Source of the DNA: Methylonatrum kenyense | Lineage (GTDB): Bacteria; Pseudomonadota; Gammaproteobacteria; Nitrococcales; Aquisalimonadaceae | Length of the DNA stretch: 64,000 nucleotides | Reading direction: 5' to 3' | Assembly (NCBI RefSeq): GCF_023195885.1 | Contig: NZ_JALPKO010000001.1 | Coordinates: 372,001 to 436,000, forward strand | Shown: positions 1 through 64,000 of the stretch, piece by piece | How the letters are laid out: each line of letters opens with the position of its first letter | How positions within the stretch are numbered: position 1 is the stretch's first letter | The notes under the pieces: model-generated | Told to the model about the DNA's origin: nothing | Database searches by the model: none | Seen by the model: the letters and a program-made list of their open reading frames with translations, nothing else | Made by a program: the position numbers and the translations under genes

Positions 1-1500
1 GGCAAGCGTGTTGCGGCGACCAGGCCAAATTCCGTCCGAGGACTGATAAGCCTCCAGGGCCTCCTCGGGCCGGTCCAGCAACAACAACAGATCCCCCAGG
101 GCCTCATACGGCGGGTACAATGCACCCGGTGTAATCGGATCCTTTTCCACCGTGGCTTCCAGTTCTGCGGCATCCTGCATCAAGGAGACCGCCTGCTCGG
201 CATCACCGGCGGCATGCTGCATCCAGCCGGCAAGAATCAATCGGTCCACCTCGATGTAGGTGGCAAAACGGTCCTCGCCCTCGTCGCGGGCACGTTCGCG
301 CAGCGTTGCCAGGCGCTGCTCGGCTTCGTCCGCCAGTTCCTGCTCACCCGTGTGCATGGCGCCCAGGCCGCGTGCATACCAGGTCATGCCCTGCGGCCAG
401 TGAAACTGTTCCCAGGCAAGGTAATCCGGCGACCGGGCCATCAGATCCCGAGCGGCGGCCCAGTCGCGCTGCTCCACGGCCAGCCTTGCCGGCATGGCAG
501 CAAGATGGAAGGCACTGGCAAAACCCGCTTGATGCCGCTCCACCGCTATTGCTTCACGGTAGGCCGCCAAGGCCTCCTCCACGTCGCCCTGCTGGAGATA
601 ACCGTAGACCAGGTAATCCATGGCATGTATGTAATGGAAGGACACCGCGCCATTCACATCATGCTCGATCGCCACGTCGGCGGACCGCCGATTCCAGTGG
701 ATCACTTCATCCCAAGCGCCCAGGCGGACGTAGATATGCGACGGCATGTGCAGGGCGTGTGGCACGTTGGGGGCGATATCGGCGTAGGACTCCACCATCG
801 CCAGGGCGTTTTCAGCGCGGCCATCCGCATCCGTCGCGTGAATCGCGTAATGCACCGCGCCGGGATGCGCGTTTTCCTGCTGCCAGACGTTCCGCAGCAC
901 AGTCTCCGCTTCGTCGTGCAACCGGTTGCGCGTCTCAGTGTCCGCAGCCATTGCCAGGGCAAGGCGGGACAAACCGTAAAGCGAGGCGACATCCAGATCA
1001 TCGGGATGCGCGGCATAGGCCGCGGCCATGCCGTCCGCCCAGGCTGCCATGCGGTCGCGATAGCCGAGCCCGGCGTCGTCCTCGAAGAACGCAGCGACCG
1101 GGTCGATCAGCGCGAGCTCCCGGGCATCTCCCGGATCGGCCTCGCGGGCGCGCTCGATGGCCTGCCGCCCCGCCTCAAGGGTCTCCTGGTCCGGCCGACC
1201 GGGCCAGAGCGGCTGGAACCAGGTGGCGGCCACGCCCCAGTGCCCCATGGCGCAGGCCGGATCCGTCTCGGCCAGGTCCCGGAAAAGGCCGCGGGCCTGT
1301 TCGTACATCATGTGATGCTTGAATGCGAGAGCGCGGTCGAAGGCCCGGGCTGACGCCTCCTCGCAATCTGGCTGGAACGTGACCACGCCGACCGACTCAT
1401 CGTCCTTTACGTGCCCGGCCTCGGCGTGATCGTGCATTGCCCCGGCCGGGCTCACCAGTATCAGGGCAGCAAGGGTGCCGGAAATCAGCCGTAAATTCAT
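1..1500 (-). CDS. Exported TPR-repeat protein (3' end outside window)
   Basis: An open frame of 500 codons runs off the left edge without a stop. The start is an ATG at 1500 preceded by a strong GGGGGAGG ribosome site. Residues 1-21 form a signal peptide (hydrophobic run then SPAGA), followed by a His-rich stretch (MHDHAEAGH). The rest is helical with repeated alanine-rich, TPR-like segments such as ALAFKHHMMYEQARGLFRDL and ALEAYQSSDGIWPGR. It resembles large periplasmic tetratricopeptide proteins of unknown role in Proteobacteria. No enzymatic motif is visible. Function is not assigned; it probably scaffolds protein contacts in the periplasm. Confidence 0.8.
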   Translation of the reverse strand, partial: MNLRLISGTLAALILVSPAGAMHDHAEAGHVKDDESVGVVTFQPDCEEASARAFDRALAFKHHMMYEQARGLFRDLAETDPACAMGHWGVAATWFQPLWPGRPDQETLEAGRQAIERAREADPGDARELALIDPVAAFFEDDAGLGYRDRMAAWADGMAAAYAAHPDDLDVASLYGLSRLALAMAADTETRNRLHDEAETVLRNVWQQENAHPGAVHYAIHATDADGRAENALAMVESYADIAPNVPHALHMPSHIYVRLGAWDEVIHWNRRSADVAIEHDVNGAVSFHYIHAMDYLVYGYLQQGDVEEALAAYREAIAVERHQAGFASAFHLAAMPARLAVEQRDWAAARDLMARSPDYLAWEQFHWPQGMTWYARGLGAMHTGEQELADEAEQRLATLRERARDEGEDRFATYIEVDRLILAGWMQHAAGDAEQAVSLMQDAAELEATVEKDPITPGALYPPYEALGDLLLLLDRPEEALEAYQSSDGIWPGRRNTLA

Positions 1501-1583
1501 CGCTCACACCTCCCCCCGTGCATCGCCGCGACGGCGGTCCGCACATCAAACCCGGGGCTACAAAGGCATTGCGATGCAGCCCC

Positions 1584-2099
1584 CTATTCGCCGCGAATTG
1601 CAGTCACATCGAAACGCAATTCCACGGCCAAGGTGTCATCGGGGTCTGGCTCGTCACGCATGCTTTCCACGCGCTGCAACGTTCCCGTGAAGTGACCGCT
1701 TACCACCGCGGTGTCACCGTCCTCCTCCACCGCATCCAGGTTCCAGTCACTCTCGCCAGCGCTGGTATACATCGGGAACATGCCGTCTTCCGGGAAATAG
1801 CTCACTTCCAGGCCACCTACCGGCTCGCCGTCGATCAGCGTGATGGTCACGGCAATGGTGCCCTGCATCGCGAAGCTCTCCTCGGCATGTCCCTGCACCG
1901 AGATGCCGAGCATGCCGGGCATGTGCTCGCTGAACTCGGCCGTGGACCGGCCGTCCGCCTTGAGGATGTGCCACTGCCGCTCCTCGCCATCGATGCTGCC
2001 CTCAAGGGTGTCCGCTCCCGCCAACGCGGGAACAAGCAACAGGGGCAGTGCCGCACCCAGAACCCCGAACCATCGCCTGTTCATTGTCGAAGCCGCCAT
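1584..2099 (-). CDS. Exported protein of unknown function
   Basis: About 171 residues. ATG at 2099 follows an AGGGG site; a second in-frame ATG at 2084 (MNRRWFGVLG) is an equally good start. Residues up to about 30 form a signal peptide ending in ALAGA. The mature part is acidic and beta-rich, with alternating polar and hydrophobic residues, as in small periplasmic beta-barrel or lipocalin-like proteins, but I recognise no family. It lies 83 bases downstream of the TPR gene's start on the same strand, so it is transcribed first and could share a transcript with it. Confidence 0.7.
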   Translation of the reverse strand: MAASTMNRRWFGVLGAALPLLLVPALAGADTLEGSIDGEERQWHILKADGRSTAEFSEHMPGMLGISVQGHAEESFAMQGTIAVTITLIDGEPVGGLEVSYFPEDGMFPMYTSAGESDWNLDAVEEDGDTAVVSGHFTGTLQRVESMRDEPDPDDTLAVELRFDVTAIRGE

Positions 2100-2259
2100 T
2101 TCCCCACCCCTAGAATCGCCTTGTCCGGGAAGCTTAGGCGAAGACCTGCCGGACTGCATCGAAGGTTGTCCGCGAGAACGGCGGCATGTCCGGGCTTGCG
2201 CCGGAGACATAGATCGTTGCTAGGCTGGTGGCAAACAACCGCCACAGGATTCTCCTGCG

Positions 2260-3633
2260 ATGGATGTGCTCGAACGATTGTTTGCAGCCGTTTCCGACTT
2301 CATGTGGGGCCCGCCACTGATCACCCTGATCGTCGGCGGCGGGCTGTTCTTCATTGTCTATTCCCGCGGCTTGCCCTATCGGCATTTCGGCCACGCCATC
2401 CAGATCCTGCGCGGCAAGTACGATCGCAGCGATGACCCCGGCGACATCACGCACTTCCAGGCCCTTTGCGCGGCGCTGTCCGGTACGCTGGGACTGGGCA
2501 ACATAGCCGGTGTCGCCATCGCCATTACGATCGGCGGCCCCGGCGCAATCTTCTGGATGTGGGTCACGGCGCTGGTGGGCGTGGCGACCAAGTTCTTCAC
2601 CTGCACGCTGGCCATCCTGTACCGGGGCGAGGACAGCCTCGGCCGTCTCCAGGGCGGTCCGATGTACATCATCCGGGAAGGCCTGGGACGACGCTGGATG
2701 CCGCTGGCGATGTTCTTCTGCGTCGCGGCGCTGTTCGGCACGCTGCCGATCTTCCAGATCAACCAGCTCACCGAGGCCGTGCGCGATGCCATTCTGTTAC
2801 CTCGCGGGATCCTGTCGGAAGACAGCATCGGCTGGTTCAACCTGCTGTTCGGCATCGCCATCGCGGCGCTGGTTGCCAGCGTCGTCTTTGGCGGCATCCT
2901 CCGCGTCGGCCACGTGGCGGCGCGTCTGATACCGGCCTTGGTGCTGATCTATCTGGCTTGTGCAGGGGTTATCCTGAGCCTCAACGCCGGTGACATCCCG
3001 TATTACCTGGGCATGATCGTCCGGGATGCCTTCACGGGCGCGGCGGTCGCAGGTGGGATACTCGGCGCAATGATGGTGGGCGTGCGACAGGGCGCCTTCT
3101 CCAACGAGGCCGGCATCGGCACCGAGGTCATGGCCCATGGCGCCGCCCGCACCCGGGAACCGGTACGGGAGGGACTGGTGGCAATGATGGGGCCGGTGAT
3201 CGACACACTGGTTGTCTGCACCGCAACCGCGCTGGTCATCCTGATCACCGGCGCCTGGCAGATTGGCGATGACATGGCCGGCTCCGCACTCACCGCGGCT
3301 GCCTTCGCCGAGTCGCTGGGTGGCATCGGTCCCTGGATTGTCACCGGGCTGGTGGTGGTGTTCAGCGTCAGCACCATGTTCACGTTCTGGTACTACGGCG
3401 CCAAGAGCCTCGGCTTTTTGATCGGTGCCGAACACCAGCACTGGTACAAGTACTTCTACGTGGCGCTGATCGTGGTTGGCGCGGTGGCCTCGCTGGAGGT
3501 GGTGATCTACCTGATCACGGCCATGTACGGCCTGATGGCGATCCCGACCATGATCGCAAGCCTGCTCCTGGCGCCGCGGGTCATGGCCGAGGCCCGCCGC
3601 TATTTCGCGGCGCGGGAGACGGATTCGGAATAA
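2260..3633 (+). CDS. Alanine or glycine:cation symporter (AGCS family)
   Basis: 457 residues, usual for AGCS (SSS-unrelated sodium:amino acid symporters, often annotated AlsT/DagA). About ten hydrophobic segments are visible. Family-typical stretches include ALSGTLGLGNIAGVAIAITI near residue 75 and GVRQGAFSNEAGIGTEVMAH near residue 275, which line the substrate path in this family. It imports small neutral amino acids with Na+ (or H+) at the inner membrane. It stands alone, divergent from the exported protein gene at 1584-2099. A second AGCS gene lies at 61240-62625 and is distinct in sequence. Confidence 0.92.
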   Translation: MDVLERLFAAVSDFMWGPPLITLIVGGGLFFIVYSRGLPYRHFGHAIQILRGKYDRSDDPGDITHFQALCAALSGTLGLGNIAGVAIAITIGGPGAIFWMWVTALVGVATKFFTCTLAILYRGEDSLGRLQGGPMYIIREGLGRRWMPLAMFFCVAALFGTLPIFQINQLTEAVRDAILLPRGILSEDSIGWFNLLFGIAIAALVASVVFGGILRVGHVAARLIPALVLIYLACAGVILSLNAGDIPYYLGMIVRDAFTGAAVAGGILGAMMVGVRQGAFSNEAGIGTEVMAHGAARTREPVREGLVAMMGPVIDTLVVCTATALVILITGAWQIGDDMAGSALTAAAFAESLGGIGPWIVTGLVVVFSVSTMFTFWYYGAKSLGFLIGAEHQHWYKYFYVALIVVGAVASLEVVIYLITAMYGLMAIPTMIASLLLAPRVMAEARRYFAARETDSE

Positions 3634-3705
3634 AATCCGGGCGGACACACCTGCAGTGGACAGGCATCAGGCGACGGACTGCCGATGCCCACGCCGCCCG
3701 GGTGC

Positions 3706-5238
3706 TTACTCCAACTCCGATTCGGCCAGCTCACGCATCTGAAAATCCCGCGGATACAGCAGTACTTCGATCCGTCGGTTGGCGCGACGCGCCTCGTCAT
3801 CTGTTTCCTCCGCCAACGGGCGGCTGTCGGCATAACCGACGGCCTGCAGGCGATCCATTGCAATGCCAGCGTTGATCAGCAGCTGCACCGCGGCAGAGGC
3901 ACGGGCCGCGGACAACTCCCAGTTGGTGGGGAAACGTTCCTGCAGTCGCGCCGATATCGGCTGGCTATCACTGTGGCCCTGCACACTGATGAGATGGTCC
4001 GGGAAGCTCTCCAGGGCCTCTGCGAGGAATTGCAGCGTCTCGCGTCCGGCGTCACTGATTACCGCCGAACCCGAGCCGAATACAATACTCTCCGGCAGCT
4101 TGATCACCGTGGTTCCGTCTTCGAGCCGGGACACCAGGGTCTCGCGCTCGTCGCTGAGTGACTCCAACTGCTTCTGCAGGGTGTCCATCGCGGCGCCTTC
4201 GCGGTCGAGCCGTGCAGACAGCTCGGCAATGGTCTGGCTGTAGCTCTCGCTGCGCGCCTCCTTGGCGCCGAGTTCCTGGCGCGCCTGCAGGTACCGTTGC
4301 TCGACGGTTTCCCGTTCCTCGGCAATCCGGGCCAGCTCCGCCTCACGCTCGCCAAGCGTCGATTCCGCTGCGGCAAGGCGAGTCTCCGCATCCTCCAGCT
4401 GCGTAGCGAGACCGTCGGTTTCCTGCTCGAGCCGCTCGCGGTCCGCGACAACAACGTCCAACTGGTCCCGATACCTGTCCCGCTCAGCCGCCAGGGCATC
4501 TCTGGCAGCCGTGATTTCGGTGACGACCTGCTCGGTCCCGGCATACCGCTCTTCGGCCTTCTCTGCCCGCGCTGCCAACTCCGCAAGCTCCGATTCCATC
4601 GTCTTGATCCGATCGCGCGCGGCTTCCAGCTCCGCATCGCCCTGCTCCCGTACCTGCTCAGCGGCAGCAAGCGCGCTTTTCGTGGCCTCAAGCCGTACAT
4701 CCTGGTCGCTGGTCTTCGCCTCCAATTCGTCCACGCGGGCGAGAGCAGCCTGCCGCTCAGCGCCGAGTTTCTCCTGTTTCAGTTCAAGCGCAGCCAGTTC
4801 ACTGTCGGCGGCCTCCAGCCGGGCGTCACGATCGGTCAGATTGGCCTCCAGCCCATCCACTCGCGCAAGAGCGGCTTCCAGTTCCGCCTCGGCGGCCTGC
4901 ATCGCACGCTCCGCCTGCTCACCGGCATGGCGTGCATCCCGAAGCTCATCCTGCAGCGCCTCGATCCGCTGGTCCCGCGCCTCCAGTTCCTCGGCCAGTT
5001 GACCTTCGCCCGCCTCCCGCTGCGCGAGACGGGAGCGGAAATCCCCAACGCTGGATTCCAGCGACCGACGCTCGGTAGTCTCCTGTTCGAGACGTTCCTC
5101 CAGCGCGGAAACCTCCTGTCTTGCCTGGTCGCGTTCACCCACCGCGGCAGAAAGGGCGAGATGGAAATGGGTTGCCGCGGCGATCGCGATCACCAGCAGT
5201 ACCGCGACACCAACGGTCAGCACACCCCTGTTCGCCAT
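3706..5238 (-). CDS. Coiled-coil membrane protein with OmpA/MotB peptidoglycan-binding domain
   Basis: 510 residues. An N-terminal membrane anchor (residues 4-24) is followed by about 330 residues of heptad-rich coiled coil (repeated DELEA, RDARLEA-type blocks). The OmpA-like C-terminal domain spans about residues 375-500. Peptidoglycan-binding residues are visible in GHSDSQPIS, NWELSAARA, GYADSRP and RRANRRIEVLL. The arrangement matches MotB-like orphan proteins that tether the inner membrane to the wall across the periplasm. There is no MotA partner next to it, so it is probably not a flagellar stator. A short tail (FQMRELAESELE) follows the OmpA fold. Confidence 0.88.
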   Translation of the reverse strand: MANRGVLTVGVAVLLVIAIAAATHFHLALSAAVGERDQARQEVSALEERLEQETTERRSLESSVGDFRSRLAQREAGEGQLAEELEARDQRIEALQDELRDARHAGEQAERAMQAAEAELEAALARVDGLEANLTDRDARLEAADSELAALELKQEKLGAERQAALARVDELEAKTSDQDVRLEATKSALAAAEQVREQGDAELEAARDRIKTMESELAELAARAEKAEERYAGTEQVVTEITAARDALAAERDRYRDQLDVVVADRERLEQETDGLATQLEDAETRLAAAESTLGEREAELARIAEERETVEQRYLQARQELGAKEARSESYSQTIAELSARLDREGAAMDTLQKQLESLSDERETLVSRLEDGTTVIKLPESIVFGSGSAVISDAGRETLQFLAEALESFPDHLISVQGHSDSQPISARLQERFPTNWELSAARASAAVQLLINAGIAMDRLQAVGYADSRPLAEETDDEARRANRRIEVLLYPRDFQMRELAESELE

Positions 5239-5483
5239 GCATCCTCCTCTTGCACCGATCAGCCCGGGACACGGTGGCCAGGACCGGCCGTTTTACTGCC
5301 TGCGGTGTCCCGACTAGTGCTTGTTGTTATCCGCCATCGCGTTGCTTATCAGATAATTGCAGGCCGTATAAGTCAGACCATCGTTATTCATGAATGCTTC
5401 GTGTCAGATTAGGGCATGCAAGCGGTGCAGCGATCGCTGCGTTTACAGGCCCGAATCAGTCAGACGCATGGAGGGAAAGCGGC

Positions 5484-5804
5484 ATGGCACGTCTACTACT
5501 ATCGCTGATCGTTATAGCCGGCATCGCGTACACCGCGATTCACTTCTACTATGGATACGCCGTAGAGCAGGCGCTAATTGAGCGGCTCGACAGCTTGGGC
5601 CTTGAGGCAGTGGAAATCAGCGGTATCGATTTCGAGCTTCTGGCACCGGTGAGTACCGAGGCCACGGTCACGGCTGATGTGACCTATGGTGGAGCGGAGG
5701 CCTCGATTACCGTCCGGGTCAACGGCCATCCGCTTTTCACCGACGACATGCAGCTCAATATTGATGGCTTGCGCTCGCTGCGACTGAACCTCGGGGCAGA
5801 TTGA
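5484..5804 (+). CDS. Small membrane-anchored protein of unknown function
   Basis: 106 residues from ATG 5484, chosen because GGAGGG sits 8 bases upstream. Residues 1-20 form one hydrophobic segment (LLLSLIVIAGIAYTAIHFYYG). The remainder is predicted extracytoplasmic and beta-rich (ATVTADVTYGGAEASITVRV). I do not recognise the family. It lies 71 bases before the universal stress protein gene on the same strand and may be cotranscribed. Confidence 0.6.
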   Translation: MARLLLSLIVIAGIAYTAIHFYYGYAVEQALIERLDSLGLEAVEISGIDFELLAPVSTEATVTADVTYGGAEASITVRVNGHPLFTDDMQLNIDGLRSLRLNLGAD

Positions 5805-5875
5805 CCAAAATCAAAAACGGGTGCGGAAATTCGCGCCATATTGGCACGAGCCCGGCCAGTCAAGGAGACGCAGCG

Positions 5876-6301
5876 ATGTTTCGGAAAATCATGGTTCCCG
5901 TCGACCTGGCGCACATCCAGACGATCGAACCCAGCCTTGAGGTGGTTGCGGACCTGGCGCGCCATTACGATGCAGAAGTGTGCTATGTCGGCGTAACCTC
6001 CAGTATGCCCGGCCTCGTCGCACGCACGCCGGAGGAATTCGGACAGAAGCTGGAGGCCTTTGCGCAGAAACGGCATCGGGTCCATGGCCAGCCCGTCTCC
6101 TCCCATTACATTGTCAGCACCGACCCCATCGCCGAGGTCGATGACCGCCTCGTTCGGGCGGTTGACGAAGTCGGTGCCGACCTGGTCATCATGCCGACCC
6201 ACGCGCCGCGTAATCTCGACATCATCATGCCGTCCCATGGCGGCAAACTGGCCAAACGGACCGACGTTTCGGTATTCCTGGTCCGGCCGCGCAAGGCCTG
6301 A
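5876..6301 (+). CDS. Universal stress protein, UspA family
   Basis: 141 residues, the usual single-domain length. ATG 5876 follows AAGGAG. It begins with the family's N-terminal strand (MFRKIMVPVDLAH), has a central helix-rich region and ends with the family's terminal strand SVFLVRPRKA. Near the end, the ATP-binding G-2X-G-9X-G(S/T) pattern is replaced by SHGGKLAKRTDVSV. Nucleotide binding is therefore plausible but not certain. Proteins of this family respond to growth arrest and stress in the cytoplasm. Confidence 0.9.
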   Translation: MFRKIMVPVDLAHIQTIEPSLEVVADLARHYDAEVCYVGVTSSMPGLVARTPEEFGQKLEAFAQKRHRVHGQPVSSHYIVSTDPIAEVDDRLVRAVDEVGADLVIMPTHAPRNLDIIMPSHGGKLAKRTDVSVFLVRPRKA

Positions 6302-6348
6302 GTCGAAATTACCGGACAGCGTAATGCCGGACCATCACGGTGCCCGCT

Positions 6349-6472
6349 CTACGCACCCTCGTATGCCAGCGGGGAATGGTGCACCTCGATGCGCAGGTCT
6401 CCGGAATCGTCCTTGACGAACCTCCAGGCCTTGTCCGCCGAAGTCACGCCGCCATCGGCATCGGTGACATGT
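6349..6472 (-). pseudogene. 3' remnant of a SnoaL/DUF4440-like gene
   Basis: The last ~40 codons read VTDADGGVTSADKAWRFVK then RIEVHHSPLAYEGA. This is the characteristic C-terminal strand pair of small cystatin-fold (SnoaL-like, DUF4440/COG4875) proteins, which end in a HHSS.LPY-type motif. Upstream of codon ~40 the sequence switches abruptly into the terminal part of the mobile repeat at 6473-6536, so the N-terminal two thirds of the gene are gone. The open frame seems to continue only because the repeat happens to be open. No functional product is expected. Confidence 0.65.
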
Positions 6473-6536
6473 GCCTTGCCAGATGACCAAAACCGGTCTC
6501 GGGCGCAGACGCGCGAATAAATCAGTGTTTCCTTAA
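6473..6536. repeat. Half copy (one end) of the YTAR-flanked MITE
   Basis: This carries the outer ~60 bases of the element seen complete at 44538-44816, ending ATCAGTGTTTCC then TTAA. The inner breakpoint lies exactly at the fusion with the SnoaL-like remnant, so a deletion or one-ended event removed the other half of the element and the 5' part of the gene. Confidence 0.8.
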
Positions 6537-6626
6537 CGGCAATGAAAACCACTGCATTGTCGATCTCGCATATCGAGCAGCGCGTCACTCCTGCCCTGCT
6601 GCGACGCTAGCACTGCATATACTGCG

Positions 6627-7109
6627 CTATGGATCATCCGGACCCACGGGAATACCGAAGTGCAGCACGCGCTCCTCGCGACCAAGCTTGCGGTACAGGG
6701 CGATGGCCGCAGCATCCTCAGGTCCGGTGTCCGCCTGGATGAAAACGGCATGTGCGCCTCGCTCCGCTCCGAGTGCCCCTACCCGACGGATCAGCGCCGT
6801 TGCAACGCCTCGGCGCCGGTGTGCCGCCGCCACCGCAAGATCGTAAATGTAGATTTCGCTGCGCGCCTGCTCGTACTTGCGGAGTTCGTACGCGGTCAGT
6901 CCGCCAACAACCCCGCCGCCTGACAACGCCACCAGGGCAATAAACCCGTCCTGGGCGAGGAGCCGCCGCGTGTACTCGGGAGGGGGTCGACAGCCGTTAT
7001 AGGTCGCCGGTTCGTTGAATACCCGACCGAAAACGTCAAGCAGACCGTCCATCAACGGCAGATCGTCAGGCCCAAGCTGGTGAATGTTGTATCCAGGCGG
7101 AATCGACAT
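6627..7109 (-). CDS. GNAT acetyltransferase, aminoglycoside 3-N-acetyltransferase I-like
   Basis: 160 residues. Two blocks closely match the AAC(3)-I family. SEIYIYDLAV (84-93) with HRRRGVATAL (97-106) is acetyl-CoA motif A. VFIQADTGPEDAAAIALYRKLG (122-143), then EERVLHFGI, follows the family's [20 protein letters not shown]-type end. ATYNGCRPPPEYTRRLL matches the N-terminal substrate region. The family acetylates the 3-amino group of gentamicin or fortimicin-type drugs; here a chromosomal housekeeping or intrinsic-resistance role is equally possible. No integron attC site or integrase is visible. Alone on its strand, convergent with the Usp gene. Confidence 0.82.
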   Translation of the reverse strand: MSIPPGYNIHQLGPDDLPLMDGLLDVFGRVFNEPATYNGCRPPPEYTRRLLAQDGFIALVALSGGGVVGGLTAYELRKYEQARSEIYIYDLAVAAAHRRRGVATALIRRVGALGAERGAHAVFIQADTGPEDAAAIALYRKLGREERVLHFGIPVGPDDP

Positions 7110-7175
7110 GACGCGTTGCTTGGCTACCCGATTGTGCCGGATCGGTATGATCGAATGAGCACTTTTCTGCCCGGC

Positions 7176-8111
7176 CTAGTCAGGCAGCGGGATGTGCTCG
7201 TCGCGATCACCGGGTGGCAGGTCAAAAGGCCCCACGCCCCATTTCTCGTCTCGCCAGTGCCGTTTCGCCTCTTCGATACGCTCGGGGGACGAGGCCACAA
7301 AGTTCCACCAGATATAACGGGGGCCGTTCAGGGTTTCACCGCCCAGGATCATCAATCGGGCACCGGTATCCCCGGCTGCCACGGTAATCCGGTCACCCGG
7401 TCGGAACACCAGCATCTGGCCGGCCCCGAAGCACTGACCGGCAACGGTAATTTCGCCGTCGACCACGTAGACTCCTCGATCCTCGTGATCATCCGGCAAT
7501 GGAAACCGTGCGCCGGACTGCAATTGCACATCGGCGTAGAAGGTTTCGGAATAGAGCGTGGCCGGGGCACGCTCCCCATAGGCGGTGCCAAGCAGCAACT
7601 GCACGCGGGCACCATCACTCTCGATGACCGGGAGCTGGTCTTCCGCATTGTGCTCGAATGCCGGCGCAGCATCCTCGTGCGCCTCTGGAAGCGCCATCCA
7701 GGTCTGGATTCCGAACAGCTCGCTGCCGCTTCGCCTCGCCGGTTGCGAGGTGCGCTCGGAGTGCGTGATGCCACGTCCGGCCACCATCCAGTTGACCGCG
7801 CCGGGGCGGATCACCAGATCAGTACCCAGACTGTCCCGGTGCTGCAGGTCGCCGCTGTACAGGTAGGTCACCGTGCCCAGACCAATGTGCGGATGCGGCC
7901 GCACGTCAATGCCCTGGCCGGTGAGAAACTCCGCCGGACCCATCTGATCAAAGAAAATGAAGGGTCCGACCATCTGCCGTTTCGGCGCCGGCAGTGCCCG
8001 GCGAACCGCGAACCCACCGAGGTCCCGCGCCCGGGGGACGATCAGGGTCTCGATGGCATCCACACCGATTTCGTCGGGGCAACCCGGTTCCAGCGCGGGA
8101 TTCCAGCTCAT
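7176..8111 (-). CDS. Pirin family bicupin protein
   Basis: 311 residues, the normal size of a two-cupin pirin. The N-terminal metal site is intact: His73 and His75 in RPHPHIGL, His117 and Glu119 in GRGITHSE, at the same spacing as in human pirin and E. coli YhhW. The C-terminal cupin (about 180-270) carries the usual pirin beta-barrel and ends with WWNFVASSPERIEEAK. Bacterial pirins act as Fe(II)-dependent quercetinase-like dioxygenases or redox-sensing regulators. It lies 66 bases upstream (in position) of the AAC(3)-I-like start; no operon partner is obvious. Confidence 0.92.
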   Translation of the reverse strand: MSWNPALEPGCPDEIGVDAIETLIVPRARDLGGFAVRRALPAPKRQMVGPFIFFDQMGPAEFLTGQGIDVRPHPHIGLGTVTYLYSGDLQHRDSLGTDLVIRPGAVNWMVAGRGITHSERTSQPARRSGSELFGIQTWMALPEAHEDAAPAFEHNAEDQLPVIESDGARVQLLLGTAYGERAPATLYSETFYADVQLQSGARFPLPDDHEDRGVYVVDGEITVAGQCFGAGQMLVFRPGDRITVAAGDTGARLMILGGETLNGPRYIWWNFVASSPERIEEAKRHWRDEKWGVGPFDLPPGDRDEHIPLPD

Positions 8112-8333
8112 GACGCTCTCCGGAAATGGTCAATACTCTGTTGCATGCCGGGTTGCTGCATGTCCGGGCCTACTCCGGGAGACGGGTCCCTTGCCGGCCG
8201 CCGAAAAACGCCGACGCCGGGACCGGGCGTGGAGGTCCTTCAAGCCTAGCCGGCGCTGGCTGTGCCGCAAGGGAAAGCACGGGCATTCGCGCGAGGCGGG
8301 CTCACTGACAGGCTGGAGAAAATCTATGGAGGA

Positions 8334-8771
8334 TCAATTCTTTGCGACTTTCAACCTGGATACCGAGGATAGCATGGGGTCGAGCACCCAGCAGCAGGCG
8401 TTATGCCGATAGCCCAGCGGACCGTAATAGGTCGCCGCGGCAGGAGCGGCAATCAGGATTATTTTGCAGCGCGGGCCGAGTTGCTCCAGGGTCAGGGCCT
8501 GCAGCCGGATGCCAATACCGGACCGCTGATAATCGACGTGGACGGCCAGATCCGACAGGTAACAGGCGAAATGGAAATCGGTGATGCTGCGCGCGACCCC
8601 GACGAGCCGGGAACGCTGCCAGGCGCTCACAATCAGGTTCGAATTGGACAACATGCCTTGTATGCACGCACGGTCATCAATCGGCCGGCGCTCACCAAGC
8701 GTTGAGTCCCGTAGCAGTTCAATGAACGCGTCCACCGCCACAGGGTGGTTGACCTTGAATTCGATTGACAC
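8334..8771 (-). CDS. GNAT family N-acetyltransferase
   Basis: 145 residues from GTG 8771, chosen because GGAGGATCAAG precedes it; the upstream in-frame ATG at 8828 would overlap the divergent dehydrogenase gene. Motif A is seen in DLAVHVDYQRSGIGIRLQ (about 74-91; pattern Q/RxxGxG/A), and the C-terminal AAPAAATYYGPLGYRHN matches the YaaT/ElaA-like GNAT end. The substrate is unknown. It is divergent from the alcohol dehydrogenase with a 40-base gap between starts, so they may share a control region. Confidence 0.82.
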   Translation of the reverse strand: MSIEFKVNHPVAVDAFIELLRDSTLGERRPIDDRACIQGMLSNSNLIVSAWQRSRLVGVARSITDFHFACYLSDLAVHVDYQRSGIGIRLQALTLEQLGPRCKIILIAAPAAATYYGPLGYRHNACCWVLDPMLSSVSRLKVAKN

Positions 8772-8811
8772 CTTGATCCTCCGCCCGTCTACCACGACCA
8801 GGAGTTCGATT

Positions 8812-9864
8812 ATGCCGAATAACACCAAGGCCTACGCGGCCACCAGTCCCGGCTCCGGCGTCGGTCCCCTCGACATTGAACGTCGCGCCCTGCGCCCCGA
8901 CGACGTGGCCATCGATATCGACTACTGCGGCGTCTGTCACACCGATATCCATTTCGTGCAGAACGATTGGGGCATGACGCAGTACCCGGTGGTGCCGGGT
9001 CACGAAATCATCGGTCGCGTGACCGAGGTCGGGCCCGAAGTCAGCGGTTATCGCGTTGGTGACGTGGTCGGCGTGGGCTGCATGGTCGACAGTTGCCGGA
9101 GTTGCGAGGCCTGTGAAGCCGGCCTGGAGCAGTACTGCCTGGAAGGTTCGACCCTGACCTACAACGGCGAGGACCGGCACGATGGGAGCATCACCTTTGG
9201 CGGTTATTCCGCCCGGGTCGTGGTCAGTGATCGGTTCGTTGTGAAGGTTCCGTCGGCACTCGATCCGGCAAAGGCGGCTCCGCTGTTGTGTGCCGGGATC
9301 ACCACCTATTCGCCATTGCGTCATCACGGCGTCGGCGAGGGCCACAAGGTCGGCGTCGTGGGCATGGGCGGGCTCGGCCACATGGGCGTCAAGTTCGCGA
9401 ATGCGCTCGGCGCCCAGGTGACGCTGTTCACGCGCTCGGAGTCCAAGGTCGACGAGGCCCGCAGGCAGGGTGCGGATCAGGTCATCGTTTCCACCGACGC
9501 GGCGCAAATGGAAGCGGCCGCCGAAAGCCTGGACTTCATCCTCGACACGGTGCCGGTCCAGCATGACCTCAACCCCTACCTGAGCTGCCTGAAATACGAC
9601 GGCACGCATATCCTGGTCGGACTGCTGGATCCGGTGGAGCCACCGCTTGCGGCGGGCGCGCTGGTGATGAAACGGCGCGTGCTGGCGGGTTCACTGATTG
9701 GCGGCATGCCGGAGACACAGGAGGTGCTCGATTTCTGCGCCGAGCACGGCATCAGCTGCGATGTCGAAATGCTCGACATCCGCAACATCAACGGGGCCTA
9801 CGAGCGGATGAAAAAAGGTGACGTGCGATACCGTTTTGTCATCGACATGGCGACATTACGCTAG
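8812..9864 (+). CDS. Zinc-dependent NAD(P) alcohol dehydrogenase (YahK/cinnamyl-type)
   Basis: 350 residues from ATG 8812 (AGGAG 8 bases upstream). Catalytic zinc ligands are visible: Cys39 in CGVCHTD, and His64-Glu65 in PGHEIIG. The structural zinc lobe has Cys95, Cys98, Cys101 and Cys109. The Rossmann motif reads GVVGMGGLGHMGVKFA. This pattern fits the YahK/AdhC group of medium-chain dehydrogenases reducing aldehydes with NADPH. The exact substrate cannot be told from sequence. Monocistronic by position. Confidence 0.92.
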   Translation: MPNNTKAYAATSPGSGVGPLDIERRALRPDDVAIDIDYCGVCHTDIHFVQNDWGMTQYPVVPGHEIIGRVTEVGPEVSGYRVGDVVGVGCMVDSCRSCEACEAGLEQYCLEGSTLTYNGEDRHDGSITFGGYSARVVVSDRFVVKVPSALDPAKAAPLLCAGITTYSPLRHHGVGEGHKVGVVGMGGLGHMGVKFANALGAQVTLFTRSESKVDEARRQGADQVIVSTDAAQMEAAAESLDFILDTVPVQHDLNPYLSCLKYDGTHILVGLLDPVEPPLAAGALVMKRRVLAGSLIGGMPETQEVLDFCAEHGISCDVEMLDIRNINGAYERMKKGDVRYRFVIDMATLR

Positions 9865-10028
9865 CGAGACACTGAAGCGTCGCTGCGCCCCGAGGCCGTC
9901 CTGAAGTTTGCTGATTACCGGCGAAAACCGCCGGCAGCTCCTATGCTGCTCTCGGGGTACGGCGATCCAGGTACCGACCCAGGTGCTGCAGATATCGCAC
10001 CCCCTTGACAGGCCATGGGAGGCAACCC

Positions 10029-11261
10029 ATGCGCACCAATGCCGGGCTGATCGAACAGCTTTACCGGGAGCAGTCTCGTCAGGTGCTGGCTACGCTGATC
10101 GGCATACTCGGAGACTTCTCGCTGGCGGAAGATGCCATGCAGGAGGCCTTCGCCGCCGCGGTACACCAGTGGCCGATGGACGGCACCCCGGATAATCCCA
10201 CGGCGTGGCTGATCCGCGCCGGGCAACGCCGGGGCATCGACCAGATTCGACGCAAGCAAACGGCGCGGCAGTATGCCCACCTTCTGGAACCGCTGGATGA
10301 CGCGGTCGCCGATATCGACGAACAGTTCATCGAGGACAACCAGCTCCGCCTGCTGTTTACCTGCTGTCACCCGGCGTTGTCTCAGGGTGCGCGGGTCGCG
10401 CTGACACTGCGCGAGATGTGCGGACTGACCACGGAACAGGTGGCCCGTGGGCTGCTGCAAAAGCCTGCGACCCTGGCGCAGCGCATCGTCCGGGCAAAGA
10501 ACAAGATCCGTAGTGCCGCAATTCCCTATGAAGTGCCCGAGGCCCGCGAATTACCCAAACGCTTGCCGGGCGTACTGCAGGTCATTTACCTGGTGTTCAA
10601 CGAGGGTTACTCGCGCAGCGATGGCGAAACGGTGGTTGATATCGGCCTTTCGGCCGAGGCCGTTCGGCTTGCACGCGAGGTAGCCCGGCTCCTGCCTGAC
10701 GGCGAGGTCTTCGCGCTGCTGGCACTGATGCTGTTGCACGACTCCCGGCGCCACGCTCGCGAAGACGGGCTGGGGCAACTCGTTACCCTGGAGGAGCAGG
10801 ACCGCAGTCGCTGGGATCAGGAGCGCATCCGTGAAGGACTGCTCTGGCTGGAGCAGGCGCTGGCGCGCACACCGGTCGGTCCGTACACCTTGCAGGCATC
10901 CATCGCTGCCGTGCACGCCCAGGCCCGGCGCGCCGAAGACACCGACTGGCACCGCATCGTCCGATTGTACGAGGCGCTGTACCGCCAGCAGCCATCGCCG
11001 GTGATTGCGCTGAACCACGCGGTAGCCGTTGCCATGCGCGATACCCCTGCCGCCGGCCTGCACCTGCTGGCCGAGCTCGACAGCCACAAGGAAATACTCA
11101 ACTACCATCTATTCCACGCCGTACGGGCCGACCTGCAGCGCCGTGCAGGCAACCGTGACGCCGCACGGGCCGCGTACCGACGGGCGCTGGAACTGGCGGC
11201 GCAGGGCCCGGAGCAGCGCTTTCTGGAACGCCGGCTGCACGAACTGGACGCGTCCGGGTAG
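10029..11261 (+). CDS. ECF sigma factor, ECF42-type with C-terminal TPR-like extension
   Basis: 410 residues from ATG 10029 (GGGAGG upstream). Residues about 5-75 are sigma region 2 (LIGILGDFSLAEDAMQEAF, AWLIRAGQRRGIDQIRR) and 110-165 are region 4 (LTLREMCGLTTEQVARGLL). The rest is the long helical extension (DUF6596/TPR-like; NEGYSRSDGE, LNHAVAVAMRDTPAAGL) that defines ECF42. ECF42 members have no anti-sigma factor; the extension is thought to control activity, and they sit next to YCII/DGPF genes, as here. It directs RNA polymerase to the downstream operon, very likely via the promoter at 11279-11305. Confidence 0.9.
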   Translation: MRTNAGLIEQLYREQSRQVLATLIGILGDFSLAEDAMQEAFAAAVHQWPMDGTPDNPTAWLIRAGQRRGIDQIRRKQTARQYAHLLEPLDDAVADIDEQFIEDNQLRLLFTCCHPALSQGARVALTLREMCGLTTEQVARGLLQKPATLAQRIVRAKNKIRSAAIPYEVPEARELPKRLPGVLQVIYLVFNEGYSRSDGETVVDIGLSAEAVRLAREVARLLPDGEVFALLALMLLHDSRRHAREDGLGQLVTLEEQDRSRWDQERIREGLLWLEQALARTPVGPYTLQASIAAVHAQARRAEDTDWHRIVRLYEALYRQQPSPVIALNHAVAVAMRDTPAAGLHLLAELDSHKEILNYHLFHAVRADLQRRAGNRDAARAAYRRALELAAQGPEQRFLERRLHELDASG

Positions 11262-11278
11262 ACATTTTTCTCCCCACA

Positions 11279-11305
11279 TGTCGATTGACGCCGCGCTTGC
11301 GCGAC
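11279..11305 (+). promoter_or_regulatory. Candidate ECF42-dependent promoter
   Basis: TGTCGA at 11279-11284 and CGAC at 11302-11305 are separated by 17 bases. They match the -35 TGTCGA and -10 CGA(T/C) elements described for ECF42 sigma factors. The site lies between the sigma gene stop (11261) and the GTG of the first DGPF gene (11339), so a short leader is expected. No such motif was noticed before the sigma gene itself. Confidence 0.65.
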
Positions 11306-11338
11306 AACTTCATGAGACCACCGACGGAGGAGACCGCA

Positions 11339-12277
11339 GTGCGATACATATTGATGCGTAAGGCCGATGCCGATACCGAATGCGGCGTGCTGCCGACAGA
11401 AGACGTCCTGCAAGCCATGGCGGACTACAACGAACGCATGACGCAGGCCGGCGTTTTCGTCACCGGCGATGGCATACGTCCAACGCGGGAAGGCTGCCGG
11501 ATCCAGTTTCGCAATGGTGAGCCAACGATCACCCATGGCCCGTTCGAGCCGGTCGGCGAGCAACTGGCCGGGTACAGCGTGCTGGACGTGGAATCACTGG
11601 ACGAGGCCATCGCCTGGGCCCGGGAGTGGCCGCGGGAGGATACCGATGGCAATGCGAGCCTGGAACTGCGCCGTTATTTCACTCTGGAGGACTTTGAACC
11701 AGGTCCGGCACTGGAGAAACATCGGCTACAGGAACGGCTGCCGAAGGAAATGAACGTGCATGTCTGTTTCGCCGGCAACTGCCGGGAGGCCATGGAGTTC
11801 TATGCAGACGTCACAAGCGGTCACCTGGAGGCACTACTCACCGTCGGCGAAACGCCGGCGGCGGCCGAAACCCCGCCTGAACAGCACGGCAATATCATCC
11901 ACGCATCGCTGAACCTGCGGGGGCGTCGGTTGATGGGCGCAGACATGACCGGAGACTGCTACCAGGAGCCCCGTGGCGCACAGGTGCACCTGGAGTACGA
12001 CTGCCCGGACCAGGCGGAGCGGGTGTTCACGGCTCTTGCGGAGGGCGGTGAGGTGATCATGTCCTTCGAAGAGACGTTCTGGGCGCACCGTTTCGGCATG
12101 GCCCGGGACCGCTTCGGCGTGCAGTGGATGATCAGCTGCCAATTGCAGCAGTGCGTGCAGGAGTATGGAGGCGTCCATGAAGTACGTGGCCCTGGTGTAT
12201 TACCAGGAGCGCATCATCGATGCGATGAACGAGAAGGAATGGCACGACCTGAACCAGGAATGCGTCGCGGGTGTTGA
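11339..12277 (+). CDS. YCII/DGPF domain fused to PhnB-like VOC domain
   Basis: 312 residues from GTG 11339, preceded by GGAGGAGA. Residues 1-~110 are a YCII-related domain (HGPFEPVGEQLAGYSVLDV, where H replaces the usual D of DGPF). Residues ~135-270 are a PhnB-type vicinal oxygen chelate domain (CFAGNCREAMEFYADV, RFGMARDRFGVQWMISC). The normal end of VOC proteins is near QWMISC, but here the frame continues about 40 residues and overlaps the next gene by 101 bases. A lost stop or frameshift at the 3' end is likely. First gene after the candidate ECF42 promoter. Confidence 0.82.
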   Translation: MRYILMRKADADTECGVLPTEDVLQAMADYNERMTQAGVFVTGDGIRPTREGCRIQFRNGEPTITHGPFEPVGEQLAGYSVLDVESLDEAIAWAREWPREDTDGNASLELRRYFTLEDFEPGPALEKHRLQERLPKEMNVHVCFAGNCREAMEFYADVTSGHLEALLTVGETPAAAETPPEQHGNIIHASLNLRGRRLMGADMTGDCYQEPRGAQVHLEYDCPDQAERVFTALAEGGEVIMSFEETFWAHRFGMARDRFGVQWMISCQLQQCVQEYGGVHEVRGPGVLPGAHHRCDEREGMARPEPGMRRGC

Positions 12278-12563
12278 GCGTCTCGACGGCCAGGGCCATT
12301 ACCTGGCAGGCGAAGCGCTGCACCCGGTCGATACGGCAACCACGGTGCGGGTTCGCGACGGTGAAGTGATGCTGTCCGACGGCCCATTCGCGGAAACCAA
12401 GGAACAGCTCGCCGGCTTTTATCTGCTGGAAGCCCGGGATCTGAACGAGGCACTGCAACTGGCCGGCCGTATACCACCCGCACGTTTCGGCAGCATCGAG
12501 GTGCGCCCTGTACGGGACTTGCCGCCGCCGGATTCCGCCCCTGATATTTCGGAAGGAGACTGA
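12177..12563 (+). CDS. YCII/DGPF domain protein
   Basis: 128 residues from ATG 12177 (GGAGGCGTCC upstream). It carries the true DGPF motif (MLSDGPFAETKEQLAGFYLLEA), the family's N-terminal strand MKYVALVYYQE, and the usual end IEVRPV. YCII-like proteins have a ferredoxin-like fold with a possible His-Asp site; DGPF forms are standard partners of ECF42 sigma factors, and their biochemical role is unknown. It overlaps the preceding gene by 101 bases and is followed after 2 bases by the DUF1428 gene. Confidence 0.9.
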   Translation: MKYVALVYYQERIIDAMNEKEWHDLNQECVAGVERLDGQGHYLAGEALHPVDTATTVRVRDGEVMLSDGPFAETKEQLAGFYLLEARDLNEALQLAGRIPPARFGSIEVRPVRDLPPPDSAPDISEGD

Positions 12564-12565
12564 TC

Positions 12566-12919
12566 ATGACCTACGTTGATGGATTCGTTGCTGCGGTACC
12601 GACTGCCAACAAGGCGGCGTATATCCGGCATGCCAGTGATGCGGCCGTGGTGTTCAAGGAACACGGCGTGCTGCAGTTCGTGGAATGCTGGGGAGACGAC
12701 GTGCCGGACGGCAAGCTGACCTCGTTCCCGATGGCCGTGAAGTGCCGGGATGATGAAACCGTGATCTTCTCCTGGCTGGTCTGGCCCTCCCGCCAAGTGC
12801 GCGATCAGGCCATGCCCAGGATCATGGAAGACCCCCGCCTGCAGCCGGATGTAAACCCGATGCCGTTTGACGGCAAGCGACTGATTTACGGAGGATTCGA
12901 GGTGGTGGTCGATCAGTGA
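12566..12919 (+). CDS. DUF1428 family protein (YbaA-like)
   Basis: 117 residues, full length for DUF1428. Diagnostic blocks are MTYVDGFVAAVPTANK at the start, CWGDDVPDGK in the middle and PFDGKRLIYGGFEVVV at the end. The fold is a dimeric alpha/beta-barrel-like stress protein of unknown chemistry. GGAGAC lies 5 bases before ATG 12566, and only 2 bases separate it from the preceding stop, so it is translated from the ECF42 operon. Confidence 0.9.
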   Translation: MTYVDGFVAAVPTANKAAYIRHASDAAVVFKEHGVLQFVECWGDDVPDGKLTSFPMAVKCRDDETVIFSWLVWPSRQVRDQAMPRIMEDPRLQPDVNPMPFDGKRLIYGGFEVVVDQ

Positions 12920-12966
12920 ACCCGGGGCAGCCCGAACGGCAGGTGCAGACCGAAGAGAAAACCCCA

Positions 12967-13635
12967 ATGAGGAAACTGATCGCGTCGACGTTCGTCTCGC
13001 TGGACGGGGTGATGCAGGCTCCCGGCGGCCCTGAGGAGGACCGCTCGGGCAGTTTTTCCCGGGGCGGCTGGACCTTCGGCTTCTGGGACGAAGTCATGGG
13101 GCTTGCGGCGGCGGGTTTCGACGGCACGAACCGGGAGCTTTTACTCGGCCGCAGGACCTACGAGATCTTCGCCGCCCACTGGCCGTACCAGCCGCCCGAC
13201 GATCCCACCGCGCAGACACTCAACGCGGCCAGAAAATACGTGGCATCACGGACGCTGGAAACGCTGGACTGGCACAACGCGGAGTTGCTCGGGAACGATG
13301 TTCCCAAGGCCGTGGCGGCGCTCAAGGCCGAACCCGGACATGATCTGCAGCTTATCGGCAGCGGCCACCTGATCCAGTCGCTGCAGGCCGAAGCGCTGAT
13401 CGATGAATACAATGTGTGGACGTTCCCCGTGATTCTCGGCCGCGGCAAACGCCTGTTCGAGGCCACGGCAACGCCATGCGCGCTGCGCCTTGTGCAGACG
13501 CAGACCTCCACCACCGGCGTCGTCATGAGCACCTATGCGCCGAACGGCCCGCTCCGGCCGGGCTCACTGGCCAGCACCGAACCAAGCGCGAGGGAACTTG
13601 AACGGCGTGCACGGATGACCGCTGAGGAACGCTGA
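12967..13635 (+). CDS. Dihydrofolate reductase-like (RibD C-terminal domain) protein
   Basis: 222 residues from ATG 12967. A GTG at 12916 overlapping the previous stop is a possible but less family-like start. The start MRKLIASTFVSLDGVMQAPG and the NADPH-binding stretch LQLIGSGHLIQSL are typical of stand-alone RibD_C/YyaP-like reductases, as is VILGRGKRLFE. These are NADPH-dependent reductases of unknown physiological substrate. The last ~35 residues (RPGSLASTEP to TAEER) extend beyond the usual end. It belongs to the ECF42 operon. Confidence 0.88.
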   Translation: MRKLIASTFVSLDGVMQAPGGPEEDRSGSFSRGGWTFGFWDEVMGLAAAGFDGTNRELLLGRRTYEIFAAHWPYQPPDDPTAQTLNAARKYVASRTLETLDWHNAELLGNDVPKAVAALKAEPGHDLQLIGSGHLIQSLQAEALIDEYNVWTFPVILGRGKRLFEATATPCALRLVQTQTSTTGVVMSTYAPNGPLRPGSLASTEPSARELERRARMTAEER

Positions 13636-13677
13636 CGCCAGCCCGGCCGCACACTGCCGCATGATGGGGAGCGATCC

Positions 13678-14100
13678 ATGAAACCACGACTCACGATGGT
13701 GACGCTGGGTGTCGATGACCTGGAACGCGCCATTGCGTTCTACCGTGAAGGCCTGGGTCTGAAGACCGATGGCATTATCGGAGAGGAATTCGCGCATGGT
13801 GCGGTCGCCTTCTTCCCGCTGAACGGCGGGATCACCCTGGCACTCTGGCCCAGGACCAGCATTTCCCACGACTCGGGACTGCCGGAAGCGCCACCATCGC
13901 CGACCGATTTCCTGCTCGCCCACAATGTGTCGGTACGGACCGAGGTGGACACGGTCATGGCACAGGCGAAGGCCGCCGGGGCCGTCATCGTAAAGCCGGC
14001 GCATGACACCTTCTGGGGCGGCTATGCCGGCTATTTCCAGGATCCCGATCAGCACCTGTGGGAGGTTGTCTGGAACCCGGGTCTGCTGCCGGCGGATTGA
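13678..14100 (+). CDS. VOC (glyoxalase/bleomycin resistance) family protein
   Basis: 140 residues, one VOC domain made of paired beta-alpha-beta-beta-beta modules (VTLGVDDLERAIAFYREGLG and GGYAGYFQDPDQHLWEVVWN). His/Glu metal ligands are plausible but not provable here. GGGGAGCG precedes ATG 13678. It is the last gene of the ECF42 operon, 42 bases after the reductase, and converges on the alcohol dehydrogenase at 14131-15129. The substrate is unknown. Confidence 0.88.
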   Translation: MKPRLTMVTLGVDDLERAIAFYREGLGLKTDGIIGEEFAHGAVAFFPLNGGITLALWPRTSISHDSGLPEAPPSPTDFLLAHNVSVRTEVDTVMAQAKAAGAVIVKPAHDTFWGGYAGYFQDPDQHLWEVVWNPGLLPAD

Positions 14101-14130
14101 CCGTGTCCGCGTGGACCGTCACGCGGACAC

Positions 14131-15129
14131 TCAGGGAATCAGCACGGCGGCACCGGTAAACCGTCCGTGGCGCAGATCATCCAGGGCCTGGTTGGCCTGC
14201 TCCAGCGGATAGGGCCGGGTTTCGGTCCGGACCGGGATCGTCGGTGCCAGCGCCAGGAACTCCTCGCCGTCCTGACGGGTGAGGTTGGCCACCGAATGCA
14301 GGCTGCGTTCCTCCCAGAGCAGGCGGTACGGGAAGGATGGAATGTCCGACATGTGAATCCCACCGCTCACGACCCGGCCGCCCGGCCGAACATGTGCCAA
14401 CGCCGTCGGCACCAGATCACCAACCGGCGCAAACAGGATGGCCGCATCCAGTCGCTTGGGCGGGGTGTCATCCGCACCGCCCGCCCATACGGCGCCGAGC
14501 CGAAGCGCGAAACCCTGGGCCGATGTGTCGCCGGGTCGGGTGAATGCGTAGACCTGCTGGCCGCGCGCTACCGCCACCTGCGCGAGAATATGCGCCGCCG
14601 CGCCGAAACCGTAGATGCCGATCCGGCGCGGTCCCTCGCCGCCAGCCATGCGCCAGGCCCGATAGCCGATCAGGCCGGCACAGAGCAGCGGTGCCGCGGC
14701 TTCCGGCACGTAGCCACTGACCGGAAAGCAGTAGCGTGCATCGGCAACGGTGTATTCAGCGTAACCGCCGTCCCGCGTGTAGCCGGTGAACTCGGCTTGC
14801 GCGCACAGATTCTCGCGACCGGCGCCGCAATCCTCGCATTCACCACAGGTCCAGCCCAGCCATGGCACGCCCACCATGTCGCCGTGGTTGAAACCGGTGA
14901 CGCCGTCGCCGAGTGCGTCTACCAGGCCGACGATCTCGTGCCCCGGGATCACCGGCAGCTTCGGCTTGGCAAGGTCCCCATCCACCACATGCAGATCGGT
15001 GCGACAAACGCCACAGGCCAGGACTCGGACCCGCATTTCGCCGGCCCTGGGCTGTGGCCTTGGGATGTGATCCAGCGACAACGAGTCTCCGGGATGGTGG
15101 AGTCGCATCGCCCGCATGGTTTCGGTCAT
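14131..15129 (-). CDS. Zinc-dependent alcohol dehydrogenase family protein
   Basis: 332 residues from ATG 15129; an in-frame ATG at 15165 gives 12 more residues lacking homology. Catalytic zinc ligands are in ACGVCRTDLH and IPGHEIVG. The structural zinc cysteines are in CGECEDCGAGRENLC. The Rossmann motif is GIYGFGAAAHILAQVA. The FTGYTRDGGYAEY block and LEQANQALDDLRHGRFTGAAVL end place it in the AdhA-like group separate from the enzyme at 8812-9864. Medium-chain NAD(P) oxidoreductase of unspecified alcohol. Confidence 0.9.
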   Translation of the reverse strand: MTETMRAMRLHHPGDSLSLDHIPRPQPRAGEMRVRVLACGVCRTDLHVVDGDLAKPKLPVIPGHEIVGLVDALGDGVTGFNHGDMVGVPWLGWTCGECEDCGAGRENLCAQAEFTGYTRDGGYAEYTVADARYCFPVSGYVPEAAAPLLCAGLIGYRAWRMAGGEGPRRIGIYGFGAAAHILAQVAVARGQQVYAFTRPGDTSAQGFALRLGAVWAGGADDTPPKRLDAAILFAPVGDLVPTALAHVRPGGRVVSGGIHMSDIPSFPYRLLWEERSLHSVANLTRQDGEEFLALAPTIPVRTETRPYPLEQANQALDDLRHGRFTGAAVLIP

Positions 15130-15185
15130 GGGTGTCGATCCACGGCATGTCCTCCGAGACAGCATAGTGTTTACTGAGATGTCGG

Positions 15186-15318
15186 GTCCGCATTATCTTC
15201 CGAGGCAAGGCGCTCTGCGCCGCGCCGCAGTCGTCCTGCGGCCAAGCAGTACAAAACAGCATTCGTGAAAGATGCGGCCCAACCCAAACGGCCCGACCGG
15301 TTTTGGTGGCTGCGGCAA
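15186..15318 (-). repeat. Decayed copy of the MITE (central part)
   Basis: Read on the minus strand this follows the middle and right part of the element at 44538-44816, including the GCATT..CTCCGAGGCAAGGCG block, the CAGCATTCG..GAAA..ATGCGGCCCAACCC block and the GACCGGTTTTGG block, with many substitutions. Neither terminal inverted repeat is preserved. It sits just upstream of the alcohol dehydrogenase start. Confidence 0.7.
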
Positions 15319-15501
15319 CATCCCGACCCTGCAATGGGCACGGGATACCGGGGATACGGGTTATCGCCTTCGACACCTTCAAAGGCTGTATCGAAAAAAA
15401 CCTCGGCAGTCGTGAACCTCGGAAATGTCGGAAGCGGGAGGATTGCCGAAGCCTCTACGGGATCTGGTTCCACAGGCAGCCGCAGGCTGGCTGCTTGAAA
15501 A

Positions 15502-15711
15502 CTACAGCCCCCGTCGGCCGCTGTCCCGCCCCCCGCGAACACCATCCTGACGACGCAGTCTCCTGTAGCCGATCCGCGGTTTCAGGAAGCGCATCAACCC
15601 GCAAGCCCAACAACCAACGAAACCGAACAACCGCGCGAACGTCTCCGCTCGGTGCCGCGCGTTACGCCTTTCTACCTCACGCAGTTTCGGATCCGGGTTG
15701 TGAAAAGCCAT
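15502..15711 (-). CDS. Possible small basic protein, unknown
   Basis: 69 residues from ATG 15711, which has an AGGGGGCGG site 5 bases upstream. The sequence is Arg-rich (MAFHNPDPKLREVERRNARH, FLKPRIGYRRLRRQD) with a short hydrophobic cysteine-containing centre (LFGFVGCWACGL). I do not recognise it. It lies in a 650-base stretch between the dehydrogenase and EamA genes whose right part is decayed MITE. It may be a real small gene or a chance frame. Confidence 0.3.
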   Translation of the reverse strand: MAFHNPDPKLREVERRNARHRAETFARLFGFVGCWACGLMRFLKPRIGYRRLRRQDGVRGGRDSGRRGL

Positions 15712-15822
15712 ACGATCCGCCCCCTAAGCGAAGGCATTGGACCCCGTTATTTGTTCGTTCAACCTCACCAAAAAACTAGCAGATCAGAACGCCATAACCC
15801 TGCTGCATGTTCGCGGATTCGT

Positions 15823-16776
15823 TCAGTCCACCCGGGGTTGCGGCGGCTCTGACCCCTTCTGCGCACTGGAATAGACACTCAGCGCTGTGACCGTGATCAG
15901 GATTAGTGCCATGCCTGCAATCTGCGGCAGCAGTAGGCCCTGACCCAGGAACGCCACACCGAACAGAGAGGCCGTCACCGGCTCCACCATCGCCACGATG
16001 GAGGCGACGGCCGGCGCCGTGTACCGCAGGCCGACAATGTAGAAGATGAAGGACAGGCCGGCACCAAACACGCCCAGGACCAAGAACAAGGGCCAGCTCG
16101 GCGTCGACAGCACCGCCACCGTCTGCTCCGCATCCCCCAACCCGAAAAGTATGGCCGCCATCACCGCAAAGGCGATGACGAGAATCGCTTGCGGGCTGCC
16201 ATGCGGCGCGGCGAACTTGAAGCCGAATATGAACACCGCGTAGGACACGCCGGCGAGCAGCCCGGCAACGGCGGCGAGTAACGAGACATCTCCCGCGCCG
16301 ACGTCGTAGATGCCGGTCAGCAACACGACACCCCCCAGAACCAGCGCAATCGAAATCCACTTGAACAGTGTCGGCTGTTCAAGTCGGAGCGCGAACGACA
16401 CGAGATAGACGTAGACCGGCGCGCAGTACATCAGCGTCGCCGCCACCGCGACACTACCTTCGGCAATGCTCAGGAAGTACAGCGAGAAATTGCCGGCGAC
16501 ACCAACACCGGCCACCACGGACCACAACCAGAGCCGGGGATTGCCCAGGCCGCTGCCGCCCGGCCGTATTGCAAGCCAGGCCAGCACGAACAGAAAGCCG
16601 ATCGCCCCGCGGTAAAACGACACCACGATCGGATCCCAGCCATCCCCGGTGAGGATGCCGCCGATTCCGCCGGACAGGCCCCAGAAAAATGCCGCCAGGG
16701 CAACGAGGACGGCGCTGACTCCGGCGGTTTTCTGCAAGGAAAGCACGCTGCCGGGACCTGCTGCGTCCGTTGCCAT
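15823..16776 (-). CDS. EamA/DMT superfamily transporter
   Basis: 317 residues with ten hydrophobic segments in two five-helix EamA repeats (about 18-150 and 165-300). Typical blocks are ALAAFFWGLSGGIGGILTG, the second-repeat start AGLLAGVSYAVFIFGFKFAA, and the end-of-repeat TAPAVASIVAMVEPVTASLFGV. These inner-membrane carriers export metabolites or amino acids; the substrate cannot be read from sequence. Monocistronic. Confidence 0.9.
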   Translation of the reverse strand: MATDAAGPGSVLSLQKTAGVSAVLVALAAFFWGLSGGIGGILTGDGWDPIVVSFYRGAIGFLFVLAWLAIRPGGSGLGNPRLWLWSVVAGVGVAGNFSLYFLSIAEGSVAVAATLMYCAPVYVYLVSFALRLEQPTLFKWISIALVLGGVVLLTGIYDVGAGDVSLLAAVAGLLAGVSYAVFIFGFKFAAPHGSPQAILVIAFAVMAAILFGLGDAEQTVAVLSTPSWPLFLVLGVFGAGLSFIFYIVGLRYTAPAVASIVAMVEPVTASLFGVAFLGQGLLLPQIAGMALILITVTALSVYSSAQKGSEPPQPRVD

Positions 16777-16904
16777 TCAACCGTCCTTTCATGTCGTTTG
16801 GGATAGCACGCTAGCGCAACAGCATTCCCTGCGTGTTACAAGCCCCGGCCGCAACACGACGCCAACCGCCGCCGATGCGAGCGGTACACCATTGAACCAA
16901 ATTG

Positions 16905-17026
16905 CCGCTCAGTTGCGCGGATCGTGATCCGGATTGACGTAGTCGATGCCCCAGGGGCCGGTGCCATGCAATTGGAAGATCACCTCGCCCTCGGCCTGGC
17001 CGTACATCGGTACGCCCGGCGGCATG
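16905..17026 (-). pseudogene. Truncated duplicate of the 3' end of the cupin gene
   Basis: 122 bases are identical to 19880-20001 except for one base (G versus C in GGGGCC[G/C]GTGCC). They encode the last 38 residues of the cupin protein (MPPGVPMYGQAEGEV to NPDHDPRN) plus its stop. Homology ends sharply on both sides. No start or upstream cupin codons are present, so this is a non-functional gene-end duplicate. Confidence 0.9.
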
Positions 17027-17152
17027 GGAAGCGCACGAAACCATGAGGTTTGTAGACTTGTCGCCCGTATTACGTTCCAGCGCCCCTCTATGATTCCGTA
17101 GACCGGGCGCGCACTATGTTCGTTGCAGACAGTCTTTCTGGAGCCCCTTCCA

Positions 17153-18118
17153 ATGCGCGTCTTCGCCAATCCGGTTGGTGCCGGCTCTCTTTGGTTCGAC
17201 AATCTCGCGACAGCGGACGGCACGCCCGTGGGCTACGACCCACAGGCGCGCGCCTTCGTACCCATGCCGCCCTTCTGCGCGAACCGGGAGCGAATCGGGT
17301 GTAACTGGATAGCGCCAAGCCAAGGTGCCTTCTGCCGGTCCTGCGCCATGACGACCCTGGCGCCTGACCCAACCATCCACAACGCCATACCCAACTGGGC
17401 GCAGACGGAAGCGGCCAAGCGCTGGGTGCTGGATAATCTGGGTCGCTGGCATTGGTTCCGGCCGGAGGATCCCGGCACGCGTCCGGCGTTTCACATGCTG
17501 GCAGAGGGGCCGACACCGGTCCCGATGGGCCATGCCGAAGGGGTGGTGACCATCAGCGTGGCCGAGGTGGAGCCCATTCTGCTCACGATGCGTCGCGAGG
17601 CGCTGGAGGAGCCCTATCGAACCATGATCGGCCACATGCGCCACGAGATTTCGCACATGCTCTGGTGGCGCTTGAGTCTTCGTGAGGATTTCCTTGATGC
17701 ATTCCGCGCCATGTTCGGGGACGAGCGCATCGATTATCCGGCAGCCCTGCAATACCACTACGAGAACGGACCACCAGCGGATTGGAAAAGCTATTATCTG
17801 ACCAGTTACGCCTCGGCACACCCGCATGAGGATTGGGCGGAAACTGCAGCGCACCTGTTGCACCTGACGGACATCGCCGACAGCTTCACCGCGACCGGCC
17901 TGTCCTCACCGCATGTGCCCGGGCCCAACTGGGACCCCTACGCCGAGCCAGATGCCGAGCGTCTGATTCACGCGGCTGCTTCGCTCACGGTCGGCATGAA
18001 CCACGTAAACCGCTCGATGGGTCTGTCGGATCTGTATCCCTTCGTGCTGTCGGATTTCGCCCGACAGAAACTGGCATTCGTGCACAACTGGCTGCGACGC
18101 GGCGCCCAGGGATATTGA
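17153..18118 (+). CDS. Putative zinc-binding metallopeptidase (PF15887 type)
   Basis: 321 residues from ATG 17153. The HExxH site is H164-E-I-S-H168 in MRHEISHML. Conserved neighbours are CANRERIGCNW (C42, C50), FCRSC (C61, C64), MGHAEGVVTI, and ASAHPHEDWAETAAHLLH, where Glu/His residues complete the metal site. The family usually opens with a zinc ribbon of two extra Cys pairs (MR.F.CP.CG....C..CG); here these positions read NPVGAG and LATADG, so the first knuckle is lost while the second remains. Cytoplasmic, role unknown. The cupin-end duplicate lies just upstream. Confidence 0.85.
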   Translation: MRVFANPVGAGSLWFDNLATADGTPVGYDPQARAFVPMPPFCANRERIGCNWIAPSQGAFCRSCAMTTLAPDPTIHNAIPNWAQTEAAKRWVLDNLGRWHWFRPEDPGTRPAFHMLAEGPTPVPMGHAEGVVTISVAEVEPILLTMRREALEEPYRTMIGHMRHEISHMLWWRLSLREDFLDAFRAMFGDERIDYPAALQYHYENGPPADWKSYYLTSYASAHPHEDWAETAAHLLHLTDIADSFTATGLSSPHVPGPNWDPYAEPDAERLIHAAASLTVGMNHVNRSMGLSDLYPFVLSDFARQKLAFVHNWLRRGAQGY

Positions 18119-18349
18119 AGAACTCCGCATGGAACGCCGCAAACGCGGCTACGCACCCCGCCACCGAGTCCTTGCGTGTCCTGGATTTGTCGCCTCGGGG
18201 GGCTATCCTCAAAGTATTCCGCTCCTCATTCCTACCCTAGTGCTGACGCCCTGAATCGCTTCTGCATGACATCGGTTACGAACCGATTTGGCCGGCGACT
18301 CCGCGTCCGGAATAATCAGTCAGGGTCAATCAGAAAAGGAGAAAATCGC

Positions 18350-19657
18350 ATGTCGATGAAATCCGAAAAGCAATTATCCGAAACAGTAGCAGCATGGCGT
18401 GACCCGGAAATGCCCTCGGTTAACGGGACCGAAACCGCCAAGGATCCGAACAAGGGCTACATCGCCCTTCTTGGCTGGAGCGTCAATGCGATCAAGGCGG
18501 CGCAGACGTTTGACCGCCGTTATGTCGTGGTAGCCCCCGATTGGGCGGAGGATTTCTGCACGGCCAACAACATCCCCTTCATTGCCTGGGACTTCCTTCG
18601 TCTGAATGACCGATCCATGGAGATCGCCGAAAAGCTGAAGGCGGAAGGGGTTGATGTCGCCATACCGTTGTTCGAGGAAACCGTTGAGTGGGCAGGCGCC
18701 ATAAACTCCGTGCTCCTCGACAATCCGCGCATGTACGGACAGTCAATCCTGTTCCGGGACAAGGCGTTGATGAAGCGCCGCGCCCAGCTCGGCGGCATCC
18801 GTGTCGGGATTTTCGAGGAGGCGCACGAGAAAGAAGACATCGTTCGCTTCATGAAGCGCGTTAACCAGACGCTGCTCAAACTCGATGGCGATCCGGATGA
18901 CCCGATTCACGTCAAGGCGTTCGACAAGGCCGGCTGTCTCGGCCACCGGATGATCCGCACGCTCGAGGAAATAGAGCTCATCCCGGACGAGGAATATCCC
19001 CTGCTGATGGAAAGCCATCTCAGTGGTTGGGAATTTGCCGTTGAAGCCTGGATCCACGATGGCAAGATCCAGTTCCTTAACATCTCGGAATACGTGACGC
19101 TGGGCTACTCGGTGTTCGTCCCCGCGACCGCGGAGCTCGAGAGCTGGCGCAATGCCATCACCAAGCAGATCGAGTTGCTGATCAAGACATTCGATATCCA
19201 GTTCGGCCTGATTCACCCCGAGTACTTCGTCACTGCCGACGGTGAGATGTACTTTGGTGAAATCGCCTACCGTCCGCCCGGTTTCAAGGCCTTCGAGCTG
19301 ATTGAACGGGCGTACGGATTCAATGCCTACCAGGCGTCCATGCTGGTGTTCGACCCCAAGAGCACGAAGGAGGAAGTGGCACAATTCTTCCCTGAGCCAG
19401 TAACCGATGCGAAGGGCTATGCCGGGTGCTTCGGCGTGTATCCGCGCCGCCGTGTTGTCAGCAAGCTCGAGATGCCCAAGGAATGCGTTGATCATCCGTA
19501 CTTCGAGTCACACGAACTGGTCCCGCCGGCAGAAGAGACCGTCCCTGATCGGTCAGCCTTCGGTACGCATTGGGGGCTCGTTTTCTTCTTTGGCGACGAC
19601 CCCATTACGATGCGCGATTTGCTGAAATCCATGGAAGAACTGGACTTCTACGTCTAG
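18350..19657 (+). CDS. ATP-grasp domain ligase, substrate unknown
   Basis: 435 residues from ATG 18350 with AAGGAGA upstream. Family signs: an N-terminal Rossmann-like pre-ATP-grasp region (GYIALLGWSVNAIKAA), the ATP-grasp core around 240-330 (PLLMESHLSGWEFAVEAWIH, where MESHL.G.E..VE is the nucleotide-binding strand), and a metal-binding end (GEMYFGEIAYRPPG). Similar enzymes join a carboxylate to an amine using ATP (carnosine synthase/BtrJ-like). No pathway partner is adjacent, so the product is unknown. Base composition is slightly less GC-rich than its neighbours. Confidence 0.85.
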   Translation: MSMKSEKQLSETVAAWRDPEMPSVNGTETAKDPNKGYIALLGWSVNAIKAAQTFDRRYVVVAPDWAEDFCTANNIPFIAWDFLRLNDRSMEIAEKLKAEGVDVAIPLFEETVEWAGAINSVLLDNPRMYGQSILFRDKALMKRRAQLGGIRVGIFEEAHEKEDIVRFMKRVNQTLLKLDGDPDDPIHVKAFDKAGCLGHRMIRTLEEIELIPDEEYPLLMESHLSGWEFAVEAWIHDGKIQFLNISEYVTLGYSVFVPATAELESWRNAITKQIELLIKTFDIQFGLIHPEYFVTADGEMYFGEIAYRPPGFKAFELIERAYGFNAYQASMLVFDPKSTKEEVAQFFPEPVTDAKGYAGCFGVYPRRRVVSKLEMPKECVDHPYFESHELVPPAEETVPDRSAFGTHWGLVFFFGDDPITMRDLLKSMEELDFYV

Positions 19658-19767
19658 ACGGCATTTCACACTCTCAGGGCGCGGGTATCAGTTAGGACGC
19701 ACCACATGCTGATATCCGCGCCATCGCAAGGTCCGGCGAGTCTCATCCACGCCCTGAAACTGGAAGG

Positions 19768-19795
19768 GTGCGGCCCAACCCGAAGGGCCCGACCC
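19768..19795 (-). repeat. Short MITE fragment
   Basis: The 26-28 bases match the element's central ATGCGGCCCAACCCGAAGGG block, in the same orientation as the decayed copy at 15186-15318. Only this core survives. It lies just 3' of the cupin gene. Confidence 0.5.
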
Positions 19796-19883
19796 TGCTG
19801 CCGAGCGCCGCCGGACACGCCTCGTTGCCTGCGCCGCCGCCGGCCGCGGCGCCACGGATCGACCCCGCCGATGCGGCCACCGC

Positions 19884-20366
19884 TCAGTTGCGCGGATCGT
19901 GATCCGGATTGACGTAGTCGATGCCCCAGGGGCCCGTGCCATGCAATTGGAAGATCACCTCGCCCTCGGCCTGGCCGTACATCGGTACGCCCGGCGGCAT
20001 GATGAAGGTGCTCCCCTCACGCAGGGCCGTCAGCTCGCCGGCATCGAAGGCCTCGCCGTGGGCGAAGTGCAGCGTGCCCTGCAACACGGTCCCGCGTTCG
20101 TAGGCCGGATGGGTATGCGGCTTGATGCGATAGCCGTCCGCCAGGCGCAGGCGGAATGTGAAGGGTTCTTCCTGGCTCAGATCACCCTCGATCATCGCGA
20201 TCTCGGCACCCTCACCCATCGAGGCCACCGGACCCCAGTCCAGATCGTCGGGATCGACAAAGACATGGCCGTCGGCACCGTGGTCATGATGGTCGTGGCC
20301 GGCTGTCGCGCCACCCAAACCCAGCGCAAGCACGGACGCAGCGACATAGAATGTTACGTGTTTCAT
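19884..20366 (-). CDS. Exported cupin-domain protein
   Basis: 160 residues. The signal peptide is residues 1-22 (MKHVTFYVAASVLALGLGGA), then a His-rich segment HDHHDHGADGH. The cupin core holds metal-binding motif 1 (KPHTHPAYERGTVLQGTLHF) and a motif-2-like strand (GVPMYGQAEGEVIFQLHG). It is a periplasmic metal-binding cupin of unknown reaction. Its 3' 122 bases are duplicated at 16905-17026. It is divergent from the amidohydrolase with about 250 bases between starts. Confidence 0.85.
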   Translation of the reverse strand: MKHVTFYVAASVLALGLGGATAGHDHHDHGADGHVFVDPDDLDWGPVASMGEGAEIAMIEGDLSQEEPFTFRLRLADGYRIKPHTHPAYERGTVLQGTLHFAHGEAFDAGELTALREGSTFIMPPGVPMYGQAEGEVIFQLHGTGPWGIDYVNPDHDPRN

Positions 20367-20617
20367 GGCAGCCCTCCCCCGGTTGCATGCGGTTTTCTTA
20401 TTTTATAACCACTTACGCGGCTTCGCCCGAAGCTGCGCGACACCCTTAAACGACACGAGCAGAAAGCATTTGCGATACCGCGAGAACCTGCATAGCGGCA
20501 GGCTTCGCAATCCACACAGCAACACCTACGATAACATTTTGAAAAAAATAAAATTTTTGACAGAACGCTATGGCAGACCGTGGTAGCGTCTTTCGCTTGG
20601 TCACGGGAGGCAAAGTC

Positions 20618-22312
20618 ATGACCACCGAAAACGAAAGACGCGGTCGTGGAATCTCACGCCGCAATCTGCTCAAGGGCGCCGGTGCGGCCACATTGGCAGG
20701 AGGCGCAACCCTACTAGGAATCCCGTCAAGCGTGTCCGCACGTACTGTGGGTAGTCAGCGCGGCGGGCCTCCGGGTCGTTCGGGCGAGGGTACCGGCGAT
20801 CTTGGCCTGATTAACGGCAACTTTGTCGATGCTCGCGGACACGTGGGCTCAGCACTGACAATCAAGAACGGACGCATCACCGAGGTTGGACAGTTACGCG
20901 CACTAGGTCCAGATGCCCAGGTCATCAACTTGCAGGGGCGCATGGTGATTCCGGGTTTGGTCAATGGGCACGTGCACCATATTCGTGCCGGCAACAATCC
21001 CGGCTACGAAGTTCGCACGATCGAGTCTGCTCTATCCCTGCAAGAGTTTCAGGAGAAGATTTCCCGCCGGACACCGACAGTCCCAGCCGGAGAGTTCATT
21101 ACCTGCCGTCGGGGCTGGAATCACACCCAGTGGGATCCCCCGGTGCGACCCACCAAGGCGCACCTGGACGAGGCTGCACCGGATCATCCCGTGTTCGTCG
21201 CCGGCGTCGCAGGTCGCAACCCAACTGGCGCCGTCACGAACAGCCTCGGTCAGGCGTTCTTCACGGACAGAGGCATCTCCGTGGACGAGGTCACGGGCGA
21301 ACTCCCCGAAGGACCTGCCTTTTCGGCGCTACAGGCAGAACAGACCCTGGAACAACGGCTCCGGCAAAATTTCGACAACAATGCCTGGACCCTAAGCCTC
21401 GGCGTTACGACCGTGCTTGATGCACTCGGTGGCGGAACCCAGCCCTTCTTCCGGGAGATTCCACTAGAACTGCACCGTCAGGGGCGTCTGAAAGTCCGGC
21501 ATCGGCTGTATTTGCCCTCAGGGTCCCCGGAGACCGTGGAGGAACGTGTGCAGAACATGTTCCGGGAAATGGGCGATGAAATGTTCCGTGCCGGCGGTTT
21601 CGGCGAAACCATCGGGGTTCGTTCCGAGATCCCAACCACCTTCGAACCGGTTGCTCGGGTCATAGCCGAGCACGGCTGGAAAATGCAAAACCATACCGAC
21701 TTCTTCTCACAAGTCGACGAACAAATTCAGGCTTTCCAGATGATCAGCATGGATCAGCAGATCGACGATCTGCGGTGGCAGCTTATCCATGTTTTCGAGA
21801 CGCGAGACGATCAACTCGAATTACTCAGGCAGTTGGGAGTCGGCGTCAATCTGGAGAATGAGCGTTACCTGGACTTGCTAAATCGCGGTGCGGGCCCGTC
21901 ATTCCGCCAAATCCTGAATTCGGGGGTCGACATAGGCATTGGAACGGACGGAAGCAACTTCGCTCCGAACAACCCATGGCTCATGCTTTTTTACATGACC
22001 ACAGGCATCAACGTACACGGCGAACCCGAAAACGCTGGCCAGACCATATCCCGCATGGATGCGCTTCGACTATTCACCCAAGGTAGCGCTTTCCAGTCGT
22101 TCGACGATCAACTTCTCGGCACGTTCGACGAGGGCAAGATCGCGGACTTGGCCGTGTTGAGCGAGAACTTCCTGACCGTACCGGAGGAGCGGATGCGAAG
22201 CATCCGGTCGGTTTTGACTATCGTGGACGGCAAGATCGTTCACGAGGGGGAAGAGCCGCAGTACGCGGGCATCGACGAGCAGTTCGAATTCCTGAGTCGC
22301 ATTGTCATGTGA
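20618..22312 (+). CDS. Tat-exported amidohydrolase (YtcJ-like, amidohydrolase_3)
   Basis: 564 residues from ATG 20618 (GGGAGG upstream). A twin-arginine signal is clear: SRRNLLKG followed by a hydrophobic stretch ending SVSA. The metal-dependent hydrolase fold shows the N-terminal sheet (LINGNFVDARGHVGSALTI), the HxH in PGLVNGHVHH, later metal or catalytic residues in MQNHTDFF and LIHVFETRD, and the Asp in GIGTDGSNFAPN. Export through Tat suggests the cofactor is inserted in the cytoplasm and the enzyme acts in the periplasm. The substrate is unknown. GC is a little lower than neighbours. Confidence 0.88.
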   Translation: MTTENERRGRGISRRNLLKGAGAATLAGGATLLGIPSSVSARTVGSQRGGPPGRSGEGTGDLGLINGNFVDARGHVGSALTIKNGRITEVGQLRALGPDAQVINLQGRMVIPGLVNGHVHHIRAGNNPGYEVRTIESALSLQEFQEKISRRTPTVPAGEFITCRRGWNHTQWDPPVRPTKAHLDEAAPDHPVFVAGVAGRNPTGAVTNSLGQAFFTDRGISVDEVTGELPEGPAFSALQAEQTLEQRLRQNFDNNAWTLSLGVTTVLDALGGGTQPFFREIPLELHRQGRLKVRHRLYLPSGSPETVEERVQNMFREMGDEMFRAGGFGETIGVRSEIPTTFEPVARVIAEHGWKMQNHTDFFSQVDEQIQAFQMISMDQQIDDLRWQLIHVFETRDDQLELLRQLGVGVNLENERYLDLLNRGAGPSFRQILNSGVDIGIGTDGSNFAPNNPWLMLFYMTTGINVHGEPENAGQTISRMDALRLFTQGSAFQSFDDQLLGTFDEGKIADLAVLSENFLTVPEERMRSIRSVLTIVDGKIVHEGEEPQYAGIDEQFEFLSRIVM

Positions 22313-22323
22313 AGTCGTCCGCC

Positions 22324-22350
22324 CGTGGCCGTAGCAAATTCACGGCCACG
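22324..22350. terminator. Inverted repeat downstream of the amidohydrolase
   Basis: CGTGGCCGT and ACGGCCACG form a perfect 9-bp stem with a 9-base loop, 12 bases after the stop. There is no T-run, so Rho-independent termination is uncertain. Confidence 0.4.
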
Positions 22351-22464
22351 AGACACCGGCTTTCCTTCGATTTCGATACGTCGCCATGGCCGCAGGAGTT
22401 TCCGATGGTGCGAGGGCTACTGTCATGTTGAGGCACTTAGGCGGACGATGAATCGGCGCGGATC

Positions 22465-23127
22465 ATGATCCTATCTATACCCAACGTTCTGTCTTCCGAA
22501 TCCCTGGCGAGCATTCGGGAGTCTCTCGCCAGCGCGCCTTTTGTCGATGGCAGGCTGACGGCAAGCGAGCAAGTGGGTAGCGTAAAGAACAATCTGCAAC
22601 TTGACGAACAGAGCGCACTGCACGCCGAACTCGCCGAATGCATTCGCCAGGCCGTGCTCGACAATGCATTTTTTCAGATCGCGGCCTGGCCGAAGGTTCT
22701 CCAACCATTCCGCTTCAACCGTTACGAAACGGGGATGGGCTACGGGCGTCACGTGGACGATCCAATCTGCCAAGGTGTTCGCTCCGACATCTCGATGACG
22801 CTTTTTCTCTCGGACCCTGATTCATACGACGGCGGTGAACTGGTTATTGAACTGGGCGGAGACGAGCGCTCAGCAAAGCTCGCGGCGGGAAACATGGTCA
22901 TATACCCGTCAACGACGCTCCATCGTGTCGAACCGGTAACACGGGGTACCCGCCTCGGTGCCGTGAACTGGTGCCAAAGCTACATTCGTGACGCGGCACG
23001 CCGCGAACTCATCTTCGAGCTGGATATGGCACGCAGGAGCCTATTCAAGAGGGATGGAAAAAGCGGTGAGTTCGACTCCGTTTCCAACGCGCTGGCGAAC
23101 CTGCTACGGATGTGGTCAGACACCTGA
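22465..23127 (+). CDS. PKHD-type Fe(II)/2-oxoglutarate hydroxylase, PiuC/YbiX-like
   Basis: 220 residues, slightly short of the ~225 typical of PiuC. The Fe(II) ligands are visible as His-x-Asp in YGRHVDDP and the distal His in TTLHRVEPV, and the 2-oxoglutarate Arg is probably in TRLGAVNWCQSY. FRFNRYETGMGYGRHVDD and SDPDSYDGGELVI are family blocks. In Pseudomonas and E. coli this gene sits beside iron-siderophore receptors (PiuA, Fiu); none is present here. Cytosolic, linked by homology to iron-limited growth. Confidence 0.9.
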   Translation: MILSIPNVLSSESLASIRESLASAPFVDGRLTASEQVGSVKNNLQLDEQSALHAELAECIRQAVLDNAFFQIAAWPKVLQPFRFNRYETGMGYGRHVDDPICQGVRSDISMTLFLSDPDSYDGGELVIELGGDERSAKLAAGNMVIYPSTTLHRVEPVTRGTRLGAVNWCQSYIRDAARRELIFELDMARRSLFKRDGKSGEFDSVSNALANLLRMWSDT

Positions 23128-23149
23128 CGCTGCGGTCGCGACTACATCC

Positions 23150-23645
23150 GTTTCTCAAATTTTCCAGCGTCTGAACGGGGTAACGCATCTCGCAACCGAC
23201 TTCATGGAAATCACGAAAGCGGCGAAAACCGGCCTTTTCGAATGCCCTGAGCGCACGGGCATTATCTGTGGCCGTGGCCAATCCCGCGATCCGACCCCGT
23301 TCACCCTGGAGCCTGGCAAGGACCTGGCCCAGCGCCGACGGACCGATGCCCAGACCCAGCGCATCAGGCCCGCCGATCCTGGTGTCGATATCGACGAGGT
23401 CAGCAGGCAGGTCACGAGGCCTGCCTCGTGCAGCTCTTGTCGTGTCGGGACCTGCCAGCAGACGAAGCCGACAGGCCGCTAATCGAGATTGATGAGCGCC
23501 TCAGTGAAACCAGGTGTATTCGAAATTCCTCGAGTATCCGTTCCCGATCGCCCCACCACCGGGCGACATCAGATTGAGCCAGCCAATTGGCGAGGCGTAG
23601 GAGGTTCCGCTCCGGCTCAAAGGACGAAAGTTGAACACCGTGCAT
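23150..23645 (-). pseudogene. Decayed GNAT acetyltransferase, AAC(6')-like
   Basis: Pieces of one protein are spread over three frames. The order is MHGVQLSSFEPERN and LANWLAQSDVARWWGD at the N-terminus (from 23645), then INLD-stop-RPVGFVCWQVPTRQELHEAGL in a second frame, then DLVDIDTRIGGPDALGLGIGP and ATDNARALRAFEKAGFRR in a third. This order matches AAC(6')-type GNAT enzymes (WLN..HIVEWWG, GYxxxY/W, VDID..IG.P..LG.GIG, N.RAI..YEKAGF). At least two frameshifts and a stop are present. It is joined directly to the SWIM-gene relic at 23667. Confidence 0.75.
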
Positions 23646-23666
23646 GGTCGCCAATCTGGGGAGAAC

Positions 23667-23824
23667 CCACGAAAGCCGGTAGCGAGCCGGGCCGCCAGCG
23701 TGCGCCGCAAAGCCGGTTTCCGACTGTTCCGACACGCTCACCAGGGCGTCGCGGAGATAGCCTACGCCGCGCACGAAGGCAGCTTCCCCGGCGAGTTCCA
23801 TCAACATTGGTTCAGAATCGGCAT
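23667..23824 (-). pseudogene. 5' fragment of a SWIM zinc-finger gene
   Basis: It encodes MPILN, then a 4-base deletion, then MLMELAGEAAFVRGVGYLRD and SVSEQSETGFAAHA up to ARYRLSW. The intact gene at 35212-36852 has MPILDEPMLVDLAGEAAIER, LSERSNTGFVADA and TARYRLWY in the same place. Homology stops at RYRL, before the Cys/His SWIM motif, and runs straight into the GNAT relic. Confidence 0.8.
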
Positions 23825-24013
23825 AACCACCTGCACTTCTTCTACTGCGCTCGACGGACGCCCCTTACAAACATCACCGCAACTAGCAACGTGAAGACCA
23901 ATTCGTGCCTTGCACGGCGAGTCGAGAGGTATCCATGATTGTTCGGCAGTTCCAGGGGAAGGCTGAATAAACTCTGTGAGATCCTGACAATCGAGACAAC
24001 CCGGTCACGAACG

Positions 24014-24037
24014 AGAATCTGCGGGTGTCCTAGATTT
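24014..24037. repeat. AAATCTG..GGGTGTCC palindromic repeat, copy 1
   Basis: GAATCTG-CGGGTGTCC-TAGATTT: inverted 6-7 base arms around a 9-base loop. It matches the copies at 33424-33511 and 35147-35169. Confidence 0.6.
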
Positions 24038-24066
24038 TTGATTTTTTCTAGATTTTTGATTTTTTA
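24031..24066. repeat. Two tandem 18-base AT-rich units
   Basis: Units at 24031-24048 and 24049-24066 both read TAGATTTTTGATTTTTT plus one variable base. They abut palindromic repeat copy 1 and end 40 bases before the GTG of the next gene, whose promoter region they may alter. Confidence 0.8.
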
Positions 24067-24105
24067 TTCCCCTGAACGGGGCAAGATTCCACGAGGATAT
24101 AAGCG

Positions 24106-25467
24106 GTGTTCACGCTAAGACGCAAAGGAAAGCGCTCCCTCCACCTCGAGCGAAATCTACAGCAGGCGGGCGAGTATGAGATCACCCTCTATCTGTTTAC
24201 GCCCCATGATCGTGAGACCCTTGAACGCGCCATTGGTGGGACGAAAACGCTACCGGCGAACTGGCTTCACGGCTTTCGTCTACTCGGCTTGCCAGCCGAG
24301 GACAAGACGACGCTGGAAAATGCCTCGATTTCCCTTCTTTCACCCTATTACGAGGTGCTGTGCGGGACATGGCTGTCCCGTTACCAAGCCTCCATGGATC
24401 AACTTCGTCGGCGATTCGAGCACTGCGAGAATCCCGAGGAGATCATCAGGCGCGCACTGAAACTCAGCGAAAACCTCGCGCGCAGGCTGCGGCAGTCGCC
24501 CCCGGAGAGCAATGCGCAGCTGGCGTACTTCAGACGAATGGACATCTATTTTTCCTGGTATTCGGAACAGTTCTTCCTGGAATGTGCGACAAAAGTGAAG
24601 GATGGCGATGGCAGGAAACTTGACAATGAACAGGTGCGGGCCTTTCTGGATGCGGAGCGCCAGCACAGAGAGCGCCAAGGATATCTGCCAGATTTCCAGG
24701 GCTCGCCGAGCCAGATCTGGAACCGGATGGCGATGTATAACGGTTTGCTGCAAACCCCCGTCGTCATGAAAGCTCAAACCACCGCGATATGGGACACCAC
24801 ATACAAAACGGTAAGGGGGCTCTATGCGATGGTGATCACGACACTGTTCACTTTGCTCATATTTCACACAATCAGGGCGGTGGACAGGTTGACGATTACC
24901 GTGCTGCTCGTGATCGCACTAATGCACGCGGTTCAGGACTATCTGAACTACGACATGATAAGCCGCATCACCGGTTGGATACGCAAGGGTAGGCCTACCG
25001 CGAGGACGCGCATCTTGAAGCCACTGACGGGTGACGAGGTGGCTACGCAATTGACATGGTTCGACTACCCGCCGCCGACACGCCTTCCTATCGATGTCCA
25101 ACGCAATGCTGGCAGGGGACAGACCAGCGAGGGTATGCAGGCCATACTCTACAAGACACGGTTGACCCTGAACCCGGAGGTATTGGGGCAGGACCATGTC
25201 CAGGAGGTTCTAAAACTGGATCTGGAGCCCCTGTGCGAACTGATCGAAGGTGGCCAGAATCGGCTATTTGCGCAGGTAAACGAGGGGACTGCGGACACCG
25301 AAATTCGAGTGCATGAGATCGAGCGGCAGCACGGATGTACATTGTTGCTTGTGTGCTCCAATCCCGGCGATCCGGTAGCCAGGGCACAGCGGTGGCGCGT
25401 GGCCCTGTCGGGACGCGGCATTACCCAGTGCGAAGCCCGGGAAGCAAACTGGCCGACGCCTGCTTGA
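24106..25467 (+). CDS. Membrane protein of unknown function with two central helices
   Basis: 453 residues from GTG 24106, with GAGG about 9 bases upstream. Two adjacent membrane segments (about 238-256, GLYAMVITTLFTLLIFHTI, and 262-279, LTITVLLVIALMHAVQDY) form a hairpin. A ~235-residue soluble N-terminal part (YFRRMDIYFSWYSEQFFL, QIWNRMAMYNGLLQTP) and a ~170-residue C-terminal part lie on the same side. I recognise no family. The stop codon lies within the first bases of a half MITE (25461-25560), so the natural C-terminus may have been replaced or shortened. Confidence 0.7.
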   Translation: MFTLRRKGKRSLHLERNLQQAGEYEITLYLFTPHDRETLERAIGGTKTLPANWLHGFRLLGLPAEDKTTLENASISLLSPYYEVLCGTWLSRYQASMDQLRRRFEHCENPEEIIRRALKLSENLARRLRQSPPESNAQLAYFRRMDIYFSWYSEQFFLECATKVKDGDGRKLDNEQVRAFLDAERQHRERQGYLPDFQGSPSQIWNRMAMYNGLLQTPVVMKAQTTAIWDTTYKTVRGLYAMVITTLFTLLIFHTIRAVDRLTITVLLVIALMHAVQDYLNYDMISRITGWIRKGRPTARTRILKPLTGDEVATQLTWFDYPPPTRLPIDVQRNAGRGQTSEGMQAILYKTRLTLNPEVLGQDHVQEVLKLDLEPLCELIEGGQNRLFAQVNEGTADTEIRVHEIERQHGCTLLLVCSNPGDPVARAQRWRVALSGRGITQCEAREANWPTPA

Positions 25468-25560
25468 CCACAGAACGACTGCGGCACTGCGCAGCGCGCC
25501 TTGCCTCGGAAAAAAAGCGGACTCCAACGCCGGCGTGCGAATAAATCCGTGTTTCCTTAA
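25461..25560. repeat. Half copy (right end) of the MITE
   Basis: TGCTTGACC..CAGAA through to CGTGTTTCC then TTAA matches the right ~100 bases of the element at 44538-44816, including GCGCAGCGCGCCTTGCC. The TGA at 25465-25467 in this segment is the stop of the preceding gene. Confidence 0.85.
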
Positions 25561-25570
25561 CCCTCCGTTT

Positions 25571-26083
25571 TCACCGGTCCAATGTCGAGGTAAACGCGGC
25601 CAGGCTGTCCGCCAGCCTGGCGACCGCCGACGAGTCGGCTGCCTTGGCCAGCATTGCGGCTTGGGACGCCTGAACAGTTGCCAAGGCCTCTTCAATAAGA
25701 GTCGCGCCTGACTCGGACAGACGGATTCGAACACTCCTGCCATCCGTAGGATCCGGAAGGCGCTTGACCAGTTGTCGGGTCTCCAGGTTCTTGAGGATCT
25801 TGGTCATTCCGCCAGAGGTGACGACCATCGCGTTGTATAACTCCGATGGGCGCATCTCGCGAGGCGGGGCGAGCTTACGCAAGGATGATAGGACAGCGAA
25901 CTCCACCGGCGACAGCTCAAAACGGGCCATCTCCCTAGCCGACTCTTCCAGAATCAAGTCACGCAGTCTGAACAGTCGATTAACCAGCTTGGTGACACTC
26001 GTGTCCGCTTCTGGCCAGTGGCGAGCGGTGCGCAAGAGCATGTCTTCTACGTGGTAGCGAGCAGTCGGCATAAGGCAAGTCAA
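25571..26083 (-). CDS. MarR family transcriptional regulator
   Basis: 170 residues from 26083; ATGs at 26071 and 26041 are alternative starts. The winged helix is clear: LSPVEFAVLSSLRKL, helix-turn-helix PSELYNAMVVTSGGMTKILKNLE and wing RLPDPTDGRSVRIRLSESG. It reads divergently from the small gene and dps at 26256-27009, with a perfect inverted repeat (26100-26135) between them. It therefore probably controls itself and dps in response to a small ligand or oxidant. Confidence 0.88.
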   Translation of the reverse strand: MTCLMPTARYHVEDMLLRTARHWPEADTSVTKLVNRLFRLRDLILEESAREMARFELSPVEFAVLSSLRKLAPPREMRPSELYNAMVVTSGGMTKILKNLETRQLVKRLPDPTDGRSVRIRLSESGATLIEEALATVQASQAAMLAKAADSSAVARLADSLAAFTSTLDR

Positions 26084-26099
26084 TCACTGCCAAGTATGA

Positions 26100-26135
26100 T
26101 GCAAGCAATATAAAACACAAGAAAGCTTGCTTGCA
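26100..26135. promoter_or_regulatory. Candidate operator in the MarR-dps intergenic region
   Basis: TGCAAGCAA (26100-26108) and TTGCTTGCA (26127-26135) are exact inverted repeats with an 18-base spacer. The right arm is nested in a second palindrome CTTGC-TT-GCAAG (26126-26137). It lies 17 bases from the longest MarR start. Confidence 0.6.
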
Positions 26136-26189
26136 AGGGATAAGTTGGCTATTATTGCTTTCTAGATAGCTTTTCTGCCAGCTTTATGG

Positions 26190-26207
26190 GGCAGCCGAAA
26201 GGCTGCC
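26190..26207 (+). other. Short hairpin in the dps operon leader
   Basis: GGCAGCC-GAAA-GGCTGCC forms a 7-bp stem with a GNRA tetraloop, about 50 bases before the ATG at 26256. No T-run follows, so a transcript-stabilising role is more likely than termination. Confidence 0.45.
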
Positions 26208-26255
26208 TTGCTGGCTCAGGCACGCAGGAGATTTCCTGGGAAGAGGTGTAGGTTT

Positions 26256-26450
26256 ATGCAATTACTGAATGAATTCGGGGATTCCAATCTGGTGGAACCG
26301 ACGCGGTCTGCCGAAAAATTTGCCGCGAAACCGGCCGCCCTCCGCGGGTCGACGACCCGGGAGAACCACCCGCGCTCGCGCGAGTGGGACACCTGGGATC
26401 GCCGTCTCCTCGATACCTTTCCGGCGAGCGACGCGGTCGCCCGCTATTGA
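26256..26450 (+). CDS. Small acidic-tail protein upstream of dps
   Basis: 64 residues from ATG 26256 (AAGAGG about 10 bases upstream). The C-terminus WDTWDRRLLDTFPASDAVARY carries the (E/D)SFPASD-type tail found in many short bacterial proteins of unknown function. It is 31 bases before dps on the same strand, so it is probably cotranscribed. Role unknown. Confidence 0.6.
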   Translation: MQLLNEFGDSNLVEPTRSAEKFAAKPAALRGSTTRENHPRSREWDTWDRRLLDTFPASDAVARY

Positions 26451-26481
26451 AGCGCCTGACCTTGATTGGAGACTGACAGAT

Positions 26482-27009
26482 ATGGCACCTGAAAAACGCA
26501 CCAGCACGCGACAGGTTCCTCCTAGGGAACTCTTCACGCACAACAGCCTGGCCGTGAATGTGCGCAGGCCGATGATCGACCTGCTCAACCAATGTCTGGC
26601 CGACGCCGTGGACCTGGAAACGCAGGCACGCCAGGCACACTGGAACGTGAGCGGGCCGAACTTCATAGCGCTTCACGCGCTATTTGATAAGGTCTTCCAG
26701 CAAATCCAGAGCCACGTCGACACTCTCGCGGAACGCGTAACGGCCCTCGGTGGCATAGCTGTTGGAACAGCAGCTGCCGCAGCGAAGCATTCCCGGCTTC
26801 CCAGCTACCCCGCGGATGCCGTTGGCGGAACCACGCATGTCGAGGCGTTATCCAGCGCCCTCGCCTCATTCGGGCGTTCGGTGCGCGAAGCAATCCCTCG
26901 CGCCGAAGATGCGGGAGACATGGGAACATCAGATCTTTTTACAGAGATCAGCCGTGACATCGACCAGCAACTGTGGCTGGTGGAGGCCCATCTGAGGACA
27001 CAGACCTGA
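26482..27009 (+). CDS. dps: Dps family DNA-binding ferritin-like protein
   Basis: 175 residues from ATG 26482 (GGAGA upstream). The ferroxidase-site residues are in the family pattern: AHWNVSGPNFIALHALFDKVF (His, His, Asp) and SHVDTLAERVTALGG (Asp, Glu). The N-terminal ~20 residues are basic, as in DNA-binding Dps. It oxidises and stores iron in a dodecamer and protects DNA from peroxide. Second gene after the small protein at 26256, divergent from a MarR regulator. A strong bidirectional terminator follows at 27285. Confidence 0.93.
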   Translation: MAPEKRTSTRQVPPRELFTHNSLAVNVRRPMIDLLNQCLADAVDLETQARQAHWNVSGPNFIALHALFDKVFQQIQSHVDTLAERVTALGGIAVGTAAAAAKHSRLPSYPADAVGGTTHVEALSSALASFGRSVREAIPRAEDAGDMGTSDLFTEISRDIDQQLWLVEAHLRTQT

Positions 27010-27284
27010 TCTGGGCGTCAAAAACCAACGAGGTGCAGGAGCGGCCTGACCGTCCGGCACTGAACCCGGCGAGCACCTTCACGAGGCCACGTGCCCGGAA
27101 CAAGGTCCGAACCGTCACCTTCGGGAGATTGAGTTGCCCGAAACGTCGCACGGGCCGGACGAGTCGAGTTCCAGGTGCCGTTTTGGACCGCGGTCCCCAG
27201 CCATTTGCTGACACCGCAAACCACATCCGGACTCAGAGGCTTGCTTATTTATTCTTCTGAGTTATGGTTGGGCCATTAATGAAA

Positions 27285-27327
27285 TAAAAAAGGCAGCGCT
27301 CCGAATGTTTGGGTGCTGCCTTTTTTG
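27285..27327. terminator. Bidirectional Rho-independent terminator
   Basis: GGCAGC (27292-27297) pairs with GCTGCC (27315-27320), flanked by an A-run on the left and TTTTTT on the right, so it can stop transcripts from either side. The ~275 bases between dps and this hairpin hold no recognisable gene. Confidence 0.85.
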
Positions 27328-27508
27328 CGGAACCAAGTGACTGAAGTGGCTTTCTTTTCGTTTTTGATAGCGACCATCCAGTTTTTGTGTAAGGAGGATT
27401 TTCCCTTGGAGTATTTTCCTGCCGCACAAGCGTATTGTCGATTTTCGGCCACAAAAGAAGCGGATCCGCGGCAGCCGAATTTCCGGTGGCCAAAGTGCGA
27501 GGATGATC

Positions 27509-27604
27509 ATGAGCAAGGAAAAACCGAAGAAGCAGCCGAAGAGTACTTTGAAGCAGAAGCGCGCAGAGAAGCGGGAGCGCCGGGGCTCTGAGGAGAAATC
27601 CTAG
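27509..27604 (+). CDS. Tiny Lys/Arg/Glu-rich protein
   Basis: 31 residues, MSKEKPKKQPKSTLKQKR then AEKRERRGSEEKS. ATG 27509 has GCGAGG 6-8 bases upstream; an ATG two codons earlier is too close to that site. Short MSKEKPKK-type basic proteins are widespread in Proteobacteria with unknown role. It is predicted to be disordered and highly charged. It is not preceded by another gene in the same transcript; a palindrome follows at 27614. Confidence 0.55.
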   Translation: MSKEKPKKQPKSTLKQKRAEKRERRGSEEKS

Positions 27605-27613
27605 GAAAACGGG

Positions 27614-27635
27614 GGCGGGGACCGCGGTCCCCGCC
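27614..27635. terminator. Perfect 22-base GC palindrome
   Basis: GGCGGGGACCG joined to CGGTCCCCGCC is perfectly self-complementary, 10 bases after the tiny gene. There is no T-run. The core GGACCGCGGTCCCC also occurs at 27185-27198. Confidence 0.5.
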
Positions 27636-27827
27636 CGATTAGGGATTGAGCGTACACTGGAGTGAGGTGCCTGCACTTTGCCACCGGAGCAAGTACGCAC
27701 CACCGTCCAGGGGCGGGTTTTTTAGTCGTGTCACGCCTTCAACTAAAAGACAGGGGATTAGAAAACACATTCTTACTTTTCGAGTGGCATTTGGAATCCG
27801 ATTAATTTCGGTTTTTGGTGACTTGAT

Positions 27828-28349
27828 ATGGCATATGTCCTTGAGCGAAACATGAATAAGGGGCGCGGAGGTATCGAGCATGTTACCCACGGTCTCGTTC
27901 CAGTCCTTTTCCGCGGGCTTCCTGGTGTCAGGATTGAGGAAACCAATTCCGGAATTCGGGTTCTTGCGGAGTGCGAGTCATCAATGAACAAGGCGGTGGA
28001 AAAAATCCACGCCTATCTACCCGGCCAATTCGTTGCCGGGGAAATGGCTATCCGTTTCCGGGCAACGCCGGAGCTTTCAGAGCCTGTCATGCGCGTTTGT
28101 ATATTGGCGCCGGTGCAGGCGGATCGGCCCATCCGACGCGCGTTGGTATGGCGCTCCGTTCCGCTTGTAGGCCGCAGTTTCCGCGGCATGCGCCGTGTAT
28201 TCTATGCAACGGCACCACTCTCCAAACTGCTGGGGTTGGAGCGGGAACTGAAGGAGATAGCCGGAGACGACGTGGACGTTACGATGACCCTCGGTCACTA
28301 CGCACCGCTGGAGGTCGTACAACACGGTAGCTCGACCAGATCGAAGTAG
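27828..28349 (+). CDS. Stand-alone protein resembling C-terminal domains of EF-G
   Basis: 173 residues from ATG 27828; ATG 27852 is an alternative. The second half follows EF-G domain V: LSEPVMRVCILAP (EF-G: LEPIMKVEVVTP), then FYATAPLSKLLGLERELKEI (EF-G: RAEVPLSEMFGYATDLRSL), then VDVTMTLGHYAPLE (EF-G: ASYSMEFDHYEPVP). The first half (LPGVRIEETNSGIRVLAECE) resembles domain III. There is no G domain or P-loop. The upstream 180 bases are AT-richer than average. It may modulate ribosomes or be a relic of a horizontally acquired protector; function unknown. Confidence 0.55.
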   Translation: MAYVLERNMNKGRGGIEHVTHGLVPVLFRGLPGVRIEETNSGIRVLAECESSMNKAVEKIHAYLPGQFVAGEMAIRFRATPELSEPVMRVCILAPVQADRPIRRALVWRSVPLVGRSFRGMRRVFYATAPLSKLLGLERELKEIAGDDVDVTMTLGHYAPLEVVQHGSSTRSK

Positions 28350-28395
28350 CTCGCGGAATACTACTGTGCCCGCGAGCCAACCGCTTCATCGCCGG

Positions 28396-28460
28396 GAACC
28401 GGGTGTAATCAAATTTCCGCGAGTACCCGGTACCGATCGCCCCGTTATTTGGCGAGTCAC
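28396..28460 (-). pseudogene. Second, tiny GNAT relic
   Basis: 49 bases (28396-28444) align at about 80% with 23506-23554 inside the AAC(6')-like pseudogene, read in the same frame as GDRYRVLAEI-stop versus GDRERILEEF. Adjacent bases continue weakly into the WWG region. Confidence 0.5.
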
Positions 28461-28517
28461 GGCAGATCGTGACCCGGTTCAATCAACGAACCCAGAGCAC
28501 CGCGCATCATCGCCAAT

Positions 28518-29309
28518 CTATTGCTGTCCTTGATTATCCATCGAAGCCCCACGCCGGGACGTCGCCGCATACTGGCCGCGAGAGTGCCGCGGCCGATACG
28601 AACGCACTGCGCCCGCGGTTTCGCCCACCAATCCGTAAAATTCGCGCGCTTTTTCGGCCTCCGCACGCCAGAACGCACCCCCATCGTCACCGGTCGGGCA
28701 GCGTTTCCCGCCCGGCCTGCAGCGCCTCGCGGCCTCCATGAACCCTTCCCAGGGCCCCTCTTCGGAATCGGCTTTTACCAGCGAGGCCAGAAACGGCCGC
28801 CCTGCCCGTTGATCCTCATGCATCAGGATTGCCAGTGCGCGACGTGGCAACTTCGGTTCGACCGCCGACATGACCGTGGCGAGTTGATCCTGTAGCTCGG
28901 ATTCGCTGACATACCCGGTTTCCCCAACATGCTGGAGCAGGATGGAGCGAACCAGCAATCGCATCCGATTCAGGGTCAAGGCGGTCTCCGATAATCTGGT
29001 TTCCCGCCGCAATCCCGGCCGCGGTGAGTGGCGCGGGACGCGATCCAACACCAGATCCGTCTCCAGTTCATAGGCGCTACCATCCGGTTCAATGACACCA
29101 GACCATAGCTTCGTGCCCGCACGAAAACTGACTCGCGCTCTGCCGTCGTCATCTGCCACACCATGCTCAACGGTCGCGGTAACCCGACCGGTACGCATCG
29201 CCTGCCTTAGCTCGTTTTCGGAAAAGCCAAGCCGCTCGGCGACAAACGAAGCATCGACAGTAATCTCATTCGGAAAACCGGAGAAAACAGAAGCTGGCAA
29301 GGCTCGCAT
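28518..29309 (-). CDS. DUF6522-like domain protein with unknown C-terminal domain
   Basis: 263 residues from ATG 29309, set by an excellent GGAAGGAGGTC site. Residues ~1-85 match DUF6522 (ITVDASFVAERLGFSENELR, GRVTATVEHGVADDDGRARV, FRAGTKLWSGVI). The following ~170 residues (RLSETALTLNRMRLLVRSIL, PKLPRRALAILMHEDQRAG) are helical and unrecognised. The last ~25 residues are Arg-rich. The promoter region holds a 19-base palindrome (29378-29396) shared with the MarR gene at 29442-30014, so it is probably repressed by that regulator. Confidence 0.75.
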   Translation of the reverse strand: MRALPASVFSGFPNEITVDASFVAERLGFSENELRQAMRTGRVTATVEHGVADDDGRARVSFRAGTKLWSGVIEPDGSAYELETDLVLDRVPRHSPRPGLRRETRLSETALTLNRMRLLVRSILLQHVGETGYVSESELQDQLATVMSAVEPKLPRRALAILMHEDQRAGRPFLASLVKADSEEGPWEGFMEAARRCRPGGKRCPTGDDGGAFWRAEAEKAREFYGLVGETAGAVRSYRPRHSRGQYAATSRRGASMDNQGQQ

Positions 29310-29377
29310 AATCTGACCTCCTTCCCGGGGTGCACAACGGTTACCCCGTTTCGTCGTCCGCCCCATTACCGGCAATT

Positions 29378-29396
29378 TATTTTCGATTCGAAACTA
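29378..29396. promoter_or_regulatory. Candidate MarR operator, site 2
   Basis: TATTTTCG-ATT-CGAAACTA is an imperfect (7 of 8) inverted repeat with the same ATT centre and length as the perfect palindrome at 30023-30041. It lies 69 bases upstream of the DUF6522 start. Confidence 0.65.
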
Positions 29397-29441
29397 TATA
29401 GGACAAACCAGCTTCTGACGCACGATCGCCGCGTCGCTCAA

Positions 29442-30014
29442 TCAGGGCACCGAGGGTTCGTGAATCACGCAGACCGCATCAAGCTCATCACGCCCCAGCG
29501 GCCGATCCATGCGCCGACAAAGCGGAGCGGAGTTGCCGCCCTGCTCGAGACAACGACAATCCCGACACGTACCGACGCTCACTCCATCCCAGCCATCCGC
29601 ACCCTGATCGAGCAAGTGCTGGACCACTCGACCAAGCACCTGCCGGTCCGCCTCGGCGAGCTTGGCAATGGCATCGGTCAGGCCGCCGCCACGAATCTGA
29701 TCCAGCATTCGCTCCCCGGCCACAGTCAACCGAATTTCGGCGCTGCGCCCGTCGTCGGGAGATTGCAGCCGACGGATGTAGCCCCGCGACTCCAACTGCT
29801 TGATGACTTGTGACGCCGTACCGCGGGAGGTGGCGTTGTAAGAGGCGAACCCGGAGACCGTGCGTGACAAGCTGTTGGCCATGCCGAAAAACTGCAATGC
29901 AGCCCATTGGAGCGGTGTGAGGTCGTCCGCCGGAAAGGCTGCCTCGTTCCGCCGAACAATGTGCCGCAATGCCGCAGCCATGAATTGAACGCGCTGTGTT
30001 TTGTCGTTGGCCAT
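29442..30014 (-). CDS. MarR family regulator with cysteine-rich C-terminal tail
   Basis: 190 residues. The winged helix-turn-helix is intact (LTPLQWAALQFFGM, TSRGTASQVIKQLESRGYI, RLQSPDDGRSAEIRLTVAG). After the dimerisation helices, a ~45-residue tail holds five or more cysteines (GTCRDCRCLEQGG, PLCRRMDRPL, AVCVIHEP). This is a likely zinc or iron-sulfur site, which ordinary MarR proteins lack. It is divergent from the DUF2237 gene with a perfect operator between them, so autoregulation is expected; it may sense metal or redox state. Confidence 0.85.
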   Translation of the reverse strand: MANDKTQRVQFMAAALRHIVRRNEAAFPADDLTPLQWAALQFFGMANSLSRTVSGFASYNATSRGTASQVIKQLESRGYIRRLQSPDDGRSAEIRLTVAGERMLDQIRGGGLTDAIAKLAEADRQVLGRVVQHLLDQGADGWDGVSVGTCRDCRCLEQGGNSAPLCRRMDRPLGRDELDAVCVIHEPSVP

Positions 30015-30022
30015 ATCCGGTA

Positions 30023-30041
30023 TAGTATCGATTCGATACTA
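30023..30041. promoter_or_regulatory. Candidate MarR operator, site 1 (perfect palindrome)
   Basis: TAGTATCG-ATT-CGATACTA: exact 8-base arms with a 3-base centre, 9 bases from the MarR start and 29 bases before the divergent DUF2237 start. Confidence 0.75.
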
Positions 30042-30069
30042 GTTTGCAAGCAACGGGATCAGATCTCGC

Positions 30070-30447
30070 ATGCAGAAATTCGCATCCACCAATGTGCTGG
30101 GCGACCCGCTAAAACCCTGCGGTCTGAATCCTGTGACCGGCTTTTTCCGGGATGGATGCTGCAATAGCGGTTACGCCGACCACGGCGTGCACACCGTTTG
30201 CGCAATGGTCACCGCCGAGTTCCTGGCCTTCTCCCGCAGTCGAGGCAACGATCTCACGACGCCGTTTCCAGAGGCTGACTTTCCCGGCCTCAAGCCCGGC
30301 GATCGCTGGTGTCTGTGCGCGGCCCGCTGGCTGGAAGCCTATCGGGCCGGCGTGGCGCCACCGGTTGATCTCGCCGCCACCCATGAAGAGACACTGGCCG
30401 TGATCGAACGCTCCGCGCTGGAGCGGCACGCAATCAGTCCCGACTGA
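30070..30447 (+). CDS. DUF2237 family protein
   Basis: 125 residues, full length for the family. Hallmarks: NVLGDPLKPCGLNPVTGFFR, DGCCNSGYADHGVHTVCA, LAFSRSRGNDLTTPFPE and FPGLKPGDRWCLCAARW. The family keeps several invariant cysteines and a fold of unknown chemistry. It is divergent from the Cys-tailed MarR regulator across the 30023 operator and 14 bases before the next small gene, so it probably heads a regulated operon. Confidence 0.9.
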   Translation: MQKFASTNVLGDPLKPCGLNPVTGFFRDGCCNSGYADHGVHTVCAMVTAEFLAFSRSRGNDLTTPFPEADFPGLKPGDRWCLCAARWLEAYRAGVAPPVDLAATHEETLAVIERSALERHAISPD

Positions 30448-30461
30448 GGCAGGCCCTGACC

Positions 30462-30824
30462 ATGACCCCAACAATGGCACGCGTTGCCACCTTCGGCACG
30501 CACAGCGACCTGCATTGGCAATCCATCGCCGACCCGGTCATGGTTGGTCGATCCCGCGGTGACCTTGAAGCCGTCGATCAGCAGGCCGGCGACTGGCAGA
30601 TCACCGATCTTCCGTTCGACGAGTTCGTGGCCACCCAGCGCGGTCGAGTCCCGCCCGAAGCAGCGCCCCTCGACAGGAGCCGCATCGCCTCACCGAGCCT
30701 GTTCATCTCGAACCGGCGAGCCGGCCCGTTCACAATGCTCCTGCGGGAAATTACGGCCTACTCAAGCAACCAGGAAACCGGACTTCGGCCCTGCCCTGTT
30801 CGGCCTCGGGCGCCATCACCGTAA
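30462..30824 (+). CDS. Hypothetical protein
   Basis: 120 residues from ATG 30462, 14 bases after DUF2237 and 49 before SelO. Third-position GC is high across most of the frame, as in real genes here. The sequence ([38 protein letters not shown]) resembles no family I know. The last ~25 residues look less gene-like. It may be an eroded or lineage-specific gene. Confidence 0.45.
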
Positions 30825-30873
30825 TCAGCCGATCACCAACACCGGATCAGGCAGAAGACATCAGGGAGCCGCC

Positions 30874-32640
30874 ATGGCAACAAGCGCTTCGACCGTAAAG
30901 CGGTCAGACATCGAGACGCTGGAAGACCTGGCAAGACTTGCCGACTTCTCGCTGTTGCGTTCACTGGACTGCGATCCCGACGCCAGGTCGGACGGCGTCG
31001 ATCACGCCCCGAGGCAGGTGTTCTCCGGACACTATGTGCCCGTGAGACCGACCCCGCTTGGCGACCCGGATTACGTGGCCCACGGTCACGGCCTGTTCCA
31101 GGAGCTGGGCTTGAGCGACAAGCTCGCGCGTTCCGGCCCGTTCATGCGCCTGTTTTCTGGCGATCTGGCGGCGGTGCCGGAGGGCATGCGAAAGACCGGC
31201 TGGGCCTGCGGCTACGCGCTGTCCATCTTCGGCACCGAATACACCAGGCAGTGCCCGTTTCAGACCGGCAACGGCTATGGCGACGGCCGCGCCATTTCCG
31301 TGCTGGAAGCGGTCATTCGCGGGAACCGTTGGGAAATGCAGCTCAAGGGGGCGGGCCGGACACCCTACTGCCGCGGCGCAGACGGCCGTGCCGTGTTGCG
31401 ATCCAGTGTGCGCGAATTTCTGGCACAGGAGCACATGCACGCCCTCGGTGTTCCAACATCGCGGTCCCTCTGCCTGTATGTCTCCAGAACGGAACGGGCC
31501 GAACGCCCCTGGTATGCCCCTGGGAGCACCTCCGTCGATCCGGATCAACTGGTGTCGGAACCCGTGGCGATCACGACACGCGTCGCGCCCTCATTCCTGC
31601 GTATCGGAACCCTCGAACTGTTCAGTCGTCGTGCACGGAATCAGTCCCATGCGCGCTCCGCAGAGGAACTGCGCAAACTCCTCTCGCATGCCACCGAACG
31701 GGAATACGCCGACACCATCGACGCGTCCCTGAACTCTGAAGACCAGCTGATCGCCTTTGCCCGCGCCTTCCGCGAGCGGTTCGCATCGCTGGTGGCCAAC
31801 TGGATCCGCGTCGGCTATTGCCAGGGCAACTTCAACAGCGACAACTGCGCCGTCGGCGGCTTCACGCTGGATTACGGGCCGTTCGGCTTCTGCGACATGT
31901 TCGATCCGTACTACCAACCCTGGACCGGCGGCGGGAGGCATTTCTCGTTCTTCGCCCAACCCATCGCCGCAGAGCACAACTTCCGCACGTTCTGTTCAAC
32001 ACTGCGGCCCCTGATCGGAACGGATACCAAACAATCGGCCGCACTGGACGAGATCGAGGAGGGCTTCCCCGACGTCATGCGGGAAAAGATGGAACGCATG
32101 TGGGCCGCAAAACTCGGGCTGCCAGCCTTCGATCCGGAGCTTTTCGAAACGCTCATGGCGCTCATGATCCGAACGCCGGTGGACTACACCGTGTTCTTCC
32201 GTGAACTATCCAACCTGCCCGCGGATATCGAACCGCTGAAAAAGAGCTTCTATGACGACCTGCCCCGGCAGGCGCGCGGGGGCCAGTCGATGGACGCCGG
32301 GGTCCGTGATCAGCTCTGGTCGGTATGGCTTGAGGCATGGCGCTCACGACTGGGACTCGGCACCACGAATGGAATCGCCGCCGAACCGGGCAGGACACAG
32401 GCCGATATCTCGGCCGCGATGAAACGCGTCAACCCGAAGTACACGCTGCGGGAATGGTTGCTCGCGCCCGCCTACGAGCAGGCCGCCGCCGGCGACTATT
32501 CGCTGATTCGCGAACTGCAGGACATCATGACCCAACCGTACGCCGAGCAATCGAAAGCGGTGGAAGAGCGCTATTACAGGCTGAAACCGCCGGAATATTT
32601 CAACGCCGGCGGGATCTCACAGATGAGTTGCTCGTCCTAG
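30874..32640 (+). CDS. selO: Protein adenylyltransferase SelO (YdiU family)
   Basis: 588 residues from ATG 30874 (GGGAG upstream). It is an atypical kinase-fold enzyme that transfers AMP to Ser/Thr/Tyr. Visible: [36 protein letters not shown] (nucleotide-binding loop and conserved Arg), and [26 protein letters not shown] (catalytic Asn and DYGPFGF metal Asp). The C-terminus ends MSCSS, a Cys at the position of selenocysteine in eukaryotic SelO. Bacterial SelO modifies metabolic and redox proteins during oxidative stress. Third gene in a run starting at 30070. Confidence 0.93.
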
Positions 32641-32648
32641 GGAAAAAT

Positions 32649-32936
32649 GTGAAGGCGACAGACCCCATCGAACACGACGGTGTGCAGACGCTCAGCTTCC
32701 GTCAGATCGACGGCCTGAACGGCTTCGCCAAGGGCACGGCCTTCCGGCTTTTCAAGCGATGCCGCGCCGAATTGCGTGAAGGGCAGGATTATTTCTACCT
32801 GCCCGCCGCCTCCCATCCTGCGCTGATCGAATCGCTGAAGACAGACGGCCGCATCTACCGGGGCACGACGCATCTGGTACTGGTCACCCGATCCGGATAC
32901 GAACGCATGCAACGCCTGACCGTCCGGGAGAGCTGA
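32649..32936 (+). CDS. Small protein, weakly ORF6N/KilA-N-like
   Basis: 95 residues from GTG 32649 (AGGG upstream), 8 bases after SelO. The pattern FRLFKRCRAELREGQDYFYL then TTHLVLVTRSGYERM resembles the ORF6N phage-regulator motif (..EGKHYF.L.....LYLWTESG...). The match is suggestive only. It may be a small DNA-binding protein, or the remnant of a larger antirepressor. Confidence 0.5.
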   Translation: MKATDPIEHDGVQTLSFRQIDGLNGFAKGTAFRLFKRCRAELREGQDYFYLPAASHPALIESLKTDGRIYRGTTHLVLVTRSGYERMQRLTVRES

Positions 32937-33079
32937 TGATCTCTTTGGGGCGGGAATGGATCACCCGGTTCATCCTCGCCCGAAAGCGTGCAGATCCGGC
33001 CACCACACACAGATTTTCCGGCCCGGTATCAGTGCCTTGCGCCTTTCCAGGTGCCGCCGCACTGGTAACCGGGCTGGCG

Positions 33080-33357
33080 CTAGGGAAACACTGATTAATT
33101 CGCGCGCCTGCGCCCGAGACCGGTTTTGGTCATCTGGCAAGGCGCGGTGCCGGTTCGGTAGCCAGAGCTACCGGGCCGGTGGCGCAACGCCGCCAGGGGC
33201 CAAAACCGGCCGGGCCCTTCGGGTTGGGCCGCATTTTCCCGATTGCTGTGTTGCGCTGCGTGACCGCAGAACCGCTGCGGCGCTGCACAGCACGTCTTGC
33301 CTCGGAAAAAAATGCGGACTCCAACGCGGGCGCGGGAATAAATCAGTGTTTCCTTAA
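33080..33357. mobile_element. MITE, full-length copy A
   Basis: The core is 33084-33353 (270 bases), with left end CTAG then GGAAACACTGATTAATTC and right end GAATAAATCAGTGTTTCC then TTAA. Inside it follows copy B closely (GGTTTTGG, GGCAAGGCGCGGTGCCGGTT, GGCCGGGCCCTTCGGGTTGG, CCTTGCCTCGGAAAAA). There is no open frame long enough for a transposase. It lies between the ORF6N-like gene and the lipoprotein gene. Confidence 0.88.
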
Positions 33358-33398
33358 TGAGCAGTCCGCGCAAGGCGGCAGGACCATCGGCCCAGAGC

Positions 33399-33422
33399 CG
33401 CCTCATCCATCAGCCGCATTAG
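33399..33422 (-). pseudogene. 3' relic of the SWIM gene
   Basis: 24 bases encode MRLMDEAA, matching the end MRLMDEAGLA of the intact SWIM gene at 35212-36852 with two or three differences. Palindromic repeat copy 2 follows immediately, just as an equivalent repeat neighbours the intact gene's end. Confidence 0.5.
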
Positions 33423-33423
33423 A

Positions 33424-33511
33424 ACAATCTGAGGGTGTCCTTGGGCTCCGGGCGGGCTCTCAGCCAGCAGATGCAGCGCTGCCCGCAAATCTGTGGGTGT
33501 CCCCGATTTTT
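33424..33511. repeat. AAATCTG..GGGTGTCC palindromic repeats, copies 2 and 3
   Basis: Copy 2 starts at 33424 (CAATCTGAGGGTGTCC, right arm lost). Copy 3 is near 33487-33509 (AAATCTG-TGGGTGTCC-CCGATTT). The 365 bases between MITE copy A and the lipoprotein gene hold only these and the SWIM relic. Confidence 0.6.
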
Positions 33512-33722
33512 CGTGTCGACACTCTTTACAAAACCACCTCAGGACTTCGTAAACACTCAGGAAGGCGACCAATCACGAAACGCAGAATACTGTATTTTCA
33601 AACCTTTTTATTGACGGCATTTTTTTTGCAGTTTAACCATGCCCTCTGTATGGCTGCGCGCATCAGAACACAGTGGAAAGGGCAATTATTTGGGTTGCGT
33701 CTATTGAGAAGGAAGAAAAGCC

Positions 33723-34820
33723 ATGTCAATTCTATCTGTTTTAAAGAAATCTGCCCGGGCCTCCCTGTTGGTCACGATGCCGTTCGCGTTTTCCGGTTGC
33801 TGGCTAGGCGATTCCTCATTACTTGACGCAGAACCAAGCGTCGAAATAAACGAAATATTCCAAAACGGACGTCATGTATTCATTAATAGAAATGATGAAA
33901 TTATCCTTTTGATTATAGAAGTCTCATCGGACTCTACACGAGTTGCCTATGCTAACCAGAGCGGAAAAGAGTGGAGCACGATCGAGGATGTTAAAAAAAT
34001 CGAATCTAACGACCAGCTTTTTCATATCGCAATAGTTGACAGGGGGCTATCAGAACTAAAAGAATACTGGCCTTTCGTTGCAACATCAAACTCATTTTAT
34101 TTCCACTTTGGAGCGGGCAGACCGGTTTCCGGAAAATCAGAAATGGCGGAATTAATAAATGCATCAATTTCCGGAGGCGAGGTTAAAAACTGGGCAGGAT
34201 TCGAATCTGTTCCCGAAGGGAACGTCGATGCAGTGATGAGTGAGATCCGTGCTTTTTGGGAGCAAGGCGCGCAGGAAAAACAGGCCGAGGAGAAAAAACA
34301 GGCTGCAGAGACTCAGGCGAGCGAAGAAGGCGATAGTACGAAGCAGGAGCGCAATGACCAAACGCGCCAGCGCGATACTCCGGCAGCCTTCCGTAGCGAC
34401 GGATACGCGAGGTCACAACTGATCGAAGCCATCTACTCCGGAAATACACAACGGTTCATCCCCGCCGACCACGGCCTATATTTACTTAGCTTTGCAACGA
34501 TGTTTTACCACGCAGAAGGCGATCACGCTTGCAACATTGCAGTCTCGGCACCTGCGTTGACGACGCTAACAACGTTGGGCACAACTGATGCGCTGAGCAT
34601 CCTAATGGGGCCTATGCTTGAGGCGCACCGACGAGGTAGCCGAGGACGCGATCAAGCATTCGTCGACGGCGCGAGAGCTGGAGAGCAGGGCATGGTGGCT
34701 GGCATGGAAGCCGAGGGCTCAGGTCAAAACGATGCTCGTTTATTTTACTCGCGACACGGCTGCGCAACCCCTGTGGCCAAGAGATTCTTCATTAACTTCA
34801 ACCAGTTCGTCCTGCGGTGA
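33723..34820 (+). CDS. Lipoprotein of unknown function, AT-richer than neighbours
   Basis: 365 residues with AAGGAAG before ATG 33723. The lipobox is FAFSGC (Cys26) after a hydrophobic segment. A charged, Glu/Lys/Gln-rich linker (KQAEEKKQAAETQASEEGDS) at about 178-205 separates two parts. The C-terminal part holds FRSDGYARSQLIEAIYSGN and FYSRHGCATPVAKRFF, with a Cys. I recognise no family. Codon use is clearly more AT-rich than flanking genes, and decayed elements lie on both sides, so recent acquisition is likely. Confidence 0.75.
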   Translation: MSILSVLKKSARASLLVTMPFAFSGCWLGDSSLLDAEPSVEINEIFQNGRHVFINRNDEIILLIIEVSSDSTRVAYANQSGKEWSTIEDVKKIESNDQLFHIAIVDRGLSELKEYWPFVATSNSFYFHFGAGRPVSGKSEMAELINASISGGEVKNWAGFESVPEGNVDAVMSEIRAFWEQGAQEKQAEEKKQAAETQASEEGDSTKQERNDQTRQRDTPAAFRSDGYARSQLIEAIYSGNTQRFIPADHGLYLLSFATMFYHAEGDHACNIAVSAPALTTLTTLGTTDALSILMGPMLEAHRRGSRGRDQAFVDGARAGEQGMVAGMEAEGSGQNDARLFYSRHGCATPVAKRFFINFNQFVLR

Positions 34821-35002
34821 GGGCTGAGACATCCATAGATTTCCGCCGAAGCCTGACTTGGCGGAAAACTTATGAGTGTCCTGAACGTCTTTGAACTTCC
34901 TTACTTTGCCAAAACTGGCGATCTGGCGCCCCAAAAATCAACGATTATCGTAGCTTTATCAGACTTTTATAGGTTATTCAGAGGCGACGGGGAGGTCCGA
35001 CG

Positions 35003-35145
35003 TTGAACATTCGCCTGTACACTAACGCGACGCCAACACCGAAGATCCGGGCCTACATTCCAGTCGTCCGATAAGAGCATCCGGGAGCTCGCCAAAGATC
35101 TGGGCATCTCGATGAATACCGAACGTCACTGGCGCAACCGAAAGA
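35003..35145 (+). pseudogene. N-terminal remnant of an IS481-type transposase
   Basis: TTG 35003 with GGGGAGG upstream opens LNIRLYTNATPTPKIRAYI. One extra C shifts the frame, and it resumes as QSSDKSIRELAKDLGISMNT then HWRNRKK. This is the N-terminal helix-turn-helix of IS481-like transposases (MNI.LH.NA.TTP.IRA.IQ.S..S...LA...GVS..TV..W). The catalytic DDE part is absent. The remnant ends at palindromic repeat copy 4. Confidence 0.72.
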
Positions 35146-35146
35146 A

Positions 35147-35169
35147 AAATCTGTGGGTGTCCCAGATTT
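35147..35169. repeat. AAATCTG..GGGTGTCC palindromic repeat, copy 4
   Basis: AAATCTG-TGGGTGTCC-CAGATTT: perfect 7-base inverted arms around a 9-base loop. Further CAGATTTCG echoes follow to about 35205. Confidence 0.75.
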
Positions 35170-35211
35170 CGTCCCAGATTTCGCAGATCGGATTTCGCCA
35201 AGATTTCGCTA

Positions 35212-36852
35212 TCAGGCCAGGCCTGCTTCATCCATCAGCCGCATCAGTTTGCGACGGGCGCGGTAACGGTCTCGTATGCCGCTGATCCAGGTGTCCGTGG
35301 TTTCACCCGGCGCGAGGGAGACCGCATCACGCATCAGCGGCACCAATTTCGCATAGGTGTTGGCGTTGGCATCAGGCAGCTTCAAGTCCGCCGCACACCG
35401 TAGCATGCCGGCGGCATCAACGGGATGCGTCCGACGGATTCGGCGCGCGAGCGAGACGAGCACATCGGGGCTTGCCGCTTGCGCGGCTGCGAGTTGCCGG
35501 GCCGCGTCGAAATCCTCATCCAGCATCAGCAAGGTCAGCCGCAGGCTGGCATCATGGCGCCCATCTTCCAGGCGACGTTCCCGGCCGGCCACCACATCCA
35601 ACGCCTCGCCACGCAAGGCCGGCCAGTTTTCGCCCGCACTATCCTTCAAGCGGCTCCAGGACATACCGTCGGGGTGGCCGACGAAATCGTCCCACAGCAG
35701 TCGCCGAGCCTCGTCCGTCAAGCCCGCCCGCTGGAACTCCTCGGCGGCAAGAACGCGCATACCCGACCGGTCCGGATGGGCTTTCAGGCCGCGCTCGGCC
35801 CATTGCAGTGCCAGCGCATCATGCCCGAAGTCCCGACAGGCCGCCACGATCCGCTCGAAGGCGTAACCCGAGGACAGGTCGCGACTGAGCACCGCTAGCA
35901 AGGCATCGAAATCTCCGCGGACCCGGCTCAGTTCCTCGTACCGGCTCACCACCGAAAACTCGCTGCCATCGCGGGCACTGGCGGTCACCCCGCGCTCTGC
36001 TGGTTGCGCCAGGGACTTGTACTCGCGTTCGACACGCCTGGCGTAATCCGCCTGGCCCCGCTCGCCCAGCACAGGCCAGTAGGCGTCCAGCGGGAACAGC
36101 CCCCAGTCGTCGTGCCGCTTCAGCCCATGCAGCGCCCTGGCCAGCTTCAACCCATCCGGGCGAGCGGCCTCGGCAGCGCGGGCATGGAGCGTCGCGAACG
36201 CGAAAATGCCCTCGCCGATGGTGCCAGCCGAATCATCGGCATTGCGGTAAATCCGTAGCAGGCGCTCCACCGCGTATGCAGCAAGGTGGAAACATTGCTG
36301 CGGATTCCGACCAAGCAGGCCGTCGAGCATGGTCAGCGGCTCGTGCAAGCGCTCACCGAAATCCAGGCTGCGGCGGTAATCCAGGAACCCTCTGACGCGC
36401 AGCATCGCCGCCAGTGCCTGCTTGAGCTCAGCGGGGTCACTGGCGAGTCGCAGCCGCAGGCTCCTGGCTAGTCCGGGGTCGTCCATCGCCGCCTCGTGCA
36501 ACCAGTTGGCCAACTGCGCCGCCGGTTGGCGGCGCAGCAAGGACAACAGATCATCTTTCGGGGCATCCGCAGGCGTCGAACCATCCCCGTCCAGCCAGAT
36601 CAGGCTGGCTGCCACCAGGTGCTTGCAGAAACTGCCATCGGCGGCGGCCGGACAACTGCAATTCCACTGCGGCTCGCCCTCATCCTCCCGGTACCAGAGC
36701 CGATAGCGGGCCGTGCCCCGAGCGTCCGCAACGAAACCGGTATTCGACCGTTCCGACAAGGTCACCAGCCCGTCGCGGAAATAGCCGACGCCGCGCTCAA
36801 TGGCCGCCTCTCCGGCAAGGTCCACCAGCATTGGTTCGTCCAGAATCGGCAT
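35212..36852 (-). CDS. SWIM zinc-finger domain protein
   Basis: 546 residues from ATG 36852; a GTG at 36858 is possible. The SWIM motif CxCx(n)CxH is at about 67-80 (WNCSCPAAADGSFCKHLVA). The rest is long helical repeats (SLRLRLASDPAELKQALAAM, YRARRKLMRLMDEAGLA). SWIM proteins bind DNA or proteins. It starts 3 bases after the RelE-like toxin stop, so it is translated with the toxin/antitoxin pair at 36855-37338. Partial copies of its two ends occur at 23667-23824 and 33399-33422. Confidence 0.85.
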   Translation of the reverse strand: MPILDEPMLVDLAGEAAIERGVGYFRDGLVTLSERSNTGFVADARGTARYRLWYREDEGEPQWNCSCPAAADGSFCKHLVAASLIWLDGDGSTPADAPKDDLLSLLRRQPAAQLANWLHEAAMDDPGLARSLRLRLASDPAELKQALAAMLRVRGFLDYRRSLDFGERLHEPLTMLDGLLGRNPQQCFHLAAYAVERLLRIYRNADDSAGTIGEGIFAFATLHARAAEAARPDGLKLARALHGLKRHDDWGLFPLDAYWPVLGERGQADYARRVEREYKSLAQPAERGVTASARDGSEFSVVSRYEELSRVRGDFDALLAVLSRDLSSGYAFERIVAACRDFGHDALALQWAERGLKAHPDRSGMRVLAAEEFQRAGLTDEARRLLWDDFVGHPDGMSWSRLKDSAGENWPALRGEALDVVAGRERRLEDGRHDASLRLTLLMLDEDFDAARQLAAAQAASPDVLVSLARRIRRTHPVDAAGMLRCAADLKLPDANANTYAKLVPLMRDAVSLAPGETTDTWISGIRDRYRARRKLMRLMDEAGLA

Positions 36853-36854
36853 GA

Positions 36855-37118
36855 TCACCTGCGCTCGTACGCGTGCTTTCGGTGAGCAACCTTCACGACC
36901 GTCACGACCGGCAACGGATCCCTTACCTCATAGATGATCCGGTACACGCCCTGCCGAATCCGATAGCGCTCCTGCCCGGAGAGCTTTTCGCTGCCAGCCG
37001 GACGGGGATTTTCCCGCAGTTCCTCGATGCGCCGAAGGATGCGGGCGACGTCCATGTTGGGAATCGGCCGAAGATCCTTCGCGACCGATTTCCTGAAGAC
37101 GAGCTCATAGCTTGCCAT
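36855..37118 (-). CDS. RelE/ParE-type toxin
   Basis: 87 residues, standard size. Family pattern: YELVFRKSVAKDLRPIP, ILRRIEELRENPRPAGSEKL, then RYRIRQGVYRIIYEV and VVTVVKVAHRKHAY. Basic residues for mRNA cleavage on the ribosome (Arg in RIRQGVYRI, His/Lys in AHRKHAYERR) are present. The start overlaps the antitoxin end by 14 bases, and the SWIM gene follows 3 bases later. Confidence 0.9.
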   Translation of the reverse strand: MASYELVFRKSVAKDLRPIPNMDVARILRRIEELRENPRPAGSEKLSGQERYRIRQGVYRIIYEVRDPLPVVTVVKVAHRKHAYERR

Positions 37119-37338
37119 GCACCTTCAGGTCCTCGAGCAGCGCTTCATAGCTCATCGTCGGCTCGGACACCCGTTCGTCGAATGCCGCGAGGTCTTCCTG
37201 ATCCTCGGCCAAGGCGGCACGAACAGCGTCGTTGACAAGGTCAGAGATCGAGCGGTGCGTGTGGGCGGCCTTAAGCCTTAACGCCGCATGTAACTGCGGA
37301 TCGAAGTAAACCGTGGAACGCTTAGAGGGTTCGCTCAT
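37105..37338 (-). CDS. Ribbon-helix-helix antitoxin
   Basis: 77 residues. The N-terminal ribbon (KRSTVYFDPQLHAALRLKAA) and helix pair (THRSISDLVNDAVRAAL) are RHH/CopG-type, followed by an acidic toxin-binding tail (EDQEDLAAFDER). It is first in the operon with the RelE-like toxin and probably represses it. CTCATGG context gives ATG 37338. Confidence 0.88.
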   Translation of the reverse strand: MSEPSKRSTVYFDPQLHAALRLKAAHTHRSISDLVNDAVRAALAEDQEDLAAFDERVSEPTMSYEALLEDLKVHGKL

Positions 37339-37543
37339 GGCCAGGTCCAGAATCCGAGAACAGCAAGGAGCCTGGCATCATGACGTCAAAGCGTCAAACG
37401 CGCAGAAGGGAACATCATGACTTCGTCCGATCGAGGGGTTCTACCCCGCCCCACCTCCCGGTGTCGGGGCTCTCTGAATCACTCTGCGGCGGCGGCCGCT
37501 CCCGTCATCAACCAGACACTGCATCACTGCCATGCCGCGTCAT

Positions 37544-37741
37544 TCAGGCCGCCACCTGCTCAAACGTGAAATGCGGTATATCCGTCCGCTCACTGGCATG
37601 CTCAAGCGTGATAGCGCAAATGTTTCCGTCCTTGTCAACGTCCAGCAGGGTGTTTGGGTCGAGGTCTCGCGTTTCCACGATTTCGCTCGCTCGCAGCTCG
37701 ATATAGAGCGTGTCCGTATCCTGAAAGTATTGGACCTTCAT
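37544..37741 (-). CDS. DUF2283 family protein, probable antitoxin
   Basis: 65 residues. The MKVQYFQDTDTLYIEL start and ETRDLDPNTLLDVDKDGNI core are the DUF2283 hallmark. It overlaps the upstream DUF4258-like gene by 4 bases (ATGA), the common arrangement of this pair, which behaves as a toxin/antitoxin-like module by context. Confidence 0.85.
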   Translation of the reverse strand: MKVQYFQDTDTLYIELRASEIVETRDLDPNTLLDVDKDGNICAITLEHASERTDIPHFTFEQVAA

Positions 37742-37977
37742 CCCTGCCCACCTCGTCGGTCAAAAAAAGCGTTATGGACTGTTTCACCATCGGCCAGGAG
37801 CACGACGCGAAGCCAACGATTATCCGCTTCAGGGATTTGTCCCCATCGACGGATCCGGCCATCAGCCTGAATACGCTCGCGATCAGGCTTACTAACCACT
37901 CGCTCGATCCAGCCCAGCTTGATGCTGGACCGGTCAGGGCGAGCACGCATGGCTTCAAAATAACGTGTCACTTTCAT
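37738..37977 (-). CDS. DUF4258-like protein, probable toxin partner
   Basis: 79 residues. The pattern TRYFEAMRARPDRSSIKLGWIERVV then RIRRWGQIPEADNRWLRVVLL and TVHNAFFDRR matches DUF4258/RelE-fold proteins next to DUF2283 genes. First gene of the pair, translationally coupled. Two such pairs lie within 1.2 kb of each other here. Confidence 0.75.
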   Translation of the reverse strand: MKVTRYFEAMRARPDRSSIKLGWIERVVSKPDRERIQADGRIRRWGQIPEADNRWLRVVLLADGETVHNAFFDRRGGQG

Positions 37978-38028
37978 TGGATGCCAGCACCTCCCTGTTC
38001 CGGCATCGCTCCTGGTTTCTGCCTCAGT

Positions 38029-38745
38029 CTAGCCGCACTTGCTGTCCCCACAATTCAAACAGGTCATGCAGCCATCCATCATCACCGCGGCCTTGGTGTT
38101 GCACTTGGCGCAGAGAGTGGCGCTTTCGGGGAATTCGGTGGCGGTGTCGCTGGCGGCGTTGCCTTCCTCGGCGAATTCGACCTCGCCACGCAGTTCGGCC
38201 TTTTTCTGTTCGATGAAGGTCTTCTGGTGGTGGTCCAGCTCGTCGTCGATCATGCCGATCTTGCGCAGGTGGCGTTCGATGACATCACCGATTTCGGCCA
38301 CCAGCGAGGGCATGAACTTGCCGCCCTTCTTGAAGTAGCCGCCGCGGGGGTCGAACACCGCCTTCAGCTCTTCGGCCAGGAAGGTGCAGTCGCCGCCCTT
38401 GCGGAACACCGCCGAGACGATGCGGGTGAGTGCGACGATCCACTGGAAGTGGTCCATGTTCTTCGAGTTGATGAAGATCTCGAAGGGCCGGCGCAGCTCG
38501 TGGTCGGTGCCCTCGTTCAGCACCATGTCGTTGATGGTGACGTACAGCGCATGCTCGGAGAGCGGCGTCTTCACCTTGTAGGTGCTGCCCTCCAGGTATT
38601 CCGGGCGCTGCAGCAGCTCACTCATGTGCTCGATGTCGGGGGCGTTGGCGGCCTCGGTGGGGACCGCTTCGGCGGAACCGGTCTGTTCCGCCACGTCCTT
38701 GACCACTTCGTAGCCGACGATCTTGCTGTCTATCTTGATGGCCAT
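38029..38745 (-). CDS. NrdJ C-terminal (TSCPD/zinc) subunit of class II ribonucleotide reductase
   Basis: 238 residues. It carries the TSCPD-type region (SEHALYVTINDMVLNEGTDH, RPFEIFINSKNMDHFQWIVA, LTRIVSAVFRKGGD) that ends single-chain NrdJ proteins, then a tail with cysteine pairs (CAKCNTKA, CMTCLNCGDSKCG) for redox exchange or zinc. It starts 20 bases after the catalytic subunit's stop on the same strand. So the enzyme is split into two chains made from one transcript. Confidence 0.85.
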   Translation of the reverse strand: MAIKIDSKIVGYEVVKDVAEQTGSAEAVPTEAANAPDIEHMSELLQRPEYLEGSTYKVKTPLSEHALYVTINDMVLNEGTDHELRRPFEIFINSKNMDHFQWIVALTRIVSAVFRKGGDCTFLAEELKAVFDPRGGYFKKGGKFMPSLVAEIGDVIERHLRKIGMIDDELDHHQKTFIEQKKAELRGEVEFAEEGNAASDTATEFPESATLCAKCNTKAAVMMDGCMTCLNCGDSKCG

Positions 38746-38765
38746 GTCATTTACCTCGTGCGGAA

Positions 38766-41700
38766 TCAGAATTTGCCGTAGTAGCCTTCTTTCAGGGCGT
38801 CGAACAGGTTGGCGGCGGTGTGAATCTCGCCGTCGTACTCGATCTCGTCGCCGCCCTTGGCCTCCACCTTGGTGCCGTCGGACAATTCGAAGCGGTAGGT
38901 GGTGTTGTCCAGGTCACTTTCCTTGACCAGCACGCCCTGGAAGGCCTCCGGGTTGAAGCGGAACGTGGTGCAGCCCTTCAGGCCCTTCTCGTAGGCGTAG
39001 CGGTAGATGTCCTTGAAGTCCTCGTAGGGATACTCGGTGGGCACGTTGGCCGTCTTCGAGATCGAGGAATCCACCCACTTCTGCGCCGCCGCCTGGATGT
39101 CCACATGCTGCTTGGGCGTGATGTCATCGGCGGTGATGAAGTAGTCCGGCAGCGCGCTCTCGCCCTCCTCCGGGTACGGCTTGGCATCGGCATCAATGAA
39201 GGTGCGGTAGGCCAGCAGCTCGAAGGAGAACACGTCCACCTTTTCCTTCGACTTCTTGCCCTCGCGGATCACGTTGCGGAAATAGTGATGCGCAAAGCTC
39301 GGCTCGATGCCGTTGCTGGCGTTATTGGCCAGCGACAGCGAGATCGTGCCGGTGGGCGCGATGGAGCTGTGGTGGGTGAAGCGGCAGCCCTTCTCGGCGA
39401 TTGCATCGATGACAGCCGAATCCACCTCGGCGACGCGCTGCATGTAGCGGCTGTATTTCGCCAGCAGCACCCGTCCCTTGATCGTGTCGCCTTCCTTGTA
39501 GCCGTCCTTCGCCATTTCCGGGCGCTGGGCCAGCATTTCCTTGGTGACCGTGTAGTCCTCGTCCATGATCGGCGCCGGGCCCTTTTCCTCGGCCAGTTGC
39601 ACGCCAGTCTGCCAGCCCACCAGGGCCATCTGCTTGGCGACTTCCTCGGTGAAGGCCACCGAACGCTCGTCGCCGTACTGCATGCCCATCATCGTGACGG
39701 TGCTGCCCAGGCCCAGGAAGCCCATGCCGTGGCGGCGCTTGCGTTCGATTTCGGCGCGCTGCTGCGGCAGCGGCAGGCCGTTGATCTCCACCACGTTGTC
39801 CAGCATGCGGGTAAACACCGAGACCACTTCCCGGTACTCGTCCCAGTCGAACCAGGCCTTGGGCGTGAACGGGTCGCGCACGAACTTGGTCAGGTTGACC
39901 GAACCGAGCAGGCAGGCGCCGTAGGGCGGCAATGGCTGTTCGCCGCAGGGGTTGGTGGCGCGGATGTTTTCGCAGAACCAGTTGTTGTTCATCTCGTTGA
40001 CGCGGTCGATGAGGATGAACCCGGGTTCGGCGAAGTCGTAGGTGGAGGTCATGATCATGTCCCACAGCCGGCGCGCCTTGACGGTGCGCTGGATGCGACA
40101 GGCAACCAGGCCTTCCTCGTTGCTGACATAACCGTCGCGGCTCGGCCATTCCCGCCACTGCACCAGGCTGGTGTCATCCAGATCGATGCCGTCGGTTTCC
40201 ACTTCCTTCGGCGACAGCGGGAACACCAGCGGCCAGTCCGCGTCCTGGTCCACCGCCTTCATGAACTCGTCGGTGATCAGCAGGCTCAGGTTGAACTGCC
40301 GCAGGCGGCCGTCCTCTCGCTTGGCGCGGATGAAGTCCATGACGTCCGGATGGCCGACGTCGAAGGTCGCCATCTGCGCGCCACGGCGGCCGCCGGCCGA
40401 AGACACCGTAAAGCACATCTTGTCGTAGATATCCATGAACGACAGCGAGCCCGAGGTGTAAGCGCCGGCGCCGGAGACATAGGCGCCGCGATGCCGCAGG
40501 GTCGAAAATTCATAGCCAATGCCGCAATTGTGGATGACCATCAGGCCACCCTCACCGGCGAGGTAGTTGTTGTGCCTTTCGACGGTGAAGTCGTAGAAGG
40601 TCTCGCCGATATCGAGGCCTTTCTCTACCGATTCCACCGGTCGCAACGTCCGCGCGAGAGAGATTTGTCCAGCCAGGTGCGGAAAACGTTCGAGCCAACG
40701 GTCCAGCCAGACCCGGCTGATGACAGTCTTGCGATGGTAGCCATGATAGAAACCAAGGCGCTGCCGCTCGGCGTGACCGAGGCCCTTGACCTCGCCCTCC
40801 AGGGCCTGGGTCAGGACGCCGGGTAAACAGTACATATCGTACTGTCCGGCCTGGCTCGCATGTTCACGAATGCGATTCCGCTTGCCGCTATCGGCCATGA
40901 ACGACGAAATCACTCGCAGGAACGAGGAATCCGAGATCTTCAGTGAGACGCCACCGCTGTCACGGATGGTGTTGCCGTTGTAGACGTGGCTGCGCGGCTT
41001 CCGATGCGTCACCCCGCCATGCACTCCGAACAGGCCCAAGAGGTGCTTCAACTCCTCGGCAAATGCCGAATTCTGGGTCGCGATCGTGACGCTGCCCCGC
41101 TCCCGACTGACCGTGCCATCGGTATCAATCAGCCCCGCCAGGAACGGCAGGAAATACTGATCCGGCCGTTCGGCCACCCAACGGGGTACGTGCAGGGTCG
41201 CGGTCTTGCAACCGACCTGATCATCGATCAACTCCGCCGCCCGGCTGGCTTCGAAACTCGATACCGTGTAATCCCAGACAGCGGTGCCGTTCGGTGTCGC
41301 CGATTCCACAACCTGCGCCGTGGAACCGCAGAATCCGCGGAAAAACGCGGCATACCGTTCCACCACTTCCCGTTCTGCCGCACGGATCTTGAAAATCAGG
41401 CGCTGACCAGCGGCGCTGGCCCGGCGAGCCCAGGCCGTGCGACTCGGCTTGTAGGTGAACTGCTTGGCATAGGCACTGCCGTCGCCAAGGTGCGCACCGG
41501 CAAACCATGCCTGGCCAGCAGACGCATTATCTGCCGCCCAGGCAAACGCGTGATGGACGAGCCCGTCCGTCTCGGCGACTTCGTCGGCCCGAACGTAGGC
41601 CAGCCGTTCGTTACGGTAGACCAGAACCGGATGCTTGACCGAGGTCTTCAGCACGGTACCGGCAGACCGAATGGCGATATTTTCGCTGCGGGGCACACGC

Positions 41701-42239
41701 GTCACCATGTGCTTTTCGATGCGACGCATCTCGAAGGCACCACTATCGCGGTCATAGCAGAGCATCATGCCGTGCCGCTCCCTAACCGCCCGCTCGGCGG
41801 TCACGGCACCGTGTTCGGTAACAACCGTGGTCTCGGGGGCCACACAACCCGCCTTCAGCGTCAGCCCCGCCTCGTGGACCTTCTGCAGGATGTCGTCCAT
41901 CGAGTCGCCGATGGTGCCGGAGACCGTGCAGTTGATGGTGCTGGTCGCAGGCTTGTGTTCCTGAGCGCCGGCATTGGACGTGATGCGGCCGGCCGGAATC
42001 GCGCCGTGACGCAGCGCCCAGAGGAACTTGCCGTACCACTCGCGGCGCAGTTCCTCGGTGGTTTCCACCTCGGCCAGCGCCTCGGCCACCCGTCGCCAGG
42101 TGTGGTCGACGGTCTCGTCGATGACGCGACCGTCCTTGGCCTTGAGCCGGTATTTCTTGTCCCAGATGTCCATCGAGGCACTCTGGATTTCTATCTCCGC
42201 AGCGTTGGCCGGCAGCGTCTTTGCAGTGGCGGTGGTCAT
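38766..42239 (-). CDS. nrdJ: Adenosylcobalamin-dependent ribonucleotide reductase, catalytic subunit, with intein
   Basis: 1157 residues from ATG 42239; 717 remain after splicing. The extein is class II RNR: TSTINCTVSGTIGDSMDDIL (redox Cys), CGIGYEFSTLRHRG, FNLSLLITDEFMKAV, NPCGEQPLPPYGACLLGSVN (thiyl Cys and Glu region) and APTGTISLSLANNASNGIEP. It converts ribonucleotides to deoxyribonucleotides using a B12 radical, with or without oxygen. The intein at 40527-41846 separates LTLKAG from CGIGYEF. Two NrdR boxes lie upstream (42329-42375). The TSCPD end is a separate gene. Confidence 0.95.
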   Translation of the reverse strand: MTTATAKTLPANAAEIEIQSASMDIWDKKYRLKAKDGRVIDETVDHTWRRVAEALAEVETTEELRREWYGKFLWALRHGAIPAGRITSNAGAQEHKPATSTINCTVSGTIGDSMDDILQKVHEAGLTLKAGCVAPETTVVTEHGAVTAERAVRERHGMMLCYDRDSGAFEMRRIEKHMVTRVPRSENIAIRSAGTVLKTSVKHPVLVYRNERLAYVRADEVAETDGLVHHAFAWAADNASAGQAWFAGAHLGDGSAYAKQFTYKPSRTAWARRASAAGQRLIFKIRAAEREVVERYAAFFRGFCGSTAQVVESATPNGTAVWDYTVSSFEASRAAELIDDQVGCKTATLHVPRWVAERPDQYFLPFLAGLIDTDGTVSRERGSVTIATQNSAFAEELKHLLGLFGVHGGVTHRKPRSHVYNGNTIRDSGGVSLKISDSSFLRVISSFMADSGKRNRIREHASQAGQYDMYCLPGVLTQALEGEVKGLGHAERQRLGFYHGYHRKTVISRVWLDRWLERFPHLAGQISLARTLRPVESVEKGLDIGETFYDFTVERHNNYLAGEGGLMVIHNCGIGYEFSTLRHRGAYVSGAGAYTSGSLSFMDIYDKMCFTVSSAGGRRGAQMATFDVGHPDVMDFIRAKREDGRLRQFNLSLLITDEFMKAVDQDADWPLVFPLSPKEVETDGIDLDDTSLVQWREWPSRDGYVSNEEGLVACRIQRTVKARRLWDMIMTSTYDFAEPGFILIDRVNEMNNNWFCENIRATNPCGEQPLPPYGACLLGSVNLTKFVRDPFTPKAWFDWDEYREVVSVFTRMLDNVVEINGLPLPQQRAEIERKRRHGMGFLGLGSTVTMMGMQYGDERSVAFTEEVAKQMALVGWQTGVQLAEEKGPAPIMDEDYTVTKEMLAQRPEMAKDGYKEGDTIKGRVLLAKYSRYMQRVAEVDSAVIDAIAEKGCRFTHHSSIAPTGTISLSLANNASNGIEPSFAHHYFRNVIREGKKSKEKVDVFSFELLAYRTFIDADAKPYPEEGESALPDYFITADDITPKQHVDIQAAAQKWVDSSISKTANVPTEYPYEDFKDIYRYAYEKGLKGCTTFRFNPEAFQGVLVKESDLDNTTYRFELSDGTKVEAKGGDEIEYDGEIHTAANLFDALKEGYYGKF
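40527..41846 (-). mobile_element. NrdJ intein with LAGLIDADG homing endonuclease
   Basis: 440 residues in frame. It begins with Cys1 (CVAPETTVVT). Block B is TSVKHPVLV (68-76, with the His). The endonuclease motifs are FAGAHLGDGS (115-124) and LAGLIDTDG (236-244). The splice end is ETFYDFTVERHNNYL then LMVIHN, followed by extein Cys+1 of CGIGYEF. All splicing residues (Cys1, TxxH, His-Asn, Cys+1) are present, so splicing should be active. The first LAGLIDADG motif is less canonical. Confidence 0.95.
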
Positions 42240-42328
42240 GTCCGGGCGTCTCCCTCGGTCGGAATGGCGATAGGTCAGTGACTTGCCCTGCTTATCCACA
42301 GGGTGCCCACAGGCGATGCACTGGAAAA

Positions 42329-42375
42329 ACACAATATATAAACGTGCTGTTCTTGTTACACCCAATATGTTGGGG
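42329..42375 (-). promoter_or_regulatory. Pair of NrdR boxes upstream of nrdJ
   Basis: ACACAATATATAAACG (42329-42344) and ACCCAATATGTTGGGG (42360-42375) resemble the NrdR consensus ACACWATATATWGTGT. Their AATAT cores are 31 bases apart, the usual three helical turns. They sit 90-136 bases before the nrdJ ATG, overlapping its likely promoter, and predict NrdR repression. Confidence 0.75.
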
Positions 42376-42474
42376 TGTTTTCCCTCATGATAGACCGCAG
42401 TGGATTGAAGTCAACGGCCCGGAACGGCTTTTTGTGATGGGGTTCAAGAAGGGCAAGAGACACAAGATGTTGGG

Positions 42475-42495
42475 GGCCGGCGCGAAGCGCCGGCC
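42475..42495. terminator. Perfect GC hairpin
   Basis: GGCCGGCGC-GAA-GCGCCGGCC: 9-bp stem, 3-base loop, no T-run. It lies in the 500-base divergent region between nrdJ and the gene at 42738; otherwise that region holds the NrdR boxes and no gene. Confidence 0.45.
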
Positions 42496-42737
42496 TGGCA
42501 TACCGACAATCGATTCGTTGCTAAATCACGACAGTTTTAATAACGCGACAAATTTTTGTCGACAAGCCTTGGGTAACGTGCCATATAAATCGAACCGATG
42601 ACCAGTGCTGGCCATGGGCAATGGGGAATCGCCGTCGTGGCGAGGACTTGGACGATAACGACACGCTGGGCGACGACGCCGTACACCTTGTCGAACGGGC
42701 TCTTTCGCGCCAAGCGATTGAACGGAGAAAACGAACA

Positions 42738-43382
42738 ATGCAAAAACGTCAATTGGTGGGGTTCGGGGGGCTGCTTCTTGCCGGTCTGCTCGCAAGCCAG
42801 GCTGCGTCGGCGTCAGATATCGACGTCCAGGTGCTGAAACCAAGCGGGACCATGTTTGTGGAGAGCTTTCCCGCCAACGTTGCGGTGGAGCTTGAGATCG
42901 ACGCGAGAAACTCGCAGGGGAACTGCGTCAACAGCAACGTACAACGAATCGTCGTTTCGGCCACACCACTGCCAGATGGTGACAACCTGGAAATCCATAA
43001 TTCCGGAACAGGCTCCGCGGGTCTGAGCGGTTGTCCGGACAGCTATACATTTGACTGGACAGTCGCCGCTCCAGGATCCTACGGCCTGCTCATCAGCCTG
43101 CGCAGCGGCAGCACAACCGAAGCCTTTGACTTCGAGCCGTTCGAGTTCGACCTGTTCGAAGTCATCGACGTGGAATACCCGGCACCGCCCGCGGTTGCCA
43201 ATGCGTACTTCAATCAGGAATACAAGGGGACGAACGGGCGCTTCCGCGGCTGCGTGATCTCAAAGATCGCAGAAGCCCACGCCAAGGACAGCGCCTACGG
43301 GCCGAAGGGCGGACCTTACGACGAGGAAGCGATCCACGGAGATGTGGATACCTATGTCCTCTCGGGGCAATGCCGACCGTAG
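42738..43382 (+). CDS. Exported protein of unknown function
   Basis: 214 residues from ATG 42738 (GGAGAAAACG upstream). The signal peptide is residues 1-~26 (MQKRQLVGFGGLLLAGLLAS to ASA). The mature part is an immunoglobulin-like beta domain (FPANVAVELEIDARN, YTFDWTVAAPGSYGLLISLR) with Cys residues that could pair (GNCVNSN, SGCPDS, RGCVISK, SGQCRP). No family recognised. A clear terminator follows at 43420. Confidence 0.7.
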   Translation: MQKRQLVGFGGLLLAGLLASQAASASDIDVQVLKPSGTMFVESFPANVAVELEIDARNSQGNCVNSNVQRIVVSATPLPDGDNLEIHNSGTGSAGLSGCPDSYTFDWTVAAPGSYGLLISLRSGSTTEAFDFEPFEFDLFEVIDVEYPAPPAVANAYFNQEYKGTNGRFRGCVISKIAEAHAKDSAYGPKGGPYDEEAIHGDVDTYVLSGQCRP

Positions 43383-43419
43383 ACCGTCATGACAGCCGCA
43401 GCAGGTCTAAATCGCGTCA

Positions 43420-43451
43420 CTGAGGCGCCCCCGGCGCCTCGGTCAGTTTTT
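43420..43451 (+). terminator. Rho-independent terminator
   Basis: GAGGCGCC (43422-43429) pairs with GGCGCCTC (43433-43440), then GGTCAG and TTTTT. It ends the exported-protein transcript. Confidence 0.85.
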
Positions 43452-43613
43452 CACTCATCGGCCAACGGATAAACGGCACTAGGTTCGCGGCGTCGCGGAG
43501 CGGGACATGGCTTACCCCAGACATGCGTCGGGGCCGACACACCGGAAAGAGAACGGAATCCGGCGCGGCCTATCTACGTAACACCCGGCGAATCCTCAAG
43601 GCCTCAGAGCACG

Positions 43614-43645
43614 CGTGGATTCGCTGCGCTTAATCCCACCCTACG
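43614..43645. repeat. Single REP-like sequence
   Basis: CGTGGATTCGCTGCGCTTAA then TCCCACCCTACG is the common Gammaproteobacteria repeat (reverse: CGTAGGGTGGGATTAAGCGC..). The 357 bases between the exported protein and the dehydrogenase contain this and the terminator only. Confidence 0.65.
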
Positions 43646-43739
43646 GCGGCAGAAGACGCGCGGCACACGGAAACCCGAGGAGCCTTTTCGTCCGTAAACC
43701 GAACACCTTCCTCGTCCGAAAACCGCCGCGCGGGAGCGG

Positions 43740-44501
43740 CTATTTCTTCACTTCCGTCACCGACAGCGGGGCCCATGACTGACTGACCGGCATCATCTCG
43801 ATGCGGTTGATGTTGACGTGGGCGGGCATGTTGACGACCCACCAGATGGTCTCTGCGATGTCCTCGGGGCGGATCGGGCCCTTGCCTGCGTAGAGGGATT
43901 TCGCCTTCTCGGCATCGCCGCCGAAGCGGACGATGGAGAACTCGGTTTCGCACAGACCCGGCTCGATCAGCGTGGCGCGGATCGGGCGGCCGGTGAGGTC
44001 GGCCCGCAGGTTGCGGGTGAACTGCTGGACGAAGGCCTTGGTTCCGCCGTAGGTATTGCCGCCCACATAGGGCCAACTGGCGGCGGTCGAGCCCAGGTTC
44101 ACGATGTGGCCACGGTTTCGCTCCACCATGCCCGGCAGCACGGTGTGGGTGGCGTAGAGCAGGCCCTTGATGTTGGTGTCGATCATGACTTCCCAGTCGT
44201 CGACATCGTATTCCCAGGCCGGCTCCAGACCTCTGGCGAGGCCGGCGTTGTTGACCAGCAGCTCGACCGAAGCGAAGGCCTCCGGCAGATCCCCCAGGCC
44301 CTGCTCCACCGCCTTCCGGTCACGCATGTCCATCGGCCGCGCCAGCACCCGGTCGGGGCCACCGAGCTCGTCGACCATTTCCTGCAACCGTTCCTCACGG
44401 CGGCCGGTGAGAATGAGCTTCCAGCCGTCGGCGGCAAAACGACGGGCCGTGGCGGCGCCGAAACCGGAGGTAGCGCCGGTGATCAGGGCAATGCGATCCA
44501 T
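43740..44501 (-). CDS. Short-chain dehydrogenase (YdfG-like)
   Basis: 253 residues from ATG 44501 (GGAGA upstream). NAD(P) motif TGATSGFGAA (about 7-16), NNAG at ~85, catalytic Ser in LGSTAASWPY and YGGTK (YxxxK). ETEFSIVRFGGDAEKAKSLY and PEDIAETIWWVVNMPAHVNI are close to E. coli YdfG, an NADP-dependent 3-hydroxy acid/serine dehydrogenase. MITE copy B lies 37 bases upstream of its start. Confidence 0.92.
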   Translation of the reverse strand: MDRIALITGATSGFGAATARRFAADGWKLILTGRREERLQEMVDELGGPDRVLARPMDMRDRKAVEQGLGDLPEAFASVELLVNNAGLARGLEPAWEYDVDDWEVMIDTNIKGLLYATHTVLPGMVERNRGHIVNLGSTAASWPYVGGNTYGGTKAFVQQFTRNLRADLTGRPIRATLIEPGLCETEFSIVRFGGDAEKAKSLYAGKGPIRPEDIAETIWWVVNMPAHVNINRIEMMPVSQSWAPLSVTEVKK

Positions 44502-44537
44502 GAGGTCTCCATTTACCAAAGACTTGAGTGGTCAGGT

Positions 44538-44816
44538 TTAAGGAAACACTGATGTATTCCCGCGTCTGCGCCCGAGACCGGTTTTGGTCAGCTGGCAAGG
44601 CGCGGTGCCGGTTCGGTAGCCGTCGCTACCGGCCCGGTGGCGCAACACAGCCAGGGGCCAAAACCGGCCGGGCCCTTCGGGTTGGGCCGCATTTTTCCCG
44701 AATGCTGTGTTGCGCTGCTTGACCGCAGAATGACTGCGGTGCTGCGCAGCGCGCCTTGCCTCGGAGAAAAATGCGGACTCCAACGCCGACGTGCGAATAC
44801 ATCAGTGTTTCCTTAA
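44538..44816. mobile_element. MITE, full-length copy B
   Basis: The core is 44542-44812 (271 bases), bracketed by TTAA on both sides. The outer 22 bases (TTAAGGAAACACTGATGTAT plus TC) are perfectly inverted at the two ends. Weaker inverted matches continue inwards (GGCAAGGCGCGG versus CGCGCCTTGCC), so the whole element can fold back. No transposase frame. Flanks fit a 4-base YTAR duplication as made by IS5-group elements. Confidence 0.92.
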
Positions 44817-44832
44817 GTGTTCGGACGACTGA

Positions 44833-47800
44833 TCAGGCCGGTCCGGCCTGGCGTTCGCGGGCTTCCAGCTCCCGCAGGTCCGCGGCCACGGCATTGCTGG
44901 AGCGGGTAAAGCGGGCCAGCAGATCGTACAGCACCGGGGTCAGGAACAGGGTCAGCATGGTCGCCAGCGCCAACCCGCCGATGATCACGATACCGATGGC
45001 GGTGCGGCTCTCGGCGCCGGCACCAGTGGACAACACCAGCGGCAGCGCACCGAACACCGTGGAAATGGCGGTCATCAGGATCGGCCGGAAGCGCAGCACG
45101 GTGCCTTCAACAATGGCCTCACGCACGCTGCGGCCCTGATCGCGCAACTGGTTGGCGAATTCCACGATCAGGATGCCGTTCTTGGCCATCAGGCCGATCA
45201 GCAGGATCATGCCGATCTGGCTGTAGATGTTCAGTGATATGCCGGTGAAAAACAGGGCGGCCAGCGCGCCGGTGATCGCCAGCGGCACCGAGAACATGAT
45301 GATCCCGGGGTGAACGAAGCTTTCGAACTGCGCGGCCAGCACCAGGAACACCACCACCATGGCCATGGCGAAGGTCAGGTAGATGGCGCCGGAGGTTTCC
45401 ATGAACTCCTGTGACAGCCCCAGGTAGCTGATCTGGGCCTCGTCCGGGAGTTCTTCGGCGGCGATGCGCTCCAGGTAATTCAGTGCGCTGCCCAGGTCGT
45501 AGCCCTCGGCCAGCGAGGCGGTGATGGTCACCGACGGCAGGCGGTTGACCCGGCTCAGAACCGGTGCCGAACCCAGTTCCTCGGTGCGGATAACGCTGGA
45601 CAGGGGCACCAACGCGGCGTTGTTGCCAGAGCGAACGAAGATGTTTTCCAGGTCCGATGGCGTGCCCCGGTCGGCATCCCCGGCCTGCAGCATCACGTCA
45701 TACTCGCGGCCACGGTCCAGATAAGTGGTGACCTGGCGCGAGGCGAACATGGTCTGCAGCGCGCCACCCACGTCATCGACGGCGATATCCAGATCCGCCG
45801 CCTTCTGCCGGTCCATGACCACATTGAGCTGCGGCCGGGTTTCCTCGTAGTCGCTGTCGATGTTCAGCAGCCGCGGATTCTCGTCCCGCGCCCGGGCCAT
45901 AACGCGTTGCGCCCATTCATCAACCTGGCTGTATTCCGAACCGCCGATGACGAACTGCACCGGGGCCTCGAAACCGCTCTGGCCCAGTCCAGGCGGGTTG
46001 ACCGCGAACGACTGCATGCCAGGCAGACCCAGCAACTGCGGAAAAATCGAGCCGACAATCTGTTGTTGCGAGCGTTCGCGTTCGTCCCAGTGACGCAGGC
46101 CGACAATGGTAATCGGCCGGTCGATCTGGCCACGGAAACCGGAGATGGTGAGCACGCGGAAGGCATCGCCCTGCTCCACCAGCGGACTCAGCACCTCCTC
46201 CATTTCACGTAACTGCGCGTCGACATAGGCCGGCGACGAGCCCTGCGGCGCCGAGCTGGGAATGATAAAGACACCACGGTCCTCGGTGGGCGCGAGTTCC
46301 TCTGGCAGCACATTGATCAGCTGCACGGCAGCCAGCCCCACCACCCCGCAGACCGCGAGAATTACCAGCGGGACATTCAGCGCCTTGACCAGCAGCCAGC
46401 GGTAGCCACTGGTCAGGCCGCGGAAGCCGCGTTCGGTGATCCGGTAGAGGAAGCCCGCCCCCTCCGGCGGCCGCAGCCATTTGCTGCACAGCATCGGCGC
46501 CAGGGTCAGGGCAACGATACTGGAGAAGATCACCGCCGCCGCCAGCACCAGGCCGAATTCGGTGAATAGCCGGCCGACATTGCCCTGCATGAAGGCGATG
46601 GGTACGAACACGGCCACCAGCGTCAAGGTGGTGGCAACGATTGCGAAGCCCACCTGCCGGGCGCCACGGTACGCCGCCAGCAGCGGCGGTTCGCCATCGT
46701 CGATGCGCCGCTGCACGTTCTCCAGCATGACGATGGCATCGTCCACCACCAGGCCGATGGCCAGGATCAGGGCCAGCAGCGTCAGCACATTGATCGAGAA
46801 ACCGAGCGGCCCCATGACCGTAAAGGCGCCGATCACCGCCACCGGAATCGTCACCGCCGGTATCAGCGTGGCCCGGATCGAGCGCAGGAACACGAAGATC
46901 ACCAGCACCACCATGGTCACCGCGATACTGAGGGTGATCAGCACCTCGCGGATGGACTCGCGGATGAAGATCGACTCGTCGTAGCCGACCTCCATGCGCA
47001 TGCCGCTGGGCAGGCCGGGTTCGATGGCCTCCATCTCGGCGCGGATGCCGTCGGAGACGGCAATCACATTGGACTGGGACTGACGGACGATGCCGAGGCC
47101 CACCGCCTGCTCGCCGTTGGTGCGCAGCGACGTTCGATCATCCTCGACGCCGCGCTCGACCTGCGCCACCTCGCCCAGCCGAAGCTGATAGCCGTCATCG
47201 CGGCGAATCACCAGGTTGGCGAACTCCTCGGCATCCTTGAGCCGGGTATCGGTACGGATGGTCAGTTCACGCTGGTCCGATTCCACCCGGCCGGCGGGTA
47301 GTTCCAGATTGTTGCGCCGCAGTGCCGCCTCGATGTCGGCGACAGTGACGTTGCGCGCCGCCATGTCCTCGCGGTTAAGCCACACGCGCATGGCATAGCG
47401 TCGCTCGCCACCGATCCGGATACGGGCGACGCCGTCGATCACCGACATGCGGTCGACCAGATTGCGCTCGGCGTAGTCGGTGAGTTCCTCCGGCGACATG
47501 GTGTCCGAGGACAGGGTCAGCCACATCATCGGCCGGGCGTCGGCATCGGTTTTCTCCACCACCGGCGGATCGGCGTCCTCCGGCAGATCCGCCGTCACGC
47601 GGCTGACCGCGTCGCGCACATCGTTGGCGGCGGCATCGATATCGCGGTCCAGATTGAATTCGATGGTGGTCTCGGCCTGGCCGTCGCGGCTGGCGGAACT
47701 CACCGAGCGAATGCCATCGACGCTGCTGATCGCACCCTCAATGATCTCGGTGACTTCGTTGTTCATGACCTCGGGCGCGGCGCCTAGGTATTCGGTGGTC

Positions 47801-47940
47801 ACGGAAACCACCGGCGGGTCGATGTTCGGGTACTCGCGGATCGGCAACTGCATCAGCGAGGCCAGGCCCAGCAGCACGATCAGCAAACTCAGCACCGTGG
47901 CCAGCACCGGCCGCTTGACGGAAATGTCGGAGATAATCAT
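44833..47940 (-). CDS. RND multidrug efflux permease (AcrB/MexB superfamily)
   Basis: 1035 residues, normal for HAE1-RND pumps. It begins MIISDISVKRPVLATVLSLL. The proton-relay Asp pair is in LAIGLVVDDAIVMLENV (about 405), and docking-loop motifs include AAPEVMNNEVTEIIEG. The C-terminal half repeats the fold (GLMAKNGILIVEFANQL). It expels drugs or lipophilic compounds through an outer-membrane channel. The adaptor gene lies upstream (47991-49091) in the same operon. No TolC-like gene is adjacent, so it probably shares one encoded elsewhere. Confidence 0.95.
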   Translation of the reverse strand: MIISDISVKRPVLATVLSLLIVLLGLASLMQLPIREYPNIDPPVVSVTTEYLGAAPEVMNNEVTEIIEGAISSVDGIRSVSSASRDGQAETTIEFNLDRDIDAAANDVRDAVSRVTADLPEDADPPVVEKTDADARPMMWLTLSSDTMSPEELTDYAERNLVDRMSVIDGVARIRIGGERRYAMRVWLNREDMAARNVTVADIEAALRRNNLELPAGRVESDQRELTIRTDTRLKDAEEFANLVIRRDDGYQLRLGEVAQVERGVEDDRTSLRTNGEQAVGLGIVRQSQSNVIAVSDGIRAEMEAIEPGLPSGMRMEVGYDESIFIRESIREVLITLSIAVTMVVLVIFVFLRSIRATLIPAVTIPVAVIGAFTVMGPLGFSINVLTLLALILAIGLVVDDAIVMLENVQRRIDDGEPPLLAAYRGARQVGFAIVATTLTLVAVFVPIAFMQGNVGRLFTEFGLVLAAAVIFSSIVALTLAPMLCSKWLRPPEGAGFLYRITERGFRGLTSGYRWLLVKALNVPLVILAVCGVVGLAAVQLINVLPEELAPTEDRGVFIIPSSAPQGSSPAYVDAQLREMEEVLSPLVEQGDAFRVLTISGFRGQIDRPITIVGLRHWDERERSQQQIVGSIFPQLLGLPGMQSFAVNPPGLGQSGFEAPVQFVIGGSEYSQVDEWAQRVMARARDENPRLLNIDSDYEETRPQLNVVMDRQKAADLDIAVDDVGGALQTMFASRQVTTYLDRGREYDVMLQAGDADRGTPSDLENIFVRSGNNAALVPLSSVIRTEELGSAPVLSRVNRLPSVTITASLAEGYDLGSALNYLERIAAEELPDEAQISYLGLSQEFMETSGAIYLTFAMAMVVVFLVLAAQFESFVHPGIIMFSVPLAITGALAALFFTGISLNIYSQIGMILLIGLMAKNGILIVEFANQLRDQGRSVREAIVEGTVLRFRPILMTAISTVFGALPLVLSTGAGAESRTAIGIVIIGGLALATMLTLFLTPVLYDLLARFTRSSNAVAADLRELEARERQAGPA

Positions 47941-47990
47941 CTCACGCCACTCCGACCGGGACGGACAGGACCACGGCTGGCTGTGTCATG

Positions 47991-49091
47991 TCAGTTCTCC
48001 ACCAGCGCATCGCGCTCGATCTCGCGGCGGACCTGCACCTCGGCACCATCCCGCAGGCGCTGCTGGCCAGCCACCACCACGGTGTCGCCGGCCTTGATGC
48101 CATCGACGATCTGCACCTCGCCACGGCGCCGCTGGCCGATGACCACATCGACCTGCTTCACCTTGTCGTCATTGACCACGTAGGCATAGAGCGCGCGCCC
48201 CTCCGTGAGCAACGCCTGTTCGGGGACGATGACCGCGTCGGTCTGTTCGCGCAGCACCAGATGCACGTTCATGAACATGCCGGGGCGCAGGTCGCCATCC
48301 TCGTTGTCGAATTCCGACTGCACGCGAATGGTGCGTGTGACCGGATCGATGCGGGTTCCGATCCGGGCCACCTCGCCGCTGAACTCGCGGTCCTGGAAAC
48401 CGACGTTGCGGGCACTCACACCCTGGCCAAGACGCAGTGCACCGAGGAAACGCTCCGGCACCGAGAAATCGACCCGGACCACACTCAGGTCGTCCAGCGT
48501 GGTCAGCACGGTGCCCGGGTCCACAAAGGCACCCAGACTGACTTCGCGCAGGCCGGTCCGGCCATCAAACGGTGCCAGCAGGCGGCGATCGCGCAGCCGG
48601 CTGCGGGCAACCGCCACGCGGGCCTCGGCAGCCTGGCGAGAGGCGTCCAGCTCATCCACCTGAGCCTGCGGCACACTGCCATCCTCGCGTAATGCTCGGG
48701 CGCGCCGCAGCCGCTGTTCCACGTCGCGCAGGTTGGCCTGGGCCTCACGCAACTCGCTCTCCTCGCGGACCGGATCCAGTTCGAATAGGACATCACCTTC
48801 GGCAACCTGCTCGCCTTCTTCGAAACCGATCCGGGTGATCCGCCCGGCCACCTCGGCCACCACGTCCACCGATTCGCGGGCAACTGTGGTGCCGACGGCC
48901 TGTACCGATTCCTGAATGGTGCCGCGCCAGGCCTGGACGACATCGACTGGCGCCGGCTGGCCTCCGCCCCGCTGCTGTGGCTCCTCGGCCGCGCCATTAG
49001 CCGCACCGGATGTGTCGAACCACTGCCAGGCGAAGTAGGCGCCGACGGCAATTGCGATGACCGCGACCAGTTGCAGCAGGAGACGTGTCAC
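47991..49091 (-). CDS. RND efflux periplasmic adaptor (HlyD/MexE-like)
   Basis: 366 residues from GTG 49091 (AAGGAC 8 bases upstream). An N-terminal membrane anchor (LLLQLVAVIAIAVGAYFAW) is followed by a lipoyl half (VDVVAEVAGRITRIGFEEG), a short coiled-coil hairpin (LRDVEQRLRRARALRED), the second lipoyl half (LLAPFDGRTGLREVSLGAFV) and the beta-barrel domain. It links the permease to the outer-membrane channel. First gene of the two-gene operon; a possible operator is at 49120-49133. Confidence 0.93.
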   Translation of the reverse strand: MTRLLLQLVAVIAIAVGAYFAWQWFDTSGAANGAAEEPQQRGGGQPAPVDVVQAWRGTIQESVQAVGTTVARESVDVVAEVAGRITRIGFEEGEQVAEGDVLFELDPVREESELREAQANLRDVEQRLRRARALREDGSVPQAQVDELDASRQAAEARVAVARSRLRDRRLLAPFDGRTGLREVSLGAFVDPGTVLTTLDDLSVVRVDFSVPERFLGALRLGQGVSARNVGFQDREFSGEVARIGTRIDPVTRTIRVQSEFDNEDGDLRPGMFMNVHLVLREQTDAVIVPEQALLTEGRALYAYVVNDDKVKQVDVVIGQRRRGEVQIVDGIKAGDTVVVAGQQRLRDGAEVQVRREIERDALVEN

Positions 49092-49119
49092 ATGAATGTC
49101 CTTGCGGTGAAGGTGAAGC

Positions 49120-49133
49120 TGACCAACCGGTCA
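49120..49133. promoter_or_regulatory. Candidate TetR-type operator of the efflux operon
   Basis: TGACC-AACC-GGTCA is a perfect 5-base inverted repeat 29 bases before the adaptor GTG; on the minus strand it reads TTGACCGGTTGGTCA, overlapping a -35-like TTGACC. No regulator gene is adjacent. Confidence 0.45.
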
Positions 49134-49282
49134 ACAGTGTATATCAGCCCATTCCTTCATGGACATGGCAGGCGACCGTTTGATCCGGACGCACCGGTAA
49201 CGGATCAGGTGAGAGTCGGACCTCGTCGTTTGGTACACTTCTGTGTATCCCTTTTCGCTCCATCAAACTCGAGGAACCCTCG

Positions 49283-49723
49283 ATGACCCGTATTCTGTTC
49301 TTGCTGCTCATTGCCCTGCCGTTGCTGGCCAGCCAGCCGGTGTTCGCCGACGATGGGACGGAAACCGTGCTGATCAATGTCAATTCCGACCAGGGTCAGG
49401 TACAGGGAATGGCGATGGAACTTGCCACCAAACTGGTTCAGGCGGACAAGGAAGTGCGCATTGTGCTGTGCGGTGACGCCGCCGAACTGGCGCTGGAGGA
49501 AAACATCCCGTCCAGCCTGCGGCCGCGGGATGTCAGCCCCAAGGAAATGATGCTGGAAGCCGTCAGTCTTGGTGCCACCGTCCAGGTCTGCCATCTGTTC
49601 CTTCCCAACACCCGCTTCGGTCAGTATGACGAGGACGACCTGGTGGAAGACGCCAGCGTGATCTCGGCCGAAGAGCTCGCCGAACTGGTCACCAAGAGTG
49701 AAATCCGCCGGTTCTCCTACTGA
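49283..49723 (+). CDS. Exported DsrE-like protein
   Basis: 146 residues (GAGGAA before ATG 49283). The signal peptide is residues 1-~22 (ILFLLLIALPLLASQPVFA). The mature part is a DsrE/DsrF fold: VLINVNSDQGQVQGMAMELA, LVQADKEVRIVLCGDAAEL (Cys at the family's usual position) and EAVSLGATVQVCHLF (second Cys). The family handles sulfur transfer or thiol redox; secretion points to a periplasmic role. It stands alone, divergent from the efflux operon. Confidence 0.82.
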   Translation: MTRILFLLLIALPLLASQPVFADDGTETVLINVNSDQGQVQGMAMELATKLVQADKEVRIVLCGDAAELALEENIPSSLRPRDVSPKEMMLEAVSLGATVQVCHLFLPNTRFGQYDEDDLVEDASVISAEELAELVTKSEIRRFSY

Positions 49724-50197
49724 GATTTCACCCGTCACCTTCGGCGCCGCGGGTACAGCAGCACTGACAACGTTGTCGTCTCGCGACATATTGAACGACG
49801 AAGCGGTCATGGCAAGCTGCCGGCAGAGACTGATTGAGTGGTCGGACCTGCTACTATCCGCAAGGAATGCGCCGGTGCATTCCCGCGCCTGGATTTGCGT
49901 TTGAATCTTTTCCTGGGCAAGGCTCACTGCGTCACGGCCGTGCGGCGGCCGTGCGGCGCAGACGTAACCTGGCGCAGGTGTCGGAACACAGGCACAGTCG
50001 CTTGAGGAAAAACGGGGTTTTTCGGTGGCAGTCCCGCAACGGACCCGTGTTGCCGGCAGTCGCCGCGCGCGGCTCATGACTCGCTGGATCCCTTTGCGTG
50101 AGTGTCCGCCGTCGGGTCCTCGCGAACCGATAGCGTGGTTTCTTGTCTGCGCTCGCATTGACTCAGAATCCGGCGCCGGCCGGGATGGACCCGCTCA
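49724..50197. other. 474-base gap with no recognised gene
   Basis: Between the DsrE-like gene and the 7TM gene. I see only a small hairpin (AAAAAC-GGGG-TTTTTC near 50015) and GC-rich direct repeats (CGTGCGGCGGCCGTGCGGCG near 49938). No open frame looks coding. Confidence 0.5.
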
Positions 50198-51739
50198 GTG
50201 AACAAACTGCATCTCAGGCTGCTGGCCGTTCTCCTGCTCGCGATTGGCGGCGGTGCCACCTGGTACAAGATGGCGGTCCTCGGGCTTCCGGTCACACCGG
50301 ATAGCACGACACAGATCTGGACGGTAGAGGCCAGGATCACGTTCGAAGCCGATGGTGGACCGAGCCAGGTCAACCTGGCCATCCCCCACAACCCACCCGG
50401 CTTCAATGTGCTGGGCGAGGATTTTGTCTCCGGTCAGTATGGCCTGGCGCGGGACCGGGAGGGCGACAACCGCGTCGCCATGTGGACGGCACGCCGGGCA
50501 AGCGGCAACCAGGCACTCTACTACCGCATACAACTGGCCGAGGATGCGAACGGCGAGACGGACATGACCAGCCCGACGCCAAGCTACCCGGAGGTGCCGG
50601 ACTATCCGGAACCGTTCGGCTCCGCCGCACTCACGGTCCTGCAGGATGTCCGCGAGGAGTCGGCGGATATCTCCTCGTTCACCCGGCGCCTGCTGCTGCG
50701 CTACAACAGCAGCGACCCCGGCGAAAACGTGCAGGTACTGCGCGGGGACATCGACAGTGCAACCGCTCATGTCGACAACCTGATCGACATCCTCGCCGGC
50801 GCACGAATCCCGGCCCGTGCAGTCCAGGTGCTGACGCTCCGCGACCGGATGCGACGCGCCGAGATGAATACCTTCCTTGAGGTCCATAACGGCAGCGAGT
50901 GGATCCCGTTCAACCCGGTGACCGCGGAGCGTGGATACCCGTCCAATGTGCTGGTCTGGAAGCGGGGATCCGAGCGCCCGCTGAGCGTCAGCGGCGGCTC
51001 CTCCGGCGATCTCGAGTTTGCTGCCGCGCGCACGGTGCGGGAGGTCGTCGCGGTCGCCGAACAACGGGCCATGCAGCGCGGCACCTCAATGCTGATGGAC
51101 TTCTCGCTGTTCAGCCTGCCGGTGCAGGCGCAGAACACCTACCGCCTGCTACTGCTGGTTCCAATCGGCGCGCTGATGATGGTGTTCCTGCGCAACGTGA
51201 TCGGCATTGCCACGTTCGGCACCTTCATGCCCATCCTGATTGCGCTGGCGTTTCGCGAAACGCAGCTTGCCTGGGGCATTTTCCTGTTTACCTCGGTTGT
51301 GGCCATCGGCCTGGCGATTCGCTTCTACCTGGAGAACCTGAAGCTGTTGCTTGTGCCCCGACTGGCCGCGGTGCTGATTGTCGTGGTCCTGGTCATGGCG
51401 GTGTTCAGCATCATCAGTCACAAACTTGGGCTGGAGCGCGGACTGTCCATTGCGCTATTCCCGATGGTCATCCTGGCGATGACCATCGAGCGGATGTCAC
51501 TGGTCTGGGAGGAACACGGGGCCGGGCAGGCCATACGTCAGGGCATCGGCAGCCTGATCGTTGCCATCCTTGCCTATCTGGTGATGTTCCAGCCACAGGT
51601 CGGGCACCTGGTGTTCGTGTTCCCGGAGCTGCTGCTGGTTGTGCTGGCGGTGGTGCTGCTGATGGGCCGCTACACCGGTTACCGCCTGACCGAACTCTGG
51701 CGTTTCCGGCACCTGATACTGGACCGAAACCGACAATGA
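50198..51739 (+). CDS. Inactive transglutaminase fused to 7TM domain (UUP1/7TM family)
   Basis: 513 residues from GTG 50198. After an N-terminal membrane anchor (residues 8-26) comes a periplasmic transglutaminase-like region (NVQVLRGDIDSATAHVDNLI, GARIPARAVQVLTLRD, EVHNGSEWIPFNP) lacking the catalytic Cys-His-Asp triad. Seven C-terminal membrane helices follow (about 305-500; LLLLVPIGALMMVFLRNVIG onward). It overlaps the RimK-like ATP-grasp gene by 4 bases (ATGA). The pair is conserved in Gammaproteobacteria and seems to act together at the envelope; exact role unknown. Confidence 0.88.
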   Translation: MNKLHLRLLAVLLLAIGGGATWYKMAVLGLPVTPDSTTQIWTVEARITFEADGGPSQVNLAIPHNPPGFNVLGEDFVSGQYGLARDREGDNRVAMWTARRASGNQALYYRIQLAEDANGETDMTSPTPSYPEVPDYPEPFGSAALTVLQDVREESADISSFTRRLLLRYNSSDPGENVQVLRGDIDSATAHVDNLIDILAGARIPARAVQVLTLRDRMRRAEMNTFLEVHNGSEWIPFNPVTAERGYPSNVLVWKRGSERPLSVSGGSSGDLEFAAARTVREVVAVAEQRAMQRGTSMLMDFSLFSLPVQAQNTYRLLLLVPIGALMMVFLRNVIGIATFGTFMPILIALAFRETQLAWGIFLFTSVVAIGLAIRFYLENLKLLLVPRLAAVLIVVVLVMAVFSIISHKLGLERGLSIALFPMVILAMTIERMSLVWEEHGAGQAIRQGIGSLIVAILAYLVMFQPQVGHLVFVFPELLLVVLAVVLLMGRYTGYRLTELWRFRHLILDRNRQ

Positions 51740-52710
51740 TCAGGCTGTTCAAGTCCCTGCGGCAGGCCGGCATCCTCGGCATGAACGAGCGAAACGCGCG
51801 CTTTGTCATGCTGCACAACAAGCGCAGCAACTATCCACTGGTGGACGACAAGCTGATCACCAAGCGACGTGCCCAGGACGCCGGCATTCATGTGCCGACC
51901 CTGTACGGCGTCATCGAGATCGAGCACCAGATTCGCGGGCTGCCGAGGATGCTTGGCGAGATCGAGGATTTCGTGGTCAAACCGGCCCATGGCAGTGGCG
52001 GCAACGGCATCATGGTCATCACCGACCGCCACGGCGGGAATTTCCGCCTGGCCAATGGGGTACTGGTGGGCATGGAGGAAGTCGGCCACCACATCTCCAA
52101 CATCCTCAGCGGAATGCACAGTCTTGGCGGCCAGCCCGACCGCGCGATGATCGAGCAACGCGTGCAGTTCGACCCCATGTTCGAGGAAGTCAGTTATCGG
52201 GGGGTGCCCGATATCCGTACCGTGGTGTTCAAGGGCGTACCGGTCATGGCCATGGTCCGACTGCCGACGCGGCGCTCCAACGGCAAGGCCAATCTGCACC
52301 AGGGAGCGCTGGGCGTGGGCCTGGACATGGGTACCGGGCTGACCACAACGGCAGTCTGGAAGGAACGCTTCGTCGACGAGCATCCGGATACCGGCAACCC
52401 CATCGCCGGCCTGCGGATTCCCGAATGGGGCACGCTGCTGGAACTGGCGGCTCGCTGCTACCACCTGGCCGATCTCGGCTACCTCGGCGTGGACGTGGTG
52501 CTGGACCGGCATCAGGGTCCCATGGTGCTGGAGCTGAATGCCCGCCCGGGCCTCAGCATTCAGCTGGCGAACCGACGTAGCCTTCTAAGGCGCCTGGAGC
52601 AGGTCGAGGCACTGGACGACATCCCGGAGGACCCGAGACAGCGGGTGGCGATTACCCAGGACCTGTTCGCCAAGAACAATCCGCCGGCGCCGCAGACCGT
52701 CATTGCGTGA
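51736..52710 (+). CDS. Alpha-L-glutamate ligase-like ATP-grasp protein (RimK-related)
   Basis: 324 residues from ATG 51736, overlapping the 7TM gene stop. ATP-grasp signs are FVVKPAHGSGGNGIMVITDR (phosphate-binding loop), PDIRTVVFKGVPVMAMVRLP and the metal site GPMVLELNARPGLSIQLANR. It is predicted to ligate an amino acid such as glutamate to a carboxylate acceptor in the cytoplasm; the acceptor is unknown. The gene coupling suggests the 7TM protein transports or senses the product. Confidence 0.9.
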   Translation: MIRLFKSLRQAGILGMNERNARFVMLHNKRSNYPLVDDKLITKRRAQDAGIHVPTLYGVIEIEHQIRGLPRMLGEIEDFVVKPAHGSGGNGIMVITDRHGGNFRLANGVLVGMEEVGHHISNILSGMHSLGGQPDRAMIEQRVQFDPMFEEVSYRGVPDIRTVVFKGVPVMAMVRLPTRRSNGKANLHQGALGVGLDMGTGLTTTAVWKERFVDEHPDTGNPIAGLRIPEWGTLLELAARCYHLADLGYLGVDVVLDRHQGPMVLELNARPGLSIQLANRRSLLRRLEQVEALDDIPEDPRQRVAITQDLFAKNNPPAPQTVIA

Positions 52711-52796
52711 CGTACAGCACGGCTGGACCTGCCTTTCTGCTGACATTATCGTGCAATGACTGACCAGACACACTCAGAGGCCACCTCGGCGCACTG

Positions 52797-54881
52797 ATGA
52801 ACGACTCCTCCGGCCAGGGCTACGAGCGGTTGTTCAAGGCCAACCCGCAGCCAATGTTTGTCTACGATCTGGAGACGCTGCAGTTTCTGGACGTCAACAA
52901 CGCCGCAGTAGCCCGGTACGGCTATTCCCGCGACGAATTCCTGGCGATGACGATCAGGGACATCCGGCCCGTCGAGGATGTGCCCGCCCTGCTGGAGAAC
53001 GTCCGCAACGTCACCGATGGCTTCGATGCGGCCGGCATCTGGCGCCATCTGCTCAAGGACGGCAGAACGATACTGGTCGAGATCAGTTCCCATAGCGTGG
53101 ATTTCGCCGGACGCGCCGCCGAGCTGGTGCTGGCGCAGGACGTCACCGACCGCACCGAATGGCAGGCGGCGGTCACCGAAAGCGAGGAGCGGCTGCGGCT
53201 GGCACTGGAGGCCGCCCAGTTCGGCACCTTCGACTGGGACGTGGTGCGCGATCGCCTGATCTGGTCGCCGCAGCACGAAAAGCTTTGGGGTTATCAGCCG
53301 GGTGAGTTCGACGGCAACTTCGCCAGCTTTGCCAGTCGCATCCACCCGGACGACATGCCGGCGCTTGAAGAAGCCATCGATGCAGCATTTCGTAGCGGCA
53401 AACGCTATCAGCACGAGCATCGCGTGGTGCATCCGGATGGACGGATCGTCTGGATCGCCGGCTGGGGGGAGTTCCGGCGCAACCCTAACGGCGACCTGGA
53501 GCGCATGGTTGGCGTCGTGCAGGACATTTCCGGGCGTCGCCGGCGAGAGGCCGAGATTCGGCGACTGGCGTTCGAGGATCGTCTCACCGGGCTGCCCAAC
53601 AGTACGGCGCTGGAGCGGGTGCTGCGCAGGCGCTTGCTGGACCGTGAGTGCACATCGGTACTGTTGATCGATCTGGACCATTTCAAGACAGTCAACAGCA
53701 CCCGCGGCCGCCATGTGGGTGACTTGCTGTTGCGCACGGCGGCGGAACGCATCGGTGAGGTGATCGGCGAGCAGGGTTACCTGGGCCGCTGCGGTGGTGA
53801 TGCCTTCATGGTGTTGCTGGGCGGACTTGCCGGCGACGTCGAGACGGCACGGGAACAGGCCGAGGAAACGGCTGGACGGCTGGTCGAGCGCCTGCGCGAG
53901 GTCTATCTGCTGGAGAACGGGCGCATTTTCAGCACGCCGAGCATCGGTATTGCGCTCAGCGAAACCAAGCGCCCCACGGATGCATCTGAACTGATGGGCC
54001 GTGCGGAGCTGGCGATGTATGACGCCAAAGCGGCCGGCCGCGACACCACCCGCTTCTTCGATCCGGGTTCCGAGGCGCTGCTGGCACGCCGGGCAGGCCT
54101 GGAACTATCTCTCAGGACGGCCCTGGAACATCAACAGATCGCATTGCACTACCAACCGTTCTGCGATGCGGACGGCCGGATCCGGTCGGTAGAGGCCCTG
54201 GCACGCTGGCACAGCGCCGAATTCGGCTTGGTATCGCCGACCGAATTCATCCCGCTGGCCGAGGATACCGGCCTGATCCTGGAGCTTGGCGAACAAGTCC
54301 TGGTCCAGGCCTGCGACCAACTGGCCGCCTGGTCACACGACCCGTTCTGGAGCCGGATCAGAGTCAGTGTCAACATCAGCGCCCATCAGTTTCACCAGGC
54401 GGATTTCGTCGACCGCGTGCTGCAGACCGTAAAACACGCCGGCGCCGAGCCTGCCAAACTGTCGCTGGAAGTCACCGAAGGCGTGCTGTTGCAACTGGAA
54501 AAACGTGATGTTGTAGCCAAGATGCGCGCCCTGCGTCGACACGGCGTCACCTTCTCGCTGGACGATTTCGGCACCGGCTACTCATCCCTGAGCTACCTCA
54601 AACACCTGCCGCTGGCCCAACTGAAAATCGACCGCTCCTTCGTCAGGGACGTCACCACCGGGCACAGGGATTCCGCGATCGTCGAGACCATCATCACGCT
54701 CGGCCGTACGCTGGGGCTGGAAATCGTTGCCGAAGGGGTGGAAACCGCCGAACAGCGGGATTTCCTGACCCGGCATGGCTGCCATCGGCTGCAGGGCTAC
54801 CTGTTTGCGCGCCCGACGCCGGTGGACGAGTTGATGCGCCGCTTCGGCCCGACCGCAGTCGCAAGGGAGAACAGCGGCTAA
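52797..54881 (+). CDS. PAS-PAS-GGDEF-EAL cyclic-di-GMP signalling protein
   Basis: 694 residues. PAS 1 is ~8-120 (NPQPMFVYDLETLQFLDVN). PAS 2 with PAC is ~128-245 (FGTFDWDVVRDRLIWSPQ, GRIVWIAGWGEFRRNPNGD). The GGDEF domain (~255-420) has signature GGDAF in RCGGDAFMVLL, so cyclase activity is probably lost. The EAL domain (~435-680) keeps EALARW, NISAHQF, EVTEGVLL, DDFGTGYSSL, LKIDRSFV and AEGVE. It is therefore probably a PAS-regulated c-di-GMP phosphodiesterase. No membrane segment. Confidence 0.93.
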   Translation: MNDSSGQGYERLFKANPQPMFVYDLETLQFLDVNNAAVARYGYSRDEFLAMTIRDIRPVEDVPALLENVRNVTDGFDAAGIWRHLLKDGRTILVEISSHSVDFAGRAAELVLAQDVTDRTEWQAAVTESEERLRLALEAAQFGTFDWDVVRDRLIWSPQHEKLWGYQPGEFDGNFASFASRIHPDDMPALEEAIDAAFRSGKRYQHEHRVVHPDGRIVWIAGWGEFRRNPNGDLERMVGVVQDISGRRRREAEIRRLAFEDRLTGLPNSTALERVLRRRLLDRECTSVLLIDLDHFKTVNSTRGRHVGDLLLRTAAERIGEVIGEQGYLGRCGGDAFMVLLGGLAGDVETAREQAEETAGRLVERLREVYLLENGRIFSTPSIGIALSETKRPTDASELMGRAELAMYDAKAAGRDTTRFFDPGSEALLARRAGLELSLRTALEHQQIALHYQPFCDADGRIRSVEALARWHSAEFGLVSPTEFIPLAEDTGLILELGEQVLVQACDQLAAWSHDPFWSRIRVSVNISAHQFHQADFVDRVLQTVKHAGAEPAKLSLEVTEGVLLQLEKRDVVAKMRALRRHGVTFSLDDFGTGYSSLSYLKHLPLAQLKIDRSFVRDVTTGHRDSAIVETIITLGRTLGLEIVAEGVETAEQRDFLTRHGCHRLQGYLFARPTPVDELMRRFGPTAVARENSG

Positions 54882-54890
54882 GCTCCCTGT

Positions 54891-55589
54891 TTAACTGGCC
54901 AGCCGCCGGCGCAGCAGGTACAGCGACAGCCAGAAGCCGGCCCCGCCGTAGGCGATGATCACCAGCATGTGCGGCAGCACCGTCGATGGCCAGCCGCCGG
55001 TCATCAGCGGACGCACGATCTCGACACCATGGGCCAACGGCAACAGGTACGCCGCCTGGGCTACCAGCGACGGCAACTGGTCCAGCGGGAAGAACACACC
55101 GCTGAGCAACACCATGGGTGTCATGACCAGCGTGAAGTAATAGAGGAAGAAGTCGTAGCTGGGCGAGAGCGCGGTCACAACCATGGCACAGGCGCCGAAA
55201 CACAGCCCCAGCAGCAGAATCATCGGCAGCGCCAGCACTGCCTGCCAGCCACCCACCAATCCCAGCAGCATCGCCACCACCAGGATCGCGCTGCCGCTCA
55301 TCAGGGCCTTGGTCGCCGACCAGCAGATCTCGCCGATGACGATGTCATCGACCGTCAACGGCGCGTCCAGCATCGACCCCCAGGTCTGCTGCTGGGTCAT
55401 CCGCGTGAACGCCGAGTACATGGACTCGAAACTGGCGGTTGTCAGGGCATTGGAGCAGACGATGCCGGAGGCCAGAAAGACCATGTACGGCAATTCGCCG
55501 ATATCGCCCACCAACCGGCCGAAGCCGTAGCCGAAGGCAAGCAGGTACAGCAGCGGCTCGCCGAAATTGCCGAGAATCGAAGGCCACAT
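54891..55589 (-). CDS. ABC-2 type permease, NodJ-like
   Basis: 232 residues from ATG 55589, with six membrane segments. WPSILGNFGEPLLYLLAFGYG and YMVFLASGIVCSNAL are NodJ/ABC-2 hallmarks. Relatives start ~28 residues earlier. The reading frame here stays open and homologous (QRPLAIWHRNLRVWRKL) back to about 55682, but contains no ATG, GTG or TTG before a stop at 55716. The AT-rich palindrome at 55713-55773 lies there, so the native start appears lost or altered. It pairs with the ATPase upstream (55791-56729). Confidence 0.8.
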   Translation of the reverse strand: MWPSILGNFGEPLLYLLAFGYGFGRLVGDIGELPYMVFLASGIVCSNALTTASFESMYSAFTRMTQQQTWGSMLDAPLTVDDIVIGEICWSATKALMSGSAILVVAMLLGLVGGWQAVLALPMILLLGLCFGACAMVVTALSPSYDFFLYYFTLVMTPMVLLSGVFFPLDQLPSLVAQAAYLLPLAHGVEIVRPLMTGGWPSTVLPHMLVIIAYGGAGFWLSLYLLRRRLAS

Positions 55590-55712
55590 CAGCTTGCGCC
55601 AGACACGGAGATTGCGGTGCCAGATCGCCAGCGGGCGTTGGGCGGCATTTTTTGATGCTGCGAAGGAAGTCAGGTTCGTTACCTTTCTTATAAAGCGTCG
55701 GATTCGTTGGCT

Positions 55713-55773
55713 GTTTTACGTTTAATGTTTAACGTTTTAAGTGCCTTAAGACCTAAAACGTTTAACGTAAAAC
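55713..55773. repeat. AT-rich nested palindrome between NodI- and NodJ-like genes
   Basis: Outer arms GTTTTACGTT (55713-55722) and AACGTAAAAC (55764-55773), and inner arms AACGTTTTA (55731-55739) and TAAAACGTT (55754-55762), are all perfect. The direct repeat TTTAACGT occurs on each side. Composition contrasts sharply with the GC-rich neighbours, suggesting an insertion into what should be a tight gene junction. Confidence 0.8.
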
Positions 55774-55790
55774 GCGCGCTGCCAGCGCGC

Positions 55791-56729
55791 CTAATCCCTC
55801 AAATCCCTCCCCGTCAGCTTCAGGAACACGTCTTCCAGGTTGCCGGGGCGGTGCCAGTAGCGCTGGGTGCCGTGGTCGTTCAGGGCCTGGTGCAGGCGGT
55901 CGGCATCGTTGCTGTAGAGCAGCAGGGTGTCGCCGACCTCCTCGTGGCGGCTGGCCAGTTCGGCACCGCGTTCGCGCCAGATTCCGACGTCGCGGCCACG
56001 CAGTTCGAACACGTGGCGCTCGATGTGCTGCGCCACCAGGGCCCTCGGGCTGTCGCAGGCGACCATCTGTCCGGCATCGATGATCGCCAGGCGGTCGCAG
56101 AGCCGTTCCGCCTCTTCCATGTAGTGGGTGGTCAGAATCAGCGTGCGACCCTGGTCCAGCAGCTGCAACAGGCGCAGCCAAATGTGCTGTCGAGCCTGCG
56201 GATCGAGACCGGTGGTCGGTTCATCCAGCACCACCAGTTCCGGTTCATTGATCAGCGCCCGGGCCAGGCTGAGGCGGCGCTTCATGCCACCGGACAGGGC
56301 CGGAATCGGCGCTGAAGCCTTGTCCTGCAAGCGGGCGAAGGCGAGCAGCTCGTCGATTCGCGGCGCGATATCCGACGCCTTGAGACCGAAATAGCTGGCG
56401 TAGGTGGCGAGGTTCTCGCGCACCGTGAAATCGGGGTCCAGATTATCCAGCTGCGGCACCACACCGATCCGCTCACGGGCACGGCGTGCCTGCGCCGGGA
56501 TCGGACAGCCGAGCACGGTCAGCTCGCCGGCGGTCGGTTCGGTCAGCCCCAGCAGCATCCGCAGCAGCGTGGTCTTGCCGGCTCCGTTGGGCCCAAGCAG
56601 ACCGAAACACTCGCCGCGCCGTACGCTCAGATCCACACCACGGACCGCTTCGTGCTGTCGATACTGCTTGCGCAGGCCGTGCCCGTGAATAACGGTGGTG
56701 GCGGTTTCCGAGACGACGTTTGCGTCCAT
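55791..56729 (-). CDS. ABC transporter ATPase, NodI-like
   Basis: 312 residues from ATG 56729 (GGGAGA upstream). Walker A GLLGPNGAGKTT, Q-loop VVPQLDNLDPDFTV, signature LSGGMKRRLSLARALI, Walker B LVVLDEPTTGLDPQARQHIW and H-loop LILTTHYMEEAE are all intact. The C-terminal RPGNLEDVFLKLTGR is typical of NodI/DRR-type exporters of lipids or oligosaccharides. First gene of the two-gene operon with the NodJ-like permease. The cargo in non-rhizobial bacteria is unknown. Confidence 0.92.
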   Translation of the reverse strand: MDANVVSETATTVIHGHGLRKQYRQHEAVRGVDLSVRRGECFGLLGPNGAGKTTLLRMLLGLTEPTAGELTVLGCPIPAQARRARERIGVVPQLDNLDPDFTVRENLATYASYFGLKASDIAPRIDELLAFARLQDKASAPIPALSGGMKRRLSLARALINEPELVVLDEPTTGLDPQARQHIWLRLLQLLDQGRTLILTTHYMEEAERLCDRLAIIDAGQMVACDSPRALVAQHIERHVFELRGRDVGIWRERGAELASRHEEVGDTLLLYSNDADRLHQALNDHGTQRYWHRPGNLEDVFLKLTGRDLRD

Positions 56730-56822
56730 GTAGTCTCCCAACGACAGACGTCCAGCAGGAAGGATTCATGCTATACGAAGTGGGGAAGCCGTATGCCGCC
56801 GCCGATCGACCGAGGACAACAC

Positions 56823-57284
56823 ATGCCGCGCACCACCCTGCTCCGATGGACGCTACTCTGCCTGGTCGGGTTCATTCTGGTCGGCTGCGCCGCACGTCCG
56901 GCACTGGAGGAGCCCACCTTCCGCGTCACCAATATACAACCGATGACGCTGGGACTCGGCGAACAGACCTGGCGGCTCACGCTGCGGATCGACAACCCGA
57001 ATAACGTGGCGCTGCCGGTGCGGGCACTGCGCTACCAGGTCAGCCTGGCGGACATGGATTTTGCCAGCGGCAACAAGACCGATGGTTTCACGATCGCCGC
57101 CAGGGACAGCACCAGCCTGGACCTGGACGTGACCACCCACCTGGTGCAAAGCCTGCCGCGGCTGATGCAACTGCTGGATGGCAGCCAGCCGAGCCTGGGT
57201 TACCGGCTGAGCGGTGATGTGGAGTACGGCCGCTTTCTCCGCGGCACCCGGGAATTCACCCAGGAAGGACGGCTCCGGTTCTAG
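56823..57284 (+). CDS. LEA type 2 (WHy domain) lipoprotein
   Basis: 153 residues from ATG 56823. The lipobox is FILVGC (Cys22). The mature domain shows the water-stress/hypersensitive-response fold: FRVTNIQPMTLGLGEQTWRL, LRIDNPNNVALPVRALRYQV (the NPN motif) and STSLDLDVTTHLVQSL. Such proteins sit in the envelope and relate to desiccation or osmotic tolerance. The stop codon TAG lies within a CTAG that begins a solo MITE end (57281-57297). Confidence 0.88.
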   Translation: MPRTTLLRWTLLCLVGFILVGCAARPALEEPTFRVTNIQPMTLGLGEQTWRLTLRIDNPNNVALPVRALRYQVSLADMDFASGNKTDGFTIAARDSTSLDLDVTTHLVQSLPRLMQLLDGSQPSLGYRLSGDVEYGRFLRGTREFTQEGRLRF

Positions 57285-57297
57285 GGAAACGCTGAAT
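57281..57297. repeat. Possible solo MITE end
   Basis: CTAG then GGAAACGCTGAAT differs by only a few bases from the left terminus of MITE copy A (CTAG then GGAAACACTGATT). No other part of the element is present. Confidence 0.4.
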
Positions 57298-57300
57298 CGG

Positions 57301-58170
57301 TTACTGCTGTTTTTCGGCCCAGCGCCGGCCGGCGCAGCGGCTTTGCCGACGCTGTTCCTCGTCGAGCCGGGAATCCAGTGACCGACGCAGGCTGTCCGCC
57401 TGTTCCTCACCGCCGGCGGCGGCCAGCGTCGCCCACATGTTGGCCGTGACCAGGTCCTGCTCCAGCAGCCGGCCCTCGGCGAGGATGTTCGCCAGCAGGC
57501 CCTGCATCGCGGCATCACCGACCTCGGCGCCGAGGCGCACGGTATTCAGTCCACGCTCGACATCCTGCTCCACGCCGGTGCCGTCCAGGTACATCCGGGC
57601 CAGGAAGCGCGTTGCAGCGAACTTGCCATCCTTCAGCGCGGCCAGCAGCAAGCGTTCGGCGCGGGCTCCGGTGGCGGCGCGATCGTCGACACCGCTACCC
57701 AGCAGGTCGGCATAGAGCACCGAGCCATAGGCCAGCCGAGCCTCCGGCATATCCCGCTCGACACCCTTGCGGAACCAGCCTTCGGCCACATCCCGGTCCC
57801 GCGGCACCAGCTGGCCGTCCATATGCAGCCAGGCGAGATGCAGGATGTAGCGTTCGGCACCGGCATCAACCGCGCGCTCGTACCAGGTCACGGCCTTGTC
57901 ACCGTCCTGCGAGACACCCAGCCCGTGCTCGTGGAACCAGCCCATATAGGCCAGGGCCGTCGGCGACTCGCCTTCCTCGGCGACCGAGCGATACCAGCGC
58001 ATAGCCTCCGCATGGTCCTGCACGTCCTCTACATACGATCGCCCGATGCGTTCGCGCTGGTCGGCATCGAAGCGCTGTTCTGCCTGGTCATCCCAGCGTG
58101 GCAGGGACCCATCGGCCTGCACAGATGCAGCAACCAGGAGAAACGACAGGACAAGCAACAGGCAACGCAA
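57301..58170 (-). CDS. Exported Sel1-repeat protein
   Basis: 289 residues. The signal peptide is residues 1-19 (MRCLLLVLSFLLVAASVQA). It is then a series of Sel1-like repeats of ~36 residues (ALAYMGWFHEHGLGVSQDGDKAV, ATRFLARMYLDGTGVEQDVERGL, MQGLLANILAEGRLLEQDLV). These alpha-alpha repeats mediate protein contacts in the periplasm. It converges on the LEA-type lipoprotein with 16 bases between the stops. Confidence 0.88.
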   Translation of the reverse strand: MRCLLLVLSFLLVAASVQADGSLPRWDDQAEQRFDADQRERIGRSYVEDVQDHAEAMRWYRSVAEEGESPTALAYMGWFHEHGLGVSQDGDKAVTWYERAVDAGAERYILHLAWLHMDGQLVPRDRDVAEGWFRKGVERDMPEARLAYGSVLYADLLGSGVDDRAATGARAERLLLAALKDGKFAATRFLARMYLDGTGVEQDVERGLNTVRLGAEVGDAAMQGLLANILAEGRLLEQDLVTANMWATLAAAGGEEQADSLRRSLDSRLDEEQRRQSRCAGRRWAEKQQ

Positions 58171-58348
58171 CGTGGCCTCCAGACATGGGGTGGACGCCTG
58201 TCAGGATAGGGACGGCAGATGACACTGTGATGACAGCGTTGCCCTGCTCCGCCATTGCCATTTGAGAGCGGCGCAAAGCAAAGGCTTGAGGTACTGTCGT
58301 TGGCCATGGATCAGGCGTTGAAACCGCAATTAAACGGAGATACGAGGC

Positions 58349-59317
58349 GTGCGCATCATCGAAGTGATTACCGAACACCATCGGCTGGGAGAGCTGACCG
58401 CAATTGCCCGCGACCAGGGCGCGACGGATGTCTGGCCGGGCCCGCAGGATGATGAAAGCCGACGCAGTCTGCGCATTCTGGTGACACCGAAAACCCGGCA
58501 ACCGGTGCTCGACGGCCTGCAGGCGGCCATGGGCGAACAGGGCCGGATTCTGCTGCTGCCGGTGGACGCCTCGCTGCCCCGGGAAGAGGACGAGGAAGAA
58601 ATTCTCAGCGGCGGCGCCTCGCGGGAGGAACTCTACGACCAGATCGATCGCGGTTCGCGCCTGGACCGAGACTATCTGGGATTGGTGTTCCTTTCGGCCA
58701 TCGTGGCCAGTATCGGCTTGGTGGAGGACAACGTCGCCATCGTGGTCGGCGCCATGGTGATCGCACCGCTGTTGGGACCGAACCTGGGTCTAGCCCTGGG
58801 CACTTCGCTGGGCGACCGGGAACTGATCCTGCGCTCACTGAGGACCAATGCCGCCGGCCTGTCCATGGCCACGGGGATCGGCATCGCCTTTGGCCTGTTC
58901 TGGGGACTGGACTACGAGAGCAAGGAACTGATGACCCGAACCGTCGTCGGCCTCGACAGCATCATCCTTGCGCTGGCATCCGGGGCCGCGGCGGTGCTGT
59001 CGCTGACCAACGGTCTGCCGACCGCATTGGTCGGCGTGATGGTTGCGGTAGCGCTGATGCCACCGGTGGCAACCATGGGCATGATGCTGGGCGCCGGCCG
59101 CTGGGATCTGGCACTGACCGCCGGCCTGCTGCTCGCGGTCAATATCGTTTGCGTGAACCTTTCGGCGAAACTGGTGTTCCTGTTCAAGGGTGTAAAACCC
59201 CGCACATGGCTGGAGAAGCGCCAGGCCTCCCAGTCCATGCGGGTCTACATCCTGTTCTGGGTCGTCGCCCTGATGATCCTGGCGGCTGCCATCGTGCTGG
59301 ACAACCTGTCAGGCTGA
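58349..59317 (+). CDS. DUF389/TIGR00341 family membrane protein
   Basis: 322 residues from GTG 58349 (GGAGATACGAGG upstream). The N-terminal ~95 residues are soluble; the C-terminal part has six or more helices with family blocks SAIVASIGLVEDNVAIVVGA and MVIAPLLGPNLGLALGTSLG, plus VGVMVAVALMPPVATMGMML. Function is unknown in bacteria (some annotate it as a hydrophobic transporter-like domain). It overlaps the convergent DUF1295 gene by 9 bases. Confidence 0.9.
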   Translation: MRIIEVITEHHRLGELTAIARDQGATDVWPGPQDDESRRSLRILVTPKTRQPVLDGLQAAMGEQGRILLLPVDASLPREEDEEEILSGGASREELYDQIDRGSRLDRDYLGLVFLSAIVASIGLVEDNVAIVVGAMVIAPLLGPNLGLALGTSLGDRELILRSLRTNAAGLSMATGIGIAFGLFWGLDYESKELMTRTVVGLDSIILALASGAAAVLSLTNGLPTALVGVMVAVALMPPVATMGMMLGAGRWDLALTAGLLLAVNIVCVNLSAKLVFLFKGVKPRTWLEKRQASQSMRVYILFWVVALMILAAAIVLDNLSG

Positions 59318-60079
59318 GCCGCGCCAGGGAGGCGCCGGCAGCAACGCGTTGGTCCGCTGTATGTAGTCGCGGTAGGCCGGGCGGGTCTCGTTAAGCTTCT
59401 TCTCCAGCAGTGCAACACCGGAGACGCGGACCAGCAGGAAGGTCATCAGTGCCGGACCGAAGATGGTCCACCAGCCGCCGGCGGCCAGCGCCATGCAATA
59501 GAAACCCCACCAGAGGACGATCTCGCCGAAGTAATTGGGGTGCCGCGAATAACGCCATAACCCCTGGTCCATGACCTGACCACGGTTTGCCGGGTCGGCC
59601 TTGAAGCGGGCCATCTGCCAGTCGCCGATCGCTTCCCAGAGAAAACCGATTGCCCACAACAGCAGCCCAAGCAGCAGCCAGCCTGTTGTCAGGCTTTCCG
59701 CGCCGCTGGCGGGCAACAACGGCATCGCAACCAGCCACAGGATCACGGCCTGCAACAGGAACACGGTACCGAGGCTGACCAGGGGAAACCGCGCACCGTG
59801 CGCCTCGCGCATTTCCTGGTAGCGGTAGTCCTCGCCATGCCCCCAGTTCCGCCAGCTGAGATACAGCGACAGACGGCCACCCCAGAGCGTGACGGCGAGC
59901 ACCGGTATCAGGCCGGTTGACGGGCCGCCGGCAGCCAGCCAGTAGACCCAGACCAGGAGCACGAAACCCGCGCCCCAGAAGCGATCCACCAGACTGGCAT
60001 CGCGATAGACAAGACTCGCGAGCCAGACCGCCAGCATCAGTCCCAGGGCAGCCAGCAGACCCAGCGCCGCGACCGCCAT
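59309..60079 (-). CDS. DUF1295 membrane protein (steroid reductase/ICMT-like fold)
   Basis: 256 residues from ATG 60079, which overlaps the CFA stop (ATGA). Six or seven helices; the C-terminal signature GLWRYSRHPNYFGEIVLWWGF is the NADPH/cofactor-binding motif of the isoprenylcysteine methyltransferase/5-alpha-reductase superfamily. Coupling to the CFA-like gene implies action on the same lipid acyl chains, for example reduction or further modification, but this is inference. Confidence 0.9.
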   Translation of the reverse strand: MAVAALGLLAALGLMLAVWLASLVYRDASLVDRFWGAGFVLLVWVYWLAAGGPSTGLIPVLAVTLWGGRLSLYLSWRNWGHGEDYRYQEMREAHGARFPLVSLGTVFLLQAVILWLVAMPLLPASGAESLTTGWLLLGLLLWAIGFLWEAIGDWQMARFKADPANRGQVMDQGLWRYSRHPNYFGEIVLWWGFYCMALAAGGWWTIFGPALMTFLLVRVSGVALLEKKLNETRPAYRDYIQRTNALLPAPPWRGSA

Positions 60080-61116
60080 CAGCCCTGCTCCTCCGGCCGC
60101 TGGAACAGGTAATGGCTGACATACCATTCGTTGCCGCCACGAAAGCCGAACAGCTCGGCACAGGCCATGTGGAAAACCCGCCAGCGCTCGAACCAGGCCG
60201 GTGCATCGGCGCCGTAGGTATCCCGGAACACCGGCATCAATTCACCCTTGTGCCGATCCATATTCTCGAGCCAGGCGTTGCAGGTCTTCTGGTAATGGCG
60301 GCCGTTGACCCGCCAGCGCCGCTGCAGGCGCAGGGCATCCTGAAAATGCAGCAGCAGATTGTCCGAGGGCATCAGTCCGTCGGTGAAGAAGTACTTGCCC
60401 ATCCAGTTGTCACCGCCCTCGGCCTGGAACACATAGGCCAGTTCCCGATGACAGAAGATGTGCACGAACAACTGGCCGCCGGGGCTTAGCCAGCCGCCGA
60501 TCCGACCCATCAGTTCGCGGTAGTTGCGCATGTGTTCGAACATCTCCACCGAAACCACGCGGTCGAACCGGGCGTCGGTGGCGAAATCGTTCATGTCACA
60601 GGTGACAACCTCGAGGTTCTTCAGTCCACGAGCGTCGCGATGGGCCTCGATGAAGGCGCGCTGCGATTGAGAGTTTGATACCGCGGTGATGCGGCTCGCC
60701 GGGTACTGCTCGGCCATCCACAGCGACAGCGACCCCCAGCCGCAACCCAGCTCAAGCACCGCCTGGCCATCGGCGAGGCCGGCGCGTTCACAGGTCAGTT
60801 CCAGCATCGCCCGTTCGGCAGCGTCCAGGCCAAACACACCGTCCCGCCAGTAACAGCAGGAGTACTTCAGGTGCTTGCCGAGACACCGCTCGAAGAACGC
60901 GGCGGGCAGTTCGTAATGCTGCTCGTTCGCGGTGTCGGTGGACAACGCCAGCGGGCTCGCATCCATGGCGTCGATCAGGTCGAACAAGCGCTGGTTGACC
61001 TGCTCCACGTCGCCGCCTTCCTCGCGCAGGCGCTGCCGCAGCAGATGCCGGATTCCAGCACGAATCAGGGCATCAGGCACACGAGCCTTTTCCACCTGGG
61101 CCATCAAGTTCTGCAT
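60079..61116 (-). CDS. Cyclopropane-fatty-acid synthase family methyltransferase
   Basis: 345 residues. The N-terminal lipid-binding part is shorter than E. coli Cfa (382). SAM motif I is VLELGCGWGSLSLWMAEQY (about 118-137). Other family blocks are HYELPAAFFERCLGKHLKYSCCYW, FDRVVSVEMFEHMRNYRELM and FVHIFCHREL. It methylates unsaturated phospholipid chains at the membrane, giving cyclopropane or branched products. It is the first gene of a coupled pair with DUF1295, and a terminator-like hairpin for the next minus-strand gene lies upstream. Confidence 0.9.
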   Translation of the reverse strand: MQNLMAQVEKARVPDALIRAGIRHLLRQRLREEGGDVEQVNQRLFDLIDAMDASPLALSTDTANEQHYELPAAFFERCLGKHLKYSCCYWRDGVFGLDAAERAMLELTCERAGLADGQAVLELGCGWGSLSLWMAEQYPASRITAVSNSQSQRAFIEAHRDARGLKNLEVVTCDMNDFATDARFDRVVSVEMFEHMRNYRELMGRIGGWLSPGGQLFVHIFCHRELAYVFQAEGGDNWMGKYFFTDGLMPSDNLLLHFQDALRLQRRWRVNGRHYQKTCNAWLENMDRHKGELMPVFRDTYGADAPAWFERWRVFHMACAELFGFRGGNEWYVSHYLFQRPEEQG

Positions 61117-61162
61117 ACGGGCTTCCCTGTGACTGGGTATGACTGATCGCGTGGACCACGAG

Positions 61163-61202
61163 GTAAACGAAAAGTGCGCGCCTGCGGATGCAGGCGCGCA
61201 CT
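61163..61202 (-). terminator. Rho-independent terminator of the AGCS gene
   Basis: AGTGCGCGCCTGC (61190-61202 on the minus strand) and its exact complement (61173-61185) form a 13-bp stem with a 4-base loop. Read on the minus strand it is followed by TTTTCGTTT, ending the 61240-62625 transcript. Confidence 0.85.
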
Positions 61203-61239
61203 GCGGGGGGTGAATCAGGACCTTGCTGTGCGGCGCCGT

Positions 61240-62625
61240 TTAGCCCGGCTCGTCGTCGCGCTGTTTCGACTCGACCTTCAGGTCGGCCAGGTACTTCGCC
61301 TTTTCCCGCGCGAGGACGCCGGCAAGCAACAGCAGGGCGATCAGGTTGGGCGCCGCCATCAGGCCGTTCAGCGTGTCGGCGATGCTCCACACCGTCTCCA
61401 GGCCACCGACCGCACCGATGAACAGAAAGATCAGGAACAGCACGCGATACGGGAGCACCACTTTGGGGCCGAACAGATACTCCCAGCTTTTCTCGCCGTA
61501 GAAATTCCAGGTCAGCATCGTGCTGTAGGAGAACAGCACGATGGCCAGGATCACGATGTAGCCACCAAGCCCCGGCAAGCCGGTATTGAAGGCGTTGCTG
61601 GTCAGGGTGCCGCCGGTCTCCCCGGTAGCGAACACCCCGGTCACCAGGATCACCAGCGCGGTCATGGTGCAGACCACGATGGTATCGATGAATACCTCCC
61701 ACATGCCCCACAGGCCCTGTCCCATGGGCTTGTTACGGGCCTGCGCATAGACAATGGATGCCGACCCCAGGCCAGCCTCATTGGAAAAGATGCCGCGGGC
61801 AATGCCGTAACGAATGGCCTCGGCCATGGTCGCGCCGGCGAAACCACCGACCGCACCCATCGGCGTGAAGGCATGCTCGAAGATCAGGCCGAATGCGGCC
61901 GGGATCTGGTCGTAGAACGACACCAGCACACCAACCGCGCCCACCACGTAGATCAGGGCCATGGCCGGTACGATGCGTTCGGCGGTGATCGCGATACGAC
62001 GGATGCCGCCCAGGGTGACCGCGGCAACCAGCAACAGGGCCACCAGGCCGGTCAGCCAGGCGGGAATATTGAAACCGGTACTGAGCGCATCGCTCATGGT
62101 GTTGGCCTGCACCATATTGCCGATGCCGAAGGCGGCCAGCCCGGCAAAGAAGGCATACAGCATGCCCAGCCATTTCCAGTTCTTGCCGAGCCCCTTTTCG
62201 ATGTACCAGAACACACCCCCGGAGATGCGCCCCTGTTCGTCCGTATGGCGGTATTTCACGCCCAGCGTCGCCTCGCCCAGCTTGGTGGCCATGCCCACCA
62301 GCGCCACCATCCACATCCAGAACACGGCGCCCGGACCGCCCAGGGCGATGGCGGTTGCCACCCCGGCGATGTTGCCAACACCGATGGTTGCGGCCATCGC
62401 CGAACTCACCGCCTGGAACGGGCTGATTGCGCCGGGTTCCCGGGTGCCGCCCTTGCGAAACAGCGTGCCGAAGGTCCTGCGCCAGGCGAACAGAAAATGG
62501 GTGAACTGGAAGAAACCGAGGCGGATCGTGAGATAGAGACCGGTGCCGATGAGCAGGATCATGAACGGGGGCCCCCAGACAATGCCGTTGACCCAGTCGT
62601 TGAAGGCGAGCAGCGATTCCGTCAT
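61240..62625 (-). CDS. Alanine or glycine:cation symporter (AGCS family), second gene
   Basis: 461 residues with ten or more membrane segments. Family signatures are SSAMAATIGVGNIAGVATAI (about 75) and GIARGIFSNEAGLGSASIVYA (about 275). It imports alanine or glycine with Na+. A strong terminator lies at 61163-61202. Its 267-base upstream region shows no obvious glycine riboswitch and no gene. It differs from the AGCS protein at 2260 (longer GVKYRHTDEQGRISGGVFWY loop). Confidence 0.93.
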   Translation of the reverse strand: MTESLLAFNDWVNGIVWGPPFMILLIGTGLYLTIRLGFFQFTHFLFAWRRTFGTLFRKGGTREPGAISPFQAVSSAMAATIGVGNIAGVATAIALGGPGAVFWMWMVALVGMATKLGEATLGVKYRHTDEQGRISGGVFWYIEKGLGKNWKWLGMLYAFFAGLAAFGIGNMVQANTMSDALSTGFNIPAWLTGLVALLLVAAVTLGGIRRIAITAERIVPAMALIYVVGAVGVLVSFYDQIPAAFGLIFEHAFTPMGAVGGFAGATMAEAIRYGIARGIFSNEAGLGSASIVYAQARNKPMGQGLWGMWEVFIDTIVVCTMTALVILVTGVFATGETGGTLTSNAFNTGLPGLGGYIVILAIVLFSYSTMLTWNFYGEKSWEYLFGPKVVLPYRVLFLIFLFIGAVGGLETVWSIADTLNGLMAAPNLIALLLLAGVLAREKAKYLADLKVESKQRDDEPG

Positions 62626-62892
62626 AAGCCATGCCCCTGTGTTGTTGTGGTAGGAAACGCGTCAATCGGCACGCGTTTGCCCTGACGGGCCAGTATAGGA
62701 GTGAACGGCACCTGAGTCTGCCGCATCCGCCCATGTGACAGTATGACTCACCTGTCAGATGCGTCATGGATGCAACGTGTTTACGTAAGTCGTTGTTTCA
62801 CCGCTTCTGCAGAAGTTGGCACGGTGGCTGCAAAAGAGGGGATGACGTCAGCGAAGACGTGAACTTTGAAACGCGAAAGAGGAGTTACTCCG

Positions 62893-63135
62893 ATGAGCAT
62901 GATCGCAAAGCTTCGCTATATGCTGCTGTCCCTGCTGGTCGCCCTCGCCTTCGGCTTCACGGGTGTTGCCCAGGCCGAAACTTCCAATGTTCCGACCGAT
63001 ACCAATGCGCCGGAAACCGCCGAATGGGATGACGATGACGGCGATGACGACGATTGGGATTGGGACGAAGAAGAGGAAGAAGAGTGGGGTGATGACGATT
63101 GGGAAGACGACTATGACGATGACGACGGCTGGTAA
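62893..63135 (+). CDS. Tiny exported Asp/Glu/Trp-rich protein
   Basis: 80 residues from ATG 62893 (GAGGAG upstream). The signal peptide is residues 1-~29 (MLLSLLVALAFGFTGVAQA). After a short linker, the last ~36 residues are almost only Asp, Glu and Trp with a few Gly/Tyr (pattern EWDDDDG..DWDWDEEEE..EWGDDDWEDDYDDDDGW). No fold is expected; it could bind cations or basic partners in the periplasm. A strong terminator follows. Not a family I know. Confidence 0.7.
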   Translation: MSMIAKLRYMLLSLLVALAFGFTGVAQAETSNVPTDTNAPETAEWDDDDGDDDDWDWDEEEEEEWGDDDWEDDYDDDDGW

Positions 63136-63173
63136 AATCGTCTCGTCACTCACAAGGATGTGAGTCATCCGAA

Positions 63174-63198
63174 GCCACCGCAACGCGGTGGCTTTTTT
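63174..63198 (+). terminator. Rho-independent terminator
   Basis: GCCACCGC-AAC-GCGGTGGC followed by TTTTTT, 38 bases after the acidic protein stop. Confidence 0.92.
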
Positions 63199-63257
63199 GT
63201 GTCTGGGGCGCCTCCGGGGAACAGCGGGTTACTCCCACGCCTGCGTTGGAGATCGTG

Positions 63258-63309
63258 GCTTGCAAGATGACAAGAACGGGCCTCGGATGCGGGAATAAAT
63301 CAATGGCCC
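63258..63309. repeat. Decayed MITE end
   Basis: GGCTTGCAAGATGAC..AACGGGCCTCGG then GCGGGAATAAATCAATG follows the outer ~55 bases of the element (CCTTGCCAGATGACCAAAAC..GGTCTCGGGCGC..GCGAATAAATCAGTG), with the terminal GTTTCC lost. It lies between the acidic-protein terminator and nadA. Confidence 0.5.
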
Positions 63310-63344
63310 CCTCACGCCGGCAAGGAATTCACCTGCCGGCCCGG

Positions 63345-64000
63345 TCAGGCATCACCGACACCCAGGACCTTCCGCTTCTGCTGCTGGCCGAAATTCAGCA
63401 TCCGGTTCAGCGACACCAGCGCCTGTTCGGCAATCGCCGGATCGACATGAATTTCCTGATCACCCGTTTCCAGCACATGGGCCAGACTACGCAGGCCGTT
63501 CATCGCCATCCACGGGCAATGGGCGCAACTGGTGCAGGTGGCGCTGCGTCCGGCGGTAGGTGCCTCCAGCAAGGTCTTGTCCGCTGCCAATTCGTGCATC
63601 TTGTGGAAAATGCCCCTGTCGGTGGCAACGATGAACGTATCGGCGTCCAGGGTCTGGACGGCCTTCAGCAGTTGCGAGGTCGAGCCCACCACATCTGCCT
63701 GATCCACTACGGCCGCCGGTGATTCCGGATGCACCAACACTCTGGCCTGCGGATATTCAGCCCGCAGGCGTTCCAGTTCCACGCCCTTGAACTCCTCGTG
63801 CACGATGCAGGAGCCATCCCAGAGCACCATATCCGCGCCCGTTTCCCGGCGGATGTAATCTCCCAGGTACTTGTCCGGCCCCCAGAGGATCTTCTCGCCC
63901 CGGGCATGAAGATGCCGAATCACGTCGACAGCGATGCTCGATGTCACAACCCAGTCGGCGCGCGCCTTCACCGCGGCGCTCGTGTTGGCGTAAACCACCA
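63345..64000 (-). CDS. nadA: Quinolinate synthase NadA (5' end outside window)
   Basis: The last 218 codons are visible; the start lies beyond the right edge. NadA condenses iminoaspartate with dihydroxyacetone phosphate to quinolinate for NAD synthesis, using a [4Fe-4S] cluster. Visible: [60 protein letters not shown] with [10 protein letters not shown], and the cluster Cys in [15 protein letters not shown] (CPWMAMN is diagnostic). The extra CTSCAHC cysteines are common in this family. Confidence 0.95.

Follow-up and report, generated by a model that had tools for sequence, protein, structure and literature searches.

The 64,000-nucleotide stretch of Methylonatrum kenyense DNA analyzed here (the window) encodes a 190-residue regulator of the MarR family at 29442-30014 on the minus strand. 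It matched the Pfam profiles MarR_2 (6.9e-13, 49 bits against a cut-off of 27) and MarR (5e-10, 39.5 bits against 24.6). Its AlphaFold2 model has a mean pLDDT of 87.8 and matches MarR structures, with 209 PDB chains at E ≤0.001; among the matches listed, the top rows are MarR-type regulators. The protein is 70% identical to a homolog in the public MAG SKGQ01000024.1 (Ectothiorhodospiraceae bacterium). The next gene downstream, on the same strand, encodes a DUF6522-domain protein (28518-29309; PF20132, 4.4e-14, 52.4 bits against a cut-off of 25). Its reading frame has a possible start at TTG 29375 and an alternative one at ATG 29309, with AGGAGGT just upstream, and the ATG looks better. Divergent from the regulator, on the plus strand, is a DUF2237 gene (30070-30447; PF09996, 1.7e-53), a candidate local target, followed by a CIA30-domain ORF (30462-30824; PF08547, 1.1e-11) and a gene for a SelO-like protein (30874-32640; PF02696, 3.3e-66), a homolog of which is divergent from the regulator at loci L023-L025.

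The two 19-bp operators claimed by the first-pass annotation are real and conserved. Operator 1 (30023-30041) is a perfect 8-3-8 palindrome, TAGTATCG-ATT-CGATACTA, lying 8 bp from the regulator ATG and 28 bp from the DUF2237 ATG (30070, plus strand), and similar sites precede regulator homologs. Operator 2 (29378-29396), TATTTTCG-ATT-CGAAACTA, has the same center and one arm mismatch, stands before the DUF6522 gene and has counterparts at L017 and L018; with ATG 29309 as the start, it lies about 70 bp upstream of the DUF6522 start. Because the window holds four perfect 8-3-8 palindromes, palindromy alone is unremarkable; the three besides operator 1 (at 42476, 43422 and 63174) are GC-rich and unlike the operator. 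The operator was accepted as real because of its second copy and its conservation among relatives. At up to three mismatches, the 19-mer occurs at these two places and no third in the window (mean 0.00 in 100 shuffles). The scan of the own genome (2.95 Mb) that the annotation had proposed gave one further site at up to three mismatches, C1:51335-51353, making three in all, and none with a reversed control pattern. This site has two arm mismatches and precedes an ORF, RDD-like by eye, by 197 bp; it was rejected as a third operator and judged a chance occurrence, about 0.6 such sites being expected by a hand estimate.

Both strands carry promoter-like sequences across operator 1. The predicted regulator promoter, TTGCAA-16-TACTAT (30022-30049, minus strand), has a -10 box that shares five of its six bases with the operator and ends 7 nt ahead of the ATG, which would make the regulator transcript leaderless. 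A possible DUF2237 promoter with four mismatches to the consensus, TTGTCG-16-TAGTAT (30001-30028, plus strand), takes its -10 box from the other end of the palindrome, inside the operator. Because one palindrome overlaps the -10 boxes of both strands, one bound dimer would cover both promoters. A -10-like hexamer ending 6-8 nt before the regulator ATG was found by script at 16 of 29 loci, a set to which L051 does not belong, and the same layout was seen by eye at six more (L019, L052, L053, L061, L062 and L069); it is absent at L021, L023, L059 and L064-L067. The support for DNA binding by the regulator is good, if indirect, and the operator very probably mediates repression.

Several further observations were made in the window. 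A second MarR-type gene, divergent from a Dps-like ferritin gene, lies a few kilobases from the operators (25571-26083 and 26269-27009). An ORF at 27828-28349 has a weak match to the elongation factor G C-terminal domain (2.5e-4, below the cut-off). The translations of 33095-33406 and of 3721-4074 at locus L016 look alike by eye over a long stretch (VGVRIF-RGK-C--PQ-FCG-A--HSNRE), which suggests an interspersed DNA repeat in the own genome.

Distribution of the operator

A regulator homolog at E ≤1e-10 was found in 10 of 95 relative genomes, the own genome included. At 8 of the 10 non-own relative loci, a site within four mismatches lies near the regulator (G001, G002, G003, G005, G008, G012, G022 and G089), and both loci of G004 have no such site near it. 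L015 and L017, equal in length (12,655), are very probably one contig, and L026 and L050 cover one locus; each pair was counted once. At L017-L020 and L022, and also at L015, the site ends 8-9 bp ahead of the regulator start. Similar sites adjoin MarR homologs of just 20-28% identity to the window regulator. In the class sample, where the best 10 candidates were scored in most genomes, the regulator was found at E ≤1e-25 in 20 of 321 genomes, the own genome included. The strict pattern TAGTWTCGAWNCGAWACTA occurs in two of the 321 (the own genome and G089), each time directly before the regulator, and the G089 regulator next to it is only 27% identical to that of the window.

The small regulon that the annotation had claimed is borne out by genome scans. 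At up to two mismatches, 21 distinct sites are spread over 17 of the 28 regulator genomes. The regulator locus accounts for 17 of these sites; the other four are C1:51335 in G000, one on C207 of G206 and two in G300. Eleven of the 28 genomes have no site at this threshold, and the reversed control gave none in the 28. The regulon is very small.

A weight matrix was made from 22 sites at regulator loci. Across 41 further loci (133,658 bases), a score of at least 18 was reached only in the four with the regulator (L090, L091, L092 and L099), and in the HiPIP loci (63,106 bases) it was reached nowhere. In phylum-sample genomes, 9 of 14 loci have a site scoring at least 16 (L144-L149, L151, L152 and L156), and at L144-L147 this site precedes a thioredoxin-like gene; the other five, all from one same-phylum genus, have none (L150, L153, L154, L155 and L157). 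No site scoring at least 11 was found at L025, L053, L064 and L065. Comparison of the site and promoter scans showed that a site scoring at least 11 overlaps the regulator promoter region at 18 of 29 loci. Many regulator-side sites score 11 to 20, below those ahead of the neighbor gene.

Genes beside the regulator

The recurring neighbors of the regulator are a DUF6522-like gene in close relatives and a cytochrome c'-beta gene elsewhere. The annotation had named DUF6522 and DUF2237 as targets. A DUF6522-like gene lies downstream on the same strand at 6 of the 10 non-own relative loci, those of L020 and L021 having no match to the DUF6522 domain itself. Among the relative loci, a separate operator ahead of this gene occurs only in the window, G001 and G002. 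DUF2237, however, adjoins the operator in this genome only, among the loci compared, and is at most a local target. In the accessible part of PMC5932025, DUF2237 is described as enriched in rhodopsin-bearing Flavobacteriia and phototrophs; since it is not conserved as a neighbor, a light-stress reading based on it was abandoned. Other genes divergent from the regulator in relatives include a cyclopropane fatty acid synthase homolog in G001 (L018, 5523-6701) and a gene matching a Tll0287-like domain (L019, 6689-7381; 1.5e-23).

DUF6522 is rare. Counting the own genome in both samples, it was found in 6 of 59 relatives, of which five also carry the regulator, and in 9 of 249 phylum-sample genomes. 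Of the eight other phylum genomes, two place it beside Rrf2 and globin genes, identified by Pfam at L094 and from the translation at L095. NnrS is the neighbor at L098, and both L096 and L100 have DUF2249/TusA along with genes for Fe-S assembly. At L093, L097 and L101, of which L101 was scanned, no neighbor was recognized. A literature search on DUF6522 found nothing.

A P460-family gene adjoins the regulator in 12 of the 19 non-own class genomes that carry it (G089, G105 with an internal stop, G114, G115, G165, G178, G279, G281, G308, G351, G360 and G362), and is absent beside it in seven (G188, G191, G206, G250, G300, G317 and G319). A site scoring at least 20 lies on the P460 side at 11 of the 12 loci, the exception being L064 with none. 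The one copy searched, that of G089 (L026), matched cytochrome c'-beta structures (6hih, 9e-52; 7ead, 6e-33) better than cytochrome P460 (6hiu, 4e-12), and it keeps Phe at McCP-beta positions 32 and 61. The accessible part of the 2025 review PMC11928373 lists both as pocket phenylalanines of McCP-beta. In this copy, the cross-link Lys is replaced by Phe. Both phenylalanines are kept by eye in 11 of the 12 P460-type neighbors, L059 being the exception, and by sequence the neighbor appears to be of the c'-beta type. The P460 family was found in 18 of the 20 genomes with the regulator and in 58 of the 301 without it (Fisher p=1.3e-10, phylogeny ignored), with regulator status assigned from the best 10 candidates in most genomes. 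In the own genome and the eight regulator-bearing relatives of its order, no P460-family match was found (0/9). A gas-binding function is proposed for cytochromes c'-beta in the same accessible part of PMC11928373, and in a term search of it 'MarR' and 'regulator' occurred in the reference list only.

Other genes stand divergent from the regulator at further loci. These are a thioredoxin-like gene at L055 (by Pfam) and L144-L147 (by translation), with a weak glutaredoxin-domain match at L144; CMD and then AhpC/TSA at L068; and DUF2024 at L050 and L054 (by Pfam) and L067 (by similarity). No literature joining MarR with DUF2024 was found. In addition, a seemingly secreted protein of ~250-290 residues, alike by eye, recurs near the regulator at L055 (4863-5606), L147 (4051-4788) and L149 (6160-6951), and also at L068, L152 and L156. 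It had no Pfam match at L055 and L068 and no NCBIfam match at L055, L147 and L149.

The four-cysteine tail

The regulator carries a C-terminal domain (residues 141-190; 29445-29594, minus strand) with four conserved cysteines, C150, C153, C166 and C182; the fifth tail cysteine, C155, is the only one not conserved. Among the matches listed (60 of 80), no solved MarR sequence reached beyond profile position 157 of 193. From these cysteines, the annotation had suggested a metal or iron-sulfur sensor, a suggestion to be given up if they were not conserved in orthologs. They proved invariant in all 38 aligned tails, which share the pattern C-x2-C-xn-C-x15-C with a constant step of 16 positions from the third to the fourth, and thus the CX2CXnCXnC motif of the HiPIP-like [4Fe-4S] fold; all 29 long sequences have them as well. 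The alignment omits L069 and L156, where the reading frame diverges within the tail, the near-duplicates L145, L146, L153 and L157, in which all four cysteines are present by eye, and the G545 and G625 matches. Part of this invariance reflects selection, because the profiles used to collect the homologs included the tail. The tail is present at each of the 10 non-own loci from the first search, which used the single sequence. The four-cysteine tail is real and conserved.

The AlphaFold2 model of the tail has a mean pLDDT of 92-94 in blocks of residues 151-180, and of 85 when the tail is modeled alone. A Foldseek search of 350,542 PDB chains with the tail model gave six rows at E ≤10, all weak (E 0.96 to 9.4): the glycyl radical enzyme chain 2y8n_B at the top (0.96), two RNA polymerase I chains, the HiPIPs 1eyt and 1pih, and 9pzj_B of benzylsuccinate synthase. 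Four of the six are therefore HiPIP or HiPIP-like [4Fe-4S] proteins. VIA-align gave similarly weak values, with Z 4.0 for 2y8n_B (rmsd 2.5 over 42 residues), 2.6 for 9pzj_B and 2.4 for 1eyt. From titles and lengths, we read 2y8n_B as HPAD-gamma and 9pzj_B as BSS-beta. According to the accessible part of PMC12358834, the glycyl radical enzyme subunits HPAD-gamma, BSS-beta, MASS-beta and MASS-gamma enclose a [4Fe-4S] cluster in a HiPIP-like fold, and some of them have the CX2CXnCXnC motif. The tail is tentatively read as HiPIP-like because these matches, each weak alone, agree. Its cysteine spacing resembles that of HiPIP.

Placement of the tail in the HiPIP family by sequence was rejected, because comparison of its profile with 12 aligned HiPIP sequences from relatives gave an hhalign probability of 0.9%. 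PF01355 (HiPIP) is not among the 15 Pfam families that the 38 tails matched at E ≤10, and these weak matches are led by zinc families (DZR_2 with five, and the IFT121 finger, dskA/traR and the LapB ribbon with three each). Searches with the tail against Pfam and PDB sequences gave nothing solid. Zinc is a serious rival because the HiPIP sequence comparison was negative and the weak Pfam matches are zinc-led. An Fe-S cluster in the tail nevertheless appears more likely than zinc.

Proposed mechanism and known systems

We propose that the protein is a dimeric MarR-type autorepressor that would bind both the 19-bp palindrome over its own promoter's -10 box and the second copy before the DUF6522 gene, so that RNA polymerase would be blocked. 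The C-x2-C-xn-C-x15-C domain would most likely hold a HiPIP-like [4Fe-4S] cluster, and the repressor would be released once this cluster is attacked, the likeliest agent being nitric oxide or a related reactive nitrogen or redox stress. The induced set would be very small and protective, with DUF6522 here and cytochrome c'-beta in many other class genomes. For this reading, with nitric oxide, reactive nitrogen or redox as the signal, the case for and against is evenly balanced in our judgment. Nitric oxide itself is a plausible guess, and the best single one because of the c'-beta-type neighbors and the NO-response genes near some DUF6522 genes; this context was absent from the earlier reading. 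Thiol or oxidant stress fits the thioredoxin-like, DUF2024, AhpC/TSA, CMD and SelO neighbors equally well. A broader formulation is more tentative: an undescribed, widespread MarR class with a HiPIP-like [4Fe-4S] NO sensor and one 19-bp operator would be devoted to regulating cytochrome c'-beta and, in a lineage where c'-beta is lacking, DUF6522.

Three other explanations were weighed against the autorepressor with a nitric oxide-responsive cluster. The architecture could be the same and the signal an oxidant, hypochlorite, reactive sulfur or thiol stress, with c'-beta as one general protective target among several. The genes for thioredoxin-like, CMD and AhpC/TSA, DUF2024 and SelO proteins divergent from the regulator elsewhere agree with this, but the commonest neighbor found is the c'-beta-type gene with its proposed gas-binding role (PMC11928373, in the part accessible), and DUF6522 elsewhere stands partly beside NO-response genes; we regard such a signal as possible, if short of probable. 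It is somewhat unlikely that the four cysteines hold structural zinc in a zinc-ribbon-like tail, with a ligand or oxidant sensed through the MarR core or the zinc thiolates. The zinc-led Pfam matches of the 38 tails and the two RNA polymerase I chains among the six Foldseek matches speak for zinc, whereas the top structural match and four of the six overall are HiPIP or HiPIP-like [4Fe-4S] proteins. The C-x2-C-xn-C-xn-C pattern of the tail, with single third and fourth cysteines, is also unlike a ribbon with two CxxC pairs.

The neighborhoods could also be incidental and the operator serve autoregulation only, as the site solely before the regulator at L019, L020 and L022 and the confinement of DUF2237 adjacency to this genome would suggest. 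The high-scoring sites on the P460 side at 11 of 12 loci and the enrichment of the P460 family with the regulator make this improbable. If the autorepressor reading is right, the signal of cytochromes c'-beta would become testable through a regulator devoted to them and its known operator, and DUF6522 and DUF2024, both domains of unknown function, gain a working hypothesis. If the tail holds a cluster, the MarR family would gain an Fe-S sensor whose fold is otherwise seen in subunits of radical enzymes.

The regulator resembles other MarR proteins in its winged-helix domain, which scores above cut-off, and in the palindrome in its own promoter, and differs from them in the extra four-cysteine C-terminal domain. 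No description of a four-cysteine MarR subfamily was found in literature titles and abstract starts, a search whose scope left out most subscription papers. NsrR of the Rrf2 family, a [4Fe-4S] NO regulator and small repressor of NO-response genes, belongs to a different protein family with a different cysteine pattern. The likeness lies in a small repressor of NO-response genes with proposed Fe-S sensing, and an Rrf2 gene adjoins DUF6522 at L094. HiPIP and the HiPIP-like subunits of glycyl radical enzymes share with the tail the CX2CXnCXnC motif and, weakly, a similar predicted compact fold; however, no sequence similarity to HiPIP was found, and the window tail is fused to a DNA-binding domain. 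The nearest mechanistic analog, likened by description, is ArnR of Corynebacteria. As described in the accessible part of PMC12343034, ArnR has three conserved cysteines, against four here, and other targets, repressing hmp and binding the narK promoter. In the same part of that source, it likewise joins a MarR/ArsR-like winged helix to a C-terminal Fe-S sensory part, and nitric oxide abolishes its DNA binding.
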